Made by a program: the position numbers and the translations under genes
Part shown: positions 1-64,000 of the stretch, piece after piece
How positions within the stretch are numbered: the stretch's first letter is position 1
How the letters are laid out: each line of letters starts with the position of its first letter
From: Polyangium mundeleinium
GTDB taxonomy: Bacteria; Myxococcota_A; Polyangia; Polyangiales; Polyangiaceae
Assembly (NCBI RefSeq): GCF_028369105.1
Contig: NZ_JAQNDO010000001.1
Location: 7,906,501-7,970,500, forward strand
Direction of reading: 5' to 3'
Length of the DNA: 64,000 nt
The notes under the pieces: generated by a model
Database searches by the model: none
What the model saw: the letters and a program-made list of their open reading frames with translations, nothing else
What the model was told of the DNA's origin: nothing

Positions 1-372
1 AACCACGAGCGGCGCGACATGCACGACGTGCTCGTGGCCTCGTGCTTCATCCCCGTCGTGTACGCCCGCGTGCCGCGGCTCGACGGAGAGGTGCACCTCG
101 ATGGAGGGGCCGCGGACAACACGCTGATCGACGCGCTCGTTGCGCGCGGCGCGACGGACATCACGGTGATCTCGCCGTTCCCGGGCGGAAAGATCGCGCG
201 CACGCTTTTCTCGTCCGAGGAGCCTCCGACGGCGCCGCCGCACGTGCGCCTGCGTCTGCTCTTCCCCGAGCGTCCGCTCAGGCAGCGTCACTTCGACTTC
301 GATCCGGGACCCATGGAAGAGGCGCTCACGATGCCGCACCGCTCGGTCGTCATCGAGCCGAGGAGCCATTGA
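1..372 (+). CDS. Patatin-like phospholipase, C-terminal fragment (starts before window)
   Basis: The reading frame is open from base 1, so the true start lies upstream. The visible part has the second half of the patatin catalytic dyad: an Asp-Gly-Gly motif in HLDGGAADNTLID, followed by an ARGATD..TVI strand typical of the family. Patatins are Ser/Asp acyl hydrolases acting on phospholipid or lipid esters; the Gly-x-Ser-x-Gly nucleophile must be outside the window. The stop is 4 bases before moaB, whose ribosome-binding site (GAGGAG) sits in the last codons of this gene, so the two may be co-transcribed. Substrate cannot be predicted. A second, complete patatin lies at 16606-17880. Confidence 0.8.
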   Translation, partial: NHERRDMHDVLVASCFIPVVYARVPRLDGEVHLDGGAADNTLIDALVARGATDITVISPFPGGKIARTLFSSEEPPTAPPHVRLRLLFPERPLRQRHFDFDPGPMEEALTMPHRSVVIEPRSH

Positions 373-376
373 ATTT

Positions 377-925
377 ATGAGCACAAACCAACAACCCGAG
401 GCCTTCAGGGTCGCCACGTTCACGCTCAGCGACACGCGCACGCCGAACGACGACGTGGGCGGCCGCCTGCTCGTCGATCGTCTGCGCGCGGCGGGCTTTT
501 CCATCGTATCGCACGTGATCCTGCGCGAGGAGCCGGACGAGATCCGCGAGGCGATCACGCACGTGTGCGACGCGGACGCCGCGGACGCGATCGTGCTGAC
601 GGGAGGGACGGGGATCGCGCCGCGCGACCGCACGATCGAGGTGATCGAGCCCATGCTCGACAAGACGATCGACGGCTTCGGCGAGGCGTTTCGCAGGCTC
701 TCGTGGGATCAGATCGGGCCCCGTGCGATCCTGTCGCGCGCGATCGCTGGCGTGGTACGAGGCAAGGTGATCGCAGCGCTGCCGGGTAGCCCGAGCGCCG
801 TCGAGCTCGCGGTGGACGCGCTGCTCGCGCCGACGTTGTCGCACGCGATCGCGCTCGCCTCGGGGCGGGGCGGCAAGCACGCCGCACACGGTCCTCCCCA
901 CGGCAAGCACGGGAGAAAGCACTGA
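377..925 (+). CDS. moaB: Molybdenum cofactor biosynthesis protein B (MoaB/Mog fold)
   Basis: 182 residues with the MoCF-biosynthesis fold: an LSDTRT segment near the N-terminus and the nucleotide/pterin-binding TGGTGIAPRD loop in the middle, then LPGSPSAVELAVD. The family binds molybdopterin and in some members adenylates it before metal insertion. The stop TGA overlaps the moeA start ATG by one base, so translation is probably coupled. The last 17 residues hold five histidines (from GKHAAHG onward), an uncommon basic His-rich tail that is echoed by MoaE. MoaB and MogA are hard to separate by eye; the length and the lack of extra C-terminal extension favour MoaB. Confidence 0.9.
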   Translation: MSTNQQPEAFRVATFTLSDTRTPNDDVGGRLLVDRLRAAGFSIVSHVILREEPDEIREAITHVCDADAADAIVLTGGTGIAPRDRTIEVIEPMLDKTIDGFGEAFRRLSWDQIGPRAILSRAIAGVVRGKVIAALPGSPSAVELAVDALLAPTLSHAIALASGRGGKHAAHGPPHGKHGRKH

Positions 926-2127
926 TGCTTTCCTATCGCGACGCTCTCGCGCGCCTGCTCGCCGCGGCGCGGCCCGTGGGCAAGGAGCGCGTGAGCGTCG
1001 ATCATGCCGCCGGGCGCGTGCTCGCCGAGGACCTCGTCGCGCGCGCGCCGATGCCAGCGTTCGATCACAGCTCCATGGATGGCTACGCGGTGCGCGCCGC
1101 GGACTTCGAGGGAGCCGGGCCGTTCGAGTTGCCCGTGGTCGGAGAGAGCTCGGCTGGCGGTGAGAGGCCCGCGCTCGCGCCGAAGACGGCGTGCCGGATC
1201 TTCACGGGCGCACGGCTGCCCGAAGGCGCGGACGCCGTGATCATGCAGGAGAACGTCGAACGGCGCGGCGACGTGATCGTGATGCGGGAAGCGCCGCGCG
1301 CGGGCGCGTGGATCCGCCTGCGTGGCTCGGATCTCGCGGAGGGCGCGGTGGCGATCGCGCAGGGCGCGCGGATGACGCCGGGCCACGCCGCGCTCGCGGC
1401 GGCGCTCGATCGTCCTTTCGTGCTCGTCTCGCAGCGGCCCGTGGTGACGATCCTGTGCTCGGGCGACGAGCTGCGATCGCCGGGTGAGCCGGGCAAACCC
1501 GGGTCGATCGCGGAGTCGAACGGCGTGTTCGTCGCGGCGGCGGCGCGGCAGATCGGCGCGATCGCGCGGGTCGGCGCGTACGTACCGGACGACCTCGACG
1601 TCGCGCGCGCGGCGGTCGTGGAAGCGCTGCGCGGCAGTGATCTCTTGGTGACGATCGGCGGCGTGAGCGTGGGCGATCGTGACGTGATGCGGCCCGCGTT
1701 CGAGGCGGCCGGCGTGACGCTCGATTTCTGGCGCGTGGCGCTCAAACCCGGCAAGCCTATCGCCGTCGGTCGCGCGGGGGACACGCACGTGCTCGGGTTG
1801 CCAGGGAACCCCGCGAGCGCTTCGCTCACGTGGCTGCTCTTCGGCGCGCCGCTCGTGCGGGCGTTGCAAGGGGATCCGGCGCCGCTCCCGCGGCGCGAGC
1901 GCGTGGTGGTGGCGGGCGCGTACGAGCGCACGCCCGGACGCGAAGAGTTCGTCCGCGCGCGGATCGAACCAGGCGCGGTCCCGGCGCGCGCGCGGATCCT
2001 GCCGAACCAGGCGTCGGGCGCGGTGACGAGTTTTGCGGAGGCGGAGGTGCTCGTCGTGGTGCCCGCGAGCCAAGGGCGCGTCGAGGACGGGAGCGAGCTC
2101 GAAGCGATCCGAATCGACGCGTTCTGA
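925..2127 (+). CDS. moeA: Molybdopterin molybdenumtransferase MoeA
   Basis: 400 residues, the normal MoeA length. Family hallmarks are in order: MDGYAVRAADF near residue 50, an AVIMQENVE segment near 105, the MoCF-type GGVSVGDRDVM loop near 250 and GLPGNPASA near 290, followed by the C-terminal beta-barrel domain. MoeA ligates molybdate to adenylated molybdopterin, releasing active Mo-cofactor. It starts inside the moaB stop codon (one-base overlap) and ends two bases before the convergent moaE stop at 2130, so the two arms of the Mo-cofactor locus meet tail to tail with no room for a dedicated terminator. Confidence 0.95.
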   Translation: MLSYRDALARLLAAARPVGKERVSVDHAAGRVLAEDLVARAPMPAFDHSSMDGYAVRAADFEGAGPFELPVVGESSAGGERPALAPKTACRIFTGARLPEGADAVIMQENVERRGDVIVMREAPRAGAWIRLRGSDLAEGAVAIAQGARMTPGHAALAAALDRPFVLVSQRPVVTILCSGDELRSPGEPGKPGSIAESNGVFVAAAARQIGAIARVGAYVPDDLDVARAAVVEALRGSDLLVTIGGVSVGDRDVMRPAFEAAGVTLDFWRVALKPGKPIAVGRAGDTHVLGLPGNPASASLTWLLFGAPLVRALQGDPAPLPRRERVVVAGAYERTPGREEFVRARIEPGAVPARARILPNQASGAVTSFAEAEVLVVVPASQGRVEDGSELEAIRIDAF

Positions 2128-2129
2128 GG

Positions 2130-2639
2130 TCAGCGCTTCTCGTCGTGCGCGGGCGCGTGATGGGCGTGCTCGTGATGCGCGTGCCCGTGATGCCCATGCT
2201 CGCCGTGATCGGGCGCGCACCGCGCGTCTTCCCAGCCGACCCAGTAAGGCCCGTCGGGGCCGTGCTCGCGTTTCCAGATCGGGAGCCTCGCCTTGATGCG
2301 ATCGATGAGCTCGCGGCAGGCGCGGAACGCCTCGCCGCGATGCGGAGCGCTCGCAGCGCAAACGACGGCGGCGTCGCCGATGTGGAGCGCGCCGATGCGG
2401 TGCGTGGCCGCGACACGAACGCCGGGGATCTCGCGCTCGATCTCTTCGAGGATCCGCTCGAGCTCGGCCTCGGCCATGGTGCCGTAGGCCTCGTATTCGA
2501 GCAGGCTCACGCTGCGGCCGTCGTTCATGTTGCGGACGACGCCGAGGAACGTGGCGATCGCGCCGGCCTCGGGGCGCGCGACGATCTGGATGACCTCATC
2601 GAGCGAGAGGGCCTCACGGCGGATACGCGTCGCGCTCAC
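2130..2639 (-). CDS. moaE: Molybdopterin synthase catalytic subunit MoaE with His-rich tail
   Basis: 169 residues from a GTG start that shares GTGA with the moaC stop; a clear GGAGG lies about six bases upstream and decides this start. MoaE transfers sulfur from MoaD thiocarboxylate to precursor Z (cPMP) to give molybdopterin. The fold signature GAIATFLGVVRNMNDG, the HRIGALHIGDAAV strand and the catalytic lysine region (RIKARLPIWKRE) are present. After the normal end (WVGWEDA) there is a 26-residue tail with 11 histidines, alternating with Gly/Ala/Glu, which is not part of the family core. It may bind metal; this is inference. Confidence 0.93.
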   Translation of the reverse strand: MSATRIRREALSLDEVIQIVARPEAGAIATFLGVVRNMNDGRSVSLLEYEAYGTMAEAELERILEEIEREIPGVRVAATHRIGALHIGDAAVVCAASAPHRGEAFRACRELIDRIKARLPIWKREHGPDGPYWVGWEDARCAPDHGEHGHHGHAHHEHAHHAPAHDEKR

Positions 2640-3574
2640 GGAGACCTCCGGAAATGGCCCGATCGGCCGCCGCTCTTCTCCACCAGCATCACGTCCTCGA
2701 CGACCATCTCGCGGTCGATGCCCTTGAGCATGTCGTACAACGTCAACGCGGCCACCGACGCGGCGACCATCGCTTCCATCTCCACGCCGGTCCGGTCCGT
2801 CGCCTCGGCGCTCGCGGTGATCGTCACGCGCGCAGCGGCCTCGTCGACGTCGAGCGCGATCGCCACGTGCGTCAGGGCGATCGCGTGGCACATCGGGATG
2901 AGCTCCGGCGTGCGTTTGGCGGCCATGATGCCGGCGATCCGCGCCGTCGCGAGCACCTCGCCCTTCGGCGTGTCGCCGCGCGCGAGGCGAGACGCCGTCT
3001 CGGGCCGCATGCGCACACGCGCGACCGCGACCCCGCGTCGCTGGGTGGGCTGCTTCTCGGCGACGTCGACCATCCGAACGTCGCCGCGCGGGCCGAGGTG
3101 CGAGGAGAGGCTCGTCGCGTCGGCCTCTTGCGCAGCCACACGAGGGACGAGGACGTCGAGCGCAGCCGAGAGGATCGCCGGGTCGCCACGCTTCGCCGCG
3201 CGGCGGACGCAGTGCACGAGGGAAAACCGCACGAGACCCGAGAGCGAGGCCCACGTGCGCACGTCGATCGATCGACCTTTCGGCAGGGCTTCGCGCCAGC
3301 CTTCGGGCAGATGATCCGGGCTCGGGTCGGCGGCGAGCGGCATCGGGAGCGCGGGCGGGTGGGCTTGCTGCACGATCGCGCTGACGGTCGCGACGTCGAC
3401 GACGGCCTCGGCGCCGGCGCGCGTGATCCGCTTTCGATCCTCGAACGCGAGGGAGCGCCATCCTTCGAGCGGCAGCCGGAGCCCCGCGTGATCGAGCGCG
3501 CGTCGCGCGGCCAGAGGGACGAGATCCAGCGCGGGCCCGATCTCTTCGGCTTCGAATGAAAAAACTTCGTTCAC
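2636..3574 (-). CDS. moaC: Fusion: nitrate-reductase-associated-like domain plus cyclic pyranopterin monophosphate synthase MoaC
   Basis: 312 residues, about twice the usual MoaC length. Residues 165-312 are a complete MoaC: MVDV..K.PTQR at 168-179, KGEVLATARIAGIMAAK at 204-220, the CH pair at 229-230, TGVEMEA at 262-268, YDM at 280-282 and KSGG at 300-303. MoaC converts the MoaA product into cPMP. Residues 1-155 (FSFEAEEIG start, LPLEGWRSLAFEDRKRI, TWASLSGLVRFSLV) resemble, from memory, the nitrate reductase associated protein family found beside Mo genes in cyanobacteria. The fused domain's function is unknown. The gene sits 12 bases after moaA and overlaps moaE by four. Confidence 0.9.
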   Translation of the reverse strand: MNEVFSFEAEEIGPALDLVPLAARRALDHAGLRLPLEGWRSLAFEDRKRITRAGAEAVVDVATVSAIVQQAHPPALPMPLAADPSPDHLPEGWREALPKGRSIDVRTWASLSGLVRFSLVHCVRRAAKRGDPAILSAALDVLVPRVAAQEADATSLSSHLGPRGDVRMVDVAEKQPTQRRGVAVARVRMRPETASRLARGDTPKGEVLATARIAGIMAAKRTPELIPMCHAIALTHVAIALDVDEAAARVTITASAEATDRTGVEMEAMVAASVAALTLYDMLKGIDREMVVEDVMLVEKSGGRSGHFRRSP

Positions 3575-3586
3575 AGCGGCCGGATC

Positions 3587-4636
3587 CTACCCGCCGATCG
3601 CGCGCATGGACACGCCCGCGGCGGTTTCCTCGGTGCAGCCCTTCCAGACCGTCCCGTCGGGCTTCATCGACCAGGCGAGCCCGATGTGCTCGACGATCGT
3701 TTCCGCGTCGCCCGCGCGCGCGGGTGCCCCTGCATCCACGCCGTCGTCCGTGGCGAGGCAAGGCCGCAAGACGCCCGTCGACGAGACGCGCAGGCGATCA
3801 CAGGTCTCGCAGAACGTGTCGCTCGTGCCGGTGATGAACCCGACGCGGAGCGCCGGATCGTGGCGGGCGCGCACATACTTCGCGGGGCCGAGGCCCGGAT
3901 CGGTGACGGCCTCCTCCGCGAGGACGTGCGCGGCGAGCGCGCGGCGCATCTCGGCCGCCGTGACGAGGTGATCCGCGACGAGCTTGGCCCCCTCGGCGAT
4001 GGGCATGACCTCGAGGAAGCGCGGCAAGAGGCGCTTGTCCCAGGCCCAGAGCAGGATGCGCTCGAGCTCGTCGTCGTTCACGCCGCGCAGGACGACCGTG
4101 TTCAGCTTGATCGGGGAGAAGCCCGCTTCGATCGCGGCGTCGATGCCCGCGAGGACGGCATCGAGATCCCCGCCGCGCGTGACCTCACGGAAGCGCACGG
4201 GGTCGAGCGTATCGATCGAGACGTTCACGCGATGCAGGCCGGCGTCGCGCAGCGGCCGCGCGAGGCGCGCGAGCTGCGAGGCGTTCGTGGTGAGCGCCAG
4301 GTCCTCGAAGCCGAGCGAGGAGAGGTGCGCGACGATCGCGACGATCTCGGGATGCACGAGCGGCTCGCCGCCCGTGAGCCGCACGCGACGGACGCCCGCG
4401 CGGCGCAGCGCCTCGAACATCGTCTTCCACGCCGACGTCATCAGGCGTCCGTCCGCGTAGCCATCGTTCCGCGAGGGCCTGCAGTACGTGCAGGCGAAGT
4501 CGCACCGATCCGTCACGGAGACACGCACGCTGCGCGGCGGCGGTCCGGCCGAGGCGCGCGTCGGCACGAGCGCGCGCGCGCCGAGCATCGGCAAGGATCG
4601 CCGCTTCTCGGCTGCCGGATCGTTCATCGCCGCCAT
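3587..4636 (-). CDS. moaA: GTP 3',8-cyclase MoaA (radical SAM)
   Basis: 349 residues. The radical-SAM cluster motif Cys-x3-Cys-x2-Cys is at residues 45, 49 and 52, followed by the SAM-binding GGEP at 89-92. The second, substrate-binding iron-sulfur cluster is at Cys276, Cys279 and Cys293 (spacing x2, x13), and the chain ends in the double glycine (AIGG) that MoaA needs for activity. It makes the first committed intermediate of Mo-cofactor from GTP. Two nearby start codons exist (residues 1 and 4); the N-terminal 30 residues are a Pro/Ala-rich leader not seen in short MoaAs, so the real start might lie further in. Four bases separate it from moaD. Confidence 0.96.
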   Translation of the reverse strand: MAAMNDPAAEKRRSLPMLGARALVPTRASAGPPPRSVRVSVTDRCDFACTYCRPSRNDGYADGRLMTSAWKTMFEALRRAGVRRVRLTGGEPLVHPEIVAIVAHLSSLGFEDLALTTNASQLARLARPLRDAGLHRVNVSIDTLDPVRFREVTRGGDLDAVLAGIDAAIEAGFSPIKLNTVVLRGVNDDELERILLWAWDKRLLPRFLEVMPIAEGAKLVADHLVTAAEMRRALAAHVLAEEAVTDPGLGPAKYVRARHDPALRVGFITGTSDTFCETCDRLRVSSTGVLRPCLATDDGVDAGAPARAGDAETIVEHIGLAWSMKPDGTVWKGCTEETAAGVSMRAIGG

Positions 4637-4640
4637 CGCC

Positions 4641-4892
4641 TCACCCTCCCGCGACGGGCGGGATCAACGCAACCTCGTCGCCCGCCCGGACCTGCTCGTC
4701 GGGCCGCGCATACGCGCCGTTGACCGCGACGCGGATCGATCGCCGGTACGGCACGAGCGCAGGAAATCGGCCGCAAACGTGGTGAAGAAGCTCCTCCGCG
4801 GTGCACGGCGCGTCGAGCGGAAAGACGAGCTCCGAAGCACCGAGCACGTCCCGCGCCCCCGCGAACGCGAGCAGCCTCACCGTGTTCGACAT
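4641..4892 (-). CDS. moaD: Molybdopterin synthase sulfur carrier subunit MoaD
   Basis: 83 residues with a ubiquitin-like fold, ending in the required Gly-Gly (VALIPPVAGG) that is thiocarboxylated and donates sulfur in the MoaD/MoaE synthase. The N-terminal VRLLAFAGARDVLG strand-helix and CTAEELLHHV segment fit the family. This is the first gene of the minus-strand arm moaD-moaA-moaC-moaE. The longer frame upstream of the ATG at 4892 is only a shadow of the kinase gene. A short palindrome at 4914-4932 lies 22 bases before the start. Confidence 0.93.
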   Translation of the reverse strand: MSNTVRLLAFAGARDVLGASELVFPLDAPCTAEELLHHVCGRFPALVPYRRSIRVAVNGAYARPDEQVRAGDEVALIPPVAGG

Positions 4893-4913
4893 GTTCCGTA
4901 ACGTAGCATTGAT

Positions 4914-4932
4914 GAATTGTCGTTGACAGTTC
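4914..4932. promoter_or_regulatory. Candidate operator palindrome between moaD and kinase gene
   Basis: An inverted repeat with 8-base arms (GAATTGTC / GACAGTTC, one mismatch) and a 3-base centre. It lies in the 107-base divergent gap between moaD and the kinase gene and contains an exact TTGACA on the plus strand at 4923-4928. No matching -10 box is at 16-18 bases on that strand; a TATATT at 4984-4989 is too far away. Such a site could bind a dimeric regulator acting on either gene. This is a sequence observation only; the regulator is unknown. Confidence 0.4.
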
Positions 4933-4999
4933 GGGCGCGAAAACAGGCCGACGCGCCGCCGTGCCGGGCGGCCAGGGCCGCGATATATTCGCCCGTCCG

Positions 5000-7900
5000 A
5001 TGAGCGAGCAAACCGGCACGATCGGCAAGATTTTGGCCGGACGGTACCAGGTGCGGAGGGAGCTCGGGCGTGGCGGCATGGGGGTCGTCTACCTCTGCCG
5101 TGATCTCGTGGCCGACGACCGCGTGGCCGTGAAGGTCCTGAGCCGACCGGGCGCGCGACCACGCGCCGAAGAAGCATGGTGGTTCCACGAGGAGGCCCGC
5201 GCGCTCGCGGCGCTCTCGCATCCGTGCATCGTGCGCGCGCGCGACTTCGGCGCGCTCGCCGACGGGACGCCATTTCTCGTGATGGATGCCGTGCCGGGTC
5301 GCTCGCTCCACGAGTGGCTCTACCTCGCGCAAGAGGAAGGCGGCCTGCCGTGGCCGCTCATCTGGAAGATCACCGATGACGTGCTCGCGGCGCTCGCCCA
5401 CGCGCACGCGCGCGGCGTCATCCACGGGGATCTCAAGCCCTCGAACATCCTCGTCGACATCCCGCACGACGACACGGAGCCGCCGACGGTGCACGTGCTC
5501 GATCTCGGGCTCGCATGGCTCATGCAGGATCGCGTCGACCACAGGCTCGACGGCTCGCCCGTCTCGAAGCCGACGATCCGCTGGGGCGCAGGCACGCCGG
5601 GGTGGATGGCGCCGGAGCAGATCCGTTACGCCGCGCCGCACGTGGGTCCGTCGACAGACCTCTATTCGCTCGGCTGTGTCCTCTTCACGATGATCGCGAA
5701 CCGCGAGCCGTACGAAGGCACGGACGAGGAGCTGCTCGCGAAGCACAAGAGCGCGCCGCTGCCGGAGGTGCCGCTGCGCCCCGGGCTCCCGCCGGACATC
5801 GTGCCGCTCGTGCGGCGCCTGATGAACAAGCGGCCGTGGCAGCGCTTCGAATTCGCGGCCGACGCGCGCGCTCTCCTCTGGCGGATGCGGCCGCGCAGCG
5901 GAGACCCGACGGCGACACCGAGGCCCTCGGCCGCGCCGCCGATGTCCATGCCGCTGCGCGACTCGCCGCTCGTCGTCGAGAGCACCTACCTCGACTCGCA
6001 GGTGACCACGACGGGGCTGCTCGGGCTCCGGCCGAGCCCCTTTGTTGCGCGCGCGGCCGAGCGCTCGCGGCTGCTCGACATCGCGACGCAGATCGCCACG
6101 TCGGAGACCCCGGAGCACCGCTTCCTGTTGCTGTCGGGCGAAGCCGGCGTGGGCAAGTCGCGCCTCGCGGAGTGGCTCTGCGAGGAGGTGCACGAGCGTG
6201 GCCTGGTGGTGCCGCTGCGCGCGCGGTACCGGAAGATCGCGGCGCCGCTCGACGGCGTGGTCGGCGCGATCGTGCAGCACTACCGGCTGGAGCGTGAAGG
6301 GCGCGACGTCGTCGAGAAGGTCCTCCTGAACCAGTGGGAGGTCGCGCCCGACGACGACGAAGGCAAGATGTGGGTCGCCGCGACGGCCGAGTGGATCCGG
6401 CCCTCGGCGCAGGGCGACGCGATCGGCCCGACGGGCAAACGTTTTGCGCTCTCGTCGGAGACGCGCTGGCGCGTGATGCAGTACGCGCTGCAAAAAATCG
6501 CGAAAAACCGTCCGCTCCTGTTGATGCTCGACGACCTGCATCACGGCTCGCCGACGACGTTCGAGGGCATGACGCGGCTGCACCGCGAGACGCCGGGCCT
6601 GCGGCTGCTCATCGTGGGCACGGTGCGCGACGAGGCGATCGTGACGGACCCCGTCGCGCGCGAGTGGGTCGAGTGGCTCCTGCGCGAGCTCGGCGGCGAT
6701 CGCCTGACGCTCGAGCCGCTCGACCCGACGCAGACGCACGCGCTCCTGCGCGAGACGTTGCCGCTCGACGAGGCCGCCGTGGTCGAGGCCGCGCAACGCA
6801 GCAAAGGCAACCCGCTGTTCGCGCTGCAGATCGTTCACGCGTGGGCGACGGGTGGGCACATCGAGCTTCGCGACGGGCGGTACGTGGTGCCTGAAGCAAA
6901 GCTCGCGATGCGCGCGGCCACGACGGCCGAGCTCTGGGAGGATCGTCTGCGCGCGATCCCCGAGGATCTCCGGCGCGGCGCGCGCGCGGCGGCGGCGCTC
7001 GGCGGCGATATCCGCGAGGACGTGCTGCGGATCGAGCTCGGGGCGCTCGGCGTGGACGCGGAGCGCGCAGTGGCCGCGATGAAGCGCGCGCAGATCCTGC
7101 TCGCATCCGGTGAAGAGCGCCTGCGGTGGCCCCATGCGCTCCTGCAAGAGCACCTGCTCGGGCAGCTCTTCGTGCAACCGGATGCAGCCGCGGTCCTGCG
7201 CGCCGCCGCGAACGCGCTCGGCCATCACCCCGACGCGGGCAGCCGCCGCATCGTGCGCCACCGCGTGACGAACCTCGTCCGCGCCGGAGACGTGAACGTG
7301 GCCGCGGAGCTCCTGCACCACTCGATCGCCGACTCGTGGGGGCGCACGCGCGACGTCCAGGCGACGCTGCGGGATCTGTCGCTGCTCGACGGTCGCCTCG
7401 AAGGCCTGCTGCTCGCGCGGCACCGCAGGTGGCGCGCCGAAGCGCTGCGGCACGCGGGCAGGCTCGAAGACTGCCGACGCGAGGGCGAAGAAGCGCGCAG
7501 GCTCTTCCACGAGGCTGGGGATCCCGAGAGCGAGGCTGCGTGCCTCCGGCTCCTCGGTCACGCCGCGAGTGATCTCGCCGCGCCCGCCGAGGGTCGCAAG
7601 CTCGTGGCGAGCTCGCTCGAGATGTTCCAGTCGCTCGGCGACACGCACGGGCAAGCGCTCTGCGAGGTGATCCTCGGGGAGATCGACTTCCTGCTCGGCG
7701 CGCATCTCGACGCGGCCCGCATCCTCGAAAGCGCAGGGCCGAAGTTCCAGGCCGTCGGAGATCGCCTCGGCCACGCGCAGTGCCTCGTGCTGCACAGCTT
7801 CGTCGAGCAAGCCGGCGGCTCACCCGAGAAGGCGCGCGCACTCCTCCGCACGGCGCGCGCCGAGTTCGACGCGATCGGGTATCGCCTCGGCATGGCTCAG

Positions 7901-8533
7901 TGCGACGTGACACTCGCGCACTCGGATCATCGCGAAGGTCGGCTCGAAGAAGCGCGGCGGGTGGCGCTCCTGTCGCGTCGGAGCTTCCGCGATCTCGGCA
8001 ACCCGCGCGGCGAGGGCGCGTGCGAGCGTCTGCTCGCGATGACCGCGTTCGACGCAGGTCAGCTCGACATGGCGGACGCGCACGCGCGCGCCGCGACGGC
8101 GCTCTTCGATCGGCTCTCCGATCCGTGGGGACAGGTCGAGATCAAGATCATCGTCGCGCAGATCGCGCTCGAGCGTGGGCAGGCGGAGGTCGCGCGCGCG
8201 GCGCTCGCCGAGTGCGAAGCCACCGGCCTCGCCGAGGCCGAGCCGAAGCAGCACCTCGCGCTCACCCGCGCGTGGCTCGCGTACCACGAAGGCCGGTTCC
8301 AGGACGCCGCGAACGAGCTCGATCTCGCGCGGAAGACGTTCCAGGATCCGAGGCGCACCGGGGATCACACGCCCGAGCTCCTGCGCAGGTTCAGCCGCAT
8401 GGGCTGGCCTGCGCCCGCGAGCGAGACGATCGCGGCATGGACGCGCGCGCTCTCCACGCGGAGCCCGCTCTCGACGCCGCCGCCTGCGGAGCAAACCGCC
8501 GCAGCGCCGGCTTCCGTGAAGCCCAGTCGCTAG
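5000..8533 (+). CDS. Ser/Thr protein kinase with AAA-type ATPase and TPR region (large signalling protein)
   Basis: About 1177 residues from the ATG at 5000; an in-frame ATG at 4961 gives a 13-residue extension that looks untranslated. The N-terminal kinase domain begins LAGRYQVRRELGRGGMGVVY with the glycine loop and the VAVKVL lysine. The catalytic loop is HGDLKPSN (about 142) rather than HRD, the Mg loop is DLG, and the activation segment has GTPGWMAPEQ. A P-loop GEAGVGKS at about 380 and an acidic Walker B (LLLMLDD, about 507) mark a STAND/AAA-like ATPase, followed by helical TPR-like repeats to the end. This architecture is common in myxobacteria and is thought to sense and transmit signals. 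Partners are unknown. Confidence 0.88.
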   Translation: MSEQTGTIGKILAGRYQVRRELGRGGMGVVYLCRDLVADDRVAVKVLSRPGARPRAEEAWWFHEEARALAALSHPCIVRARDFGALADGTPFLVMDAVPGRSLHEWLYLAQEEGGLPWPLIWKITDDVLAALAHAHARGVIHGDLKPSNILVDIPHDDTEPPTVHVLDLGLAWLMQDRVDHRLDGSPVSKPTIRWGAGTPGWMAPEQIRYAAPHVGPSTDLYSLGCVLFTMIANREPYEGTDEELLAKHKSAPLPEVPLRPGLPPDIVPLVRRLMNKRPWQRFEFAADARALLWRMRPRSGDPTATPRPSAAPPMSMPLRDSPLVVESTYLDSQVTTTGLLGLRPSPFVARAAERSRLLDIATQIATSETPEHRFLLLSGEAGVGKSRLAEWLCEEVHERGLVVPLRARYRKIAAPLDGVVGAIVQHYRLEREGRDVVEKVLLNQWEVAPDDDEGKMWVAATAEWIRPSAQGDAIGPTGKRFALSSETRWRVMQYALQKIAKNRPLLLMLDDLHHGSPTTFEGMTRLHRETPGLRLLIVGTVRDEAIVTDPVAREWVEWLLRELGGDRLTLEPLDPTQTHALLRETLPLDEAAVVEAAQRSKGNPLFALQIVHAWATGGHIELRDGRYVVPEAKLAMRAATTAELWEDRLRAIPEDLRRGARAAAALGGDIREDVLRIELGALGVDAERAVAAMKRAQILLASGEERLRWPHALLQEHLLGQLFVQPDAAAVLRAAANALGHHPDAGSRRIVRHRVTNLVRAGDVNVAAELLHHSIADSWGRTRDVQATLRDLSLLDGRLEGLLLARHRRWRAEALRHAGRLEDCRREGEEARRLFHEAGDPESEAACLRLLGHAASDLAAPAEGRKLVASSLEMFQSLGDTHGQALCEVILGEIDFLLGAHLDAARILESAGPKFQAVGDRLGHAQCLVLHSFVEQAGGSPEKARALLRTARAEFDAIGYRLGMAQCDVTLAHSDHREGRLEEARRVALLSRRSFRDLGNPRGEGACERLLAMTAFDAGQLDMADAHARAATALFDRLSDPWGQVEIKIIVAQIALERGQAEVARAALAECEATGLAEAEPKQHLALTRAWLAYHEGRFQDAANELDLARKTFQDPRRTGDHTPELLRRFSRMGWPAPASETIAAWTRALSTRSPLSTPPPAEQTAAAPASVKPSR

Positions 8534-8843
8534 CGCGGGGCGTTGCCCCGCACCCCAGCAGGGGGCTGTCCGCCCCCTCGACCCCGGACCAGCGAGGCGC
8601 TGGACCCAAGCTCGATGAACTGCGCTCCGCGCAGTTCATCGAACAGGCCCGGTCAAGACCAGCCTCGGCGTTGCCAACCAAGACAGCCGCGCTGCGGGTT
8701 CTGCTGGCACCCCGGCTTCTTCGTCGGCCCGTTTGAAAAACTGCGCGGAGCGCAGTTTTTCAATCACCGGTCCAGGCCGTGCCTGGTCCGGGGTCGAGGG
8801 GGCGGACAGCCCCCCGCGGGGTCCGGGGCGGCGCCCCGGCGGC
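8534..8843. repeat. Dispersed structured repeat, copy 1 (terminal inverted repeats and hairpins)
   Basis: The element starts right after the kinase stop codon and fills most of the gap to the convergent ftsH-like gene. Its ends (about 8535-8592 and 8784-8842) are long, nearly perfect inverted repeats of each other, each carrying two small hairpins. Inside are a 13-bp perfect stem at 8613-8641, a core of about 80 bases, and a 14-bp perfect stem at 8733-8763. A related element lies in reverse orientation at 60030-60321. No transposase is present and no convincing protein is encoded; it may be a mobile miniature element or a structured RNA or terminator unit. Confidence 0.85.
8733..8763. terminator. 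Bidirectional intrinsic-terminator-like hairpin inside repeat copy 1
   Basis: A perfect 14-bp stem (TTGAAAAACTGCGC) with a GGA loop. Because the GC-rich stem is flanked by five A on one side and five T on the other, it reads as a Rho-independent terminator on both strands. It lies between the convergent kinase (+) and FtsH-like (-) genes, where such an element would serve both. Confidence 0.65.
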
Positions 8844-8907
8844 GTGACGGCTTTGCGATGAGACCCATGCTCAGGGCACGGCCTGGACCGAGGCGGCGTG
8901 CACCCTC

Positions 8908-10716
8908 TCAGGCGGAAGCAGCGAGCTCCGCGGGCGCGGATTCGGCGTCATCGGCGCGCTTCTCGAAGCACGCGACGATCGCGGCGCCGACGAGCGTGTC
9001 CTCTTCGAGCAGACGCTCGGCGAGGAGGAGGACGCCGTCGCGTGTCTCGCGGACGATGCGGCAGGCGCGCTCGAGCTGATGCTCGACGAGCTTGCGCGCC
9101 ACCTCGTCGACCCGCGCGTGCAGATGCTCGCTGTGCGTCACGTGGCCCGGATGATCCGTCACGTTGATCGGCCCGAGCTCACTCATGCCGAGCTCGGCGA
9201 CCATCTTCCGCGCGAGCGACGCCGCGCGCTGGATGTCGTCCGCCGCACCCGCGGTCATCGTGCCGAGCACGACCATCTCCGCCGCGCGCCCGCCCATGAG
9301 CATGCAGATCTGATCCTCGAGGTACTCCTTCGTGTAGAGCAGCCGATCCCGCTCGGGCAGCGCCTGCGTCACGCCGAGCGCGCGGCCGCGCGGAAGGATC
9401 GAGACCTTGTGCACCGGATCGGCGTTCTTCGACGAGAGCGCCACCGTCACGTGACCAGCCTCGTGCACCGCCGTCGCGCGCCGCTCTTCCGCGTCCATCA
9501 CGAGGCTCTTGCGCTCCTCGCCCATGAGCACGCGATCACGCGCCTTGTCGATGTGCTCGAGGTCGACCTTGTCCGCGCCGCTGCGCGCCGCGAGGATCGC
9601 AGCTTCGTTCAAGAGGTTCGCGAGCTCCGCGCCGGAGAAGCCCGGCGTCACCTTCGCCACGTGCGCGAGGTCGATGTCCTCCTTCAGCACGATCGGCCGC
9701 GCGTGCACCTCGAGGATCTCCCGACGGCCGCGCAGATCCGGCAGCGGCACCACGACCTGACGGTCGAAGCGGCCGGGGCGCAGGAGCGCAGGATCGAGCA
9801 CGTCGACGCGGTTCGTCGAGGCCATGACGACGATGCCCGTCGTGTGATCGAAGCCGTCCATCTCGACGAGGAGCTGGTTCAAGGTCTGATCGTGATCGGC
9901 GGAGGCCGAGTCGCCCCCACGACCACGCGAGCGGCCGACGGCGTCGATCTCGTCGATGAACACGATGCAGGGCGAGACGCGGCGCGCCTCGGCGAAGAGG
10001 TTGCGCACGCGGGAGGCGCCCACGCCGACGAACATCTCCTGGAAGCTCGATCCCGACGCGGTGAGGAAAGGCACGCCGGCCTCGGTCGCGACGGCGCGCG
10101 CGAGCAGCGTCTTGCCCGTGCCGGGCTCCCCTGTGAGCAGCACGCCGCGCGGCGCGCGTCCGCCGAGGCGCCCGAAGCGCTCCGGGTTCTTGAGGAACTC
10201 CACCGTCTCGGCGAGCGCCTCCTTCACCTCGTCCATGCCCGCGACGTCCGTGAAGCGGACCTTGCCGACGCCGGACGCCTGGCCCTCGGAGAAGTGCGCG
10301 CGGCTCTTGCGGCGGTGCATGCCGAGGCCGACGGCGCCGAGCGCGAGCATCACCGCGATCGGCGCGAGCGCCGTCGCCGCGCGCGCGCCCGTCGAGCCCT
10401 CGCGCGAGCCGTACTCGACGGCGATGCCCGCGGCCGCGAACTTGTCGACGAGCGCGTGCCGTGCCTCCTCGTCGCCGACGATGCCCACGCGAAGCGAGCC
10501 GTCCGCGCCTCGGATCGAGAAGCGTTCACCTTCCACGCGCACCTCGGTGATCGCCTGCGATCCCGTGATCTGCGTGAGCTCGGTGTAAGAGATCGTCCCT
10601 TCGCGCGGTCCTCGCAGCGAGTAGACGAGGGCACCGATCGTCACCGCGATGATCAAAACGACCACCGGACCGACTACACGCCCCAGCCGCTTTTCGAATC
10701 TCGAGAGCCATCCCAT
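8908..10716 (-). CDS. ftsH: FtsH-type ATP-dependent zinc metalloprotease
   Basis: 602 residues from the ATG at 10716, chosen because GAGG lies nine bases upstream; two further in-frame ATGs upstream (10731, 10743) lack a site. Two membrane segments flank a periplasmic domain (about residues 16-36 and 113-133). The AAA+ domain has GEPGTGKT (about 195), the DEID Walker B and the RPGRFDR second-region-of-homology arginines. The zinc site HEAGH is at about 418-422. FtsH degrades membrane and short-lived cytosolic proteins. The chain is a little shorter than E. coli FtsH and lacks a long disordered C-terminal tail. Myxobacteria often carry several FtsH paralogs, so this may not be the main one. 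Confidence 0.93.
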
Positions 10717-10925
10717 CGCGTCGCACCTCATCGCCCGGCACATCCATCCGTCGCGCAGCCGACCAAAACGGTCGCAGCGGCCGGTGGTTTGCAGCCGGGG
10801 CGAAGCACGATAGCTGCGAGGAGGTTGTCCGCCAGCGTGGACGATGATGTTTTCTTTTCTGATTTCCGTGACTTACAGACTCGGCGAGCGGCCCGCTCCG
10901 GGAGCTCTCCGGGTTTGTCCGGAAG

Positions 10926-12101
10926 TCAGAACGCGAGCCCTGCGCGAAGACGGAATCCGTTGATGGTCGCGCTGTTCGAGCCGCCGAGCGGTCCGCCGAG
11001 CGGGACGATGAAACCGAGCCCCGCGCGCACGGCGAGCGACTTGCCGACGGGGATCGTGCTGTTCACGTCGGGCTCGATCACGAACTGCGCGCCGGAGTAA
11101 TCGCTCGTGCCCTTCGTGACGGGCTGCTGCGAAACGGCGAGCCACGCGCGCAGGCCTGGCGAGATCATGCCGTCGAGGAAGTCGTAGAAGAACGACGCGC
11201 TGGTCACCCAGTTGTAGGCGGGCGCGTGCAGCGTGCCGGTCGCCTCGCTCTCGGGCGTGCCGCCGCCCGTCTTGATCAGGAGCTCGAACTTCGTGCTCGC
11301 CGCGAAGTGCAGGAGGCGCGTGTCGTAGGCGAAGCCGACGCTCGGCGATGCGCCGAGGCGGTTCGGCGTGTAGGGCGCTTGTTCCTCCCAGCCACGCGCG
11401 CCCGCGACGGCCTGGTTCAAGAGCGCCTGCGGCCTCGCGCCCGCGGCGTCCTGCTCGGGGAACATGTCGCCCTGCGCGGTGGGCACGGTGATCGCGAGGC
11501 TCACGGGGAGCGTCATGCGTCGCTTCAACTTGAAGCGCGCGTGCACGCTCGCCTCGATGTTGCCGAGCGCGAACGAGTCGACCGGGTTCTCGATCGGGCC
11601 GTCGATGCTGCCCGTCGCGAAGGGCACACGCGCGCCGATCGCCCACGTCTCGTTCAGGCGCCAGAAGAAGTAAGGAACGAACGACGCGACCGTGACGTCG
11701 GTGGGATCCGTGTCGCTGAGGACATTACGGATCTCGCCGAAGCCGATCACCATGTCGACGCCGACCTCGCGCGGTGGGAGCGCGCGGTAGTCCTCGGCCT
11801 TCGCCTCTTCGGCCTTCTCTTCCTCTTCCCGCTTCTTCGAGCCCGTCTTGCCCGAAGGCGCGAATTTTCCTTCTTCGTCCGCGCCGCCGACGCCCCAGTC
11901 GCCCTCCTGCGCGGGCGGGAGCGGCGGGGGCTCGGCCGGCGGCGGGGGCTTCGAATCGGGATCGAGCTCCATGTCGGTCCCGGTCTTCGGCGGCGCCTGG
12001 CCGAAGGCGAGCGCGGGCACGGCGACGAGCGCGAGGGTGAAGGCGGAGAGGCCAACGGAGAGCTTCCGCTTGCTGCAGGAGAAAGGCGTGGGGCGTAGCA
12101 T
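10926..12101 (-). CDS. Predicted outer-membrane beta-barrel protein
   Basis: 391 residues from the ATG at 12101, which gives a clean signal peptide (basic KRKLSVGLSAFTLALVAV core, cleavage near ALAFGQA). A Pro/Glu/Lys-rich low-complexity linker covers about residues 40-100, then a series of amphipathic beta-strands with aromatic belts and a final phenylalanine (RLRAGLAF) typical of proteins folded by Bam. No catalytic motif is visible. An upstream in-frame ATG at 12137 would spoil the signal peptide. It is divergent from the second kinase gene with a 77-base gap. I do not recognise a named family; transport or structural roles are both possible. Confidence 0.7.
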   Translation of the reverse strand: MLRPTPFSCSKRKLSVGLSAFTLALVAVPALAFGQAPPKTGTDMELDPDSKPPPPAEPPPLPPAQEGDWGVGGADEEGKFAPSGKTGSKKREEEEKAEEAKAEDYRALPPREVGVDMVIGFGEIRNVLSDTDPTDVTVASFVPYFFWRLNETWAIGARVPFATGSIDGPIENPVDSFALGNIEASVHARFKLKRRMTLPVSLAITVPTAQGDMFPEQDAAGARPQALLNQAVAGARGWEEQAPYTPNRLGASPSVGFAYDTRLLHFAASTKFELLIKTGGGTPESEATGTLHAPAYNWVTSASFFYDFLDGMISPGLRAWLAVSQQPVTKGTSDYSGAQFVIEPDVNSTIPVGKSLAVRAGLGFIVPLGGPLGGSNSATINGFRLRAGLAF

Positions 12102-12178
12102 GCTCGATGTCACGGGAGTGGGGAGCGACGCTACCATGCAGCCGCCGCGTCCGTCTCCCTCCCGGCGCGCGCGCGACG

Positions 12179-16605
<4,427 letters not shown>

Positions 16606-16609
<4 letters not shown>

Positions 16610-17880
16610 GTTTGAAGACCACGAAGCGAGCGGGCGCGGGCCGACGAAAGGTCGCGTTGATCTTGTCGGGCGGCGGCGCGCGCGGCGCGTACGAGGTCGG
16701 CGTGTTGTCGTACGTGCTCGACAACTTCGCGCGCGTACGCGGCGCGGTCCCGCGCATCGACATCCTCTGCGGCACCTCGGTCGGCGCCATCAACGCGTGT
16801 TTCCTCGCCGCGCATCTCAGCGATGCGACCACCGGCATCCGCCGCCTCGCGAACCTCTGGACCGAGCTCGATCTGCCGGATGTGCTCGGCTTCGGCCTCC
16901 GCCAGGCCGTGAGCCTGCCGCGTGTCCTCCTCGGCGGCGGCAAGATGGCGGCCGGCGTCTTCGATGTCACGCCGATGGCCAAGCTCGTCGAGCGCGAGAT
17001 CCCGTGGCGCGCCATCGCGCGCACGTTGCGCCGTGGCCACCTCGGCGCGCTCAGCGTCTCGGCCACCGAGGTCGCGTCGGGCCGCACGGTCATCTTCATG
17101 CAGACCGGCCCCGACGGCGCGCTGCCCACGACAGCGCCGCCGCGCACGCTCATCCGCGGCGCGCACATCGGCCCGCTGCACGCGCTCGCCTCCGCGGCGA
17201 TCCCCATCTTGTTCCCGCCCGTCCGCATCGGCCGCGAGCTCTTCATGGATGGCGGCGTCCGGCAGAACACGCCGATCGCGCCGGCGCTCCGGCTCGGCGC
17301 GACGCACGTCTTCGCGATCGGCCTCTCGCGCGAGCTCACGGGCCCGAGCACCATGCCCGAAGACGAGAAGCCGCCGGGCGCGGCCTTCCTGCTCGGCAAG
17401 ATCCTGAACGCGTTCCTCCTCGACCACATCCAGACGGACCTCGAGGTGATGACGCGCTTGAACCACATCATCGAGGACGCGGAGAGCACCTTCGGCGGCG
17501 ACTTCTTGCAGAAGGTCAACGGCAGCGCCGAGCGACGCGGCAGCATGCCGTACAACCGCATCCACTCGCTCGTGGTGCGCCCGAGCGAGGACATCGGCAA
17601 GCTCGCGGCCGAGTACGTGCGTCGCGGCAACATCCACGGCGGCCCGGCGTTCGCGCGGCGCATGCTCACGCTCGTCGACGTCGGCGAAGCGACCGAAGCG
17701 GACCTCGCGAGTTACCTGCTCTTCGACGGCGCCTTCGCGCGCAGGCTCATCGATCTCGGCCGCGCCGACGCCGAGGCGCGCAGGCACGACATCGCCGACT
17801 TCTTCGGCAGCGCGGACGAGGACGACGAGCCGCGCCACGCCGAGAACACGAGCTGGACGATCCCGCCGCCGGTGGACTGA
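16606..17880 (+). CDS. Patatin-like phospholipase
   Basis: 424 residues with all patatin motifs: the oxyanion GGGARGAYEVGVL near residue 22, the nucleophile in GTSVGAINA near 58, and the catalytic aspartate in MDGGVRQNTPI near 215. It should hydrolyse acyl chains from phospholipids or related esters at a membrane surface. It lacks a signal peptide, so a cytosolic or inner-membrane-associated role is likely. The start overlaps the kinase stop by four bases. The last 20 residues are acidic and poorly conserved. A 43-bp tandem array begins 11 bases after the stop. Confidence 0.93.
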
Positions 17881-17891
17881 GTCGTCCCGAA

Positions 17892-18190
17892 GGGGTCGCC
17901 ACGCGTCGACACACGCCGGTCATCGTCGACCGAGGGGGTCGCCACGCGTCGACACACGCCGGTCATCGTCGACCGAGGGGGTCGCCACACGTCGACACCC
18001 GCTGGTCGTCGTCGACCGAAGGGGTCGCCACGCGTCGACACCCGCTGGTCGTCGTCGACCGAAGGGGTCACCTCGCGTCGACACACGCTGGTCGTCGTCG
18101 ACCGAAGGGGTCGCCTCGTGTCGACACCCGCTGGTCATCGTCGACCGAGGGGGTCGCCACGCGTCGACCCCCTCGGTCATCACGACGAGC
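17892..18190. repeat. Tandem array of a 43-bp unit (six full copies plus a partial)
   Basis: Units begin at 17892, 17935, 17978, 18021, 18064, 18107 and 18150, the last being truncated after about 19 bases and continuing into divergent sequence. Each starts GGGGTCGCC, has two GTCGAC palindromes about 14 bases apart and contains a GGTCG/CGACC mini-hairpin. Copies differ by a few transitions. The period is not a multiple of three, so it is not a coding repeat. It lies between the convergent patatin (+) and catalase-like (-) genes. Confidence 0.95.
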
Positions 18191-18977
18191 CCTCGATCGA
18201 CGCGACCTTCCTCCCCGCGCGGCTCGCGGCGTACGTGGCGGCGCGGAGCATCTGGAACGGACCGACCGGCATGATCCCGCGACCTGCGTGGAACGGCGTG
18301 AACGACAGCGCCTCCTGATCCACGAGCGATCGCTCCTCCAGATCGATCAGCGCCACCGCTTCCCATCGCGACATCCGCAGGATCTGCTCCGGTGAACGCA
18401 GCCGCGCGCCGAGCGCCCCTGCTTGCGTCACCTCGAGCCGCAGCACCGCGTTCCCTGCGGCCACGGCTCGCTCGAGCCGCTCGCGCCGGCTGCCTCGTGT
18501 CTCCCTCTGCCGCGCCGGCACGAGCCTGAATTTCACGCGCCCGAGCCCGAGCACGTAGAACGGCAGGATCGCGTGGTACTCGTTCGCCAGGTAGTCGTGC
18601 ACGTTCGTGGTGAGCGGCGCGAACGGCAGCGACCAGATGTGCTGGAACGTCGCGAAGAGCAGGTCCTGATCCCGCGCGGAGACCTCCACCGACATCGCCG
18701 TCGGCGCGCGCCCGCAGAAGCGCACCGCGATCCCGAGCGCGTCCGGCAGCTCCTTCTCGTGACGCCACCACGCGGAGGACAGCCGCACGAGCGCGGGCCC
18801 CGCGAGCCGCTGCGCGAGCTCTCCCGCGGCGCCCTCGCGCGCGAGCGGCCGCACGTCTGCCCGGAACAAGACGCCGTCCGGATGGAAGAGCCGCGCTCGC
18901 CGCAGCAGGCTCCCCTCCCCTGCGATCGGGGACAAAAGCCCGCCCATCGCCCGCCCCAACGCCTCGGTTGCCCGCAT
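18180..18977 (-). CDS. Catalase-superfamily-like protein, function unknown
   Basis: 265 residues from the ATG at 18977 (MRATEALGRAMGG). The pattern FHPDGVLFRADV, LSSAWWR, PDALGIAVRF, DLLFATFQHIWSLPFAPLTTNVHDYLANEYHAI-type strands and a long basic C-terminal half resembles small bacterial proteins of the catalase fold that are often annotated as phosphodiesterase or hypothetical. The haem-proximal tyrosine motif of true catalases is not evident, so peroxide activity is doubtful. The 3' end runs into the last partial unit of the 43-bp array. No partner gene is obvious; the neighbour upstream is the divergent phosphoesterase. Confidence 0.7.
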   Translation of the reverse strand: MRATEALGRAMGGLLSPIAGEGSLLRRARLFHPDGVLFRADVRPLAREGAAGELAQRLAGPALVRLSSAWWRHEKELPDALGIAVRFCGRAPTAMSVEVSARDQDLLFATFQHIWSLPFAPLTTNVHDYLANEYHAILPFYVLGLGRVKFRLVPARQRETRGSRRERLERAVAAGNAVLRLEVTQAGALGARLRSPEQILRMSRWEAVALIDLEERSLVDQEALSFTPFHAGRGIMPVGPFQMLRAATYAASRAGRKVASIEGSS

Positions 18978-19153
18978 CGCTCCCCTCCGTCTCGGTAGAA
19001 CCTGGGCGTCCGCGCCACCCCTCCGCAAGCCCTTGCGGCCCCGAAAATCCCCCCGAACCGCCGCCGACGGTCCCCGTCCGTTCCCAATGATTTCGAGCCG
19101 TTAGGAGATTCCCTGGCAGGCGTGCGCCTCGCCGTCGTGTCATCCTAAACGTA

Positions 19154-20629
19154 ATGCATCACACGTTCGTGATTTCCGACATCCACCTCTGCGAAGTGGA
19201 GCCGGGGACGGGTCCGTGGATGCGTCATCGGCAGCGCGCATTCCTGCCGGACGGCGAGCTCGCGGGCATGTTGGGCGCGGTGCTCGACGCCGTCCGCGGG
19301 CAGCGGATGACGCTCGTGCTGAACGGCGACGTCTTCGACTTCGACGCCCCGCGCGTGATCGACGGACGCAGCGCTTGCCACGATCTCCCGCGCGACGCCG
19401 ACCATGGCGTGCCGGCGATCGCGGCGATCCTGGACGATCACCCGATCGTCCTCGAAGCGCTCGGGCGCGTGCTCGACGAGGGGCACGAGATCGTGATCGT
19501 GTCAGGCAACCACGACGTCCTGCTCACGCTGCCCGAGGTCCGCGTGCACCTCACAGCGCGCCTCTGCGACGCCGCGTGCGCCCTCGTGGCGCGTGATCGC
19601 AGCCCGAGCGCGCGTGCCGCAATCGCGGCGCGGATCCACTTCCGCGCGTGGATGCACGTGACGCCCGATCGTGTGCTCATCGAGCACGGCCACCTCTACG
19701 ATCCCTACTGCAGCTACCGCTACCCGATGGCCCCGTTCGACGACGGCGGGCGCGAGATCGTGGCGACGATGGGCTCGATGGGGACGCGGCTGCTCGTCTC
19801 GCGCCTCGGCTACTTCAACCCGCACGACGACAGCTCCGTCATGATGACGAAGCTCGGGTATTTCCTGCACTGGGCGCGTTACTACCTCTTCTCGCGCCGC
19901 TGGCTCGCGCTCATCTGGGCGTTCGGCGCCGCGCGGATCCTCGGCCGCCTCTGGCGCGCACGCCGGCCCTTCTGCCGCGCGCGGTACCGCGGCAACGTGA
20001 TCGCCTGCGCCCGCGAGACGGGCGAGCGCGTCGCGACCATCATGCGCCACGCCCGCCTCTTCGAGCCTCCTGCCGAGTCGCGTCTCCTCCGCGTCGTGCG
20101 CGAGCTCTGGGTCGATCACGTGTTCGTGATCCTCGTCGGCGCGGCGCTCGGCGCCCTGTTCATCGGCGTCGTCGGCATGCCGCTCGGGCTCCTCGGCGCG
20201 CTCGTGCCGCTCTTGCTCTTCGTGCTCTACGATCGCCTCGTCCCCAAGCCTCCGCTCGCCGAGACGTGGCGCCGCGTCGGCCGCGTGATGCGGAGCGTCG
20301 CGCGGATCCACGATGCGCGCGCCGTCGTCTTCGGCCACACGCACACCCCCGAGGGCTCGTGGGAGGGCGACGTGTTCATCGGCAACAGCGGCTCGTGGTC
20401 CGCGGCCACCTCGGGCCCCGACGGCGCTCCTTGCGTCGGCGAGCACCCCTTCGTCTGGCTGACGAGCGACGATCACGGCGCGCTCACGGGCGGGCTCTAC
20501 GCCTGGAAGCGCGGGGCGATCGTGCCCCGCATCGTCCGCGCTCCGCAGGCCGAAGCGCCGCCGCGCAGCGAGGCCATCCTGCGCAGCGAGACGCCCGAGA
20601 TCCGGAGCGACGACGCCCGCGCCGTTTAG
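19154..20629 (+). CDS. Membrane-anchored calcineurin-like metallophosphoesterase
   Basis: 491 residues. All five metallophosphoesterase motifs are visible: SDIHL near residue 8, LNGDVFDF near 57, SGNHDV near 117, EHGHLYDP near 177 and FGHTHTPE near 395. Two hydrophobic segments (VFVILVGAALGALFIGVVG and LLGALVPLLLFVLY, about residues 320-360) sit between the metal motifs and suggest membrane anchoring. Related enzymes include the lipid-A pathway LpxH and other UDP-sugar or nucleotide phosphoesterases; the substrate is not predictable. The stop TAG overlaps the stop of the convergent transporter gene by three bases. Confidence 0.85.
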   Translation: MHHTFVISDIHLCEVEPGTGPWMRHRQRAFLPDGELAGMLGAVLDAVRGQRMTLVLNGDVFDFDAPRVIDGRSACHDLPRDADHGVPAIAAILDDHPIVLEALGRVLDEGHEIVIVSGNHDVLLTLPEVRVHLTARLCDAACALVARDRSPSARAAIAARIHFRAWMHVTPDRVLIEHGHLYDPYCSYRYPMAPFDDGGREIVATMGSMGTRLLVSRLGYFNPHDDSSVMMTKLGYFLHWARYYLFSRRWLALIWAFGAARILGRLWRARRPFCRARYRGNVIACARETGERVATIMRHARLFEPPAESRLLRVVRELWVDHVFVILVGAALGALFIGVVGMPLGLLGALVPLLLFVLYDRLVPKPPLAETWRRVGRVMRSVARIHDARAVVFGHTHTPEGSWEGDVFIGNSGSWSAATSGPDGAPCVGEHPFVWLTSDDHGALTGGLYAWKRGAIVPRIVRAPQAEAPPRSEAILRSETPEIRSDDARAV

Positions 20630-21981
20630 CTTGCCGGCGCCTCGTCCGCGCGATTCGTCGGTACGAACATCGACAGAAGCACGCCCGGGATCGAGGCCGC
20701 GAACGCGAGCAGGAAGAACGTCGTGAAGCCGACGCTCTTCGCGAGGTGCCCGCTCACCGAGCCTGCGAGCGTCGTGGCCAGCGACATGAGCGCGGTGCCG
20801 ATCGCGAAGTGCGACGCGCGGTAGGCGCCCTGGCAGCGCCGCATGATGAAGACCATGAACGCGGCCGATCCCGCGTAGGCCACGAACTGCTCGACGAGCA
20901 CCACGGCCGTGATCGCCACGATCCCCGGCCGCGTCCAGGCGAGCCACGCGTAGAGCGGGATCGCCGCGCTCTGCAGGATCGCGATCGGCTTGAGCGTCCG
21001 CTCGAGCCCGAGCCGCGAGACCACCATCCCGCCGAGGATCGAGCCCGCGATCGAGGAGACCGTGCCCCACGTGCCGCTCACGAACCCGCGCTGCGCGAGG
21101 TCCAGGCCGAGATCCTTCAGGAAGGGCGTGTGCATCGCGAACATGAGCGCGTCGCCCGCGCGGAACGTCAGGATGAACGCGAGCACGAGCCCGACCCTGG
21201 GCTGACGCAGGAACGTGACGAACGCTTGCACGTACGAGGCGTCGGCCTTCCGGACGGCGCGCGCCTCGACCTCGGCTCGCGCGGGGGCCACGGGACGCGG
21301 CAAGAACAGCGCATGCCCCACGCCGAGGAGGAGCATCATCGCGGCCGCCGCGAAGAACGCGTACCGCCAACCGCCTGCGATCCCCGCGAGCACCACGAGC
21401 CCGCCCTTCGCGACCAGCATCGCGACCCGGAACGCGGCGACGCGCAGCCCCGAGAACCCCGCCTGCCGCTTCTCCGGCAGCGCGTCGAGGTAGAAGCCGT
21501 CCACCGCGATGTCCTGTGTCGCGGCGAGCACCGACACCACGATGAGCCCCCACGCCACCACGGGCAGATCCCCGCGATCGGCCGGCATCGCGAGCGCGAG
21601 CACCGCGAGCCCGAGCGCGATCTGGGTCGCGACGACCCAGCCCCGCTTCTTGCCGTACATGTCGACGAGCGGGCTCCAGAGGAACTTCGCGTTCCACGCG
21701 AAGCCGTACAGCGCCGTGTACCCGATCGCCTGCAGGCTCGCGCCGAACGCCGTGAAGAGCTCCGCGCTCACCTGATGCACGATCGAGTACGGCAGCCCCT
21801 CGCCGAAGTACGTCGTGGCGACCCACGGCGCCGCCCGCAGCGGGCTCTCCGCGGCCTTGTCCTCGGCCTCGCGCCGCGGTTCGTCCGGCGGCGTGCTCTT
21901 CGAAGGCGTGTAGACCTCTTCGAGAGAAGACCCCGGAGAGGCCACCTCCGCGCGGGCGGACGCTCGTTCGACGACGGACAC
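20626..21981 (-). CDS. MFS transporter of the AmpG/signal-transducer type
   Basis: About 451 residues from a GTG at 21981, preceded by AGGGG ten bases upstream; ATGs at 22086 and 22110 are in frame but give a low-complexity, Cys-containing extension, so the start is uncertain. Twelve hydrophobic segments are visible, beginning with WVATTYFGEGLPYSIV, which matches the AmpG opening, then AWNAKFLWSPLVDMYGKKRGW in the first cytoplasmic loop and ATQDIAVDGFYLD. AmpG imports muropeptides for cell-wall recycling; related MFS proteins carry acetyl-CoA. It is divergent from the membrane protein at 22168 and overlaps the phosphoesterase end. Confidence 0.82.
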   Translation of the reverse strand: MSVVERASARAEVASPGSSLEEVYTPSKSTPPDEPRREAEDKAAESPLRAAPWVATTYFGEGLPYSIVHQVSAELFTAFGASLQAIGYTALYGFAWNAKFLWSPLVDMYGKKRGWVVATQIALGLAVLALAMPADRGDLPVVAWGLIVVSVLAATQDIAVDGFYLDALPEKRQAGFSGLRVAAFRVAMLVAKGGLVVLAGIAGGWRYAFFAAAAMMLLLGVGHALFLPRPVAPARAEVEARAVRKADASYVQAFVTFLRQPRVGLVLAFILTFRAGDALMFAMHTPFLKDLGLDLAQRGFVSGTWGTVSSIAGSILGGMVVSRLGLERTLKPIAILQSAAIPLYAWLAWTRPGIVAITAVVLVEQFVAYAGSAAFMVFIMRRCQGAYRASHFAIGTALMSLATTLAGSVSGHLAKSVGFTTFFLLAFAASIPGVLLSMFVPTNRADEAPAS

Positions 21982-22167
21982 GTTGCCGAGTCCCCTACAA
22001 CAGAAAGCTCCGGCGGGCCCACCTTCTGGCCGACGCACCGCGGAAAGACCGGGGGCCTCGTCCAGAAGGTAGCGGTTTTCGGCCATCTCGTTTAGACGTG
22101 GAGACGACATGTCGAGGCTCTGCCGGCGCCGCTCTGGGGCCACGGTTTCCGGGATGGGGGAAGCGCG

Positions 22168-23505
22168 GTGAACGTCTACACCCGACGCGAGGAGATGCGC
22201 TGGACGATCATCGCGCTGACCGTACTCGTGCTGTCGTTCGGAGGCGCGGTCGTGCGGCTCGTCACGGCCGAAGGACGGCTGATCCCCGATCCCGCGGCGA
22301 TCGCCGCCGCGAAGGCCGCGGACACGAAGGCGCAGCAGGCCAAGGCCTGCCAGACCGCCGCCGATCGGCTGAACACGGAGATCCCCGTGTTCAAGGCCTC
22401 CGCGAAGGCCGCGCGCCTCGCCGCGACGGCCGCGCCGAGCGCCACGCCGCCGCCGGTGAAAGGCAAGAAGCCGCCGCCGCCGAAGGAGAAAGAGCCCGAC
22501 GTGGATCTCGCCTGGCCCTCGGCGCTCCCGTCCTACAAGCAGGTCAAGCTGCTCGCGCCGTGTCGGCCGCTCGTCGAGGGCGTGACCGGCGCGAAGTCCG
22601 AAGCGACGCGGGGTTGGGAGGCGGTCACGAGCGCGGCCGCCGTGGCGCCCGGCGAGGACTACAAGTCGCAGGTCGAGGCCGCGCGCAAGCTGCTCGCGGC
22701 GCTCGGCGAAGCGCCGGTCGACAAGGTGCTCGAAGCGGCGAAGGAGACCGAAGCGGCGCTCAAGAAAGCCGCCGACGCCGAGCAGGAGAAGGCGAAGACC
22801 GCGCAGGTGCGCGAGCCCTTGCCGAAGGGCCTGCTCTCGCGCGAGCTCGCGGTGGGCCTCGGCGTGCTCATCGGCGTGCTCGCCCTCCTCGCGAGCTTCC
22901 TCAGCGTGCGCGCGGCGGCCTCGCGGCGCCTCCAGACGCTCCTGCCGCTGCGCGAGGCCGCCAAGACGGGCAACTCCGGCATGCAAGCCGCGGCGCTGCT
23001 CACGCTCGCCTCGCAGCACAACGGCGGCGAGCCGGGGCTCGTCATCGGCGCGGGTGTCGGTGGCCTCATCGCGGCGTTCGTGTTCCCGCTCGACGCCGAC
23101 ATCTTCGTCGCGGGCGTCATGGTCGGCCTCCTCCTCGGCCTCGGCTTCCAGTGGACCGTGCGCATGTTCGAGGGCCTCTCGAACTGGCGAAGGCGCGCCA
23201 CCGAGCTCGCGGACATCGAGAAGCCCGCGGTCCCGATCGTGCTCGTCCTCTCCACGGTGCACCTCGGCCGCGAGCCCGAGTTCTGGGCCTTCTTCAGCAA
23301 GCTCTCCGCGCAGGAGCAGGCCGCCACGGTCGCGCAGCTCGCCTCCCAGGCCGAGGAGCAGATCCTCGCCGCCGCCGACGCCGGCGCGGCCCAGCCCTAC
23401 CCGCAGCAGGCCATGGCCCAGGGTTATCCCGGCGGCGGTTTTCCCCCGGGCGGCATGCCCCCGGGCGGCGGTTTTCCCCCGGGCGGCGGCTATCCCGGTC
23501 GCTGA
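22168..23505 (+). CDS. Membrane protein of unknown function with Gly-Pro-Phe-rich C-terminus
   Basis: 445 residues from a GTG with GGGGGAAG just upstream. An N-terminal membrane segment (TIIALTVLVLSFGGAVV) is followed by a periplasmic-like Ala/Lys-rich region with two cysteines, a second membrane segment (AVGLGVLIGVLALLASFL), then two closely spaced ones (LVIGAGVGGLIAAFVFP and IFVAGVMVGLLLGLGF). The last 30 residues are repeats of GGFPPGG type. No family is recognised. The Ala/Lys region may form a coiled coil. It is followed 86 bases later by a secreted hydrolase on the same strand. Confidence 0.7.
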   Translation: MNVYTRREEMRWTIIALTVLVLSFGGAVVRLVTAEGRLIPDPAAIAAAKAADTKAQQAKACQTAADRLNTEIPVFKASAKAARLAATAAPSATPPPVKGKKPPPPKEKEPDVDLAWPSALPSYKQVKLLAPCRPLVEGVTGAKSEATRGWEAVTSAAAVAPGEDYKSQVEAARKLLAALGEAPVDKVLEAAKETEAALKKAADAEQEKAKTAQVREPLPKGLLSRELAVGLGVLIGVLALLASFLSVRAAASRRLQTLLPLREAAKTGNSGMQAAALLTLASQHNGGEPGLVIGAGVGGLIAAFVFPLDADIFVAGVMVGLLLGLGFQWTVRMFEGLSNWRRRATELADIEKPAVPIVLVLSTVHLGREPEFWAFFSKLSAQEQAATVAQLASQAEEQILAAADAGAAQPYPQQAMAQGYPGGGFPPGGMPPGGGFPPGGGYPGR

Positions 23506-23591
23506 ACCACCGAACTTTCTTCACGAGCTCGGCCGTCCGCGGCAATAAACTCGCCTCTCCGCCGTATTCATGCGAGGAGGCCAAGACCCGG

Positions 23592-24665
23592 ATGCGCTTC
23601 TTTTCCCTTTCCTCGAAGAGCCTCTCCCGCATCGGCGCGCTCGTCTCGCTCCTCGGAGCGACCTCTCTCCTCGCGTCCCTGCCCGCATCGGCCGAGGACA
23701 CCGCGCCCAAGCCCGAGGCCCAGGAAGCCGCGAAAGAGGCGGACAACAAGCCCGCGGTCCTCGTCGCGCCCAAGGCCGAGCCGGCCGCGGCGCAGGCCCC
23801 CAAGGCCGAAGGCAAACAGGCGAGCGCGCCTGCCAAGAAGCGCCGGGGCGGCATCCACCCCTGCATGACCCCCGACCCGGGCTTCGGGATCTACGACCGC
23901 TGGTCGAACGAGCCCTCGATCGGCCAGATGATCGCCCCGAAGAAGGGCGGCATCACGAAGAGCGGCGGCTTCGACCTCGTCGTCCACTTCCACGGCCACG
24001 AGCCGATCCGCAAGGAGTTCGTCAAGACCGCCAAGGGCTCGGTGCTCGTGGGGATCGACCTCGGCATTGGTTCGGGCGCGTACGCGCAAGGGTTCGCGGC
24101 GCCGAACACGTTCACGCAGCTCCTCGCGAGCGTCGAGGCGGCCATGGCGAAGAAGACGGGCAACCCCAAGGCGCATGTCCGCAAGCTCGCGCTCTCGTCG
24201 TGGAGCGCGGGGTACGGCGCGATCGAGCAGATCCTCCGCCAGCCGGCCGGCAAGCGCGTCGACGCGGTCATCCTGCTCGACTCCTTGCACACCGGGTACA
24301 TCGACGAGCGCTCGAAGGCGTTGAAGACGGGGCAGATCGACGTCTTCGTGGACTACGCCAAGCGCGCCGCGAAGAAGCAGGCGTTCATGTTCCTGAGCCA
24401 CTCGTCGATCATCCCGCCCGGCTACGCGTCGACGACGGAGGTCGCGAGTTACGTCATCGGTGAGCTCAAGGGCAAGCCGAAGAAGGCCAAGCGCGCGGAC
24501 GTGCTCGGGCTCGACCTCATCCGTCGTTACGACAAGGGTGATTTCCACGTCCGTGGTTACACCGGCGACGACAAGCCCGATCACTGCGCGCACATCGGCC
24601 TCATGGCCGATATCGTGCGTGTTCATCTCGAAGCCCGCTGGAAAACGCCACGCGGGAAGTCGTGA
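23592..24665 (+). CDS. Secreted alpha/beta-hydrolase-like protein
   Basis: 357 residues from the ATG at 23592, supported by GAGGAGG eleven bases upstream and by a clear signal peptide (LSRIGALVSLLGATSLLASLPASA). After an Ala/Lys/Glu-rich linker comes a hydrolase-like core: FDLVVHFHGHE strand and oxyanion region near residue 125, a nucleophile elbow SSWSAGYGA near 198, DAVILLDSLHTGY near 225 and a possible catalytic histidine in HCAHIGLMAD near 337. The substrate is unknown; lipase, esterase or peptidase activity are all possible. It is likely exported to the periplasm or outside. Confidence 0.75.
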   Translation: MRFFSLSSKSLSRIGALVSLLGATSLLASLPASAEDTAPKPEAQEAAKEADNKPAVLVAPKAEPAAAQAPKAEGKQASAPAKKRRGGIHPCMTPDPGFGIYDRWSNEPSIGQMIAPKKGGITKSGGFDLVVHFHGHEPIRKEFVKTAKGSVLVGIDLGIGSGAYAQGFAAPNTFTQLLASVEAAMAKKTGNPKAHVRKLALSSWSAGYGAIEQILRQPAGKRVDAVILLDSLHTGYIDERSKALKTGQIDVFVDYAKRAAKKQAFMFLSHSSIIPPGYASTTEVASYVIGELKGKPKKAKRADVLGLDLIRRYDKGDFHVRGYTGDDKPDHCAHIGLMADIVRVHLEARWKTPRGKS

Positions 24666-24793
24666 TCGAGCGCTCCGAACGACGCGCGTAATCGAATCGT
24701 CACCTCCGCGAAGGCCATTTCGCAGGCGTTTGAAAGCATTTCGCTGTCGCGAAGTTCTTGACGTTTCGACGCAATCCCGTAACGGATGATCAC

Positions 24794-25807
24794 ATGGGTG
24801 GCATTGGCGTCGTTCTGAATCCGCGCTCCCGACAGAACCGCCGCGACCCGGCCGCGGCCTCGCGGCTGGCGCGGACCCTCGGCGATCGAGGCGTCGTCCG
24901 CACCGCGCAGACGAGGGAGGATCTCGCGCGAATCGCGGAGGATTTCCGGAAACTCAAGATCGACGTGCTCGGCATCTCCGGCGGAGACGGCACGAATCAC
25001 ATCACCCTGACCGGATTCCTCGAGGTCTACAGCGACGAGCCGCTCCCGCCGATCGCGTTCCTGCGCGGCGGAACGATGAACACGGTGGCGAACGCCGTGG
25101 GCGTGCCCCGCGGCAAGCCCGACGGCCTGCTCTCGACGCTGATCGCCCGCTACAACGAGCGTGGAAAAGCCTCGCTTCGGGTGGTCGAACGCAACACGAT
25201 GCGAATCGACGACCATTACGGGTTCATTTTCGGTACCGGCGCGATCCACGGATACATGGCCGAGTACTACCGGCACCCCGAGCCGAACCCGGTCCACGCC
25301 GCGTCCACGCTTTACGAGGCCAGCAAGAGCGTCATGCTCGGGCACCGGACGCCGGTCGCCGAGCGCTGGGAAGGCTCGGTGGAGCTCTCCGGCGGCGTGC
25401 GTTTGCCCATGCGGGACTACCTCTGCATCGCGGCGGGCACGGTCGATCAGATTGGCCTCGGTTTCCGGCCTTTCTATCGCTCGGGGCACGTCCCCGGCCG
25501 CTTCCACATCCTCGGCATCCACACGAGCGCGCTCGGGTTCGTCAAAAAGCTCCCGGACATCTGGCAGGCGCGCCCGATGGGCGAGGAGCACACCTACGAC
25601 CACCTCGCCGAGCACGCGATCCTGGAGGCTCGCTCGGGCGTGGTGCGGTACGTGCTCGACGGGGATCTCCACGAGCATCGCGGGCCGCTCGAGATGCGCG
25701 TGGGGCCGCGCGTGCAGATCGTCGTGGAGCACAAGGCGGGCATCCGGCCGCCGGGCGGGAGCACGTTCACGTTTCCCCCGCCCTGGATTCAGCCCGGCAA
25801 TTCTTGA
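24794..25807 (+). CDS. Diacylglycerol/sphingosine kinase family lipid kinase
   Basis: 337 residues from the ATG at 24794 (MGGIGVVLNPRSRQN); a longer frame starting at 24758 lacks the family start. The nucleotide-binding signature SGGDGTNHIT is present near residue 65, preceded by the VLNPRS strand, and FLRGGTMNTVAN fits the second conserved block. The C-terminal beta-sandwich half ends with VRYVLDGDLHEHRGP, as in YegS/DagK-type kinases. These phosphorylate diacylglycerol or similar lipids. A TTGACG box at about 24757 with a weak TAACGG sixteen bases later may be its promoter. It ends four bases before a convergent gene. Confidence 0.9.
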   Translation: MGGIGVVLNPRSRQNRRDPAAASRLARTLGDRGVVRTAQTREDLARIAEDFRKLKIDVLGISGGDGTNHITLTGFLEVYSDEPLPPIAFLRGGTMNTVANAVGVPRGKPDGLLSTLIARYNERGKASLRVVERNTMRIDDHYGFIFGTGAIHGYMAEYYRHPEPNPVHAASTLYEASKSVMLGHRTPVAERWEGSVELSGGVRLPMRDYLCIAAGTVDQIGLGFRPFYRSGHVPGRFHILGIHTSALGFVKKLPDIWQARPMGEEHTYDHLAEHAILEARSGVVRYVLDGDLHEHRGPLEMRVGPRVQIVVEHKAGIRPPGGSTFTFPPPWIQPGNS

Positions 25808-25810
25808 GGC

Positions 25811-26284
25811 TCACGCCTCGGGCATGTCGGCGGCGTCGAGCCGCACCGTGACGAACGTCCCGTAGCTCATCACGGTGAGCGACTCGTGGTCGACGATCAT
25901 CACACGGACGCACCGAGCGGGCGCGGCCATGCGGAGGTCCTCGTACGGGTCGAACGGAGCGTCCTCCGCGGGCGGGAGCGCCGATCGCAGGAAGGCGTGG
26001 ACCTTGTCGCGGTGCCCGATGAGCACGCACGTGCCGATGGGCTCTTCGTCCTGGAAGAACAGCTCGTGCGCGGAGACGTCGACGACGAGCACGGCCACGT
26101 CCACGACGTCGAGCCCGCTCGTCACGCAGATCTGCTCGATGCGCGAGCAGACGGCGCTCTCCACGTTGCGAAACAGCGCGATCCGCCGCCTCTGGCCGTC
26201 CGTCAGCGAGGTATCGGCGAGGAAATTCGACAGGCTCGCCGGGATCTCCGATTGCGCGGTCTCCTTGTTCTTGGCGTCCCCCAT
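25811..26284 (-). CDS. Hypothetical protein
   Basis: 157 residues from the ATG at 26284; the frame continues upstream but the extension is a run of Arg/Gly/Pro. I do not recognise a family. The sequence has a hydrophobic beta-rich core (GLDVVDVAVLVVDVS and ARCVRVMIVDHESLTVMSYGTFVTVRL) and one short helix with two cysteines near the N-terminus (AVCSRIEQICV), no signal peptide and no membrane span. Codon pattern matches the neighbours, so it is likely real. It converges with the lipid kinase gene. Confidence 0.6.
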   Translation of the reverse strand: MGDAKNKETAQSEIPASLSNFLADTSLTDGQRRRIALFRNVESAVCSRIEQICVTSGLDVVDVAVLVVDVSAHELFFQDEEPIGTCVLIGHRDKVHAFLRSALPPAEDAPFDPYEDLRMAAPARCVRVMIVDHESLTVMSYGTFVTVRLDAADMPEA

Positions 26285-26450
26285 GTTGATACCGCGAGGA
26301 CCCCGCCGTCGGACGGGCCCGCCGCGCCTCCCCACAGGGGTTTTATGCACGAGTGTCGCCAACGCCCCTCCCCGTGAGGAAGGAACGTGCCGCACGGAAT
26401 CGTCGCGCAGCGGACGGGATCGCTCGGTCAGCGTGCTCCCGTCCTGCGCG

Positions 26451-27554
26451 TCAGGGTGCGGCCCCGAGCGCGGCTTTCGTCTCCGTTTGGATCACGAGCT
26501 GCTGACCTGCCGGCTGATTCGGTGATTTCAGCAGCGACTGCATCACGAGCGCGATCTGCCCCCGCTCGGGCATGAACCGGGTGTCGCCGACCTCGATCTC
26601 GCCCTTGCCGCGCGACTCGTAGCGCTCGAGCGACACGGGCACGTCCTTCGGCAGGCCCGGGAGGCCGAGCGTCGTGTTCGCGGCGTATTGCCGGACCTCG
26701 AGCGAGAGCGTCGCCCGTTTGCCGTCGAGCTTCTCCACCTTCGCGACGCGGTACCGCAGCACATCCACGCCCGACGAGCGCGCCCGATCCGTCACCATCC
26801 AGTACGCGCCGACGCCGACCGGCTTGTCGGGCAAAGGCACCGTCGACGCGAGCACCGCGTCGACCAGCGAGCCCACCACGAGCTCGATCCCCGGCGTCGA
26901 GTCCTTCGGGTACTCGATCGCCAGATCCGTGGCGATCCCGGAGGGCCCGAGCCGATAACGGATCACGCTGTCTTTCAGGTTCTTGAGCTCGGCCGGCACG
27001 TCGCCGCGGATCGCCTTCACCGCCGCGAGCTTCACGACCACGGGTTGCCCCGACGGGGCTGGTTCGGCCGCTTTGTCGGTCTTCTTCTTGTCGTCCTTCG
27101 CCTTGTCGGCCTTGAAGACGAGCTCGACGATGAGCGGCGGCAGGCCTTGTTGCGCCGCGCGTACCTGCAGGAGGAGCGTCGTCTTGCGCTCGTCTCCCCC
27201 CGCGAACGCGTACGAGAGCGGCACCTTCGGATCACTGCCGTCCCCGAAGAGCTCGAGCTTCGGCGTTGCCATGGGGGCGTGGGCCGCGTCGGCAGCGGCG
27301 GACTCGAAGATGCCGGACTCGGGCGGCCCCCCTGCGGCGTCCTTCGGGCCGGCGGACTGCGCAGGCGGCGCCTGGGCCGCGGCGGCGAGGGCCTCGCCGA
27401 GCTTGCCGCCGACGACCGGCCCGGTCTGGGCATCCGCGCCCGCGTCGGCGACGGGCGCCGCGGGCTTCTTTTCTTCCTGACATCCGATCGTGGAGACCAC
27501 GAGCCCGAGCGCGATCATGCTCGCGCATCGGGCCACGTTCGCGCGTAGAGCCAT
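26451..27554 (-). CDS. Predicted lipoprotein of unknown function
   Basis: 367 residues from the ATG at 27554. A lipoprotein signal is clear: basic start, hydrophobic ASMIALGLVVSTIG and a cysteine in STIGCQ. An Ala/Pro-rich linker precedes a folded domain of beta-strands with several basic repeats (KADKAKDDKKKTDK near residue 175) and ends ALVMQSLLKSPNQPAGQQL. No enzymatic motif is seen. It is divergent from the PEBP gene at 27718 with a 163-base gap. Confidence 0.75.
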   Translation of the reverse strand: MALRANVARCASMIALGLVVSTIGCQEEKKPAAPVADAGADAQTGPVVGGKLGEALAAAAQAPPAQSAGPKDAAGGPPESGIFESAAADAAHAPMATPKLELFGDGSDPKVPLSYAFAGGDERKTTLLLQVRAAQQGLPPLIVELVFKADKAKDDKKKTDKAAEPAPSGQPVVVKLAAVKAIRGDVPAELKNLKDSVIRYRLGPSGIATDLAIEYPKDSTPGIELVVGSLVDAVLASTVPLPDKPVGVGAYWMVTDRARSSGVDVLRYRVAKVEKLDGKRATLSLEVRQYAANTTLGLPGLPKDVPVSLERYESRGKGEIEVGDTRFMPERGQIALVMQSLLKSPNQPAGQQLVIQTETKAALGAAP

Positions 27555-27717
27555 GGCGCACGATGTATCTCGTTTTCGCGAGGGTGTCAGGTCCGACCGG
27601 GCCGGACCACGCGAGGCCCCCCAAGCGTCGACCAGGGGATGGGAGGGAGGGGCGGTGGGCCGCAGATGCTCTCTACGCCGCGCCAGAAACGAAAACCGGG
27701 CGCCGGAGGGAGGGAGC

Positions 27718-28182
27718 ATGCTGACGATCACGTCCACCGCGTTCGCGCCGAACGGTCCGATCCCGCGGGAGCACACCTGCGAGGGCGACGATCGATCCCC
27801 GCCGCTCACCTTTGCGTCGGTCCCGCCGGGCACGCAGAGCTTGGCGCTGATCGTGGACGATCCGGACGCGCCGGATCCACGCGCGCCGAAGCGGACGTGG
27901 GTGCACTGGGTCGTCTACAACCTACCGCCCACGACGACGGGCCTCTCCGCAGGCGCGGAGCTCCCTCCGAGCGCGCGGGCGGGGAACAACGACTGGGGCC
28001 GCGACGTGTACGGCGGCCCGTGTCCGCCGATCGGGCGGCACCGTTATTTCCACAAGCTCTATGCGCTCGACGTGATCCTGCCGGATCTCGGGACGCCGAC
28101 GAAGGCCGAGCTCGAGCGCGCCATGGAAGGGCACGTGCTCGAACAGGCGCATCTCGTGGGCACGTACGAAAAAGCCGCTTGA
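27718..28182 (+). CDS. YbhB/YbcL-type PEBP family protein
   Basis: 154 residues from the ATG at 27718 with GGAGGGAGG directly upstream, so longer in-frame starts are not needed. The PEBP motifs are present: DDPDAPDPRAPKRTWVHWVVYNLPP around residues 42-66 and GPCPPIGRHRYFHKLYALD around 100-118. The family binds phosphatidylethanolamine-like or other anionic ligands in eukaryotes; bacterial members are mostly uncharacterised. The last codons (Glu-Lys-Ala-Ala-stop) form part of a hairpin that looks like the terminator of the convergent response-regulator gene. Confidence 0.92.
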   Translation: MLTITSTAFAPNGPIPREHTCEGDDRSPPLTFASVPPGTQSLALIVDDPDAPDPRAPKRTWVHWVVYNLPPTTTGLSAGAELPPSARAGNNDWGRDVYGGPCPPIGRHRYFHKLYALDVILPDLGTPTKAELERAMEGHVLEQAHLVGTYEKAA

Positions 28183-28191
28183 TCAGCGGCT
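28167..28191 (-). terminator. Intrinsic terminator for the receiver-domain gene, overlapping the PEBP gene end
   Basis: A 7-bp perfect stem (AGCCGCT / AGCGGCT, 28173-28179 and 28185-28191) with a 5-base loop. Read on the minus strand, the stem is followed by TTTTT, as in a Rho-independent terminator. It starts just beyond the stop of the minus-strand receiver gene and lies within the last codons of the convergent PEBP gene. Confidence 0.75.
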
Positions 28192-28199
28192 CTGCCCTG

Positions 28200-28571
28200 T
28201 CATTTGCGCGTGGCCGCGATGGCCCTGATGTCATTCAGGAGCTCGAGCGGCCGGAAGGGCTTCGAGTAAAACGCGGTCGCGCCGGCGTTCTTCACGCGCG
28301 CCTTGGACTCGGGGTCGTCCATCGCGCTGATCACGAAGATCGGCAGCTCCTTCGTCGACTCGAGCGCGCGCAGGCGCGCACAGACCTCGAAGCCGTCGAG
28401 CGCGCCGGGGAGCATGAGGTCGAGCAGCAGGATGTCGAACGGCTCGGTCGAGGCGAGCTCCACGGCCTTCGCGCCCGTGGCGACGCCCACCACCTCGTGA
28501 CCGCTCGAACCGACCAGTGTCTCGATCATCCGGCGGATGGCGTCCTGATCTTCGCAGACGAGCACTCGCAT
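28200..28571 (-). CDS. Stand-alone response-regulator receiver domain
   Basis: 123 residues, only a CheY-like receiver. The acidic pair is in VCEDQD (residues 7-8), the phospho-acceptor is Asp51 in LLLDLMLP, the switch serine is at 82 (ISAMDD) and the conserved lysine at 104 (YSKPF). There is no output domain, so it must act through protein contacts, either on a motility or chemotaxis-like complex or as a phosphorelay intermediate. No histidine kinase is adjacent. It is divergent from the small PH-like gene and converges with the PEBP gene. Confidence 0.92.
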   Translation of the reverse strand: MRVLVCEDQDAIRRMIETLVGSSGHEVVGVATGAKAVELASTEPFDILLLDLMLPGALDGFEVCARLRALESTKELPIFVISAMDDPESKARVKNAGATAFYSKPFRPLELLNDIRAIAATRK

Positions 28572-28668
28572 GATTTCACTCGCTCCGGCCCCGAAGGGCC
28601 CGTTCGTCCCTTCTACATCGAGACCCGGGTGCGGGCCAGATCGAGCCGCGTGGATCGCCGCTCCCCCT

Positions 28669-28689
28669 CCCCCGAACGCAAGTCGGGGG
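28669..28689. promoter_or_regulatory. Hairpin/inverted repeat in the divergent gap between receiver and PH-like genes
   Basis: A 7-bp inverted repeat (CCCCCGA / TCGGGGG) with a 7-base spacer, followed on the plus strand by TATTGT, which could be a -10 box for the gene starting at 28728. It may be an operator; no regulator is known. Confidence 0.3.
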
Positions 28690-28727
28690 TATTGTCTCCA
28701 GGGTCACCTGCCCCCAACGTCACGCCC

Positions 28728-29045
28728 ATGACCGTCCTGTACGAAGACCCGCACGTCGTGTGTGACGACGATGCGCTCACCATCAAGCGATATTACTTTC
28801 CCGTCGGCAGCAAGCGGATCCCGTACAGCGAGATCCGCCGCGTGGACGACACGCCGATGGGCTGGCTCACGGGCAAGCTGCGGCTTTGGGGCATGGGCCC
28901 GGCGCCGTACTGGTTCCACCTCGATGTGGAGCGACCTGGCAAGGAGCGATGCATCGTGATCGACCGGGGCGGCTTCGTGAAGATCGCGCTCACGCCGGCC
29001 GATCACGAGGCCGTGCTCACCCTGCTGCGTGAACGTACGAGGTAG
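28728..29045 (+). CDS. Small PH-like domain protein
   Basis: 105 residues from the ATG at 28728. The pattern of seven short strands and a final helix (LYEDPHVVCDDDALTIKRYY, RIPYSEIRRVDD, YWFHLDV, CIVIDRGGFVKIAL, DHEAVLTLL) resembles bacterial PH-like domains, which are usually scaffolds. There is no membrane segment and no catalytic motif. The gene ends 11 bases before hrpB, so the two could share a transcript. Confidence 0.7.
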   Translation: MTVLYEDPHVVCDDDALTIKRYYFPVGSKRIPYSEIRRVDDTPMGWLTGKLRLWGMGPAPYWFHLDVERPGKERCIVIDRGGFVKIALTPADHEAVLTLLRERTR

Positions 29046-29056
29046 CCGCGGACCAC

Positions 29057-31645
<2,589 letters not shown>

Positions 31646-31685
31646 GCCCGCGCGCACGTTCGAGATGGAAAGACTCCACTCGTGC

Positions 31686-31714
31686 TTGACATGCCCGGCC
31701 TCTTCCGCCACTTT
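31686..31714 (+). promoter_or_regulatory. Candidate promoter of rpmB
   Basis: A perfect TTGACA (31686-31691) lies about 80 bases before the bL28 start, in the hrpB-rpmB gap. Seventeen bases later is CACTTT, a poor match to a -10 hexamer, as is common in this GC-rich group. The strong -35 is the main argument. Confidence 0.4.
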
Positions 31715-31772
31715 CCGCAGCCCCGAGCGACGGGTCCCGCGCGCAACGCGCGAAATGCCTGCTGAGGACGTC

Positions 31773-31997
31773 ATGGCGAAGAGCGACATCACTGGGAAAC
31801 GGAAGCTTCTGGCGCAGAACGTCTCCCACTCGAACATCAAGACCAAGCGCTGGCAGAACGTGAACATCCAGACCCGCAGGCTCTGGGTTCCGGAGCTCAA
31901 GCGCTACGTCACGCTGAACCTCACGACGCGCGACATCCGCACCATCGACAAGGTGGGCGTCGTCGCGTACGCGAAGCGGTACGGCGTCGCGCTCTAG
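31773..31997 (+). CDS. rpmB: 50S ribosomal protein bL28
   Basis: 74 residues from the ATG at 31773 with GAGGA just upstream; a longer in-frame extension (from 31605) is the end of hrpB in another frame. The sequence MAKSDITGKRKLLAQNVSHSN and NIQTRRLWVPELKRYVTLNLTTRDIRTIDK matches bL28. The N-terminal zinc cysteines found in some bL28 proteins are absent (a C-minus form). The gene stands alone, without rpmG, and has its own terminator at 32070-32103. Confidence 0.96.
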   Translation: MAKSDITGKRKLLAQNVSHSNIKTKRWQNVNIQTRRLWVPELKRYVTLNLTTRDIRTIDKVGVVAYAKRYGVAL

Positions 31998-32069
31998 GCT
32001 CGGCCTGGGCTCGTCGCCGCGCCGTGCAGAGCGTGTGCGTGTAGACGAAGGCAACGCTGGCACGGAAGA

Positions 32070-32103
32070 GCGCGCCTCCATTCGGGGGCGCGCCTGCTTT
32101 TTG
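32070..32103 (+). terminator. Intrinsic terminator after rpmB
   Basis: A 10-bp stem (GCGCGCCTCC / GGGGGCGCGC, one G-T type mismatch) with an ATTC loop, followed after four bases by TTTTT. Confidence 0.8.
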
Positions 32104-32125
32104 TCTACGTTGTTTTGAGCGGCAA

Positions 32126-32160
32126 GCGGCGGGCGAACGAGCGGCTCGTCGGCCCGCCGC
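32126..32160 (-). terminator. Long hairpin at the end of the minus-strand rpsP operon
   Basis: A perfect 9-bp stem (GCGGCGGGC / GCCCGCCGC) continued, after a two-base internal loop, by a 5-bp inner stem. It begins four bases past the stop of the GGT-like gene on the minus strand. There is no T-run directly after it, so it may act as an RNA 3'-end stabiliser or need Rho. Confidence 0.5.
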
Positions 32161-32163
32161 GGC

Positions 32164-33213
32164 TCAGGATTCGTCGGCGGATCGCGCCGTCCCGTCCCCG
32201 GTCGAGACCAAGAACCGCGCGTCCCGCGCATCCCGCAGCAAGGCCATCGCCGTGAGCGCGCCCGACTTCTCTCGCAGCTCCGCGACGGCCGTCTCTGCCG
32301 GCCACCCCTCGGCGAGGGGGCGCAGCGCCGCGACGTCGACGCCCGCCTTCCCGAGCAACGCCACCGCCGCGTAAAACCCGGACTTGCCCACGATCGCGAG
32401 CGGCGCCGGCATGTCGAGCGGCGCGCCCGGCGACGTCCGCGGGACCCCGCGCCGCACGGGTTGCGCATGCCGGCCGAGCACGAGCTCGAGCTCCGGCACG
32501 AGCACGCCCTGCTCCCGCCGCGTCGGCACGAAGACGAGCGCCGCGAGCAGGCCTCGACCGTCACAAGCGAGGATCGCGTCCGCCACCGGGAGCCGGCCGA
32601 GCGGCGCGTCCCAGGGCACGCTGAGCGCTGACACGTCGGACCCGAGCGACGTCGTGCGGGCAGGCACGTCCTCGGGCATCGCGCTCTCCAGATCCTCAGC
32701 CGTGAGGATGCCGCCCGCCACGGGCCCACCCGCCGCGAGGAGCGCGCTCACCGCCTCCTCGGAGGCGAGCGCGAGCGGCCCTGCCGACCCCACGCGCTTG
32801 ATCAGCGCCGCACGTTTCGTGGCGCCCGCGGCCTCCGCCGCTGCGACGCCGGCCCGCGCGAGACCGCCGAGCCCCGATCGCCCGCGCGCCGCGTGCAGGA
32901 TCGCGATGAGCCCGAGTGATCGCGGCACGGCGACGTACGCGCCGAGCGGGATCTCTTTTTCGGTCTTCCACCCGCGCGGACGAGCTGCGCCTCTTCCAGG
33001 CTGCAGCGAGCGTCCATCGATCACACGCGCCCCGGCGCCGCCGCCTGCGACGATCGCCACGACGGGCGAAAGCAGGACGGAGGCATCTTGACCGGCGAGC
33101 GCGAAAAATCCGGCGATGACCGCGTCGGCCGCGCTGCCTCCGGCGTCGAGCGCGGCCTGGGCCGGGCCCTGCGTGGTCGACGAGCGCGCGAGTGCGAGGG
33201 CGCCGCGGATCAC
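32164..33213 (-). CDS. Gamma-glutamyltranspeptidase-like protein, degenerate
   Basis: 349 residues against about 550 for true GGT. The N-terminal part has the GGT opening (AALDAGGSAADAVIAGFFAL, then VVAIVAGGGAGARVIDGR). The region expected to hold the catalytic threonine (TTHxS in GGT) reads ARTTSLGSDVSAL, so a Thr is present but the context is altered. There is no signal peptide, unlike periplasmic GGTs. Activity is doubtful; it may be an inactive homolog. It is last in the operon and overlaps the DUF72 gene by four bases. Confidence 0.65.
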   Translation of the reverse strand: MIRGALALARSSTTQGPAQAALDAGGSAADAVIAGFFALAGQDASVLLSPVVAIVAGGGAGARVIDGRSLQPGRGAARPRGWKTEKEIPLGAYVAVPRSLGLIAILHAARGRSGLGGLARAGVAAAEAAGATKRAALIKRVGSAGPLALASEEAVSALLAAGGPVAGGILTAEDLESAMPEDVPARTTSLGSDVSALSVPWDAPLGRLPVADAILACDGRGLLAALVFVPTRREQGVLVPELELVLGRHAQPVRRGVPRTSPGAPLDMPAPLAIVGKSGFYAAVALLGKAGVDVAALRPLAEGWPAETAVAELREKSGALTAMALLRDARDARFLVSTGDGTARSADES

Positions 33214-33941
33214 TGCTCCTCGTCCTCCGCGATGAGCGGACGCACGATCGGCGCGACCGGCGCCACGATCGATCCCGCCTCCGGCGCGCGGCTCGATCGC
33301 GCGAGCGCGGCGACGAGCGTGCTCTTCGCGCGGATCGCGGCGCCGCGGGTTCCTTCGACCACCAAGAAAATGTCCCGACGCTCGCCGAGCCTGCGCGCCA
33401 CACGATCGAGCGCCGCGGCCGAGAGCATGGTCTGCGCGCCGAGCGATCGGAGGCGCGTGTAGACCACGGACCCGCGCGGCAGATCGTCACGCGCGGCGTC
33501 GAAGACGGGCAGCACGCCCGCGGCCCGCGCCGTGTCGATCACGTCTTCACGCTCCCACATGCCACGCGGCTCCCAGAAGCGGAGCGTGCCTTCGCCCGGG
33601 ATCCGCGCGAAGAGCGCGGCGATGCGCTTGCGGTTCGCCGCGGTCGGCCGGATCTCGGTCGACGTCGAGAGCACGATGCACCGCGCTTCGAGCGTCGTCG
33701 CGACCTCGATCGAGGTGGCGAGCGCGTCATCGAGCTCCTTGCCGGGGGCGAGCTCGGCCACGACGCGCGGCAAGACCACGCTGAACACGAACGCGGGCGG
33801 CACCGATTTCCGCCACTTTCGCAGGCCGGGCGCGCCGGGCAGCGACATGTCGACCGGGCGGATCTCCACCAGATCGAGCTGTTCCTTGTACTTCTTGATG
33901 TCGCCCTGAAGGGCGTGCAGGCCCACGTGGAGTCTTGCCAT
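33210..33941 (-). CDS. DUF72 (YecE-type) family protein
   Basis: 243 residues. It starts MARLHVGLHALQGDIKKYKEQLDLVEIRP and continues with a barrel-like pattern (RCIVLSTSTEIRP, TLRFWEPRGMWEREDV) that matches the DUF72/YecE TIM-barrel family, whose function is not established. There is no signal peptide. It sits between lpxL-like and GGT-like genes with a 12-base gap and a four-base overlap respectively, clearly in the operon. Confidence 0.75.
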   Translation of the reverse strand: MARLHVGLHALQGDIKKYKEQLDLVEIRPVDMSLPGAPGLRKWRKSVPPAFVFSVVLPRVVAELAPGKELDDALATSIEVATTLEARCIVLSTSTEIRPTAANRKRIAALFARIPGEGTLRFWEPRGMWEREDVIDTARAAGVLPVFDAARDDLPRGSVVYTRLRSLGAQTMLSAAALDRVARRLGERRDIFLVVEGTRGAAIRAKSTLVAALARSSRAPEAGSIVAPVAPIVRPLIAEDEEQ

Positions 33942-33953
33942 GGCGGGGTCTCT

Positions 33954-34871
33954 TTACTCGAAGTGGAACCACTGCGTGGGGTTCTCGCGCAAAAAGCTTT
34001 CCATCGCGGAGGCGATGCGGCGCGCGGCGAGGGAGAGCTCGTCCTCGCTGGGCCGGCGCGGCAGCGAGATCGACGGACAGCTCCGCACCTCGTAGCGCAT
34101 GTAACCCAGCCGCCGCGTGAAGACGGGCACGATCGGCGCCCCGCTCAAGGCGGCGAGCGAGAGCGGGCCCTCAGGGACGACGAAAGGCTCGTCGAAGAGC
34201 GTGACCTCTCGCCCACGCATGCCCTTCGGGAGCCTGTCGATCTGGACCGCCACGACACCGCCGCGCCGGAGATGCGAGAGCAAAGGCAACGCGTCGAGCG
34301 GGCTCGTCCCCACGTGTACGATCCGCACACCGGCCTTGTCGCGCGCGTCGTCCGTCAGCGCCTCGGCGCGCTCATCGCGCTCGTGCGCCATCACGACGAC
34401 GACGTCGGCCGTATGCACGCTGCGCAGGATCGGGCCCGCGGCTTGCCAGCCGCCCGTGTGCGCCGTCGCGATGATCACGCCGCGCCCTGCGCTCGCCGCG
34501 CGCACGTAGTTCTCGTCCGACGCGCAAAGCCCGACGAGGCGCTCGGGTCGATCGCGCCCCACGAGGAACGCCTCCGTCAAGCAGCTCGCGAAGCTCGCGA
34601 AGACCCGCGCGACGTCGACGTTCTCGACGAGCACGTTCCGCGGCCCGAGCGCGCGCCTTAGGTTCTTCCGGACCGCGCGCCGCTGTCGCCCGAGACCGAT
34701 CCCGAAGGCGAGGCCGATGAGCGGCGGCGCGTACCGCACGAAGGGGCGCGGGCCGTGTGTCACGCCTGCGTCGAGCGCGCGGCGCCAGAGCACCGAGTCG
34801 TGCCGGCGCAGATCGTCGAGCAGCTTGCCGAGGTCGTCTCCGATCCCCACGGGGCCCCCGTAGCGGCTCAA
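33954..34871 (-). CDS. Lipid A biosynthesis acyltransferase (LpxL/HtrB family)
   Basis: 305 residues with an N-terminal hydrophobic stretch (PPLIGLAFGIGLG) and the acyltransferase core: ATAHTGGWQAAGP for the catalytic His motif near residue 138, DRLPKGMRG near 214 and a FDEPFVVPEGP block near 225. The family adds secondary acyl chains to Kdo-lipid A. The catalytic motif reads H-T-G-G-W-Q, with Gln where most members have Glu or Asp. The start overlaps the queG stop by four bases. No lpx neighbours are present, so the acceptor lipid is uncertain. Confidence 0.82.
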   Translation of the reverse strand: MSRYGGPVGIGDDLGKLLDDLRRHDSVLWRRALDAGVTHGPRPFVRYAPPLIGLAFGIGLGRQRRAVRKNLRRALGPRNVLVENVDVARVFASFASCLTEAFLVGRDRPERLVGLCASDENYVRAASAGRGVIIATAHTGGWQAAGPILRSVHTADVVVVMAHERDERAEALTDDARDKAGVRIVHVGTSPLDALPLLSHLRRGGVVAVQIDRLPKGMRGREVTLFDEPFVVPEGPLSLAALSGAPIVPVFTRRLGYMRYEVRSCPSISLPRRPSEDELSLAARRIASAMESFLRENPTQWFHFE

Positions 34872-36025
34872 CGGCGCGGCGCAAAGGGCGGCGCGTCGGG
34901 ATCGACGATGTCCTCGTCATGGCCGCTGGATCCAGGCTCCCGGGAGACCGTCTTCCCGATCCGCAAAAGCCCCCACACCCCGACCTCGCGCGCCGCCGCG
35001 TCGTCGTGCGCCGCGGCCTGCTCCAGCGTCCGCACGTCGTCCTCGGCGCTCGGCCCCTCGGGATCTCGCGCAAGTCGGTTCGCCGCGACGATCGCCGCGT
35101 TCCGCGCGAGCCCTCCGCGCCGCGCACGCCGCAGCGGCGTCCCCTGGATCGTTTCGGGAAACGCTTCCTCCTCGATCGACGCGAGATCCGAGAGCCGCAT
35201 CTCGGACCAGCGCGGCAGCGGCTGGAACTGCTGCGTGCGCGCCTCGGGCGGCGGCGCGGTCCGGTTGTAAGGACAAACCTCCTGGCAGACGTCGCAACCG
35301 AAGAGGTGCTCGCCGATCGCCGCGCGCAGCTCCTCGGGCGGCGCCTCGTACTGCTCGATCGTGAGGTACGAGATGCACCGCCGCGCATCGAGCACGAACG
35401 GCTTGGGGAACGCGCCCGTCGGGCAGGCATCGAGGCAACGCGTGCACGCTCCGCAGCGCTCGTGCATCGGCACGCCCGGCGTGAGCACGAGTGTCGTGAC
35501 GACCTCGCCGAGCATGACGAAGCTCCCCTGCCCCGGGACGATCACGAGTCCGTTTTTCCCCACGAACCCGAGCCCGGCGCGCGCCGCCCACGCGCGCTCC
35601 ATCAGCGGCTCGATGTCGCAGAGCGGTCGCGCGTCGATGCCAGGCCCGAGGCCGCGGATGAAGTCGGCGAGCCGGCGCAGCTTCTTGCGAAGAAAGAGGT
35701 GATAGTCCTGCCCGCGCGCGTAACGGGCGATCCCGCGCGCGACCTCGGGATCGTGCGACTCGGCCTCGGCCGAGCGGGCGTACCGGCGACCCACGCACAC
35801 GACGCTCCGCGCGCCCGGGAGGATCGCCTCCGTGTCGAGCCTCCGCCGCTCCTCGACGTGCTCCTCGAGGTACCGCATCGTGCCGTGCATCCCGGCCTCG
35901 ATGAACGCGCGGTAGCGACCGTGCTCGACGTCGAGCGGCTCGTCGGCGCGCGCCACGCCCACCACGTCGAAGCCGAGTTCGAACGCGCGCTCCCGGACCC
36001 GCTGATCGACGTCGCTCGCGGACAT
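34868..36025 (-). CDS. queG: Epoxyqueuosine reductase QueG
   Basis: 385 residues. Two [4Fe-4S] motifs are clear: CGACTRCLDACPTGAF in the middle and, further on, CDVCQEVCPYN. The N-terminal cobalamin-binding region with MHGTMRYLEEHVEERRR and SVVCVGRRYA fits QueG, which carries out the last step of queuosine synthesis in tRNA. The C-terminal ~90 residues form a HEAT-like extension (RGGLARNAAIVAANRLA) that is usual for QueG. It shares ATGA with the next gene, and 40 bases separate it from the upstream methylase gene. Confidence 0.95.
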   Translation of the reverse strand: MSASDVDQRVRERAFELGFDVVGVARADEPLDVEHGRYRAFIEAGMHGTMRYLEEHVEERRRLDTEAILPGARSVVCVGRRYARSAEAESHDPEVARGIARYARGQDYHLFLRKKLRRLADFIRGLGPGIDARPLCDIEPLMERAWAARAGLGFVGKNGLVIVPGQGSFVMLGEVVTTLVLTPGVPMHERCGACTRCLDACPTGAFPKPFVLDARRCISYLTIEQYEAPPEELRAAIGEHLFGCDVCQEVCPYNRTAPPPEARTQQFQPLPRWSEMRLSDLASIEEEAFPETIQGTPLRRARRGGLARNAAIVAANRLARDPEGPSAEDDVRTLEQAAAHDDAAAREVGVWGLLRIGKTVSREPGSSGHDEDIVDPDAPPFAPRR

Positions 36026-36065
36026 CCGTGTTGCCTCCCTGCGCCCCGCCCGCGCAGCGATCGAG

Positions 36066-36632
36066 CTACCCGAACAGCCGATCGAGCACGATCGCGCACG
36101 CCGCGCGCACGCTCAGGTGATTGTAGCCCGTGTCCTTCGCCGCATGGATCGGCGCGAGGCGAACGTCGGCCGACGCGACGAGCTCACCCGCGAGGCCCCA
36201 CCCCGTCCCGAACGTGATGAGCACGGGTTTGTCCGTTTGCGAGAGGCGCGCACGCGCGTCGGGGTAGTTCGTCACGGGGCCGCGCTTCGCCGACGCCGCC
36301 GTCGTCCAGAGCTCGATCCCCGCGCGCCCCACGCCCGGCGCGAGCGACGTGTAAACGTCCTCCAGGCTCGGCACGATCCGCAGGACGTCGAGCGCGTCCG
36401 CGCGATCCGGGATGCGCTTCTTGCCCGAGCCGTGGACCCAGTGATCACGGATGCGCTCGGCGAGCAGCCGCTGCGCCGCGACCGGATGCACGACGTGAAG
36501 CTCGAGCACACCGAACGTGCGCGCGCTCCGCGCCATGTCGTGGAGGTCCAGGTTCGTGATCGCGGTCGTCACGATCTCCCCGGCGCGATCGAGCACGGGG
36601 TGGTGAACCAGCGCGAGCGCGACCTTCGTCAC
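36066..36632 (-). CDS. SPOUT-fold RNA methyltransferase (TrmD-associated family)
   Basis: 188 residues with MTKVALALVHHPVLDRAGEIVTTAITNLDLHDMARSARTFG at the start and LITFGTGWGLAGELV plus HLSVRAACAIVLDRLFG at the end, the knot region of SPOUT enzymes. The family (RNA methyltransferase type 4) is often found next to trmD in deltaproteobacteria and Aquificales, as here, where the two overlap by four bases. The RNA target is unknown. Confidence 0.82.
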   Translation of the reverse strand: MTKVALALVHHPVLDRAGEIVTTAITNLDLHDMARSARTFGVLELHVVHPVAAQRLLAERIRDHWVHGSGKKRIPDRADALDVLRIVPSLEDVYTSLAPGVGRAGIELWTTAASAKRGPVTNYPDARARLSQTDKPVLITFGTGWGLAGELVASADVRLAPIHAAKDTGYNHLSVRAACAIVLDRLFG

Positions 36633-37372
36633 GACGAACCTCGCTCGGCGCGAAGACGCTTCGCTCGCTCCAGGAGCTCGGGCCTGCGCGCCGCCGTGCG
36701 CGCCTCGGCCTGCTCGCGCCGAAAGGCCGAGATCGCCGCGTGGTTACCGCCTTTCAACACCTCGGGCACCTTCATCCCTCGGAACTCCTCGGGCCGCGTG
36801 TAGTGAGGGTATTCGAGCAGCCCGTCCATCGCGGGGCTGTGCGACTCGTGCATCGCCGAGTCGGCGCTGCCGAGCACGCCGGGCAAAAGACGCGAGCACG
36901 CGTCGACGATCGCCATCGCCGCCACCTCGCCGCCCGCGAGCACGAAGTCACCGAGCGAGATCTCCTCGTCGATGAACGCGTGCACCCGATCATCGAAGCC
37001 CTCGTACCGACCACACACGAGCGTGATCCACGGCAGCGAAGCGAGCGCCTCGACCTTGCGCTGGTCGAGCACGCTTCCTTGCGGAGAGAGCAGCACGCGG
37101 TGCGAGCGTTCCGCATCCGCGCCTTCGCGTCCCTCACGTGTCCGCGCCTCGACGGCCTCGATGCAGCCGACCACGACATCGACGCGGATCACCATGCCGG
37201 ACCCGCCGCCATACGGCGTGTCGTCGACGCTGCGATGGCGACCGAGCCCGTGCTCGCGCAGGTTCGCGCAACGCACGTCGAGCGCGCCTGCGCGCGCCGC
37301 GCGGCCGACCATCCCCGTCGACAGGAATGGCTCGAACATCTCGGGGAAGAGGGTGACGATGTCGACACGCAT
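36629..37372 (-). CDS. trmD: tRNA (guanine-N1)-methyltransferase TrmD
   Basis: 247 residues with TrmD hallmarks: MRVDIVTLFPEMFEPFLSTG at the start, DDTPYGGGSGMV near residue 50, the trefoil-knot SAM site CGRYEGFDDRVH near 115 and SLGDFVLAGGE near 130. It makes m1G37 in tRNA. It lies in the classical rpsP-khpA-rimM-trmD order, 12 bases after rimM. Confidence 0.97.
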   Translation of the reverse strand: MRVDIVTLFPEMFEPFLSTGMVGRAARAGALDVRCANLREHGLGRHRSVDDTPYGGGSGMVIRVDVVVGCIEAVEARTREGREGADAERSHRVLLSPQGSVLDQRKVEALASLPWITLVCGRYEGFDDRVHAFIDEEISLGDFVLAGGEVAAMAIVDACSRLLPGVLGSADSAMHESHSPAMDGLLEYPHYTRPEEFRGMKVPEVLKGGNHAAISAFRREQAEARTAARRPELLERAKRLRAERGSS

Positions 37373-37384
37373 GCGCGCGCCTCG

Positions 37385-37933
37385 TCAGGTGAGGCCGTCG
37401 ATCGTGACGAGCCGGACGACCCCGGCGTCGGTGTCCACGGACGCGACGAAGTCGTCGAGCAGTGGGACCTCGATCTTCGTGCCGTCCGCGCGTTCGACGA
37501 CGAGCACCTCGCAGCTCGGATACGAGGCCAGCGCGAGGACACGCCCCACGACCTCGCCGGAGCCGAGCTCTGCGCGCGCGCCTTCGATGTCGCACGCGTA
37601 GAACTCGCCCTCTTCGAGCTGCGGGAACTCGTCCCTCGGCACGAGCAGGATGGCCCCGCGCAGCGCGTCGGCGGCGTCCCGATCGGCGACGCCCGCGAGC
37701 CGCGCGAGCACCGCCTTGTTCGCGCTTCGGATCGACGTGATATCGGCCGTGCGCTCTGCGCCGTCGGGGAATCGCAGCTTGAGCGTCGGCCGGTGCCCGA
37801 GGAGATCCGAGCCCTCGTGGTAGACCTTGAGGCGCACCTCGCCCTGGATCCCGTGGGAGCGCGCGATCTCCGCGACGGCGACAAACCGTCGCGGGGCATC
37901 GGCCTCGGTCGTGGCGCGTTTACGCGGGATCAA
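37385..37933 (-). CDS. rimM: Ribosome maturation factor RimM
   Basis: 182 residues. The N-terminal domain (FVAVAEIARSHGIQGEVRLKVYHEG) and the PRC-barrel domain (EFPQLEEGEFYACDIEGARAEL...VGRVLAL, EVPLLDDFVASVD) fit RimM, which helps 30S maturation at the 16S 3' domain. A basic leader (MIPRKRATTEADAPRR) precedes the core. The start overlaps the khpA stop by four bases. Confidence 0.95.
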   Translation of the reverse strand: MIPRKRATTEADAPRRFVAVAEIARSHGIQGEVRLKVYHEGSDLLGHRPTLKLRFPDGAERTADITSIRSANKAVLARLAGVADRDAADALRGAILLVPRDEFPQLEEGEFYACDIEGARAELGSGEVVGRVLALASYPSCEVLVVERADGTKIEVPLLDDFVASVDTDAGVVRLVTIDGLT

Positions 37934-38163
37934 TCCAGGATGTCGAGGTGGGCCCGGAGGCCCGCCTTGCTGGCGGCCGCGTTGAGGAGCGCGCGGATCG
38001 ACTGCGCGGTGCGGCCATCCTTGCCGATCACTTTGCCGATGTCCTCACGCGCCACGCTGAGCTCGATGCGCGGGAACCTGTCGCCCGTGACCTCGCGGAC
38101 GGTCACTTTCTCGGGTTGATCCACGAGCGACCGCGCGATGAGCGCGACGAGATCCAGCAGCAT
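37930..38163 (-). CDS. khpA: KH-domain RNA-binding protein KhpA
   Basis: 77 residues from the ATG at 38163 (MLLDLVALIARSLV), which fits the family; an upstream ATG at 38190 would add nine residues. The KH GxxG loop is GKDG in KVIGKDGRTAQSIRALL. KhpA binds small RNAs or ribosomal RNA. It lies 33 bases after rpsP (6 bases if the upstream ATG is used). Confidence 0.93.
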   Translation of the reverse strand: MLLDLVALIARSLVDQPEKVTVREVTGDRFPRIELSVAREDIGKVIGKDGRTAQSIRALLNAAASKAGLRAHLDILD

Positions 38164-38196
38164 GGTGGAGGACGCAGGAGACGGCGCCATGCCTCG

Positions 38197-38451
38197 TTAC
38201 TTCGCCACCGTCGCCGCGACGACGTCAGGGCGCTTCAGCAGAAGCTCGACCGTGTGCGAGGGCTGGGCACCGACGTCGCGCCAGTGCTTCACGCGCGCCG
38301 TGTCCAGGCGGATCTCGTTGCGGCGCGGGTCGTACGTGCCCAAACGTTCGATGAACCGGCCTCCGCGGGCAGCGCGCTGGTCGGCGACGACGATACGGTA
38401 GAACGGGGTCTTCTTCGTGCCCGCCCGGGCGAGGCGGATATGAACGGCCAT
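38197..38451 (-). CDS. rpsP: 30S ribosomal protein bS16
   Basis: 84 residues from the ATG at 38451, with GAGG upstream. The sequence MAVHIRLARAGTKKTPFYRIVVADQRAARGG and LGTYDPRRNEIRLD is typical bS16. It is the first gene of a long minus-strand operon. A well-placed promoter (TTGACC, 17-base spacer, TACCCT) lies about 110 bases upstream. Confidence 0.97.
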   Translation of the reverse strand: MAVHIRLARAGTKKTPFYRIVVADQRAARGGRFIERLGTYDPRRNEIRLDTARVKHWRDVGAQPSHTVELLLKRPDVVAATVAK

Positions 38452-38556
38452 CGGTGAACCTCGGTCTTCTTGGAGATCCGGCGCTTGCCGGGTGCGGGCA
38501 TGACCCGCTCGCATTCGCGATCCCCCGGCGCACCACGCCAGGGGAACGGGGGGCGA

Positions 38557-38585
38557 AGGGTAGGCAGAACCCCCCCACCGGTCAA
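38557..38585 (-). promoter_or_regulatory. Predicted sigma-70 promoter of the rpsP operon
   Basis: On the minus strand TTGACC (38585-38580) is followed after exactly 17 bases by TACCCT (38562-38557). The hexamers match the consensus at 5 and 3 positions. It lies about 106 bases before the rpsP start, the only open gap in the region. Confidence 0.6.
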
Positions 38586-38748
38586 GGCCGAACAAGACGC
38601 AAAATTTGTCCCGTCCGATCCTCGCCTGGACTTCTCGTGAGCTTGCGGCCCGGACGCACCCCGCGGCCGCGAAAAACATGGGGTTGGAGTGAAACGAAGA
38701 AAGAAGCGCCGTGCGGGAATCCGCTCGGCGACGGGGACAGACGGGAAA

Positions 38749-38946
38749 TCAGCCGTTCTCGAGGATGATCACGCCACGATTCGGGTCGTCTTCATCCTCA
38801 TGAGGCTCCTTCGGCCCGCTTCCAGGGCGACGCGGAGCCGGGTACCGCTCGAGCGGAAGTTCCAGGCGCGGTCGGTTCTCCTCACGCTGCTGGCGCTCCC
38901 TCTCTTCCCGTTGTCGGATTTGTTCGATGATGAAAGGAGGTAGCAT
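38749..38946 (-). CDS. Short conserved-looking protein, probable myxobacterial family
   Basis: 65 residues from the ATG at 38946, which has GGAGGAG six bases upstream; a longer in-frame start at 39000 lacks a site. It starts MLPPFIIEQIRQREERERQ, continues with a highly charged Arg/Glu/Gln helix, then a Pro-rich stretch, and ends RGVIILENG. From memory, similar short proteins (same MxPPxIIEQIRxRE opening and RGVxIL ending) occur in other Polyangiales genomes, but this was not checked. Function unknown; no membrane segment. Confidence 0.7.
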   Translation of the reverse strand: MLPPFIIEQIRQREERERQQREENRPRLELPLERYPAPRRPGSGPKEPHEDEDDPNRGVIILENG

Positions 38947-39090
38947 CCGGACTCCTCCGCACCGCGTCTGTGGCGTCGCTCGGATGAACGTGCCTAGCAA
39001 GAATGGGCCCGTTCACGAGTCGAATCTAGCAATGAGAGTAACGGGGTCAAGCTTATCGCCCGGGACGACGGTGATATGCTCGCCGCCTCT

Positions 39091-40638
39091 ATGACGCAGG
39101 ATGGCGTGAGATCGCCGGAGCAAGAGCGCCAAGCAACGCAGCCCTCTCGGGCTTCGTCCTCGTCGCCGAAGCCCCAGGCGCGAACGCGGGGCGCGGCGAA
39201 GCAGGCACGCCGTTCCCTCGTGATCTGCGTGGCGCTCGGCATCGGGCTCGCCTCTGTGGACGCACGCGCCGCCGCGTTCGACGTCGCGGACACGACGTGG
39301 GAGGGCTGCTCGGAGCTCTTCGGGCTCGCGGTGAACGAGCTCGGCGACGGACGTGTCAAGGCCGTCGCCGTGCTCGACTGGAACGAGGTCACGCCGAACG
39401 ACGGTGTGCTCGTCCTGCACCCGCTCCAGAGCATGGATCCCGAAGAAACGGCCGCCTTCATGAAGGCCGGCGGGCGCCTGGCGATCGTGGACGACTACGG
39501 CCGCGGCGAGGAGACGCTGCGGCGCTTCCACATCGAGCGGACCGTTCTGCCCTCACGCCCTGTGGCAGCGCTGCGCAACAACCCGCAGCTCGCGATCGCC
39601 GAGCCCGTGCTCACGGGCGACAAGGGGCAACTCACCGGCCCGCACCCGGTCGTCGCAAACGTGCAGCAGTTCGTCACGAACCACGCGACGGGGCTCCGCC
39701 ACCCGAACCTCTCGCCCGTGCTCGAGGTGCGCGCCGTCGGCGAGCCCCCGACGATCGTCGCGGTCGCGGGCCAGGTCGGCAAGGGCCGGCTCTTCGCGCT
39801 GAGCGATCCCTCGGGCCTCATCAACCAGATGCTGCGCTACCCCGGCAACCGCTCGTTCGCCGTGGGCCTCGCGCACTACCTCGTCGACGAGGACGGCGGC
39901 GAACGGCATGGCGGCAGGCTCTTCATCGTCGCCAACCGCTTCTCCGAGGAAGGCTCGTTCGGCGGCAAGTCGACGCTGCGCAAGGACATCGAGGGCCAGC
40001 TCCGATCGATCGGCGACGCCCTCGCGGAGGCGCGTCAGAACGGGCTGCCGAGCTGGGCGCATTGGGTGCTCGCGCTGCTCGCGGTGGTCGGCGTGGCCGC
40101 GTGGGTCGCGCGGGCCGCGGGGCGGCCGTACAAGAGCCCGCATCCACGCTTCGCGCGACCCGTGCCGCTCGTGGCGCAGGGAGGCGTGGCCGGGCGCTTC
40201 GCCTTGCTCTCGGCGCCGTCGTCGCCACCGGGGCTGCTCCTGCTCGAGCTGAAAAGCGCGCTCGTCGAGGCTCTCTCGCACAAGCTCGGCGCGCCCCTCG
40301 ATCCGTCGGCAGACGCGGTGATTTCTGCGGCCGAGCGCGCGGGAGGCCTTGACGAGCGTGGCCGCTCGGCCTTGAAAGATGTCCTCGCCGTGATGCAAAA
40401 AGCCGAAGCCTCCGTCGTCGCGGGCCGGCCGGTGCGCGTGCCCCGCGCGGCGCTGCGGAACGCCGCCGCCGTCGTGAGGGACGTGCTCGCCAGGGCGGGC
40501 GCGATCACCCCAGAGCCACTCGGCCACGGCGGCGCGAACCAAGAGAAGACTTCCGATCGCCCGGCGGGAACGAGCCCGACGAGCAACCCCTCACGAACCC
40601 CGAGCCCGCCCGCACCCGCAGAGGAGAGCGCCACTTGA
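39091..40638 (+). CDS. DUF4350-type membrane protein, MoxR/DUF58 operon
   Basis: 515 residues from the ATG at 39091 (39076 also in frame). A basic leader and a hydrophobic segment (SLVICVALGIGLASVDARA) precede a periplasmic domain whose strands LVLHPLQSMDPEETAAFMKAGGRLAIVDDYGRGEETLRRF fit DUF4350. A second membrane segment (WVLALLAVVGVAAWVARA, about residue 325) leads to a cytosolic C-terminal region. DUF4350 proteins accompany MoxR ATPases and DUF58 proteins. The stop TGA overlaps the TTG start of the moxR gene. Confidence 0.8.
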   Translation: MTQDGVRSPEQERQATQPSRASSSSPKPQARTRGAAKQARRSLVICVALGIGLASVDARAAAFDVADTTWEGCSELFGLAVNELGDGRVKAVAVLDWNEVTPNDGVLVLHPLQSMDPEETAAFMKAGGRLAIVDDYGRGEETLRRFHIERTVLPSRPVAALRNNPQLAIAEPVLTGDKGQLTGPHPVVANVQQFVTNHATGLRHPNLSPVLEVRAVGEPPTIVAVAGQVGKGRLFALSDPSGLINQMLRYPGNRSFAVGLAHYLVDEDGGERHGGRLFIVANRFSEEGSFGGKSTLRKDIEGQLRSIGDALAEARQNGLPSWAHWVLALLAVVGVAAWVARAAGRPYKSPHPRFARPVPLVAQGGVAGRFALLSAPSSPPGLLLLELKSALVEALSHKLGAPLDPSADAVISAAERAGGLDERGRSALKDVLAVMQKAEASVVAGRPVRVPRAALRNAAAVVRDVLARAGAITPEPLGHGGANQEKTSDRPAGTSPTSNPSRTPSPPAPAEESAT

Positions 40639-41606
40639 CCCAGGCCGTCGCCATCGAGGAGATCGCCGCCGCCAAAGAGCGGCTGGACGCGCTCCGCCGG
40701 GAGATCACGCGCGTCTACATCGGTCCCTCGCGCACCGTGGATCTCATGCTCACCGCGCTGCTCGCGCAGGGCCACGTGCTCCTCGAGGGCGTGCCCGGCG
40801 TCGCCAAGACGACGCTCGTGAAGGCGTACGCGTCGGCGCTCGGCGCCTCGGTGCGGCGCATCCAGTTCACGCCGGATCTCCTGCCCGCCGACATCACCGG
40901 TACGTACGTGCTCTCGCCGAAGGAGGGCACGTTCTCGCTCCGGCCGGGTCCGATCTTCGCGAACGTCGTGCTCGCCGACGAGATCAACCGCGCGCCCGCG
41001 AAGACGCAGTCCGCGCTGCTCGAAGCGATGCAGGAGCGGCAGGTGACGATCGAGGGCGATCGGTTCGAGCTGCCCGCGCCGTTCATGGTGCTCGCGACGC
41101 AGAACCCGATCGATCTCGAAGGGACGTACCCGCTGCCCGAGGCGCAGATCGATCGGTTCCTCGTGCGCGTCGCCATCGGCTACCCGAACGCGAAGGACGA
41201 GGTGGCGATGCTCCGCGCACACAACGCCGAGCCGCCGCGCGCGCGCTCTGTGCTCAGTGTGGAGGAGCTGCTCTCGCTCCAAAGCATCGCGCGGCGGATC
41301 CACGTGGAGGACGATATCTACGAGTACGCCGTCGGCCTGACGACGTTCACTCGCTCGCATGCGCGCGTGCTGCTCGGCGCTTCGCCGCGCGCGACGCTCG
41401 GGCTCGTGCAGGCCGCGAAGAGCGCGGCCGTGATCGCAGGTCGGCCGTTCGTCACGCCGGACGACGTGCGCGGTGTCGCGACGTCGGTCCTCTCGCACAG
41501 GCTCGTGCTCGTGCCCGAGGCCGAAGGCGACGCGCGCGCACGGGACGCGGTCGTGGAGGACGCCGTGCAGCGCGTGGCCTACCGGCGCGCGGTGCGGCCG
41601 GTCTAA
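40635..41606 (+). CDS. MoxR-family AAA+ ATPase
   Basis: 323 residues from a TTG that overlaps the previous stop codon, with GAGGAGAG upstream. The P-loop is GVPGVAKTT, Walker B is VLADEINRAPAKTQSALLEAMQERQV, and sensor 1 is ATQNPIDLEGTYPLPEAQIDRF, all typical for MoxR. MoxR proteins are chaperone-like ATPases that act with von-Willebrand-factor or DUF58 partners in metal insertion or stress and envelope tasks. It is two bases from the DUF58 gene. Confidence 0.94.
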   Translation: MTQAVAIEEIAAAKERLDALRREITRVYIGPSRTVDLMLTALLAQGHVLLEGVPGVAKTTLVKAYASALGASVRRIQFTPDLLPADITGTYVLSPKEGTFSLRPGPIFANVVLADEINRAPAKTQSALLEAMQERQVTIEGDRFELPAPFMVLATQNPIDLEGTYPLPEAQIDRFLVRVAIGYPNAKDEVAMLRAHNAEPPRARSVLSVEELLSLQSIARRIHVEDDIYEYAVGLTTFTRSHARVLLGASPRATLGLVQAAKSAAVIAGRPFVTPDDVRGVATSVLSHRLVLVPEAEGDARARDAVVEDAVQRVAYRRAVRPV

Positions 41607-41608
41607 CG

Positions 41609-43261
41609 ATGCAGCTCTTTCCCACGCGCACGGCGGCGCACCTCAGCATCGCCGCGATCTCGGTCGCGGGCGTCGGCCTCGTCGCGCGCGAGCCGGCCAT
41701 CGTCGGCTGGGGAGGAGCGATGCTGCTCGCGATGGCGCTCGCCCGCGCGGTCACGCTCGTCTCCGTCTCGCGCATCCGCGCCGCCGGCTTCGAGATGCTC
41801 TGGAGCGGACCACGCCGTGTCGTACGCACGGGCCGCGGCAGCACGATCGAGATCGAAGCCGAAGTACGGAACCGCGACACGCTCGCTGCGCGGTACGTGC
41901 GCCTCCGGCCGATCGCGTCGTCGCAGCTCCAGATCACGATCGAGCCCTCCGCAGGAGAGGTGATGGCCTCTGGGCGGCTCAAGGTGAAGGTCTCGGTGCA
42001 CGCGCCGCGCGTAGGACAACACGGCGTGCACGGCCTCGCGCTCGAGGTGCACGGCGCGCCTGGACTCTTCGAGGTGCCTCTCACCTTCGCGAACCCCTTC
42101 GGCGTCGAGGTTCTGCCACGCCCCTTCGCAGCGTGGCTCCCCTCCCCGCGCGGCGGTCGCAGCAAGCTCCTCGCGTCGAGCGGTCGGCCCGGCCGCGCCC
42201 GCGGCGAAGGCAGCGATCTGCGCGAGCTGCGCGAGCATCTGCCAGGCGATCCGTTCCGGCGCATCGCGTGGAAGGCGAGCGCGCGGCGCGGGGTCCTGCT
42301 CGTGCGTGAGTTCGAGCGGGAAGAGCGGGACGTCGTGTGGGTCGTGCTCGACGCCTCGGTCGAGCTCTGGGCCGGCCCGCTCGGCCGCGCCCCGCTTGAT
42401 CTCGCGATCGACGAGGCTGCATCGATCTGCACGCGGTACCTCTCGCGCGGCGATCGCGTGGGCCTCGCGGTCTACGCCTCGACCGTGCGCGCGTTCGTCC
42501 TGCCCGACCAGGGGCCCGCGCACGGACAGAAGCTCGCGCACCTGCTCGTCTCGGCGACGGGCACGCACGACGCCTCGCGCAGCGATCTCGACGAGGCCGA
42601 CGTGGCCGTCCGGGTCCTCGAACACCTGAGACCACTCGACGCGCGCGGTTTGTCCGATCTGCGCCGCGGCGATCTCGACAGGCTCGCGTCGCGCGCCGAC
42701 GCGGTTCGTCCCCGCGCGCCCTTCGCGCCGCCTTCGCCCGAGGGCCGGAGCCCCCGCGAGCGAACGCTCCGTCGCTACCTCGCCGCCTACGGCATCGAGT
42801 CTCCCCCACGCGGCGAGGCCGAGCGCCACGAGTCCGGCTTCATGCTCGCCGAGGTCCTCGCGCAGATCGTCAAGAGCAAGCCCAAGCCGAGCGTCGTGCA
42901 CGTCGTCGCGCCCGCGCCCTCCGAGGTCGCCCAGGAAAAACCCGTCATGGACGCGCTGCGCCGCCTCGGGCGTCACTCGGCGTCGATCACCTGGTCGATG
43001 CCGCAGTTCGATCCGGGCCTGCTCCCGCCCTGGGATGCGCCGACGCGCGCAGACGGCTCGCCCTCGGAGGAGGTCGCGGACGGGGCGCGCCGCGTCGCCT
43101 GGGAGGAAGCTGCTGGGGTCGCCGCCGAGGCCGTGCTCGTCCGCACGCGTGTCGCTGTCAGCCGCAGCGAGGCCGTGCTCCGTCGCCTCGGCGTGCGCGT
43201 CACGAAGATCCGCGCCACGACGACGAAGCGCCCCGACGCAGCGGACCCGAAGGCGACTTGA
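41609..43261 (+). CDS. DUF58 domain protein (MoxR partner)
   Basis: 550 residues. Two N-terminal membrane segments (AAISVAGVGLVA and GGAMLLAMALARAVTLV) precede a beta-sandwich region; then the DUF58 signature GSDLRELREHLPGDPFRRIAWKASARRGVLLVREFE at about residue 195, and a vWA-like fold with VVLDASVELW replacing the usual DxSxS. It likely binds the adjacent MoxR. Its C-terminal 150 residues are more variable. Confidence 0.85.
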   Translation: MQLFPTRTAAHLSIAAISVAGVGLVAREPAIVGWGGAMLLAMALARAVTLVSVSRIRAAGFEMLWSGPRRVVRTGRGSTIEIEAEVRNRDTLAARYVRLRPIASSQLQITIEPSAGEVMASGRLKVKVSVHAPRVGQHGVHGLALEVHGAPGLFEVPLTFANPFGVEVLPRPFAAWLPSPRGGRSKLLASSGRPGRARGEGSDLRELREHLPGDPFRRIAWKASARRGVLLVREFEREERDVVWVVLDASVELWAGPLGRAPLDLAIDEAASICTRYLSRGDRVGLAVYASTVRAFVLPDQGPAHGQKLAHLLVSATGTHDASRSDLDEADVAVRVLEHLRPLDARGLSDLRRGDLDRLASRADAVRPRAPFAPPSPEGRSPRERTLRRYLAAYGIESPPRGEAERHESGFMLAEVLAQIVKSKPKPSVVHVVAPAPSEVAQEKPVMDALRRLGRHSASITWSMPQFDPGLLPPWDAPTRADGSPSEEVADGARRVAWEEAAGVAAEAVLVRTRVAVSRSEAVLRRLGVRVTKIRATTTKRPDAADPKAT

Positions 43262-43329
43262 TCGGTACGTCGCCCCTCCGCGCATCGGTTGGAACATCAA
43301 CGAACGTCTCCCGAGATCACGAGCCTGCC

Positions 43330-45686
<2,357 letters not shown>

Positions 45687-45688
45687 TC

Positions 45689-46243
45689 ATGGCCGACACC
45701 ATCATGCTGGAGATCGTGACGCCCACGGGCGTCGCGCTGCGCAAGGAGGTCACGGACGTGACCGCGCCGAGCGTGGCGGGTGAGTTCGGCGTGATGCCGG
45801 GTCACCTGCCGCTGCTCGCGGCGCTCCGCACCGGCCTCGTCACGTACCACGAGGCCGGCAAGGAGCATCGCCTCGCCGTCGCGCACGGGTTCGTCGAGGT
45901 CGTGGGCGACAAGGCGCTGCTCCTCACGGAGAAGTACGTCCACAAGGACGACGTCGACGTCGTCCGGGTTCGCCTGCGCCTGAAGGAGGTCGACACGGAG
46001 CTCGACCACTGGCAGGGCGACCTCACCGATCCGAAGCGCCGCTCGCTCATCGAGGAGGAGCAGTGGCTCGCCACGCAGCTCGAGCTGATCGGCGATCCGC
46101 CGCTGCCGCTCGTGCGTGAAGACACGCGCTTCCTCGCGGCGCACGCCGAAGCGCCGCCCGTCAACGAGATGGTCGACGGCCAGACGCCCGACGAGAGCCT
46201 CACGGATCACAAGAAACCGGGCTCCGCATTCCCCGATTCCTGA
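45689..46243 (+). CDS. atpC: F1 ATP synthase subunit epsilon
   Basis: 184 residues, about 45 more than the usual epsilon. The N-terminal beta-sandwich (MLEIVTPTGVALRKEVTDVTAPSVAGEFGVMPGHLPLLAAL) is normal. The C-terminal helices are replaced or extended by a charged segment (LTDPKRRSLIEEEQWLATQLELIG) and a Pro/acid-rich tail. Epsilon regulates ATPase activity through its C-terminal helices, so the extension may alter inhibition. A hairpin follows the stop. Confidence 0.9.
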   Translation: MADTIMLEIVTPTGVALRKEVTDVTAPSVAGEFGVMPGHLPLLAALRTGLVTYHEAGKEHRLAVAHGFVEVVGDKALLLTEKYVHKDDVDVVRVRLRLKEVDTELDHWQGDLTDPKRRSLIEEEQWLATQLELIGDPPLPLVREDTRFLAAHAEAPPVNEMVDGQTPDESLTDHKKPGSAFPDS

Positions 46244-46245
46244 AA

Positions 46246-46267
46246 GCGCCTCCACGCCCGGAGGCGC
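46246..46267 (+). terminator. Hairpin after atpC
   Basis: A perfect 8-bp stem (GCGCCTCC / GGAGGCGC) with a 6-base loop, starting three bases past the stop. There is no T-run, so it is a weak or Rho-assisted terminator. Confidence 0.5.
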
Positions 46268-46358
46268 ATCTCGTGCATCCCACGGACACGCCGATTCGTT
46301 TCGAGACACGGGCTCGGGACGATCGGCGTGTTTGTCGTTATCTTGATGCCTTAGGACG

Positions 46359-48284
46359 ATGATTCACGCTGACACGATCGCGCGGGTCAAGGAACGCACG
46401 GATCTCGTGTCGCTCATCGGCGAGACCGTTCGTCTTACCCGGCGCGGTCGATCGTTCGTCGGGCTGTGCCCCTTCCACAAGGAGAAGTCGCCGAGCTTCC
46501 ACGTGAATCCGGAGCGCGGCATCTTCCACTGCTTCGGTTGCAAGGAGAGCGGCACGGCCATCGACTTCATCATGAAGGTCGAGGGCATGAACTTCGCCGA
46601 GGCGGTGCGCGCGCTGGCCGAGCGCAGCGGCGTGGAGATCATCGAGACCGCGACCGAGGCCGAGCGGCGTGAGGCCAACGCGGCGCGGCGTGCGCGTGAC
46701 GACCTGTATGCCGTCAGCCACCTCGCGGCGACGTTTTTCGAACAGAGCATGCGCGGTCCGAGCGCGCATCCGCTCGCGCACTACGCGCTCGCCGAGCTCG
46801 CGCGGCGCGGGCTCGACACGCACGAGGCGACGGGCCCCATGGCCGACGCGCTGCAAGCGTTTCGCGTGGGCTACGCGCCGCCGGCCTGGGACGGGCTCGC
46901 GAGCTTCCTCAAGCGGCAGGGTGTCTCGCCGATCGTCGCCGAGAAGGTGGGCCTGCTCGTCGCGCGCGGCTCGGGCTCGGGGTTTTACGATCGGTTCCGG
47001 CATCGCCTCATGTTCGCGGTGACCGACGTGCAGGGCCGCGTGATTGCCTTCAGCGGCCGGAGCCTCGCCGAGCCCACGCCCGACGAGATGCGACGCTTGG
47101 GGCTCCAACCATCGACGGCGGGCGAGTCGCCAGCGAAGTACATGAACAGCCCCGAGTCGCCGATCTACACGAAGGGCGAGCACCTCTTCGGGCTGCACCA
47201 GGCGCGGCACGCGATCCGGCAAGAGGGCCAGGCGACCCTCGTCGAAGGCAATTTCGATGTTCTCAGTCTGCACGCGCGCGGCCTCTGCAACGTCATCGCC
47301 CCGCTCGGCACAGCGTTCACGACGACGCAGGCGAAGCTCCTCAAGCGCTTCGCGCCCACCGTGACGGTCCTCTTCGACGGCGACGCGGCCGGGCGCAAGG
47401 CCACGTGGGCTGCGCGCATCCCTGTCCACGAGGGCGGCCTCGAAGGGCGCGCGGCGACGCTCCCCGCGAAGCTCGATCCCGACGAGCTCGTACGAACCAA
47501 GGGCCCCGAGGCGCTGAAGAGCGTCCTCAAGAGCGCGAAGGAGCTCTACGAGCACCTCATCGAGGACGCGCTCCAGAACGACTCCTTCAACGACGCCACG
47601 ACCGACGGCAAACTCGCGCGCATGCGTGCGGTGGCAAACCTCCTCGGGGAGCAAAAGGACCCCGTGAAGCGCCTCATGCTGAAGACGTACGCCGATCGGC
47701 TGTCGTCGAAGCTCATCGTGGGCGGCACGGCGCCGGCCGATCTGCGTCAAGTCGAACAGCTCCTCGAACAGGCGACGAGGTACGACGCGCAACACCCCAT
47801 GGAGCTACGCGCGGCCGAGACCACTGTGCCTGGTCACCGAGCGCGTTCGCGTTCCCAGGTCCAAGAGATGGGGGAGTACATCCTGGGTGCACTTCTCGAC
47901 CATCCCGTTCTGCTCGACGACCCTGAAGTGATGGAGGCACTCGACGTGCTGGATGGCGATCTCGCATTGGCCGCTGGCGCGTTGCGTCAGTGTCTCGGAA
48001 CGGAAACGCAACTTATTCCCGACGAATTTCTTGCGCACATCCCGGCGTCGATCCAAGCATTCGCGGCTGGACGGCTCGCGTCGCCCGTCTTCGAGACGGC
48101 CGATGTGGCGAGGGAAGAGCTCTTAAAGAACGCAGGGAAGTTGAGACGCTTGAGCTTGTCACGCGAGAAAGCCGCGACAGTGGACGAGCTTCAACGAGTC
48201 GCGCCGCTGGGGGATGTGGAGCGCGAAGCGGCGCTGCTTCGTGAGGCGGTGCGTCAGGCAAAGGCCAAGTTGGGGCTCGGCTGA
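46359..48284 (+). CDS. dnaG: DNA primase DnaG
   Basis: 641 residues. The zinc-binding domain CPFHKEKSPSFHVNP..IFHCFGC is at the N-terminus, the TOPRIM metal site has VEGNFDVLSL and VLFDGDAAGRKA, and the C-terminal helicase-binding domain ends VRQAKAKLGLG. DnaG makes RNA primers at the fork. It lies upstream of rpoD, as in the macromolecular synthesis operon, but rpsU is missing. A TATCTT at 46340 may be its -10 box. Confidence 0.97.
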   Translation: MIHADTIARVKERTDLVSLIGETVRLTRRGRSFVGLCPFHKEKSPSFHVNPERGIFHCFGCKESGTAIDFIMKVEGMNFAEAVRALAERSGVEIIETATEAERREANAARRARDDLYAVSHLAATFFEQSMRGPSAHPLAHYALAELARRGLDTHEATGPMADALQAFRVGYAPPAWDGLASFLKRQGVSPIVAEKVGLLVARGSGSGFYDRFRHRLMFAVTDVQGRVIAFSGRSLAEPTPDEMRRLGLQPSTAGESPAKYMNSPESPIYTKGEHLFGLHQARHAIRQEGQATLVEGNFDVLSLHARGLCNVIAPLGTAFTTTQAKLLKRFAPTVTVLFDGDAAGRKATWAARIPVHEGGLEGRAATLPAKLDPDELVRTKGPEALKSVLKSAKELYEHLIEDALQNDSFNDATTDGKLARMRAVANLLGEQKDPVKRLMLKTYADRLSSKLIVGGTAPADLRQVEQLLEQATRYDAQHPMELRAAETTVPGHRARSRSQVQEMGEYILGALLDHPVLLDDPEVMEALDVLDGDLALAAGALRQCLGTETQLIPDEFLAHIPASIQAFAAGRLASPVFETADVAREELLKNAGKLRRLSLSREKAATVDELQRVAPLGDVEREAALLREAVRQAKAKLGLG

Positions 48285-48392
48285 CGTGCTTTTTTGCGCG
48301 CGCATGAGTCCGCGCGAGCGTGACGAACGTTTTTTTCTCGGTGTGGTTCCTTGAAGCACGTGGCCCGACGTGGGCCCGGTGGAGCGAATGGG

Positions 48393-50279
<1,887 letters not shown>

Positions 50280-50296
50280 TCGTCACGGGGGAACGA

Positions 50297-50659
50297 ATGA
50301 AACCGAGGGGTGCTCCGATGCGATGGTTCGCGGGGGGAGCGCCCCTCGTCTTTTTGGCGCTCGCGCTCGCGCAGGCGGGCTGCGCGCGCAACGTGAACGA
50401 GGACGACTGCAAGGCCGTGGGCGAGCACCTGCACGCGCTCTGGACCGCCGAGGCGAAGTTCCCCGAGGCAGCGAGCCCGTCCGCAGAGAAGGCCGTCGCC
50501 GTCGTGAAGAGCGAAGGGCAACGGCTGGAAGAGTCGTTCGTCACGGACTGCAAGCGCGACCTCCTCGGCAAGCCCCGCGCGTCCGGCGAGTTCTCCTGCC
50601 TGAGCCACGCGAAGACGCTCGCCGACGTGCGAACGTGCGCGACGATCCCCGCTCACTAG
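50297..50659 (+). CDS. Small cysteine-containing lipoprotein
   Basis: 120 residues from the ATG at 50297 (GGGGGAACGA upstream) or 50318. The signal peptide (WFAGGAPLVFLALALAQAGCAR) has a lipobox cysteine. The mature part has four further cysteines (EDDC, TDC, SC, TC), which may form two disulfides or bind a ligand, and helical content. No family is recognised. It ends before a hairpin at 50665-50682 and faces the convergent rhomboid-like gene. Confidence 0.72.
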   Translation: MKPRGAPMRWFAGGAPLVFLALALAQAGCARNVNEDDCKAVGEHLHALWTAEAKFPEAASPSAEKAVAVVKSEGQRLEESFVTDCKRDLLGKPRASGEFSCLSHAKTLADVRTCATIPAH

Positions 50660-50664
50660 TCCCG

Positions 50665-50682
50665 GTGGGGCGCCGGCCCCAC
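50665..50682 (+). terminator. Hairpin between the small lipoprotein and rhomboid-like genes
   Basis: A perfect 7-bp stem (GTGGGGC / GCCCCAC) with a 4-base loop in the 48-base convergent gap. No T-run. Confidence 0.4.
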
Positions 50683-50707
50683 GCCCCGGGTTCGCTGTGC
50701 GTCCGCC

Positions 50708-51511
50708 CTAGTTGAGGTAGCGCTTGTCCTTCGGGGGCGTCTTCGAGCCGCCCTCGATCACACGCAGCGGAGGACCAGCGGCGCGGCGCGCGCGGGCAGC
50801 CGCAGCCGATGCGGCGGCCTCGGCACGCAGGGCCGCCGTCTGCGACTGGATCTGGCGCAGGCGCAGCTTGAGGTAGAGGCGCCGGAGCGGCGAACGATCG
50901 CCGAAGAGCCAGCCGGCCAGCATGCCGCCGAACGGGGTCACGAGGCCCTCGGGCATGTGCCGATTCAGCGCGATCACGTTCAGCACGGAGAGCACGAACA
51001 CGATCGCGACCATCGTGTAGGCCGACACGGGCAACACGAAGAACATTCGCACTTGCGCATCGCGGTTCTGCAGCGCCCACGCGACGGCGACAGCCTCGAT
51101 CATGCCGAGCCCGCCGTACCACACGACCTGGTTCAGCTTGGGCACGAGCGCGCCCACGGCGACCTGCGTCGCGAACGCGAACGCCCCCGCGCCGAACAGG
51201 AAGATGAGCATCCGTCGCGCGCCCCAGCGCGACTCGAGCGTGGGGGCGAGGAAGTACAGGCCGAGGATGGTCATCAAGAAATGACCAGGGCTCGACGTGT
51301 CGTGGAAGAGCGGGGCTGTGAAGAGGCGCCAGACCTGGCCGCGCAGCACGCCCGAGGTCGTGCCGGCCATGAACTGGGCGACGCTCGTGCCGACCTCCAC
51401 CCAGTTGATGCTCAGCGCGAGGCCGACCCACAGGACGGTGATGCCGATCATCATCCCGCTGATGGCCTTGCCAGGCCGAGGCAGGACGAATTGGACGGGG
51501 CTAGGGCGCAT
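50708..51511 (-). CDS. Rhomboid-family membrane protein lacking catalytic residues
   Basis: 267 residues from the ATG at 51511 (51529 also possible). Six hydrophobic segments are visible and the order of the loops fits rhomboids: WRLFTAPLFHDTSSPGHFLMTILGLYFLAPTLE and ARRMLIFLFGAGAFAFATQVAVGALV. The fourth segment, where rhomboids have GxSG, reads WYGGLGMIEAV without serine, and the sixth, where the catalytic His should be, reads TPFGGMLAGWLFG without histidine. It therefore looks like an inactive pseudoprotease. The C-terminus has an Ala/Arg-rich tail. Function unknown. Confidence 0.8.
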   Translation of the reverse strand: MRPSPVQFVLPRPGKAISGMMIGITVLWVGLALSINWVEVGTSVAQFMAGTTSGVLRGQVWRLFTAPLFHDTSSPGHFLMTILGLYFLAPTLESRWGARRMLIFLFGAGAFAFATQVAVGALVPKLNQVVWYGGLGMIEAVAVAWALQNRDAQVRMFFVLPVSAYTMVAIVFVLSVLNVIALNRHMPEGLVTPFGGMLAGWLFGDRSPLRRLYLKLRLRQIQSQTAALRAEAAASAAAARARRAAGPPLRVIEGGSKTPPKDKRYLN

Positions 51512-51620
51512 CGTCCATGGAGCTACCAACAGGAACGCGGGCGGGCAACCGGAGGGCGCAGGAAAGGCACCTCGAGCCGTCCTGAGCGGGGTCGACTCCG
51601 CTCGTGGCGGAGCCGCTGCG

Positions 51621-54278
51621 TCAGAAGAAGTTGCCGATGGTGAACTGGAAGTCGGACGCCTTCTCGTAGGGCAGCGGCTTGAACGGGAAGCCGTACTCGA
51701 AGCGCAGCGGGCCGAGCGGCGAGAACCAGCGCAGGCCGAAGCCCCAGGACGTGCGGACGTTGAGGAGCTGCGACGCCGTGAAGCAGGGGTTCGTCGCGGA
51801 GAACGGCGACGCCGGGTTCGCCTCGCAGTAGTTGCGCTCGAGGTTCCAGGCGTTGCCGAGGTCGGTGAAGATGACGCCGCGGATGCCGACCTGCTCCAGG
51901 ATCGTGAACTCGAGCTCGGCGTTCTGGTAGTACATCAGGTTGCCGCCGATGTTCGTCCCGTTGGGGAAGGGGCGCGCGTTCGGGTCGAGCGTCTGGTTCA
52001 GCGTCAGGCGCGGGCCGACGCTGCGGAGGGGGAAGCCACGCAGGTCGAGGATGCCGCCGAGGAAGAAGCGCGCGAAGATCGGCACGCCCTCGGGCGAGGG
52101 GCTCGTCACCGCGCCGAACTCGCTGTTCACCTTGAAGACGAGCCAGTCGCGGATCGGGTAGTAGAAGCGCGCGGTGTTCCGGAACCGGACGAACTGCTGC
52201 TCGCTGCCGAGGTACTTCGAGGCGAGCTCGACCGAGCCCTGGAGGAAGATACCCGACGACGGGAAGAGCTGGTTGTTGCGGGTGTCGTAGGTGATCGTCG
52301 GCCGGATGCTCGACGTGATGCCGTCGTTGTAGACGTTCGCGAGCGGCACGCTCTGGAAGAAGTTGACCGAGGAGGCCGTGCCGAAGAGCGTCGACGTCGT
52401 CTGCGTGGAGATCTCGTTCGACTCGAGGGTGTACGTGAGGTTGACGCGGAGCTCGGGCTGGATGATCGGGTAGCCGAGCGTGAGCGCGCCGCCGAGCGAG
52501 GTCTGCGAGAAGTCGTTGTAGACGCGGAGCTGATCGTACGCGCTGATGGCCGCAGAGAACTGCGTGTCGAAGAGGTACGGCTCGACGAACCGGACGTCGA
52601 TGAGCTGGCGGAGGCCGGAGATCTGCGCCTGCAAGGCGAGCGATTGACCGCGCCCGAAGAGGTTCTGCTGCTGGACCGTCGCCGTCGCGATGAAGTTCTC
52701 GATGCTGGAGAAGCCCGCGCCGACCTGGAAGGTGCCCGTCGGCTTCTCGACCACCTCGACGTTCACGTTGATGTGCTCAGCGTCGTCGCCTTGCTCGGTC
52801 GAGATGTCGACGCGCTCGAAGTAGCCGAGCATCGTGATGCGGCGCTTGCTGCGCTCGAGCTTCGACTCGCTGAAGAGCTGCTCCTCGAACACTTCCATCT
52901 CGCGACGGATGACCTTGTCGCGGGTCTTCGTGTTGCCGCGGATCTCGATGCGCCCGATCTTGATCGGCTGGTTGCGCCGGATCGCGACGATGATGTCGAC
53001 CTCTTGCCGCTCGGGATCGAGGTCGGTCGCGGGCGGGGCCTCCACGTTCGCGTAGCCCTGATCCCGATACATCGTCTGGATCTGCCCGAGATCCGCGGCG
53101 AGCTCGGCGCGGTTGAACCAGTCGCCGCTCTTCGCGCGGATCATCTCGCGCAGCCGCCTGCGGCCGCCGATGGGCTCGATCTCCTTGCCCTCGGCGTCGC
53201 GCTCGTAGACGCGGAGCTGTCGGATCTTGTAGCGCGGGCCCTCGTTGATGGTGAGCGTCACCTCGATGCCCGTGCGGTCCGGCGTGAGCATCACGCGCGG
53301 CGTCGCGATCTGCACCGAGAGGAAGCCGCGGTCGTAGTAGAGCGCCGAGAGCACGAGCACGTCGCGCTCGAACGCGTCCTGCCGGAACGCGCCGCCCGTG
53401 CCGAAGTCGAAGAAGCTGCCCTGCCCGGTGATCATCACCTCGCGCAGCTCGGAATCGGGAATGTTGTTGTTCCCGATGAACGTGACGCGCCGGACCGTGA
53501 CCCGCTCGTGCTCCTTGATCTTGAAGCGGAGCAGCACCTCGTTGTCGCGCTGCGGGACGGTCTCATACGAGACCTCGGCGAGGAAGTAACCCTCCTCCGC
53601 GTACTTGTCGCGCAGCTTCTGGATGCCGCGGCGGATGGCGTTGTAGCTGAGGATCGTGCCGGTCTTGACCTCGACGCTGAGCGCCTCCGTGAGGTCTTCC
53701 GCGTTGATGTTCTGGTTCCCGTCGAACTCGATCGTCTTGATGTTCGGACGTTCGCGCACGAGGATCCGCAGGTGGACCCCGTCGTCGCGGCGGGTCAGGT
53801 CGGCCTCGACATCCTCGAAGAAGCCCGAGTCCCAGAGCTCGCGCACGTCGCGCGAGAGTCCTTCCGGCGTGAAGGGTTTGCCCACGCGCGCCGTGCCGAG
53901 ATACGCGCGGATGTCGTCCGCCGAGATGCGACGGTTGCCCGCGATGACGACGCGCGCGACGGGCTGGCCACGCGCGAGGTCTGCTTCGGTCGGCGCGAGC
54001 GTCGGCACCGGCGCAGCGGCCTCTTCCGGACGCGCACCGGGCGCGCCGGTGCCGTTTCCATTCGGCGCCGCGGGCTGCTCTTCGCCTTCGTCCGCGCCTT
54101 CCTCGGCGCTTTGTCCCGCCGCACCTTTCGCCGCTGCGGGCGGCGCTGCGCCTGCGGGCGGACCCCCTTGCGCGAAGGCCACCCGAGGCGAGATCCCAAC
54201 GATCGTGAAGACGACCAGAAGGGCGCTCGTCCACAGGAGCCGGAGCCGGCTCGTTAGGCGGATGGGTGGGGTGGGCAT
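51621..54278 (-). CDS. bamA: Outer-membrane assembly protein BamA (Omp85)
   Basis: About 885 residues from the ATG at 54278, with a signal peptide (LRLLWTSALLVVFTIVGISP, cleavage near AFAQG). A Pro/Ala/Glu-rich linker follows, then POTRA repeats (VARVVIAGNRRISADDIRAYL; IKTIEFDGNQNINAEDLTEAL; VRRVTFIGNNNIPDSELREVM; IGRIEIRGNTKTRDKVIRREM) and a C-terminal barrel with LRGFPLRSVGP in the place of the VRGF/Y lock, ending FQFTIGNFF. It inserts beta-barrel proteins into the outer membrane. A further POTRA-like block (YKIRQLRVYERDAEGKEIE) with a spacer raises the count to about five. No skp or lpx genes follow. Confidence 0.95.
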   Translation of the reverse strand: MPTPPIRLTSRLRLLWTSALLVVFTIVGISPRVAFAQGGPPAGAAPPAAAKGAAGQSAEEGADEGEEQPAAPNGNGTGAPGARPEEAAAPVPTLAPTEADLARGQPVARVVIAGNRRISADDIRAYLGTARVGKPFTPEGLSRDVRELWDSGFFEDVEADLTRRDDGVHLRILVRERPNIKTIEFDGNQNINAEDLTEALSVEVKTGTILSYNAIRRGIQKLRDKYAEEGYFLAEVSYETVPQRDNEVLLRFKIKEHERVTVRRVTFIGNNNIPDSELREVMITGQGSFFDFGTGGAFRQDAFERDVLVLSALYYDRGFLSVQIATPRVMLTPDRTGIEVTLTINEGPRYKIRQLRVYERDAEGKEIEPIGGRRRLREMIRAKSGDWFNRAELAADLGQIQTMYRDQGYANVEAPPATDLDPERQEVDIIVAIRRNQPIKIGRIEIRGNTKTRDKVIRREMEVFEEQLFSESKLERSKRRITMLGYFERVDISTEQGDDAEHINVNVEVVEKPTGTFQVGAGFSSIENFIATATVQQQNLFGRGQSLALQAQISGLRQLIDVRFVEPYLFDTQFSAAISAYDQLRVYNDFSQTSLGGALTLGYPIIQPELRVNLTYTLESNEISTQTTSTLFGTASSVNFFQSVPLANVYNDGITSSIRPTITYDTRNNQLFPSSGIFLQGSVELASKYLGSEQQFVRFRNTARFYYPIRDWLVFKVNSEFGAVTSPSPEGVPIFARFFLGGILDLRGFPLRSVGPRLTLNQTLDPNARPFPNGTNIGGNLMYYQNAELEFTILEQVGIRGVIFTDLGNAWNLERNYCEANPASPFSATNPCFTASQLLNVRTSWGFGLRWFSPLGPLRFEYGFPFKPLPYEKASDFQFTIGNFF

Positions 54279-54637
54279 CGTAAACAAGGGGCGCCTCCCC
54301 GTAGCCCAGCGGGCCAGAGGTCTCAAGGTGGGAACCACTGGTTTTCCATGTCCATGTGTGGACGGTAGGGCGCCCGGGACGCGGGGCGTCCGTCGGAAGG
54401 AGGCCGGATCGATGGGGACGGGGCCTGATTCGCCGGCAGAATCCCTTCGGACGAACGCGTTTCAGGGCCGGCGTGCCCGCCCCGTCCGTGCCGCCGTGGC
54501 TTGACCGATCGGCGCTCCGTGGGTAATGGCATCCCCCTGCCTGCGGTCCACTGAACGCGGGTACACCGTCGATTCCTGGGGGGCACGCGCTAGCCGAGGC
54601 GGCGGCGCGTGGCCTCCCCACCCTGGAGATAACGCCC
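54279..54637. other. 359-base divergent gap between bamA and the topoisomerase A gene
   Basis: No open reading frame is convincing. It holds a GTCCA/TGGAC inverted repeat at 54350-54363 and, on the plus strand, TTGACC at 54501-54506 with TAATGG at 54524-54529 (17-base spacer), a possible promoter of the topoisomerase gene. The rest is ordinary GC-rich sequence. Confidence 0.5.
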
Positions 54638-57067
54638 GTGCCCCCTGCCCAGCAGGTTCCGTTTCCCCTCGATGGCGAGGGTGGTCAGAAGAGGCCTCGG
54701 CGCGCCCCCAAGACACCGGGCGGGAGCGAGCCGCCGCCGCCTCCCCCTGTGCCCGACACGTCACTCGCGGACGAGGCGCAGCGCAAGTACCTGAACTACG
54801 CGCTGAGCGTCATCACGTCGCGCGCGCTTCCCGACGTGCGCGACGGCCTGAAGCCGGTGCAGCGCCGCATCCTCTACGCGATGCTGCACGACCTGCACCT
54901 CGCCCCCGACGGGCGCTTCCGCAAGAGCGCGGCCGTGGTCGGCGACGTGATGGGTAAGTACCACCCGCACGGCGACACGGCGATCTACGACGCGATGGTC
55001 CGGCTCGCGCAGGACTTCGTGATGCGCGCGCCGCTCGTCGCAGGCCACGGCAACTTCGGCTCGATCGACGGCGATGCACCCGCCGCGATGCGTTACACCG
55101 AAGCGAAGCTGCGGCCGCTCGCGATCGAACTGCTCGGCGAGCTCGGCAAGCGCACCGTGGAGTGGCGGCCGAACTACGACGGCACGAAGAACGAACCGGT
55201 CATCCTGCCGGCGCGCTTCCCGAACCTGCTCGTGAACGGCTCGCAGGGCATCGCCGTCGGCATGGCGACGAGCATCCCGCCGCACAACCTCATGGAGGTG
55301 CTCGACGCCTGCATCGAGCTCTCGAACCAGCGGGATCTGCCGGTGAGCCGGCTCTTGAAGAAGATCAAGGGTCCTGACTTCCCGACGGGTGGACAGCTCC
55401 ACGCGACGAAGGAGGAGCTCGAGGCGGTCTACACGACGGGCCAGGGCTCGCTGAAGCTACGCGGCGAGTGGAAGATCGAAGAGGACGACTCGAAGCGCGG
55501 GCCCTCGTTCCTCGTGGTCACGTCGATCCCGTACGGCGTCGAGCGCAAGGCGATCGTCGAGAAGATCGCCGAGGTGATCCTCTCGAAGAAGCTGCCGCCG
55601 CTGCTCGACGTGCGGGACGAGTCGACGGACCTCGTGCGCATCGTGCTGGAGACGAAGCGCGGGACGGATCCGCAGCTCGTGATGGCGTACCTCTACAAGA
55701 ACACGCCGCTCGCGGTGCACGTGCCGGTGAACCTCACCTGCCTCGTGCCCACGGACAACCCCGACGTCGCCGCGCCGAAGCGCCTCGGGCTCGACGAGAT
55801 CCTGAACCAGTTCCTGACGTTCCGGTACTCGACGGTGACGCGGCGGCTGGAGTTCGACCTCGGCGAGCTCAAGGCGCGCATCCACGTCCTCGAAGGCCTC
55901 GAGATCGTCTTCGACGCGCTCGACGAGGTGATCGCGATCATCCGCAAGAGCGAAGGCAAGGCGGACGCCGCGAGCAAGCTGATCAAGCGCTTCAACCTCT
56001 CGGAGGAGCAGACGGACGCGATCCTGGAGCTCCGCCTCTACCGGCTCGCGCGGCTGGAGATCCAGGTCGTGCGCAAGGAGCTCGCGGACAAACGCGCCGA
56101 GGCCAAGCGCCTCGACGCGCTGCTCAAGAGCGACACGAGGCGCTGGGACCTCGTGCGCGACGAGCTCGCGCAGATGAAGGAGAAGTACGGCGATCGTCGT
56201 CGTACAAAGATCATGGGCGCGGTCGACGAGCCGGAGTTCCAGGCCGAGGACTTCATCGTCGCAGAAGACGCGAACATCGTTTTGAGTTCCCAGGGTTGGG
56301 TGAAGCGCGTCCGCGAGCTCAAGGACCCGTCCGCGACGCGCCTGCGCGAGGGCGACAGCGTGCTCGCGGCCGTCGCCGGCTCGACGCGCTCGGCCGTCGC
56401 GTTCTTCTCAAACCTCGGCGCCTGCTACGTCTGCCGCATCCACGACATCCCGCCCTCGACGGGCTACGGCGATCCTGTCCAGAAGCTCTTCAAGCTGGCC
56501 GACGGCGAGCGGATGGTCGCGATGATCTCGCTCGATCCGCGCGCGCTCGGCGAGGAGCTCTCTGCGCCCACCGAGGGCGCGGCCGAGCCCGAGCCGCCCT
56601 TCGCGCTGGCGCTCACGCGCGGCGGCCTGGCTTTCCGTTTCTCGCTCCGCCAGCACCGCGAGCCGAGCACCCGCGCGGGCCGCAAGTTCGCGAAGCTGAA
56701 CGAGGGCGACGAGGTCCTCGCCGTGCTGCTCCCGAGCGCCGGCCGCACCGTCGTGTGCGTCGCGAGCAACGGCTTCGCGCTCGGCGTGCTCGTGGAGGAG
56801 ATCGGCGTGCTCTCGGGTGCAGGCAAGGGCGCGATCGTGATGAAGATCGACGAGGGCGAGCGTGTCGTCGGCGCGATGCTCGACGATCGTGACGCCATCG
56901 AGGTCGAGACCGAGAAGGGCAAGGTCGCGCGCGAGTCCGTGCAGAAGGTTCGAGGCACGCGCGGCGAGTTCGGCCGGCAGGTCTTCCCCAAGAAGGACCG
57001 CGTCGTCCGGCTCGTCCTGCCCCCCGTCGCGACGCCCGTCCTCGGCAAGCCCGAGGAGGAGAGCTGA
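54638..57067 (+). CDS. parC: Type II topoisomerase subunit A (ParC/GyrA)
   Basis: 809 residues from a GTG with GGAGA upstream. A Pro-rich leader (38 residues) precedes the WHD and tower domains: [17 protein letters not shown], the quinolone-pocket [30 protein letters not shown] and the catalytic tyrosine in [10 protein letters not shown]. The C-terminal domain has beta-pinwheel blades, but the GyrA-box (QRRGGKG) is not found; the nearest is VRGTRGEFG. This favours topoisomerase IV over gyrase. It is followed three bases later by the B subunit. gyrA cannot be excluded without phylogeny. Confidence 0.9.
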
Positions 57068-57070
57068 TCC

Positions 57071-59005
<1,935 letters not shown>

Positions 59006-59380
59006 TCCCGGGCCTGCCCCGCCCCTGCCCCGCCCCTGCCCCCCTCCCCTCACCTCCGCGGTTCGTCCCCACGCACCACCGGTGCGTCCGGGATCACGCG
59101 CGCCCGCCGCTTGCGCAATCCTCGCCCCAACGTCGAAGCGCTGCGACGGTCATCCGGAGCCGAACCTGCGCGAGTTGAGCAGACTCGGCGCAACACGAGA
59201 TCCACCCGCTCATACGCAGGATTAGGCCCGAGCGCCGAGACCCGCAAGGGTCGGAACGATGCTCGGCGGGCCTCGCCACACCGCCAAAGATCCGCCAGAT
59301 CCGCGCAAAATCCCGGCACATTTGCGTTCCCGGTCACCACGCAAACCTGAGCCTGAGCCCACAGGCGGCGTTATGCGCAT

Positions 59381-59424
59381 CCGATATTGGTATGCCTATA
59401 TGGTAAATTCAGATACCAGCCCCA
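59381..59424 (+). promoter_or_regulatory. AT-rich promoter/operator patch upstream of AraC-like gene
   Basis: An unusually AT-rich stretch for this genome. It contains an inverted repeat TGGTAT (59390-59395) and ATACCA (59415-59420) separated by 19 bases, with TATATG and TAAATT between them as possible -10 boxes. It lies about 110-150 bases before the gene start at 59529, so the leader is long. Confidence 0.45.
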
Positions 59425-59471
59425 CCCCCTGATGACCTTCGGCCCGAGGGTTGCAAAGGCAGAACATCGAG

Positions 59472-59520
59472 TTGCCGTCACGGCGCCGCATGCAGCGGCG
59501 AGAGTCCCCGTGGCAAGGAG
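59472..59520 (+). promoter_or_regulatory. Structured mRNA leader masking the ribosome-binding site
   Basis: Three nested pairings: TTGC (59472-59475) with GCAA (59513-59516), CACGG (59479-59483) with CCGTG (59508-59512), and CGCCGC (59484-59489) with GCGGCG (59495-59500), with bulges between. The last paired bases overlap the AAGGAG ribosome-binding site (59515-59520) of the next gene, so folding could control translation. It does not match a riboswitch class that I know. Confidence 0.45.
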
Positions 59521-59528
59521 AGGTTCCC

Positions 59529-59972
59529 GTGAGCGATGCGCTTTCTTTGACGATGCTGGACGCACCCTCCGCCGCCCGTATGCCCTCGGCCTCGCACATG
59601 CCGCCATTTGCGGTTCGCCAGGCCCCCATCACCCAAACGCTGCCGAAGATCCCCGCTCCGCAGCCGTCACAAATCATCCCGAAGAGCACGCCCGAGCGCA
59701 TGCGGGTCGCCCGCGAACGCATCCGGGCCGCCGCAGAAGCCGGTCAACGAATCCGCTCGTACGAGGTCGCTCTCGACCTCGACCTGTCCGAGTTCCACTT
59801 CGCCCGGCAGTTCCGCGCCGCCTTCGGTCGCTCTCCTCACGTGTTCTACGATGAGGTGCGCGCCCAAAAAGCCCGCGAGCTGCTCACCGAAGGCATGAGC
59901 GAAGGCGACGTCGCCCGCCGCATCGGCTTCCGCAGGCCCGCCGAGCTGCGTGCCCTGCTGTCGAAGCGCTGA
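59529..59972 (+). CDS. Small AraC-type DNA-binding protein
   Basis: 147 residues from a GTG at 59529, decided by AAGGAGAGG just upstream. Residues 1-50 are Pro/Ala/Met-rich and probably disordered. The rest (RERIRAAAEAGQRIRSYEVALDLDLSEFHFARQFRAAFGRSPHVFYDEVRAQKARELL and MSEGDVARRIGFRRPAELRALL) is a complete double-HTH AraC DNA-binding domain without the sensory domain of typical AraC regulators. Such proteins may be constitutive or depend on a partner. The structured leader suggests post-transcriptional control. Confidence 0.82.
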   Translation: MSDALSLTMLDAPSAARMPSASHMPPFAVRQAPITQTLPKIPAPQPSQIIPKSTPERMRVARERIRAAAEAGQRIRSYEVALDLDLSEFHFARQFRAAFGRSPHVFYDEVRAQKARELLTEGMSEGDVARRIGFRRPAELRALLSKR

Positions 59973-60029
59973 GCCGAAGTTGCTCGTTCAACGTCTCGCC
60001 GGTGATCCGGCTTCTTTCCTCACAACGTA

Positions 60030-60321
60030 GCGCCGGGGTTTCACCCCGGACCCGACCAGGGGCTCTCCGCCCCTGGACCCGGACCAGGGCAAGCCCTGGA
60101 CGCGGGGCGACAGCGCGCGATGCGCGCTGTCGACAAGGAAGACGTTCCCAGCAAATAGAGCAGCGCTGCTGTCTCGACTGGCAAAATCGTGGAGGGTCTT
60201 GCCACGGACCCGTCGGAAAAACCGCGCCTCGCGCGGTTTTCCGCCCTCGGTCCAGGCCGTGCCTGGTCCGGGGTGAAGGGGGCGGACAGCCCCCTTCCGG
60301 GGTGCGGGGTAGAGCCCCGCT
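60030..60321. repeat. Dispersed structured repeat, copy 2 (inverted relative to copy 1)
   Basis: Reverse complementing this element aligns it with 8534-8843: the left end is almost the same sequence, and a core of about 80 bases shares many short blocks (CAAGACC, TTGCCA, GAGACAGC, GCGCTGC, TTGCTGG). Its internal hairpins are an 11-bp perfect stem at 60108-60132, and an A-run/T-run hairpin at 60215-60242. The stems differ in sequence from copy 1 but sit in the same places. It also lies between convergent genes (AraC-like + and lipoprotein -). Confidence 0.85.
60215..60242. terminator. Intrinsic-terminator-like hairpin inside repeat copy 2
   Basis: GGAAAAACCGCGC with GCGCGGTTTTCC (one extra A), CTC loop; a GC stem flanked by A-run and T-run as in copy 1. 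It would work on both strands between the two convergent genes. Confidence 0.6.
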
Positions 60322-60381
60322 CATCCGCGCGGACGACGAGACGCGGCGCTGGCTCCGCTCTGCGGAGCGGGTGTCGCGGCG

Positions 60382-60906
60382 TCAGCGGGCTGCGCGACGA
60401 AGGACGCTGACGCCGGGCCAGGTCTTGCCGCGATCCGTGACTTCCCACTCGTCCGCGCCGAGAAACCGGCACTTCGCGCCGTCGAACATGCCTCCGCTCG
60501 CTCGAAGCGTGAAGGCGTCGCCGGACTCGCCTTCCACCTGATACGGCGCGCTTTCGTCGGGCGTCTTTGAGGTCCGCACGCTCTGCGCATCCTTGTCGAA
60601 CCCGATGCGCAGCGACTCGAACAGGTCCGCCATCAGCGGCATCGCCTCGTTCGGGATCGGGTGATCCGACGTGTATCGGACGATCTCCCACGTCCCCTGA
60701 AGCTTCTTCTTCACACCCACGAGCTCGGGCTCGGCGGGTTTGTCCGCCTCGATCGCCGCGCCCGTCGATGGCCCTTCCACGGCCTGCCCACTGCCACCCG
60801 CGCAGCCCACGAGGAGCGGCACGAACATGATCCCAAGGCGAAAGCGTCCCACGATCCAGGAAGGTACGCCGACTTTGGGAGTCACCTCAAGTCTGCCGCG
60901 AACCAA
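60382..60906 (-). CDS. Predicted lipoprotein
   Basis: 174 residues from the ATG at 60906; GTG starts further in are possible. A signal (GRFRLGIMFVPLLVG) with lipobox LVGC is followed by a short linker and a beta-rich domain (QGTWEIVRYTSD, LRIGFDKDAQSVRT, AFTLRASGGMFDGAKCRFLGADEWEVTD), reminiscent of lipocalin-like or stress lipoproteins, but no family is certain. Its start overlaps the end of the nitrilase gene by 20 bases, so both are likely in one transcript. Confidence 0.72.
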   Translation of the reverse strand: MVRGRLEVTPKVGVPSWIVGRFRLGIMFVPLLVGCAGGSGQAVEGPSTGAAIEADKPAEPELVGVKKKLQGTWEIVRYTSDHPIPNEAMPLMADLFESLRIGFDKDAQSVRTSKTPDESAPYQVEGESGDAFTLRASGGMFDGAKCRFLGADEWEVTDRGKTWPGVSVLRRAAR

Positions 60907-61732
60907 CCCCGATCCGCTGGTGCTGGAGCGAAGGCAAGCTCGCCCGGACGTGCGCGAGGTACGCCGGATCGAGCGTGCCGACGACGATCCCCTCCCCCTC
61001 CGAAGCCTGCGCCACGACCTCCCCCCAAGGGTCGACGATGCACGACTTGCCGTACGTCTTGCGCCCCTTCGGATGGCTCCCCCATTGCGCCGCCGCGATC
61101 ACGTAACACTGCGCCTCGATCGCTCGCGCACGCAGGAGCACGTGCCAGTGGTCCTTGCCCGTCGCGAGCGTGAACGCCGCCGGCACGAGGAGCACCTCTG
61201 CGCCACGCGCGACGAGCTCGCGATACAGCTCGGGGAAGCGCAGATCGTAGCAGATGGAGAGGCCGATCCGCGTGCCTGCGACGTCGACGACGACGGGCTC
61301 GTCGCCCGGCATGCACGAGGCCGACTCGCGGTAGCGCTGGCCATCCCCGACCTCGACGTCAAACATGTGGATCTTGCGGTACCGCGCGACGATCTCGCCC
61401 GACGGCGCGACCGCGGCGAAGGTGTTGTGCACACGCTTCGGATCGGACGAGCGCTCGGGGAGGCCGCCCGCGAGGATCCAGACGCCGTGTTTCGTGGCGT
61501 TTTCTGCGAGGAACGCGCGAATCCGGCCGCCGTCCGTGGCGTCGAGATCCTCGGCGACGCGCAGCCGCTCGTCGTCGTCCCCGCCCATGAACGCGAAGTT
61601 CTCGGGCAAGACCACGACCTTCGCGCCGCGCGAAGCAGCCTCGGCCACGAGGCGCCCGGCTCGGCCGAGGTTCTCGACGAGATCCGCTTGGCTGTTCATC
61701 TGCACCGCGGCAGCAACAAGAGGCTCACGCAT
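60887..61732 (-). CDS. Carbon-nitrogen hydrolase (nitrilase superfamily, Nit/omega-amidase type)
   Basis: 281 residues from the ATG at 61732 (MREPLVAAAVQMNSQ); a longer frame from 61774 lacks the family start. The catalytic triad is clear: Glu in VVLPENF near residue 45, Lys in YRKIHMFDV near 118 and Cys in SICYDLRFPELY near 160. The KIHMFD context and length fit Nit1/Nit2-like deaminated-glutathione amidase or omega-amidase. It is divergent from the Nudix gene. Confidence 0.9.
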   Translation of the reverse strand: MREPLVAAAVQMNSQADLVENLGRAGRLVAEAASRGAKVVVLPENFAFMGGDDDERLRVAEDLDATDGGRIRAFLAENATKHGVWILAGGLPERSSDPKRVHNTFAAVAPSGEIVARYRKIHMFDVEVGDGQRYRESASCMPGDEPVVVDVAGTRIGLSICYDLRFPELYRELVARGAEVLLVPAAFTLATGKDHWHVLLRARAIEAQCYVIAAAQWGSHPKGRKTYGKSCIVDPWGEVVAQASEGEGIVVGTLDPAYLAHVRASLPSLQHQRIGVGSRQT

Positions 61733-61853
61733 GCGGGGAAGCCTACCTCGCGCGACGTGTCGCGTGTCGAACATGAGGTTCGTCCACTGAAATCGACCAG
61801 AGCGCGCGCATGCCCCTTCCCGACCTCGGATGGGCCGCTATTCTGCGCGCCGC

Positions 61854-62330
61854 ATGGGGCCCCTCTCGTACCTGCCGCGGTCGGTTCTCGGCGTGGCGCA
61901 AGAGATCGTGCGGCACCTCCTCAAAAGGCCCGTGGTCGGCGTAGCCGTGGCCGCCCGGACGGAGGACGGGAGGTGGCTGCTCATCCGCCGCGCCGATACG
62001 GGGACCTGGGCGTTGCCCGGCGGCACGGTCGAGTGGGGCGAGACCCTGCGAACGACGGTCGTGCGGGAGCTCGACGAAGAGGCCGGGGTCGACGAGGTGA
62101 CGATCGGCCCGATCGTGGGCGTGTTCTCGCGGCCGGATCGCGACGTGCGGTTTCACGCGGTCACGATCGTGGTGTCCGCGCGCGTGGCCGAGCCGAGCCG
62201 ACCGCCGAAGAACCCGCTGGAGATCCGCGAGGCGCGGCTCTTCCGCGACGAGGAGCTGCCCGCGCCGCTGGCGATGGGGATGGACGACATGCTCGCCGCC
62301 GCGCGGCGCGGCGAGGTGGTGTTCGAGTGA
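61854..62330 (+). CDS. Nudix hydrolase
   Basis: 158 residues from the ATG at 61854 (61830 also in frame). The Nudix box is perfect: GTVEWGETLRTTVVRELDEEAGV, from residues about 63-85 (stated here as GxxxxxE..REL.EE.GV). The N-terminal helix (YLPRSVLGVAQEIVRHLL) and the DVRFHAVTIVVSA strand fit. Nudix proteins hydrolyse nucleoside-diphosphate-linked substrates; which one is not predictable. ligA follows 31 bases later. Confidence 0.92.
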   Translation: MGPLSYLPRSVLGVAQEIVRHLLKRPVVGVAVAARTEDGRWLLIRRADTGTWALPGGTVEWGETLRTTVVRELDEEAGVDEVTIGPIVGVFSRPDRDVRFHAVTIVVSARVAEPSRPPKNPLEIREARLFRDEELPAPLAMGMDDMLAAARRGEVVFE

Positions 62331-62361
62331 CGTTCGGAGCGACTTGAGGGAGGACACGAGG

Positions 62362-64000
62362 ATGACGCACCTGCACCACGGCTGGGACAAGCAGCCGGAT
62401 CCGGCCGTGCGAGCGCGGATCGACGAGCTCGCCGAGCGGATCGAGCGCTACCGCGCGAGCTACTACGCCGGCAAACCCGACATCTCGGACGCCGCCTACG
62501 ACGCGCTCGAAGACGAGCTGCGTGATCTCGATCCGACACACCCGGCGCTGGCGCGCGTCGGCACGCCGGTGGCCGTGACCGAGTGGGAAAAAGCTCGGCA
62601 CGAGATCCCTATGGGCTCGCTGAACAAGGTCGTGAACGAGGCCGAGCTCGAAGCCTGGGCCACGCGCTGCGACGAGCTCGTCGTGAAGGAAGGCGGCAAG
62701 GCGATCTCGGACGATCTCTTCGTCGCGGAGAAGCTCGACGGGATCTCGATCGAGGTGATCTACCGCGACGGCAAGTACGCCGACGCGATCACGCGCGGTG
62801 ACGGGATCATGGGCGAGCGCATCTCGCCGAACGTGGCCCGCATGCGCGGCGTGCCGCAGAAGCTGAAGGAAAAACTCACGCTCAGCGTGCGCGGCGAGAT
62901 CATCCTCAAGCTGTCGGACATGAAGAAGTCGTTCCCGGGCGTGGCGAACCCGCGCAACGCCGCCGCCGGGACGTCGAAGCGCTTCGACGGCCAAGGCTGC
63001 GAGCACCTGACGGTGCTGTTCTACGACCTCGCCGATCACCTCGACATCACGACCGAGGAGCAGAAGATCACGTTCCTGCGCAAGCAAGGCTTCGGCACGC
63101 CCTGGACCGCGAAGGGCACGCTGAAGGACGTGCTCGGGATCTACCGGAAGTACTCGTCGGAGATCCGCGCGGGGCTCGACTACGAGATCGACGGGCTCGT
63201 GGTGCGCGCGAACTCGACGGCCGCGCAGACCTTGCTCGGCGAGGTGAACCGGAGGCCCCGCGGCGCGACCGCGTTCAAGTTCGCGTCGCAGGCGAAGGTG
63301 TCGAAGGTGGTGGAGATCCTCTGGGACACGGGCCCGAGCGGGCGCGTGACGCCGGTGGCGATCGTGGAGCCGGTGGAGCTCGCGGGCGCGACGGTGCAGC
63401 GCGCGAGCCTGCACAATGTGGGCAACGTGCGCGCGCTCGGGATCGGCGTGGGCGACGAGGTCCTGGTCTCGCGCCGGAACGACGTGATCCCGTACGTCGA
63501 AGAGGTGGTCGAGAAGGGCGGCAAGACGGAGCTGCCGCCGACGCGCTGCCGGCGCTGCGCGGCCGAGCTCGTGACGAGCGGCGAGTACCTGCTCTGCCGC
63601 AACCAGGAGTGCCCGGCGCTCGTCGAGGGCCGGATCCACAACTGGATCGACGCGATCGGCGCGCTCGAATGGGGCGACAAGCTGATCGAGCAGCTCGTCG
63701 AGGCAAAGCTCGTGAAGGAGCCGGGCGATCTCTACAAGCTGAAGCCGAAGCAGATCGCGGACCTCGAGCGGCGCGGCGACAAGATCGCGAAGAAGGTGCT
63801 CGACGAGCTGACGAGCCGGCTGCCGCTGACGCTGCCCGTGTTCCTGGCGGCGCTCGGCATCGAGGGGTTTGCGATCCAAACCGCGCGGCTGCTCGTGGCG
63901 TCGGGCTACACGACGATCGAAAAATTGCTCGCGGCGACGGAGCAGGATCTCGCGGGGATCTCGGGGCTCGGCCCGATCAAGGCCGGCATGATCGTGCGCG
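62362..64000 (+). CDS. ligA: NAD-dependent DNA ligase, 5' part (runs past window end)
   Basis: 546 residues are visible from the ATG at 62362, which has GAGGGAGGA and GAGG upstream. The Ia domain and the adenylation motif with Lys124 in VAEKLDGIS are clear, followed by the OB-fold, the four-cysteine zinc finger (RCRRCAAELV..YLLCRNQECPA, near 395) and helix-hairpin-helix repeats (ISGLGPIKAG). The BRCT domain would lie beyond the window. It seals nicks using NAD. The N-terminus starts MTHLHHGWDKQPDPAVR. Confidence 0.96.
   Translation, partial: MTHLHHGWDKQPDPAVRARIDELAERIERYRASYYAGKPDISDAAYDALEDELRDLDPTHPALARVGTPVAVTEWEKARHEIPMGSLNKVVNEAELEAWATRCDELVVKEGGKAISDDLFVAEKLDGISIEVIYRDGKYADAITRGDGIMGERISPNVARMRGVPQKLKEKLTLSVRGEIILKLSDMKKSFPGVANPRNAAAGTSKRFDGQGCEHLTVLFYDLADHLDITTEEQKITFLRKQGFGTPWTAKGTLKDVLGIYRKYSSEIRAGLDYEIDGLVVRANSTAAQTLLGEVNRRPRGATAFKFASQAKVSKVVEILWDTGPSGRVTPVAIVEPVELAGATVQRASLHNVGNVRALGIGVGDEVLVSRRNDVIPYVEEVVEKGGKTELPPTRCRRCAAELVTSGEYLLCRNQECPALVEGRIHNWIDAIGALEWGDKLIEQLVEAKLVKEPGDLYKLKPKQIADLERRGDKIAKKVLDELTSRLPLTLPVFLAALGIEGFAIQTARLLVASGYTTIEKLLAATEQDLAGISGLGPIKAGMIVR

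Follow-up and report, generated by a model that had tools for sequence, protein, structure and literature searches.

A probable mosaic palindromic MITE of Polyangium carrying BIME-like hairpin cassettes at gene 3' ends

INTRODUCTION

Compensatory stem changes are normally taken as proof of a functional RNA. A locus at 8534-8843 of a 64,000-nucleotide stretch of the Polyangium mundeleinium chromosome (the window hereafter; contig NZ_JAQNDO010000001.1, positions 7,906,501 to 7,970,500) raises the question of whether this rule holds for it. A sequence-only reading of the window described a structured element there, with inverted ends and inner hairpins, whose inverted second copy has different inner stems in which changes on both sides keep the pairing. 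Selection on shape or repeated re-palindromisation had been suggested as the cause, and the element had been read as either a miniature mobile element or a family of structured RNAs or terminators. Here, we examined the anatomy of the element, the range of its family, its ends, its position relative to genes and the evolution of its stems.

RESULTS

Anatomy of the window element

The structured element was found to be real. Copy 1 carries eight hairpins within 8535-8839, and a repeat search showed its arms (8554-8649 and 8726-8821) to be 81% complementary over 96 nt. Its folding gave z = -18.0 as RNA and z = -13.8 as DNA, with none of 100 shuffles each folding as well, and copy 2 gave z = -10.2 as RNA, with none of 200 shuffles as good. 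The inner stems had been described as perfect stems of 13 and 14 bp; the perfect pairing was correct, and both are 14 bp long. The second copy is likewise real, with its different inner stems and its core in inverse orientation, and the inverted match between the copies covers 72 nt (8535-8606 to 60249-60320) at 83% (Table 1).

The limits of the element had to be redrawn, since the mobile unit is larger than first proposed: it includes a terminal repeat to the right of copy 1, beyond which the apparent remains of a second element extend to 8907. Half of a hairpin 3 (GGCACGGCCTGGACC) lies directly outside this right terminal repeat. By sequence similarity, the window copy appears to sit nested inside a second, IS5-type MITE bearing the same hairpin module. 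The start of copy 1 directly abuts the TAG stop codon at 8531-8533; a left terminal repeat was looked for at copy 1 and none was found, and copy 2 has no outer terminal repeat within 3 mismatches. In other family copies, insertions have hit the tip of hairpin 3, GGCACGGCC. Elsewhere in the window, at 17844-18230, seven direct copies with a 43-bp period and the sequence GGGTCGCCACGCGTCGACACACGCCGGTCA overlap a gene end and the convergent gap 17880-18180.

Table 1. Features of the two L-type copies and their surroundings, in window coordinates.
Feature	Position	Strand	Description
Upstream convergent gene	5000-8533	+	Protein-kinase-like start (by eye); ends directly at the element
L-type element, copy 1	8534-8843	.	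Two inverted four-hairpin arms flanking a core
Hairpin 1	8535-8551	.	GCGGGGC-GTT-GCCCCGC
Hairpin 2	8560-8578	.	AGGGGGC-TGTCC-GCCCCCT
Hairpin 3	8586-8606	.	GGACCAGCG-AGG-CGCTGGACC, with a fixed A.A mismatch
Hairpin 4, left inner hairpin	8612-8642	.	14-bp stem, loop TCC
Variable core between the arms	8643-8732	.	Conservation below that of the stems in two aligned subfamilies
Hairpin 5, right inner hairpin	8733-8763	.	14-bp stem, loop GGA
Hairpin 6	8769-8789	.	Mirror of hairpin 3
Hairpin 7	8798-8814	.	Mirror of hairpin 2
Hairpin 8	8823-8839	.	Mirror of hairpin 1
L-type MITE right terminal inverted repeat	8857-8874	-	CTGAGCATGGGTCTCATC read inward; 0 mismatches to the 15-base end motif
Probable S-type (IS5-type) remains, from similarity	8875-8907	.	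Half hairpin 3 (GGCACGGCCTGGACC), end ...GCACCCTC
TCA, the TGA stop codon of the right-hand gene	8908-8910	-	Occupies the place of the S-type 3-bp target duplication
Downstream convergent gene	8908-10665	-	FtsH-like AAA protease (by eye)
L-type element, copy 2	60030-60321	-	Between convergent genes 59580-59972 (+) and 60382-60828 (-)

Size and range of the family

In this 13.25-Mb genome, 83 distinct family places were examined, and a hairpin-3 pattern (at most 2 mismatches) gave 173 matches, compared with 0 for the reversed control. A pattern scan of named genomes returned 110 stretches, and every one came from Polyangium (P. fumosum DSM 14668, sp. y55x31 and sp. 15x6). The one-arm covariance model matched all 6 Polyangium genomes, with at least 60 matches in each, and none of 53 other genomes of the order, for which the best 60 candidates per genome were scored under stricter filters. 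BLAST with the whole element also found all 6 Polyangium genomes (best 12 per genome scored); outside the genus it gave three short single matches in 3 other genera (35-47 bases, E 1e-5 to 2e-4). As judged from these searches, the family has so far been found only in the genus Polyangium. Rfam gave no match in the window at gathering thresholds, and literature searches found no paper on this hairpin-element family. Further copies had been proposed as the check on whether the two window copies are an isolated duplication; such copies exist in the host and in its relatives, and the case of neither copies nor covariation did not arise.

The exact hairpin-3 matches are unevenly distributed, with 61 of 70 in the chromosome half opposite dnaA (p = 1e-10 if independent; origin assumed at dnaA). 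This excess could be explained if the elements were binding sites of a chromosome-organising protein or gyrase, and the fixed mismatch of hairpin 3 described below would also suit a protein site. However, accessory and mobile DNA often collects opposite the replication origin, and we consider this explanation unlikely.

L-type ends, target duplications and the IS4/Tn5-type partner

Intact L-type copies terminate in CTGAGCATTGGTCTCATCTGGGAG repeats. Outside the hairpins, the 15-base motif CTGAGCATNGGTCTC (at most 3 mismatches) was found at 27 of 440 edges, compared with 1 in reversed flanks, and each of the six Polyangium genomes contains the 20-base L-type end, sp. 15x6 with the highest count (33 matches). 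At 43 of 53 L-type ends, among the loci taken for the end search, TGA directly precedes GCAT. Reading this TGA as a target duplication was rejected, since it is part of the terminal repeat and the target duplications span 9 bp; it serves as the in-frame stop of a called gene at 8 of the 43 ends. Paired ends are present at 36 places: at 8 of them (6 MITE copies and 2 IS copies) the 9-bp duplication is perfect, at 4 it has a single mismatch, and at the other 24 the 9-mers differ at 2 or more positions.

The L-type element is short and non-autonomous, is bounded by terminal inverted repeats and shows target duplications, and it has its ends in common with an autonomous IS, whose ends are CTGAGCACTGGTCTCATC and CTGAGCATTGGTTCCATC. 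This IS is 1504 bp long and present in four copies (L418-L421, near 5333069, 5450406, 6280513 and 8042648 of contig 1 of this genome), which are 99.6-99.9% identical to the first. Its transposase of 475 aa matches NF033590 at 254.6 bits (cut-off 160), which makes it an IS4-family, Tn5-type enzyme, as well as PF14706 (44.7 bits, cut-off 24) and PF02281 (27.4 bits, cut-off 26.7). By the features examined, the L-type family is a MITE of an IS4/Tn5-type element, and the Tn5-type transposase probably moves it in trans. The intact ends, the 9-bp duplications, the IS with the same kind of ends and the occupied and free places described below bear out the earlier proposal of a miniature mobile element.

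CTGA ends and 9-bp duplications are typical of IS10 and IS50. Like MITEs of IS4-family (Tn5/IS50/IS10-type) IS, the L-type element is a short non-coding unit with terminal repeats starting in CTGA and 9-bp duplications, and an autonomous IS with the same kind of ends resides in the genome. It differs from them in its interior, which consists of two inverted four-hairpin arms kept paired by two-sided changes, and in that the same arm also rides in an IS5-type-ended MITE.

Some insertions lie in the family's own hairpins. Two of the four IS copies occupy the hairpin 3 tip of family members, with the duplication GGCACGGCC; a third (L420) lies among family sequence without a matching duplication, and a one-mismatch duplication flanks the fourth. 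Half of a hairpin 3 stands directly outside 7 of 98 distinct L-type or IS ends, of which four come from two IS copies, one from the window copy and one from a probable IS end in P. fumosum (L187). At 5 of 12 target sites, including those of the two IS copies in hairpin 3, the insertion point carried a stem of at least 5 bp, compared with 11.7% of positions near stops (p = 0.008). Hairpin tips, including the family's own hairpin 3, are probably favoured insertion targets.

A second vehicle with IS5-type ends

The four-hairpin module occurs twice, in inverted orientation, in the L-type element and singly in the S-type MITE, which has IS5-type ends. A 127-bp palindromic MITE has the same ends, GAGGGTGTTCC, and the same 3-bp TCA duplication as the single-armed S-type elements. 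The idea that all copies end in GAGGGTGTT was considered and rejected, since this motif lies within 200 bp of an edge in only 5 of 282 element records longer than 90 bp (records not deduplicated); these ends belong to the short S-type.

IS5-type elements prefer TNA targets. The S-type and 127-bp elements resemble IS5-family-ended MITEs in their GAGGGTGTTCC ends, in the TNA-like 3-bp duplication and in the presence in the genome of an IS5-type transposase with one GAGGGTGTTCC-like end. They differ in the fate of the TGA beside the end, which is the in-frame stop of the neighbouring gene at 16 of 18 TGA-preceded ends, compared with 567 of 3265 non-coding TGA sites (17.4%) in the background (p = 7e-11 if independent). 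Because many loci were fetched with a pattern containing TCA, and some insertions (L300/L302, L318/L325) are apparently orthologous, the independent events are fewer than those counted. Why the IS5-type MITE inserts at stop codons is a distinct puzzle of target choice that should be easy to test. In the 127-bp MITE loci L300, L302, L304, L305, L307, L312, L316, L318, L321 and L326 (near 1390-1517), the TGA beside one end is an in-frame stop.

Occupied and free sites in related genomes

We compared three blocks (about 0.6 Mb) of this genome with Polyangium G003 and found 29 shared element records, each site being counted from both genomes, and 13 in one genome only, with 12 further records lacking a clear assignment. 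In two convergent gaps, G003 has an element and this genome a different hairpin, CCCCTCTCCC...GGGAGAGGGG. Four S-type insertions in one of these two genomes have a free site in the other, two of them nearly base for base. A search with joined flanks found, among the matches listed, orthologous free sites for L383 only, an intact-ended copy of sp. 15x6, in two other species; the sequence there has diverged around the insertion point, and the search covered a subset of sequence. This young insertion apparently lies upstream of a start codon (by eye). The same search returned other intact elements for L419 and L421, in which the IS lies inside an element, family members only for L420, and nothing among the matches listed for L348, L354, L358, L363, L367, L372, L382 and L418. 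A 317-bp insertion at 7186150 looked coding and unrelated. At 8019708-8020680, this genome has a tandem pair of elements where G003 has one copy, which suggests recombination between copies.

Position relative to genes and terminators

Among the 83 places, 38 lie in convergent, 32 in tandem and 5 in divergent gaps, and 8 are without class. This location behind genes, rarely between divergent ones, is that of REP/BIME elements. The 144 element records in named-genome loci comprise 62 convergent, 45 tandem and 10 divergent ones and 27 without class. Convergent gaps make up 38 of the 75 classified places and 123 of 797 element-free gaps (Fisher p = 3e-11), the background gaps being non-independent because they come from largely orthologous blocks of this genome and G003. 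A stop codon lies within 35 bp on at least one side in 63 of the 75 places. Edges facing a stop are at a median of 15 bp from it (82 of 108 within 35 bp), and edges facing a start at a median of 127 bp (4 of 42 within 35 bp); in tandem gaps, the stop is the nearer neighbour in 26 of 32. Of the 9 MITE places with a 9-bp duplication (at most one mismatch), 6 have one end no more than 20 bp from a called stop. Genes were called with a home-made codon scorer and checked by eye in the window. Tolerance or targeting alone could produce this gene-end location.

Element-free convergent gaps of 30-250 bp contain a stem of at least 8 bp in 18 of 35 cases (1.0 expected), compared with 0 of 80 divergent and 18 of 241 tandem gaps, so in these blocks strong hairpins mark convergent gaps generally. 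Other gene-end hairpins seen in element-free convergent gaps include CCCCTCTCCC...GGGAGAGGGG, GAGGGCGCGCCCCGAAGCGCGCGCCCTC and the repeated TTTGGGGCGAAGGGCGCCG...CCCGAAGCCCCAAG, and a few of them have T-tails.

These results agree in part with the earlier proposal of a terminator: the position behind stops and the hairpins of other convergent gaps favour it, and the single weak T-run hairpin inside the window copies does not. A scan for hairpins followed by a T-run gave one weak match, close to chance, in 8300-9100 (0.4 in shuffles), at 8703-8716 in the core of copy 1, and two in 59850-60500 (0.5 in shuffles), both outside copy 2; an intrinsic terminator was not found within the two window copies scanned. 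One T-tailed hairpin, at 59998-60011, lies between the stop of the left gene and copy 2, so a separate terminator may exist there. If the arms terminate transcription, they would do so without the classic tail.

Stems stay paired by two-sided changes

In two subfamilies (46 and 25 copies), the left inner stem shows full conservation in every column, and conservation is 80-100% in most of the remaining stem columns; values go down to 40-80% in the inner loops and range from about 30% to 100% in the core. Among 332 arms from full-length elements, 274 have a completely paired inner stem and 306 reach 13 or more of its 14 pairs. Of the 317 arms (out of 357) in which the outer terminal repeat cannot be recognised, 285 still have 13 or more of the 14 inner-stem pairs. 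A set of 346 hairpins, in which perfect pairing follows from the detection method, contains 25 classes of inner stem, three of which account for 296.

Covariation was analyzed using the first 60 of 77 diverse arms drawn from the 357. Two-sided changes were present at 19 of 36 pairs, as in a covarying stem, with 204 two-sided change cells (68 in shuffles, 14-53 in slid controls) and a covariation score of 0.254 (0.106 shuffled, 0.038-0.064 slid); further pair types were no more frequent than in shuffles (37 vs 36.7). Hairpin 1 had 94.8% of its cells paired, with two-sided changes in 5 of 7 pairs, and hairpin 2 had 91.8% paired; the invariance of hairpin 3 in this alignment is partly by construction, since the selection pattern fixes much of it.

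Orthologous sites gave a similar result. In 15 elements shared by this genome and G003, divergence is 5.7% in stems, 17.3% in loops and 12.1% in the rest of the element, compared with 10.4% in intergenic flanks and 7.9% in coding ends. Among the stem pairs, 32 changed on both sides and are still Watson-Crick, and 24 changed otherwise (18 broken on one side, 5 turned to G-T and 1 broken on both sides); 76 pairs lie in gaps. Ten orthologous hairpins differ in exactly one pair and have no unpaired change. Some of these single-pair changes are two-sided transversions without a possible G-T intermediate, such as C-G to A-T with an unchanged loop, the stem classes of this example being seen once and twice among the 346 hairpins. 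The two-sided changes noticed between the two window copies are strongly confirmed across copies and at orthologous sites, and the covariance analysis proposed for them gave clear covariation.

G-T pairs occupy 11 of 4970 cells of the inner stem and 24 of 2140 cells over all four helices, so the wobble tolerance that is typical of structured RNA, if not strictly defining, was not observed. Wobble pairs should be acceptable under selection on a single RNA strand; because G-T on one strand is A-C on the other, the scarcity would fit a constraint on DNA or on transcripts of two strands. A family of structured or attenuator-like RNAs selected for RNA shape would agree with the strong covariation, with the very stable RNA fold and with a location where transcripts would run through. 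Nevertheless, the near absence of G-T pairs, the transversions without a wobble intermediate, the absence of an Rfam family and the near symmetry of the element, most copies of which match the opposite strand too (about 70-77%), leave this reading unsupported, and we regard it as very improbable.

Hairpin 3 has a mismatch that is A.A in 311, T.T in 13 and G.A in 1 of 325 arms and Watson-Crick in none, as counted with a looser anchor that matched 325 of 440 arms and missed 115. Since this mismatch is kept, the palindromes are not simply perfected, and re-palindromisation alone fails as an explanation. The mismatch looks like a recognised feature. With so few G-T pairs and a mismatch that is always left unrepaired, the stems are not fully accounted for either by selection on RNA or by simple repair of palindromes.

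Coordinated stem changes can also arise without selection, via template switching or exchange of whole hairpins. Inversion of the spacer by template switching was rejected, since the loops keep their orientation: the three main right loops do not occur among 70 left inner loops, two of 70 right loops (TCC) belong to the main left loops, and no loop change among 90 orthologous hairpins is a reverse complement. Recombination among copies could keep the stems perfect without any function. The element could be a purely selfish MITE that has no host function and accumulates behind stops because insertion does no harm there or because its transposase prefers hairpins, its stems being kept perfect by exchange and template switching. 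The combination of the three main inner stems with the same few loops is what module exchange predicts, the stems at the target sites described above would suit a hairpin preference, and template switching is known from an excerpt of PMC8794818 to create and maintain hairpins. However, the hairpin 3 mismatch is never repaired although the neighbouring stems are perfect, strong hairpins mark element-free convergent gaps too, and the kept loop orientation is a poor fit to spacer inversion. We therefore consider a purely selfish element possible but less probable than one with a role at gene ends.

DISCUSSION

The family is best compared with REP/BIME elements. Excerpts of PMC3733652 describe these as mosaics of palindromic units in alternating orientation and high copy number, located downstream of genes and between convergent or unidirectional ORFs, with subfamilies that have alternative complementary stem bases and with ends that supply stop codons; an excerpt of PMC1525189 describes REP hairpins hit by IS elements. 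The Polyangium family shares the copy number, alternating palindromes, mosaic build, gene-end location, stem subfamilies, stop-supplying ends and IS-hit hairpins. It differs in having CTGA repeat ends, read by eye, instead of GTAG/CGTC tags, none of which was found at the hairpin foot, and transposon ends with duplications. Its G-T pairs are almost absent, whereas frequent G-T pairing was taken by the REP authors as a sign of RNA function (PMC3733652, excerpt). A RAYT/REP origin was rejected, since no RAYT (Y1 transposase, PF01797) matched in this genome. By analogy, the Polyangium element would work most like a BIME, yet it is no REP by the features examined.

The unusual features of the family are a four-hairpin module on two unrelated MITE backbones, two-sided changes that are nearly free of wobble, a fixed mismatch and insertions at stop codons. 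We think it probable, on balance, that the element is a mosaic palindromic MITE of Polyangium carrying a BIME-like hairpin cassette at gene 3' ends, with a presumed effect on transcription. The element would move, or have moved, via the terminal repeats shared with the resident IS4/Tn5-type IS, presumably acted on in trans. Most copies are found right behind a stop codon, with convergent gaps as the chief location. Their outer ends are usually decayed while the stems stay paired, both sides changing together. Many of the coordinated changes probably come from whole-hairpin exchange and template switching. At gene 3' ends, the hairpins most likely function at the level of DNA or of two strands, and they may form a bidirectional block or a protected end for two converging transcripts, as proposed for BIMEs. 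The element may act as a movable "end of gene" signal.

A bolder version is offered as a tentative speculation, in which Polyangium would have turned transposon-borne hairpin modules into movable, exchangeable bidirectional gene ends. These would travel on two unrelated MITE backbones, land on stops and hairpin tips and replace other gene-end hairpins, with pairing kept at the DNA level without G-T intermediates and with the fixed mismatch recognised by a factor.

In summary, changes that would normally be credited to a functional RNA occur here in a mobile DNA family, among species about 95% alike, with almost no wobble pairs and with a fixed mismatch as an internal control. The hundreds of arms, together with the orthologous and element-free sites, are a natural test bed for whether stems are maintained by selection, by exchange of modules or by template switching. 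Should the gene-end role be true, mobile elements would supply transcription boundaries in a large myxobacterial genome.
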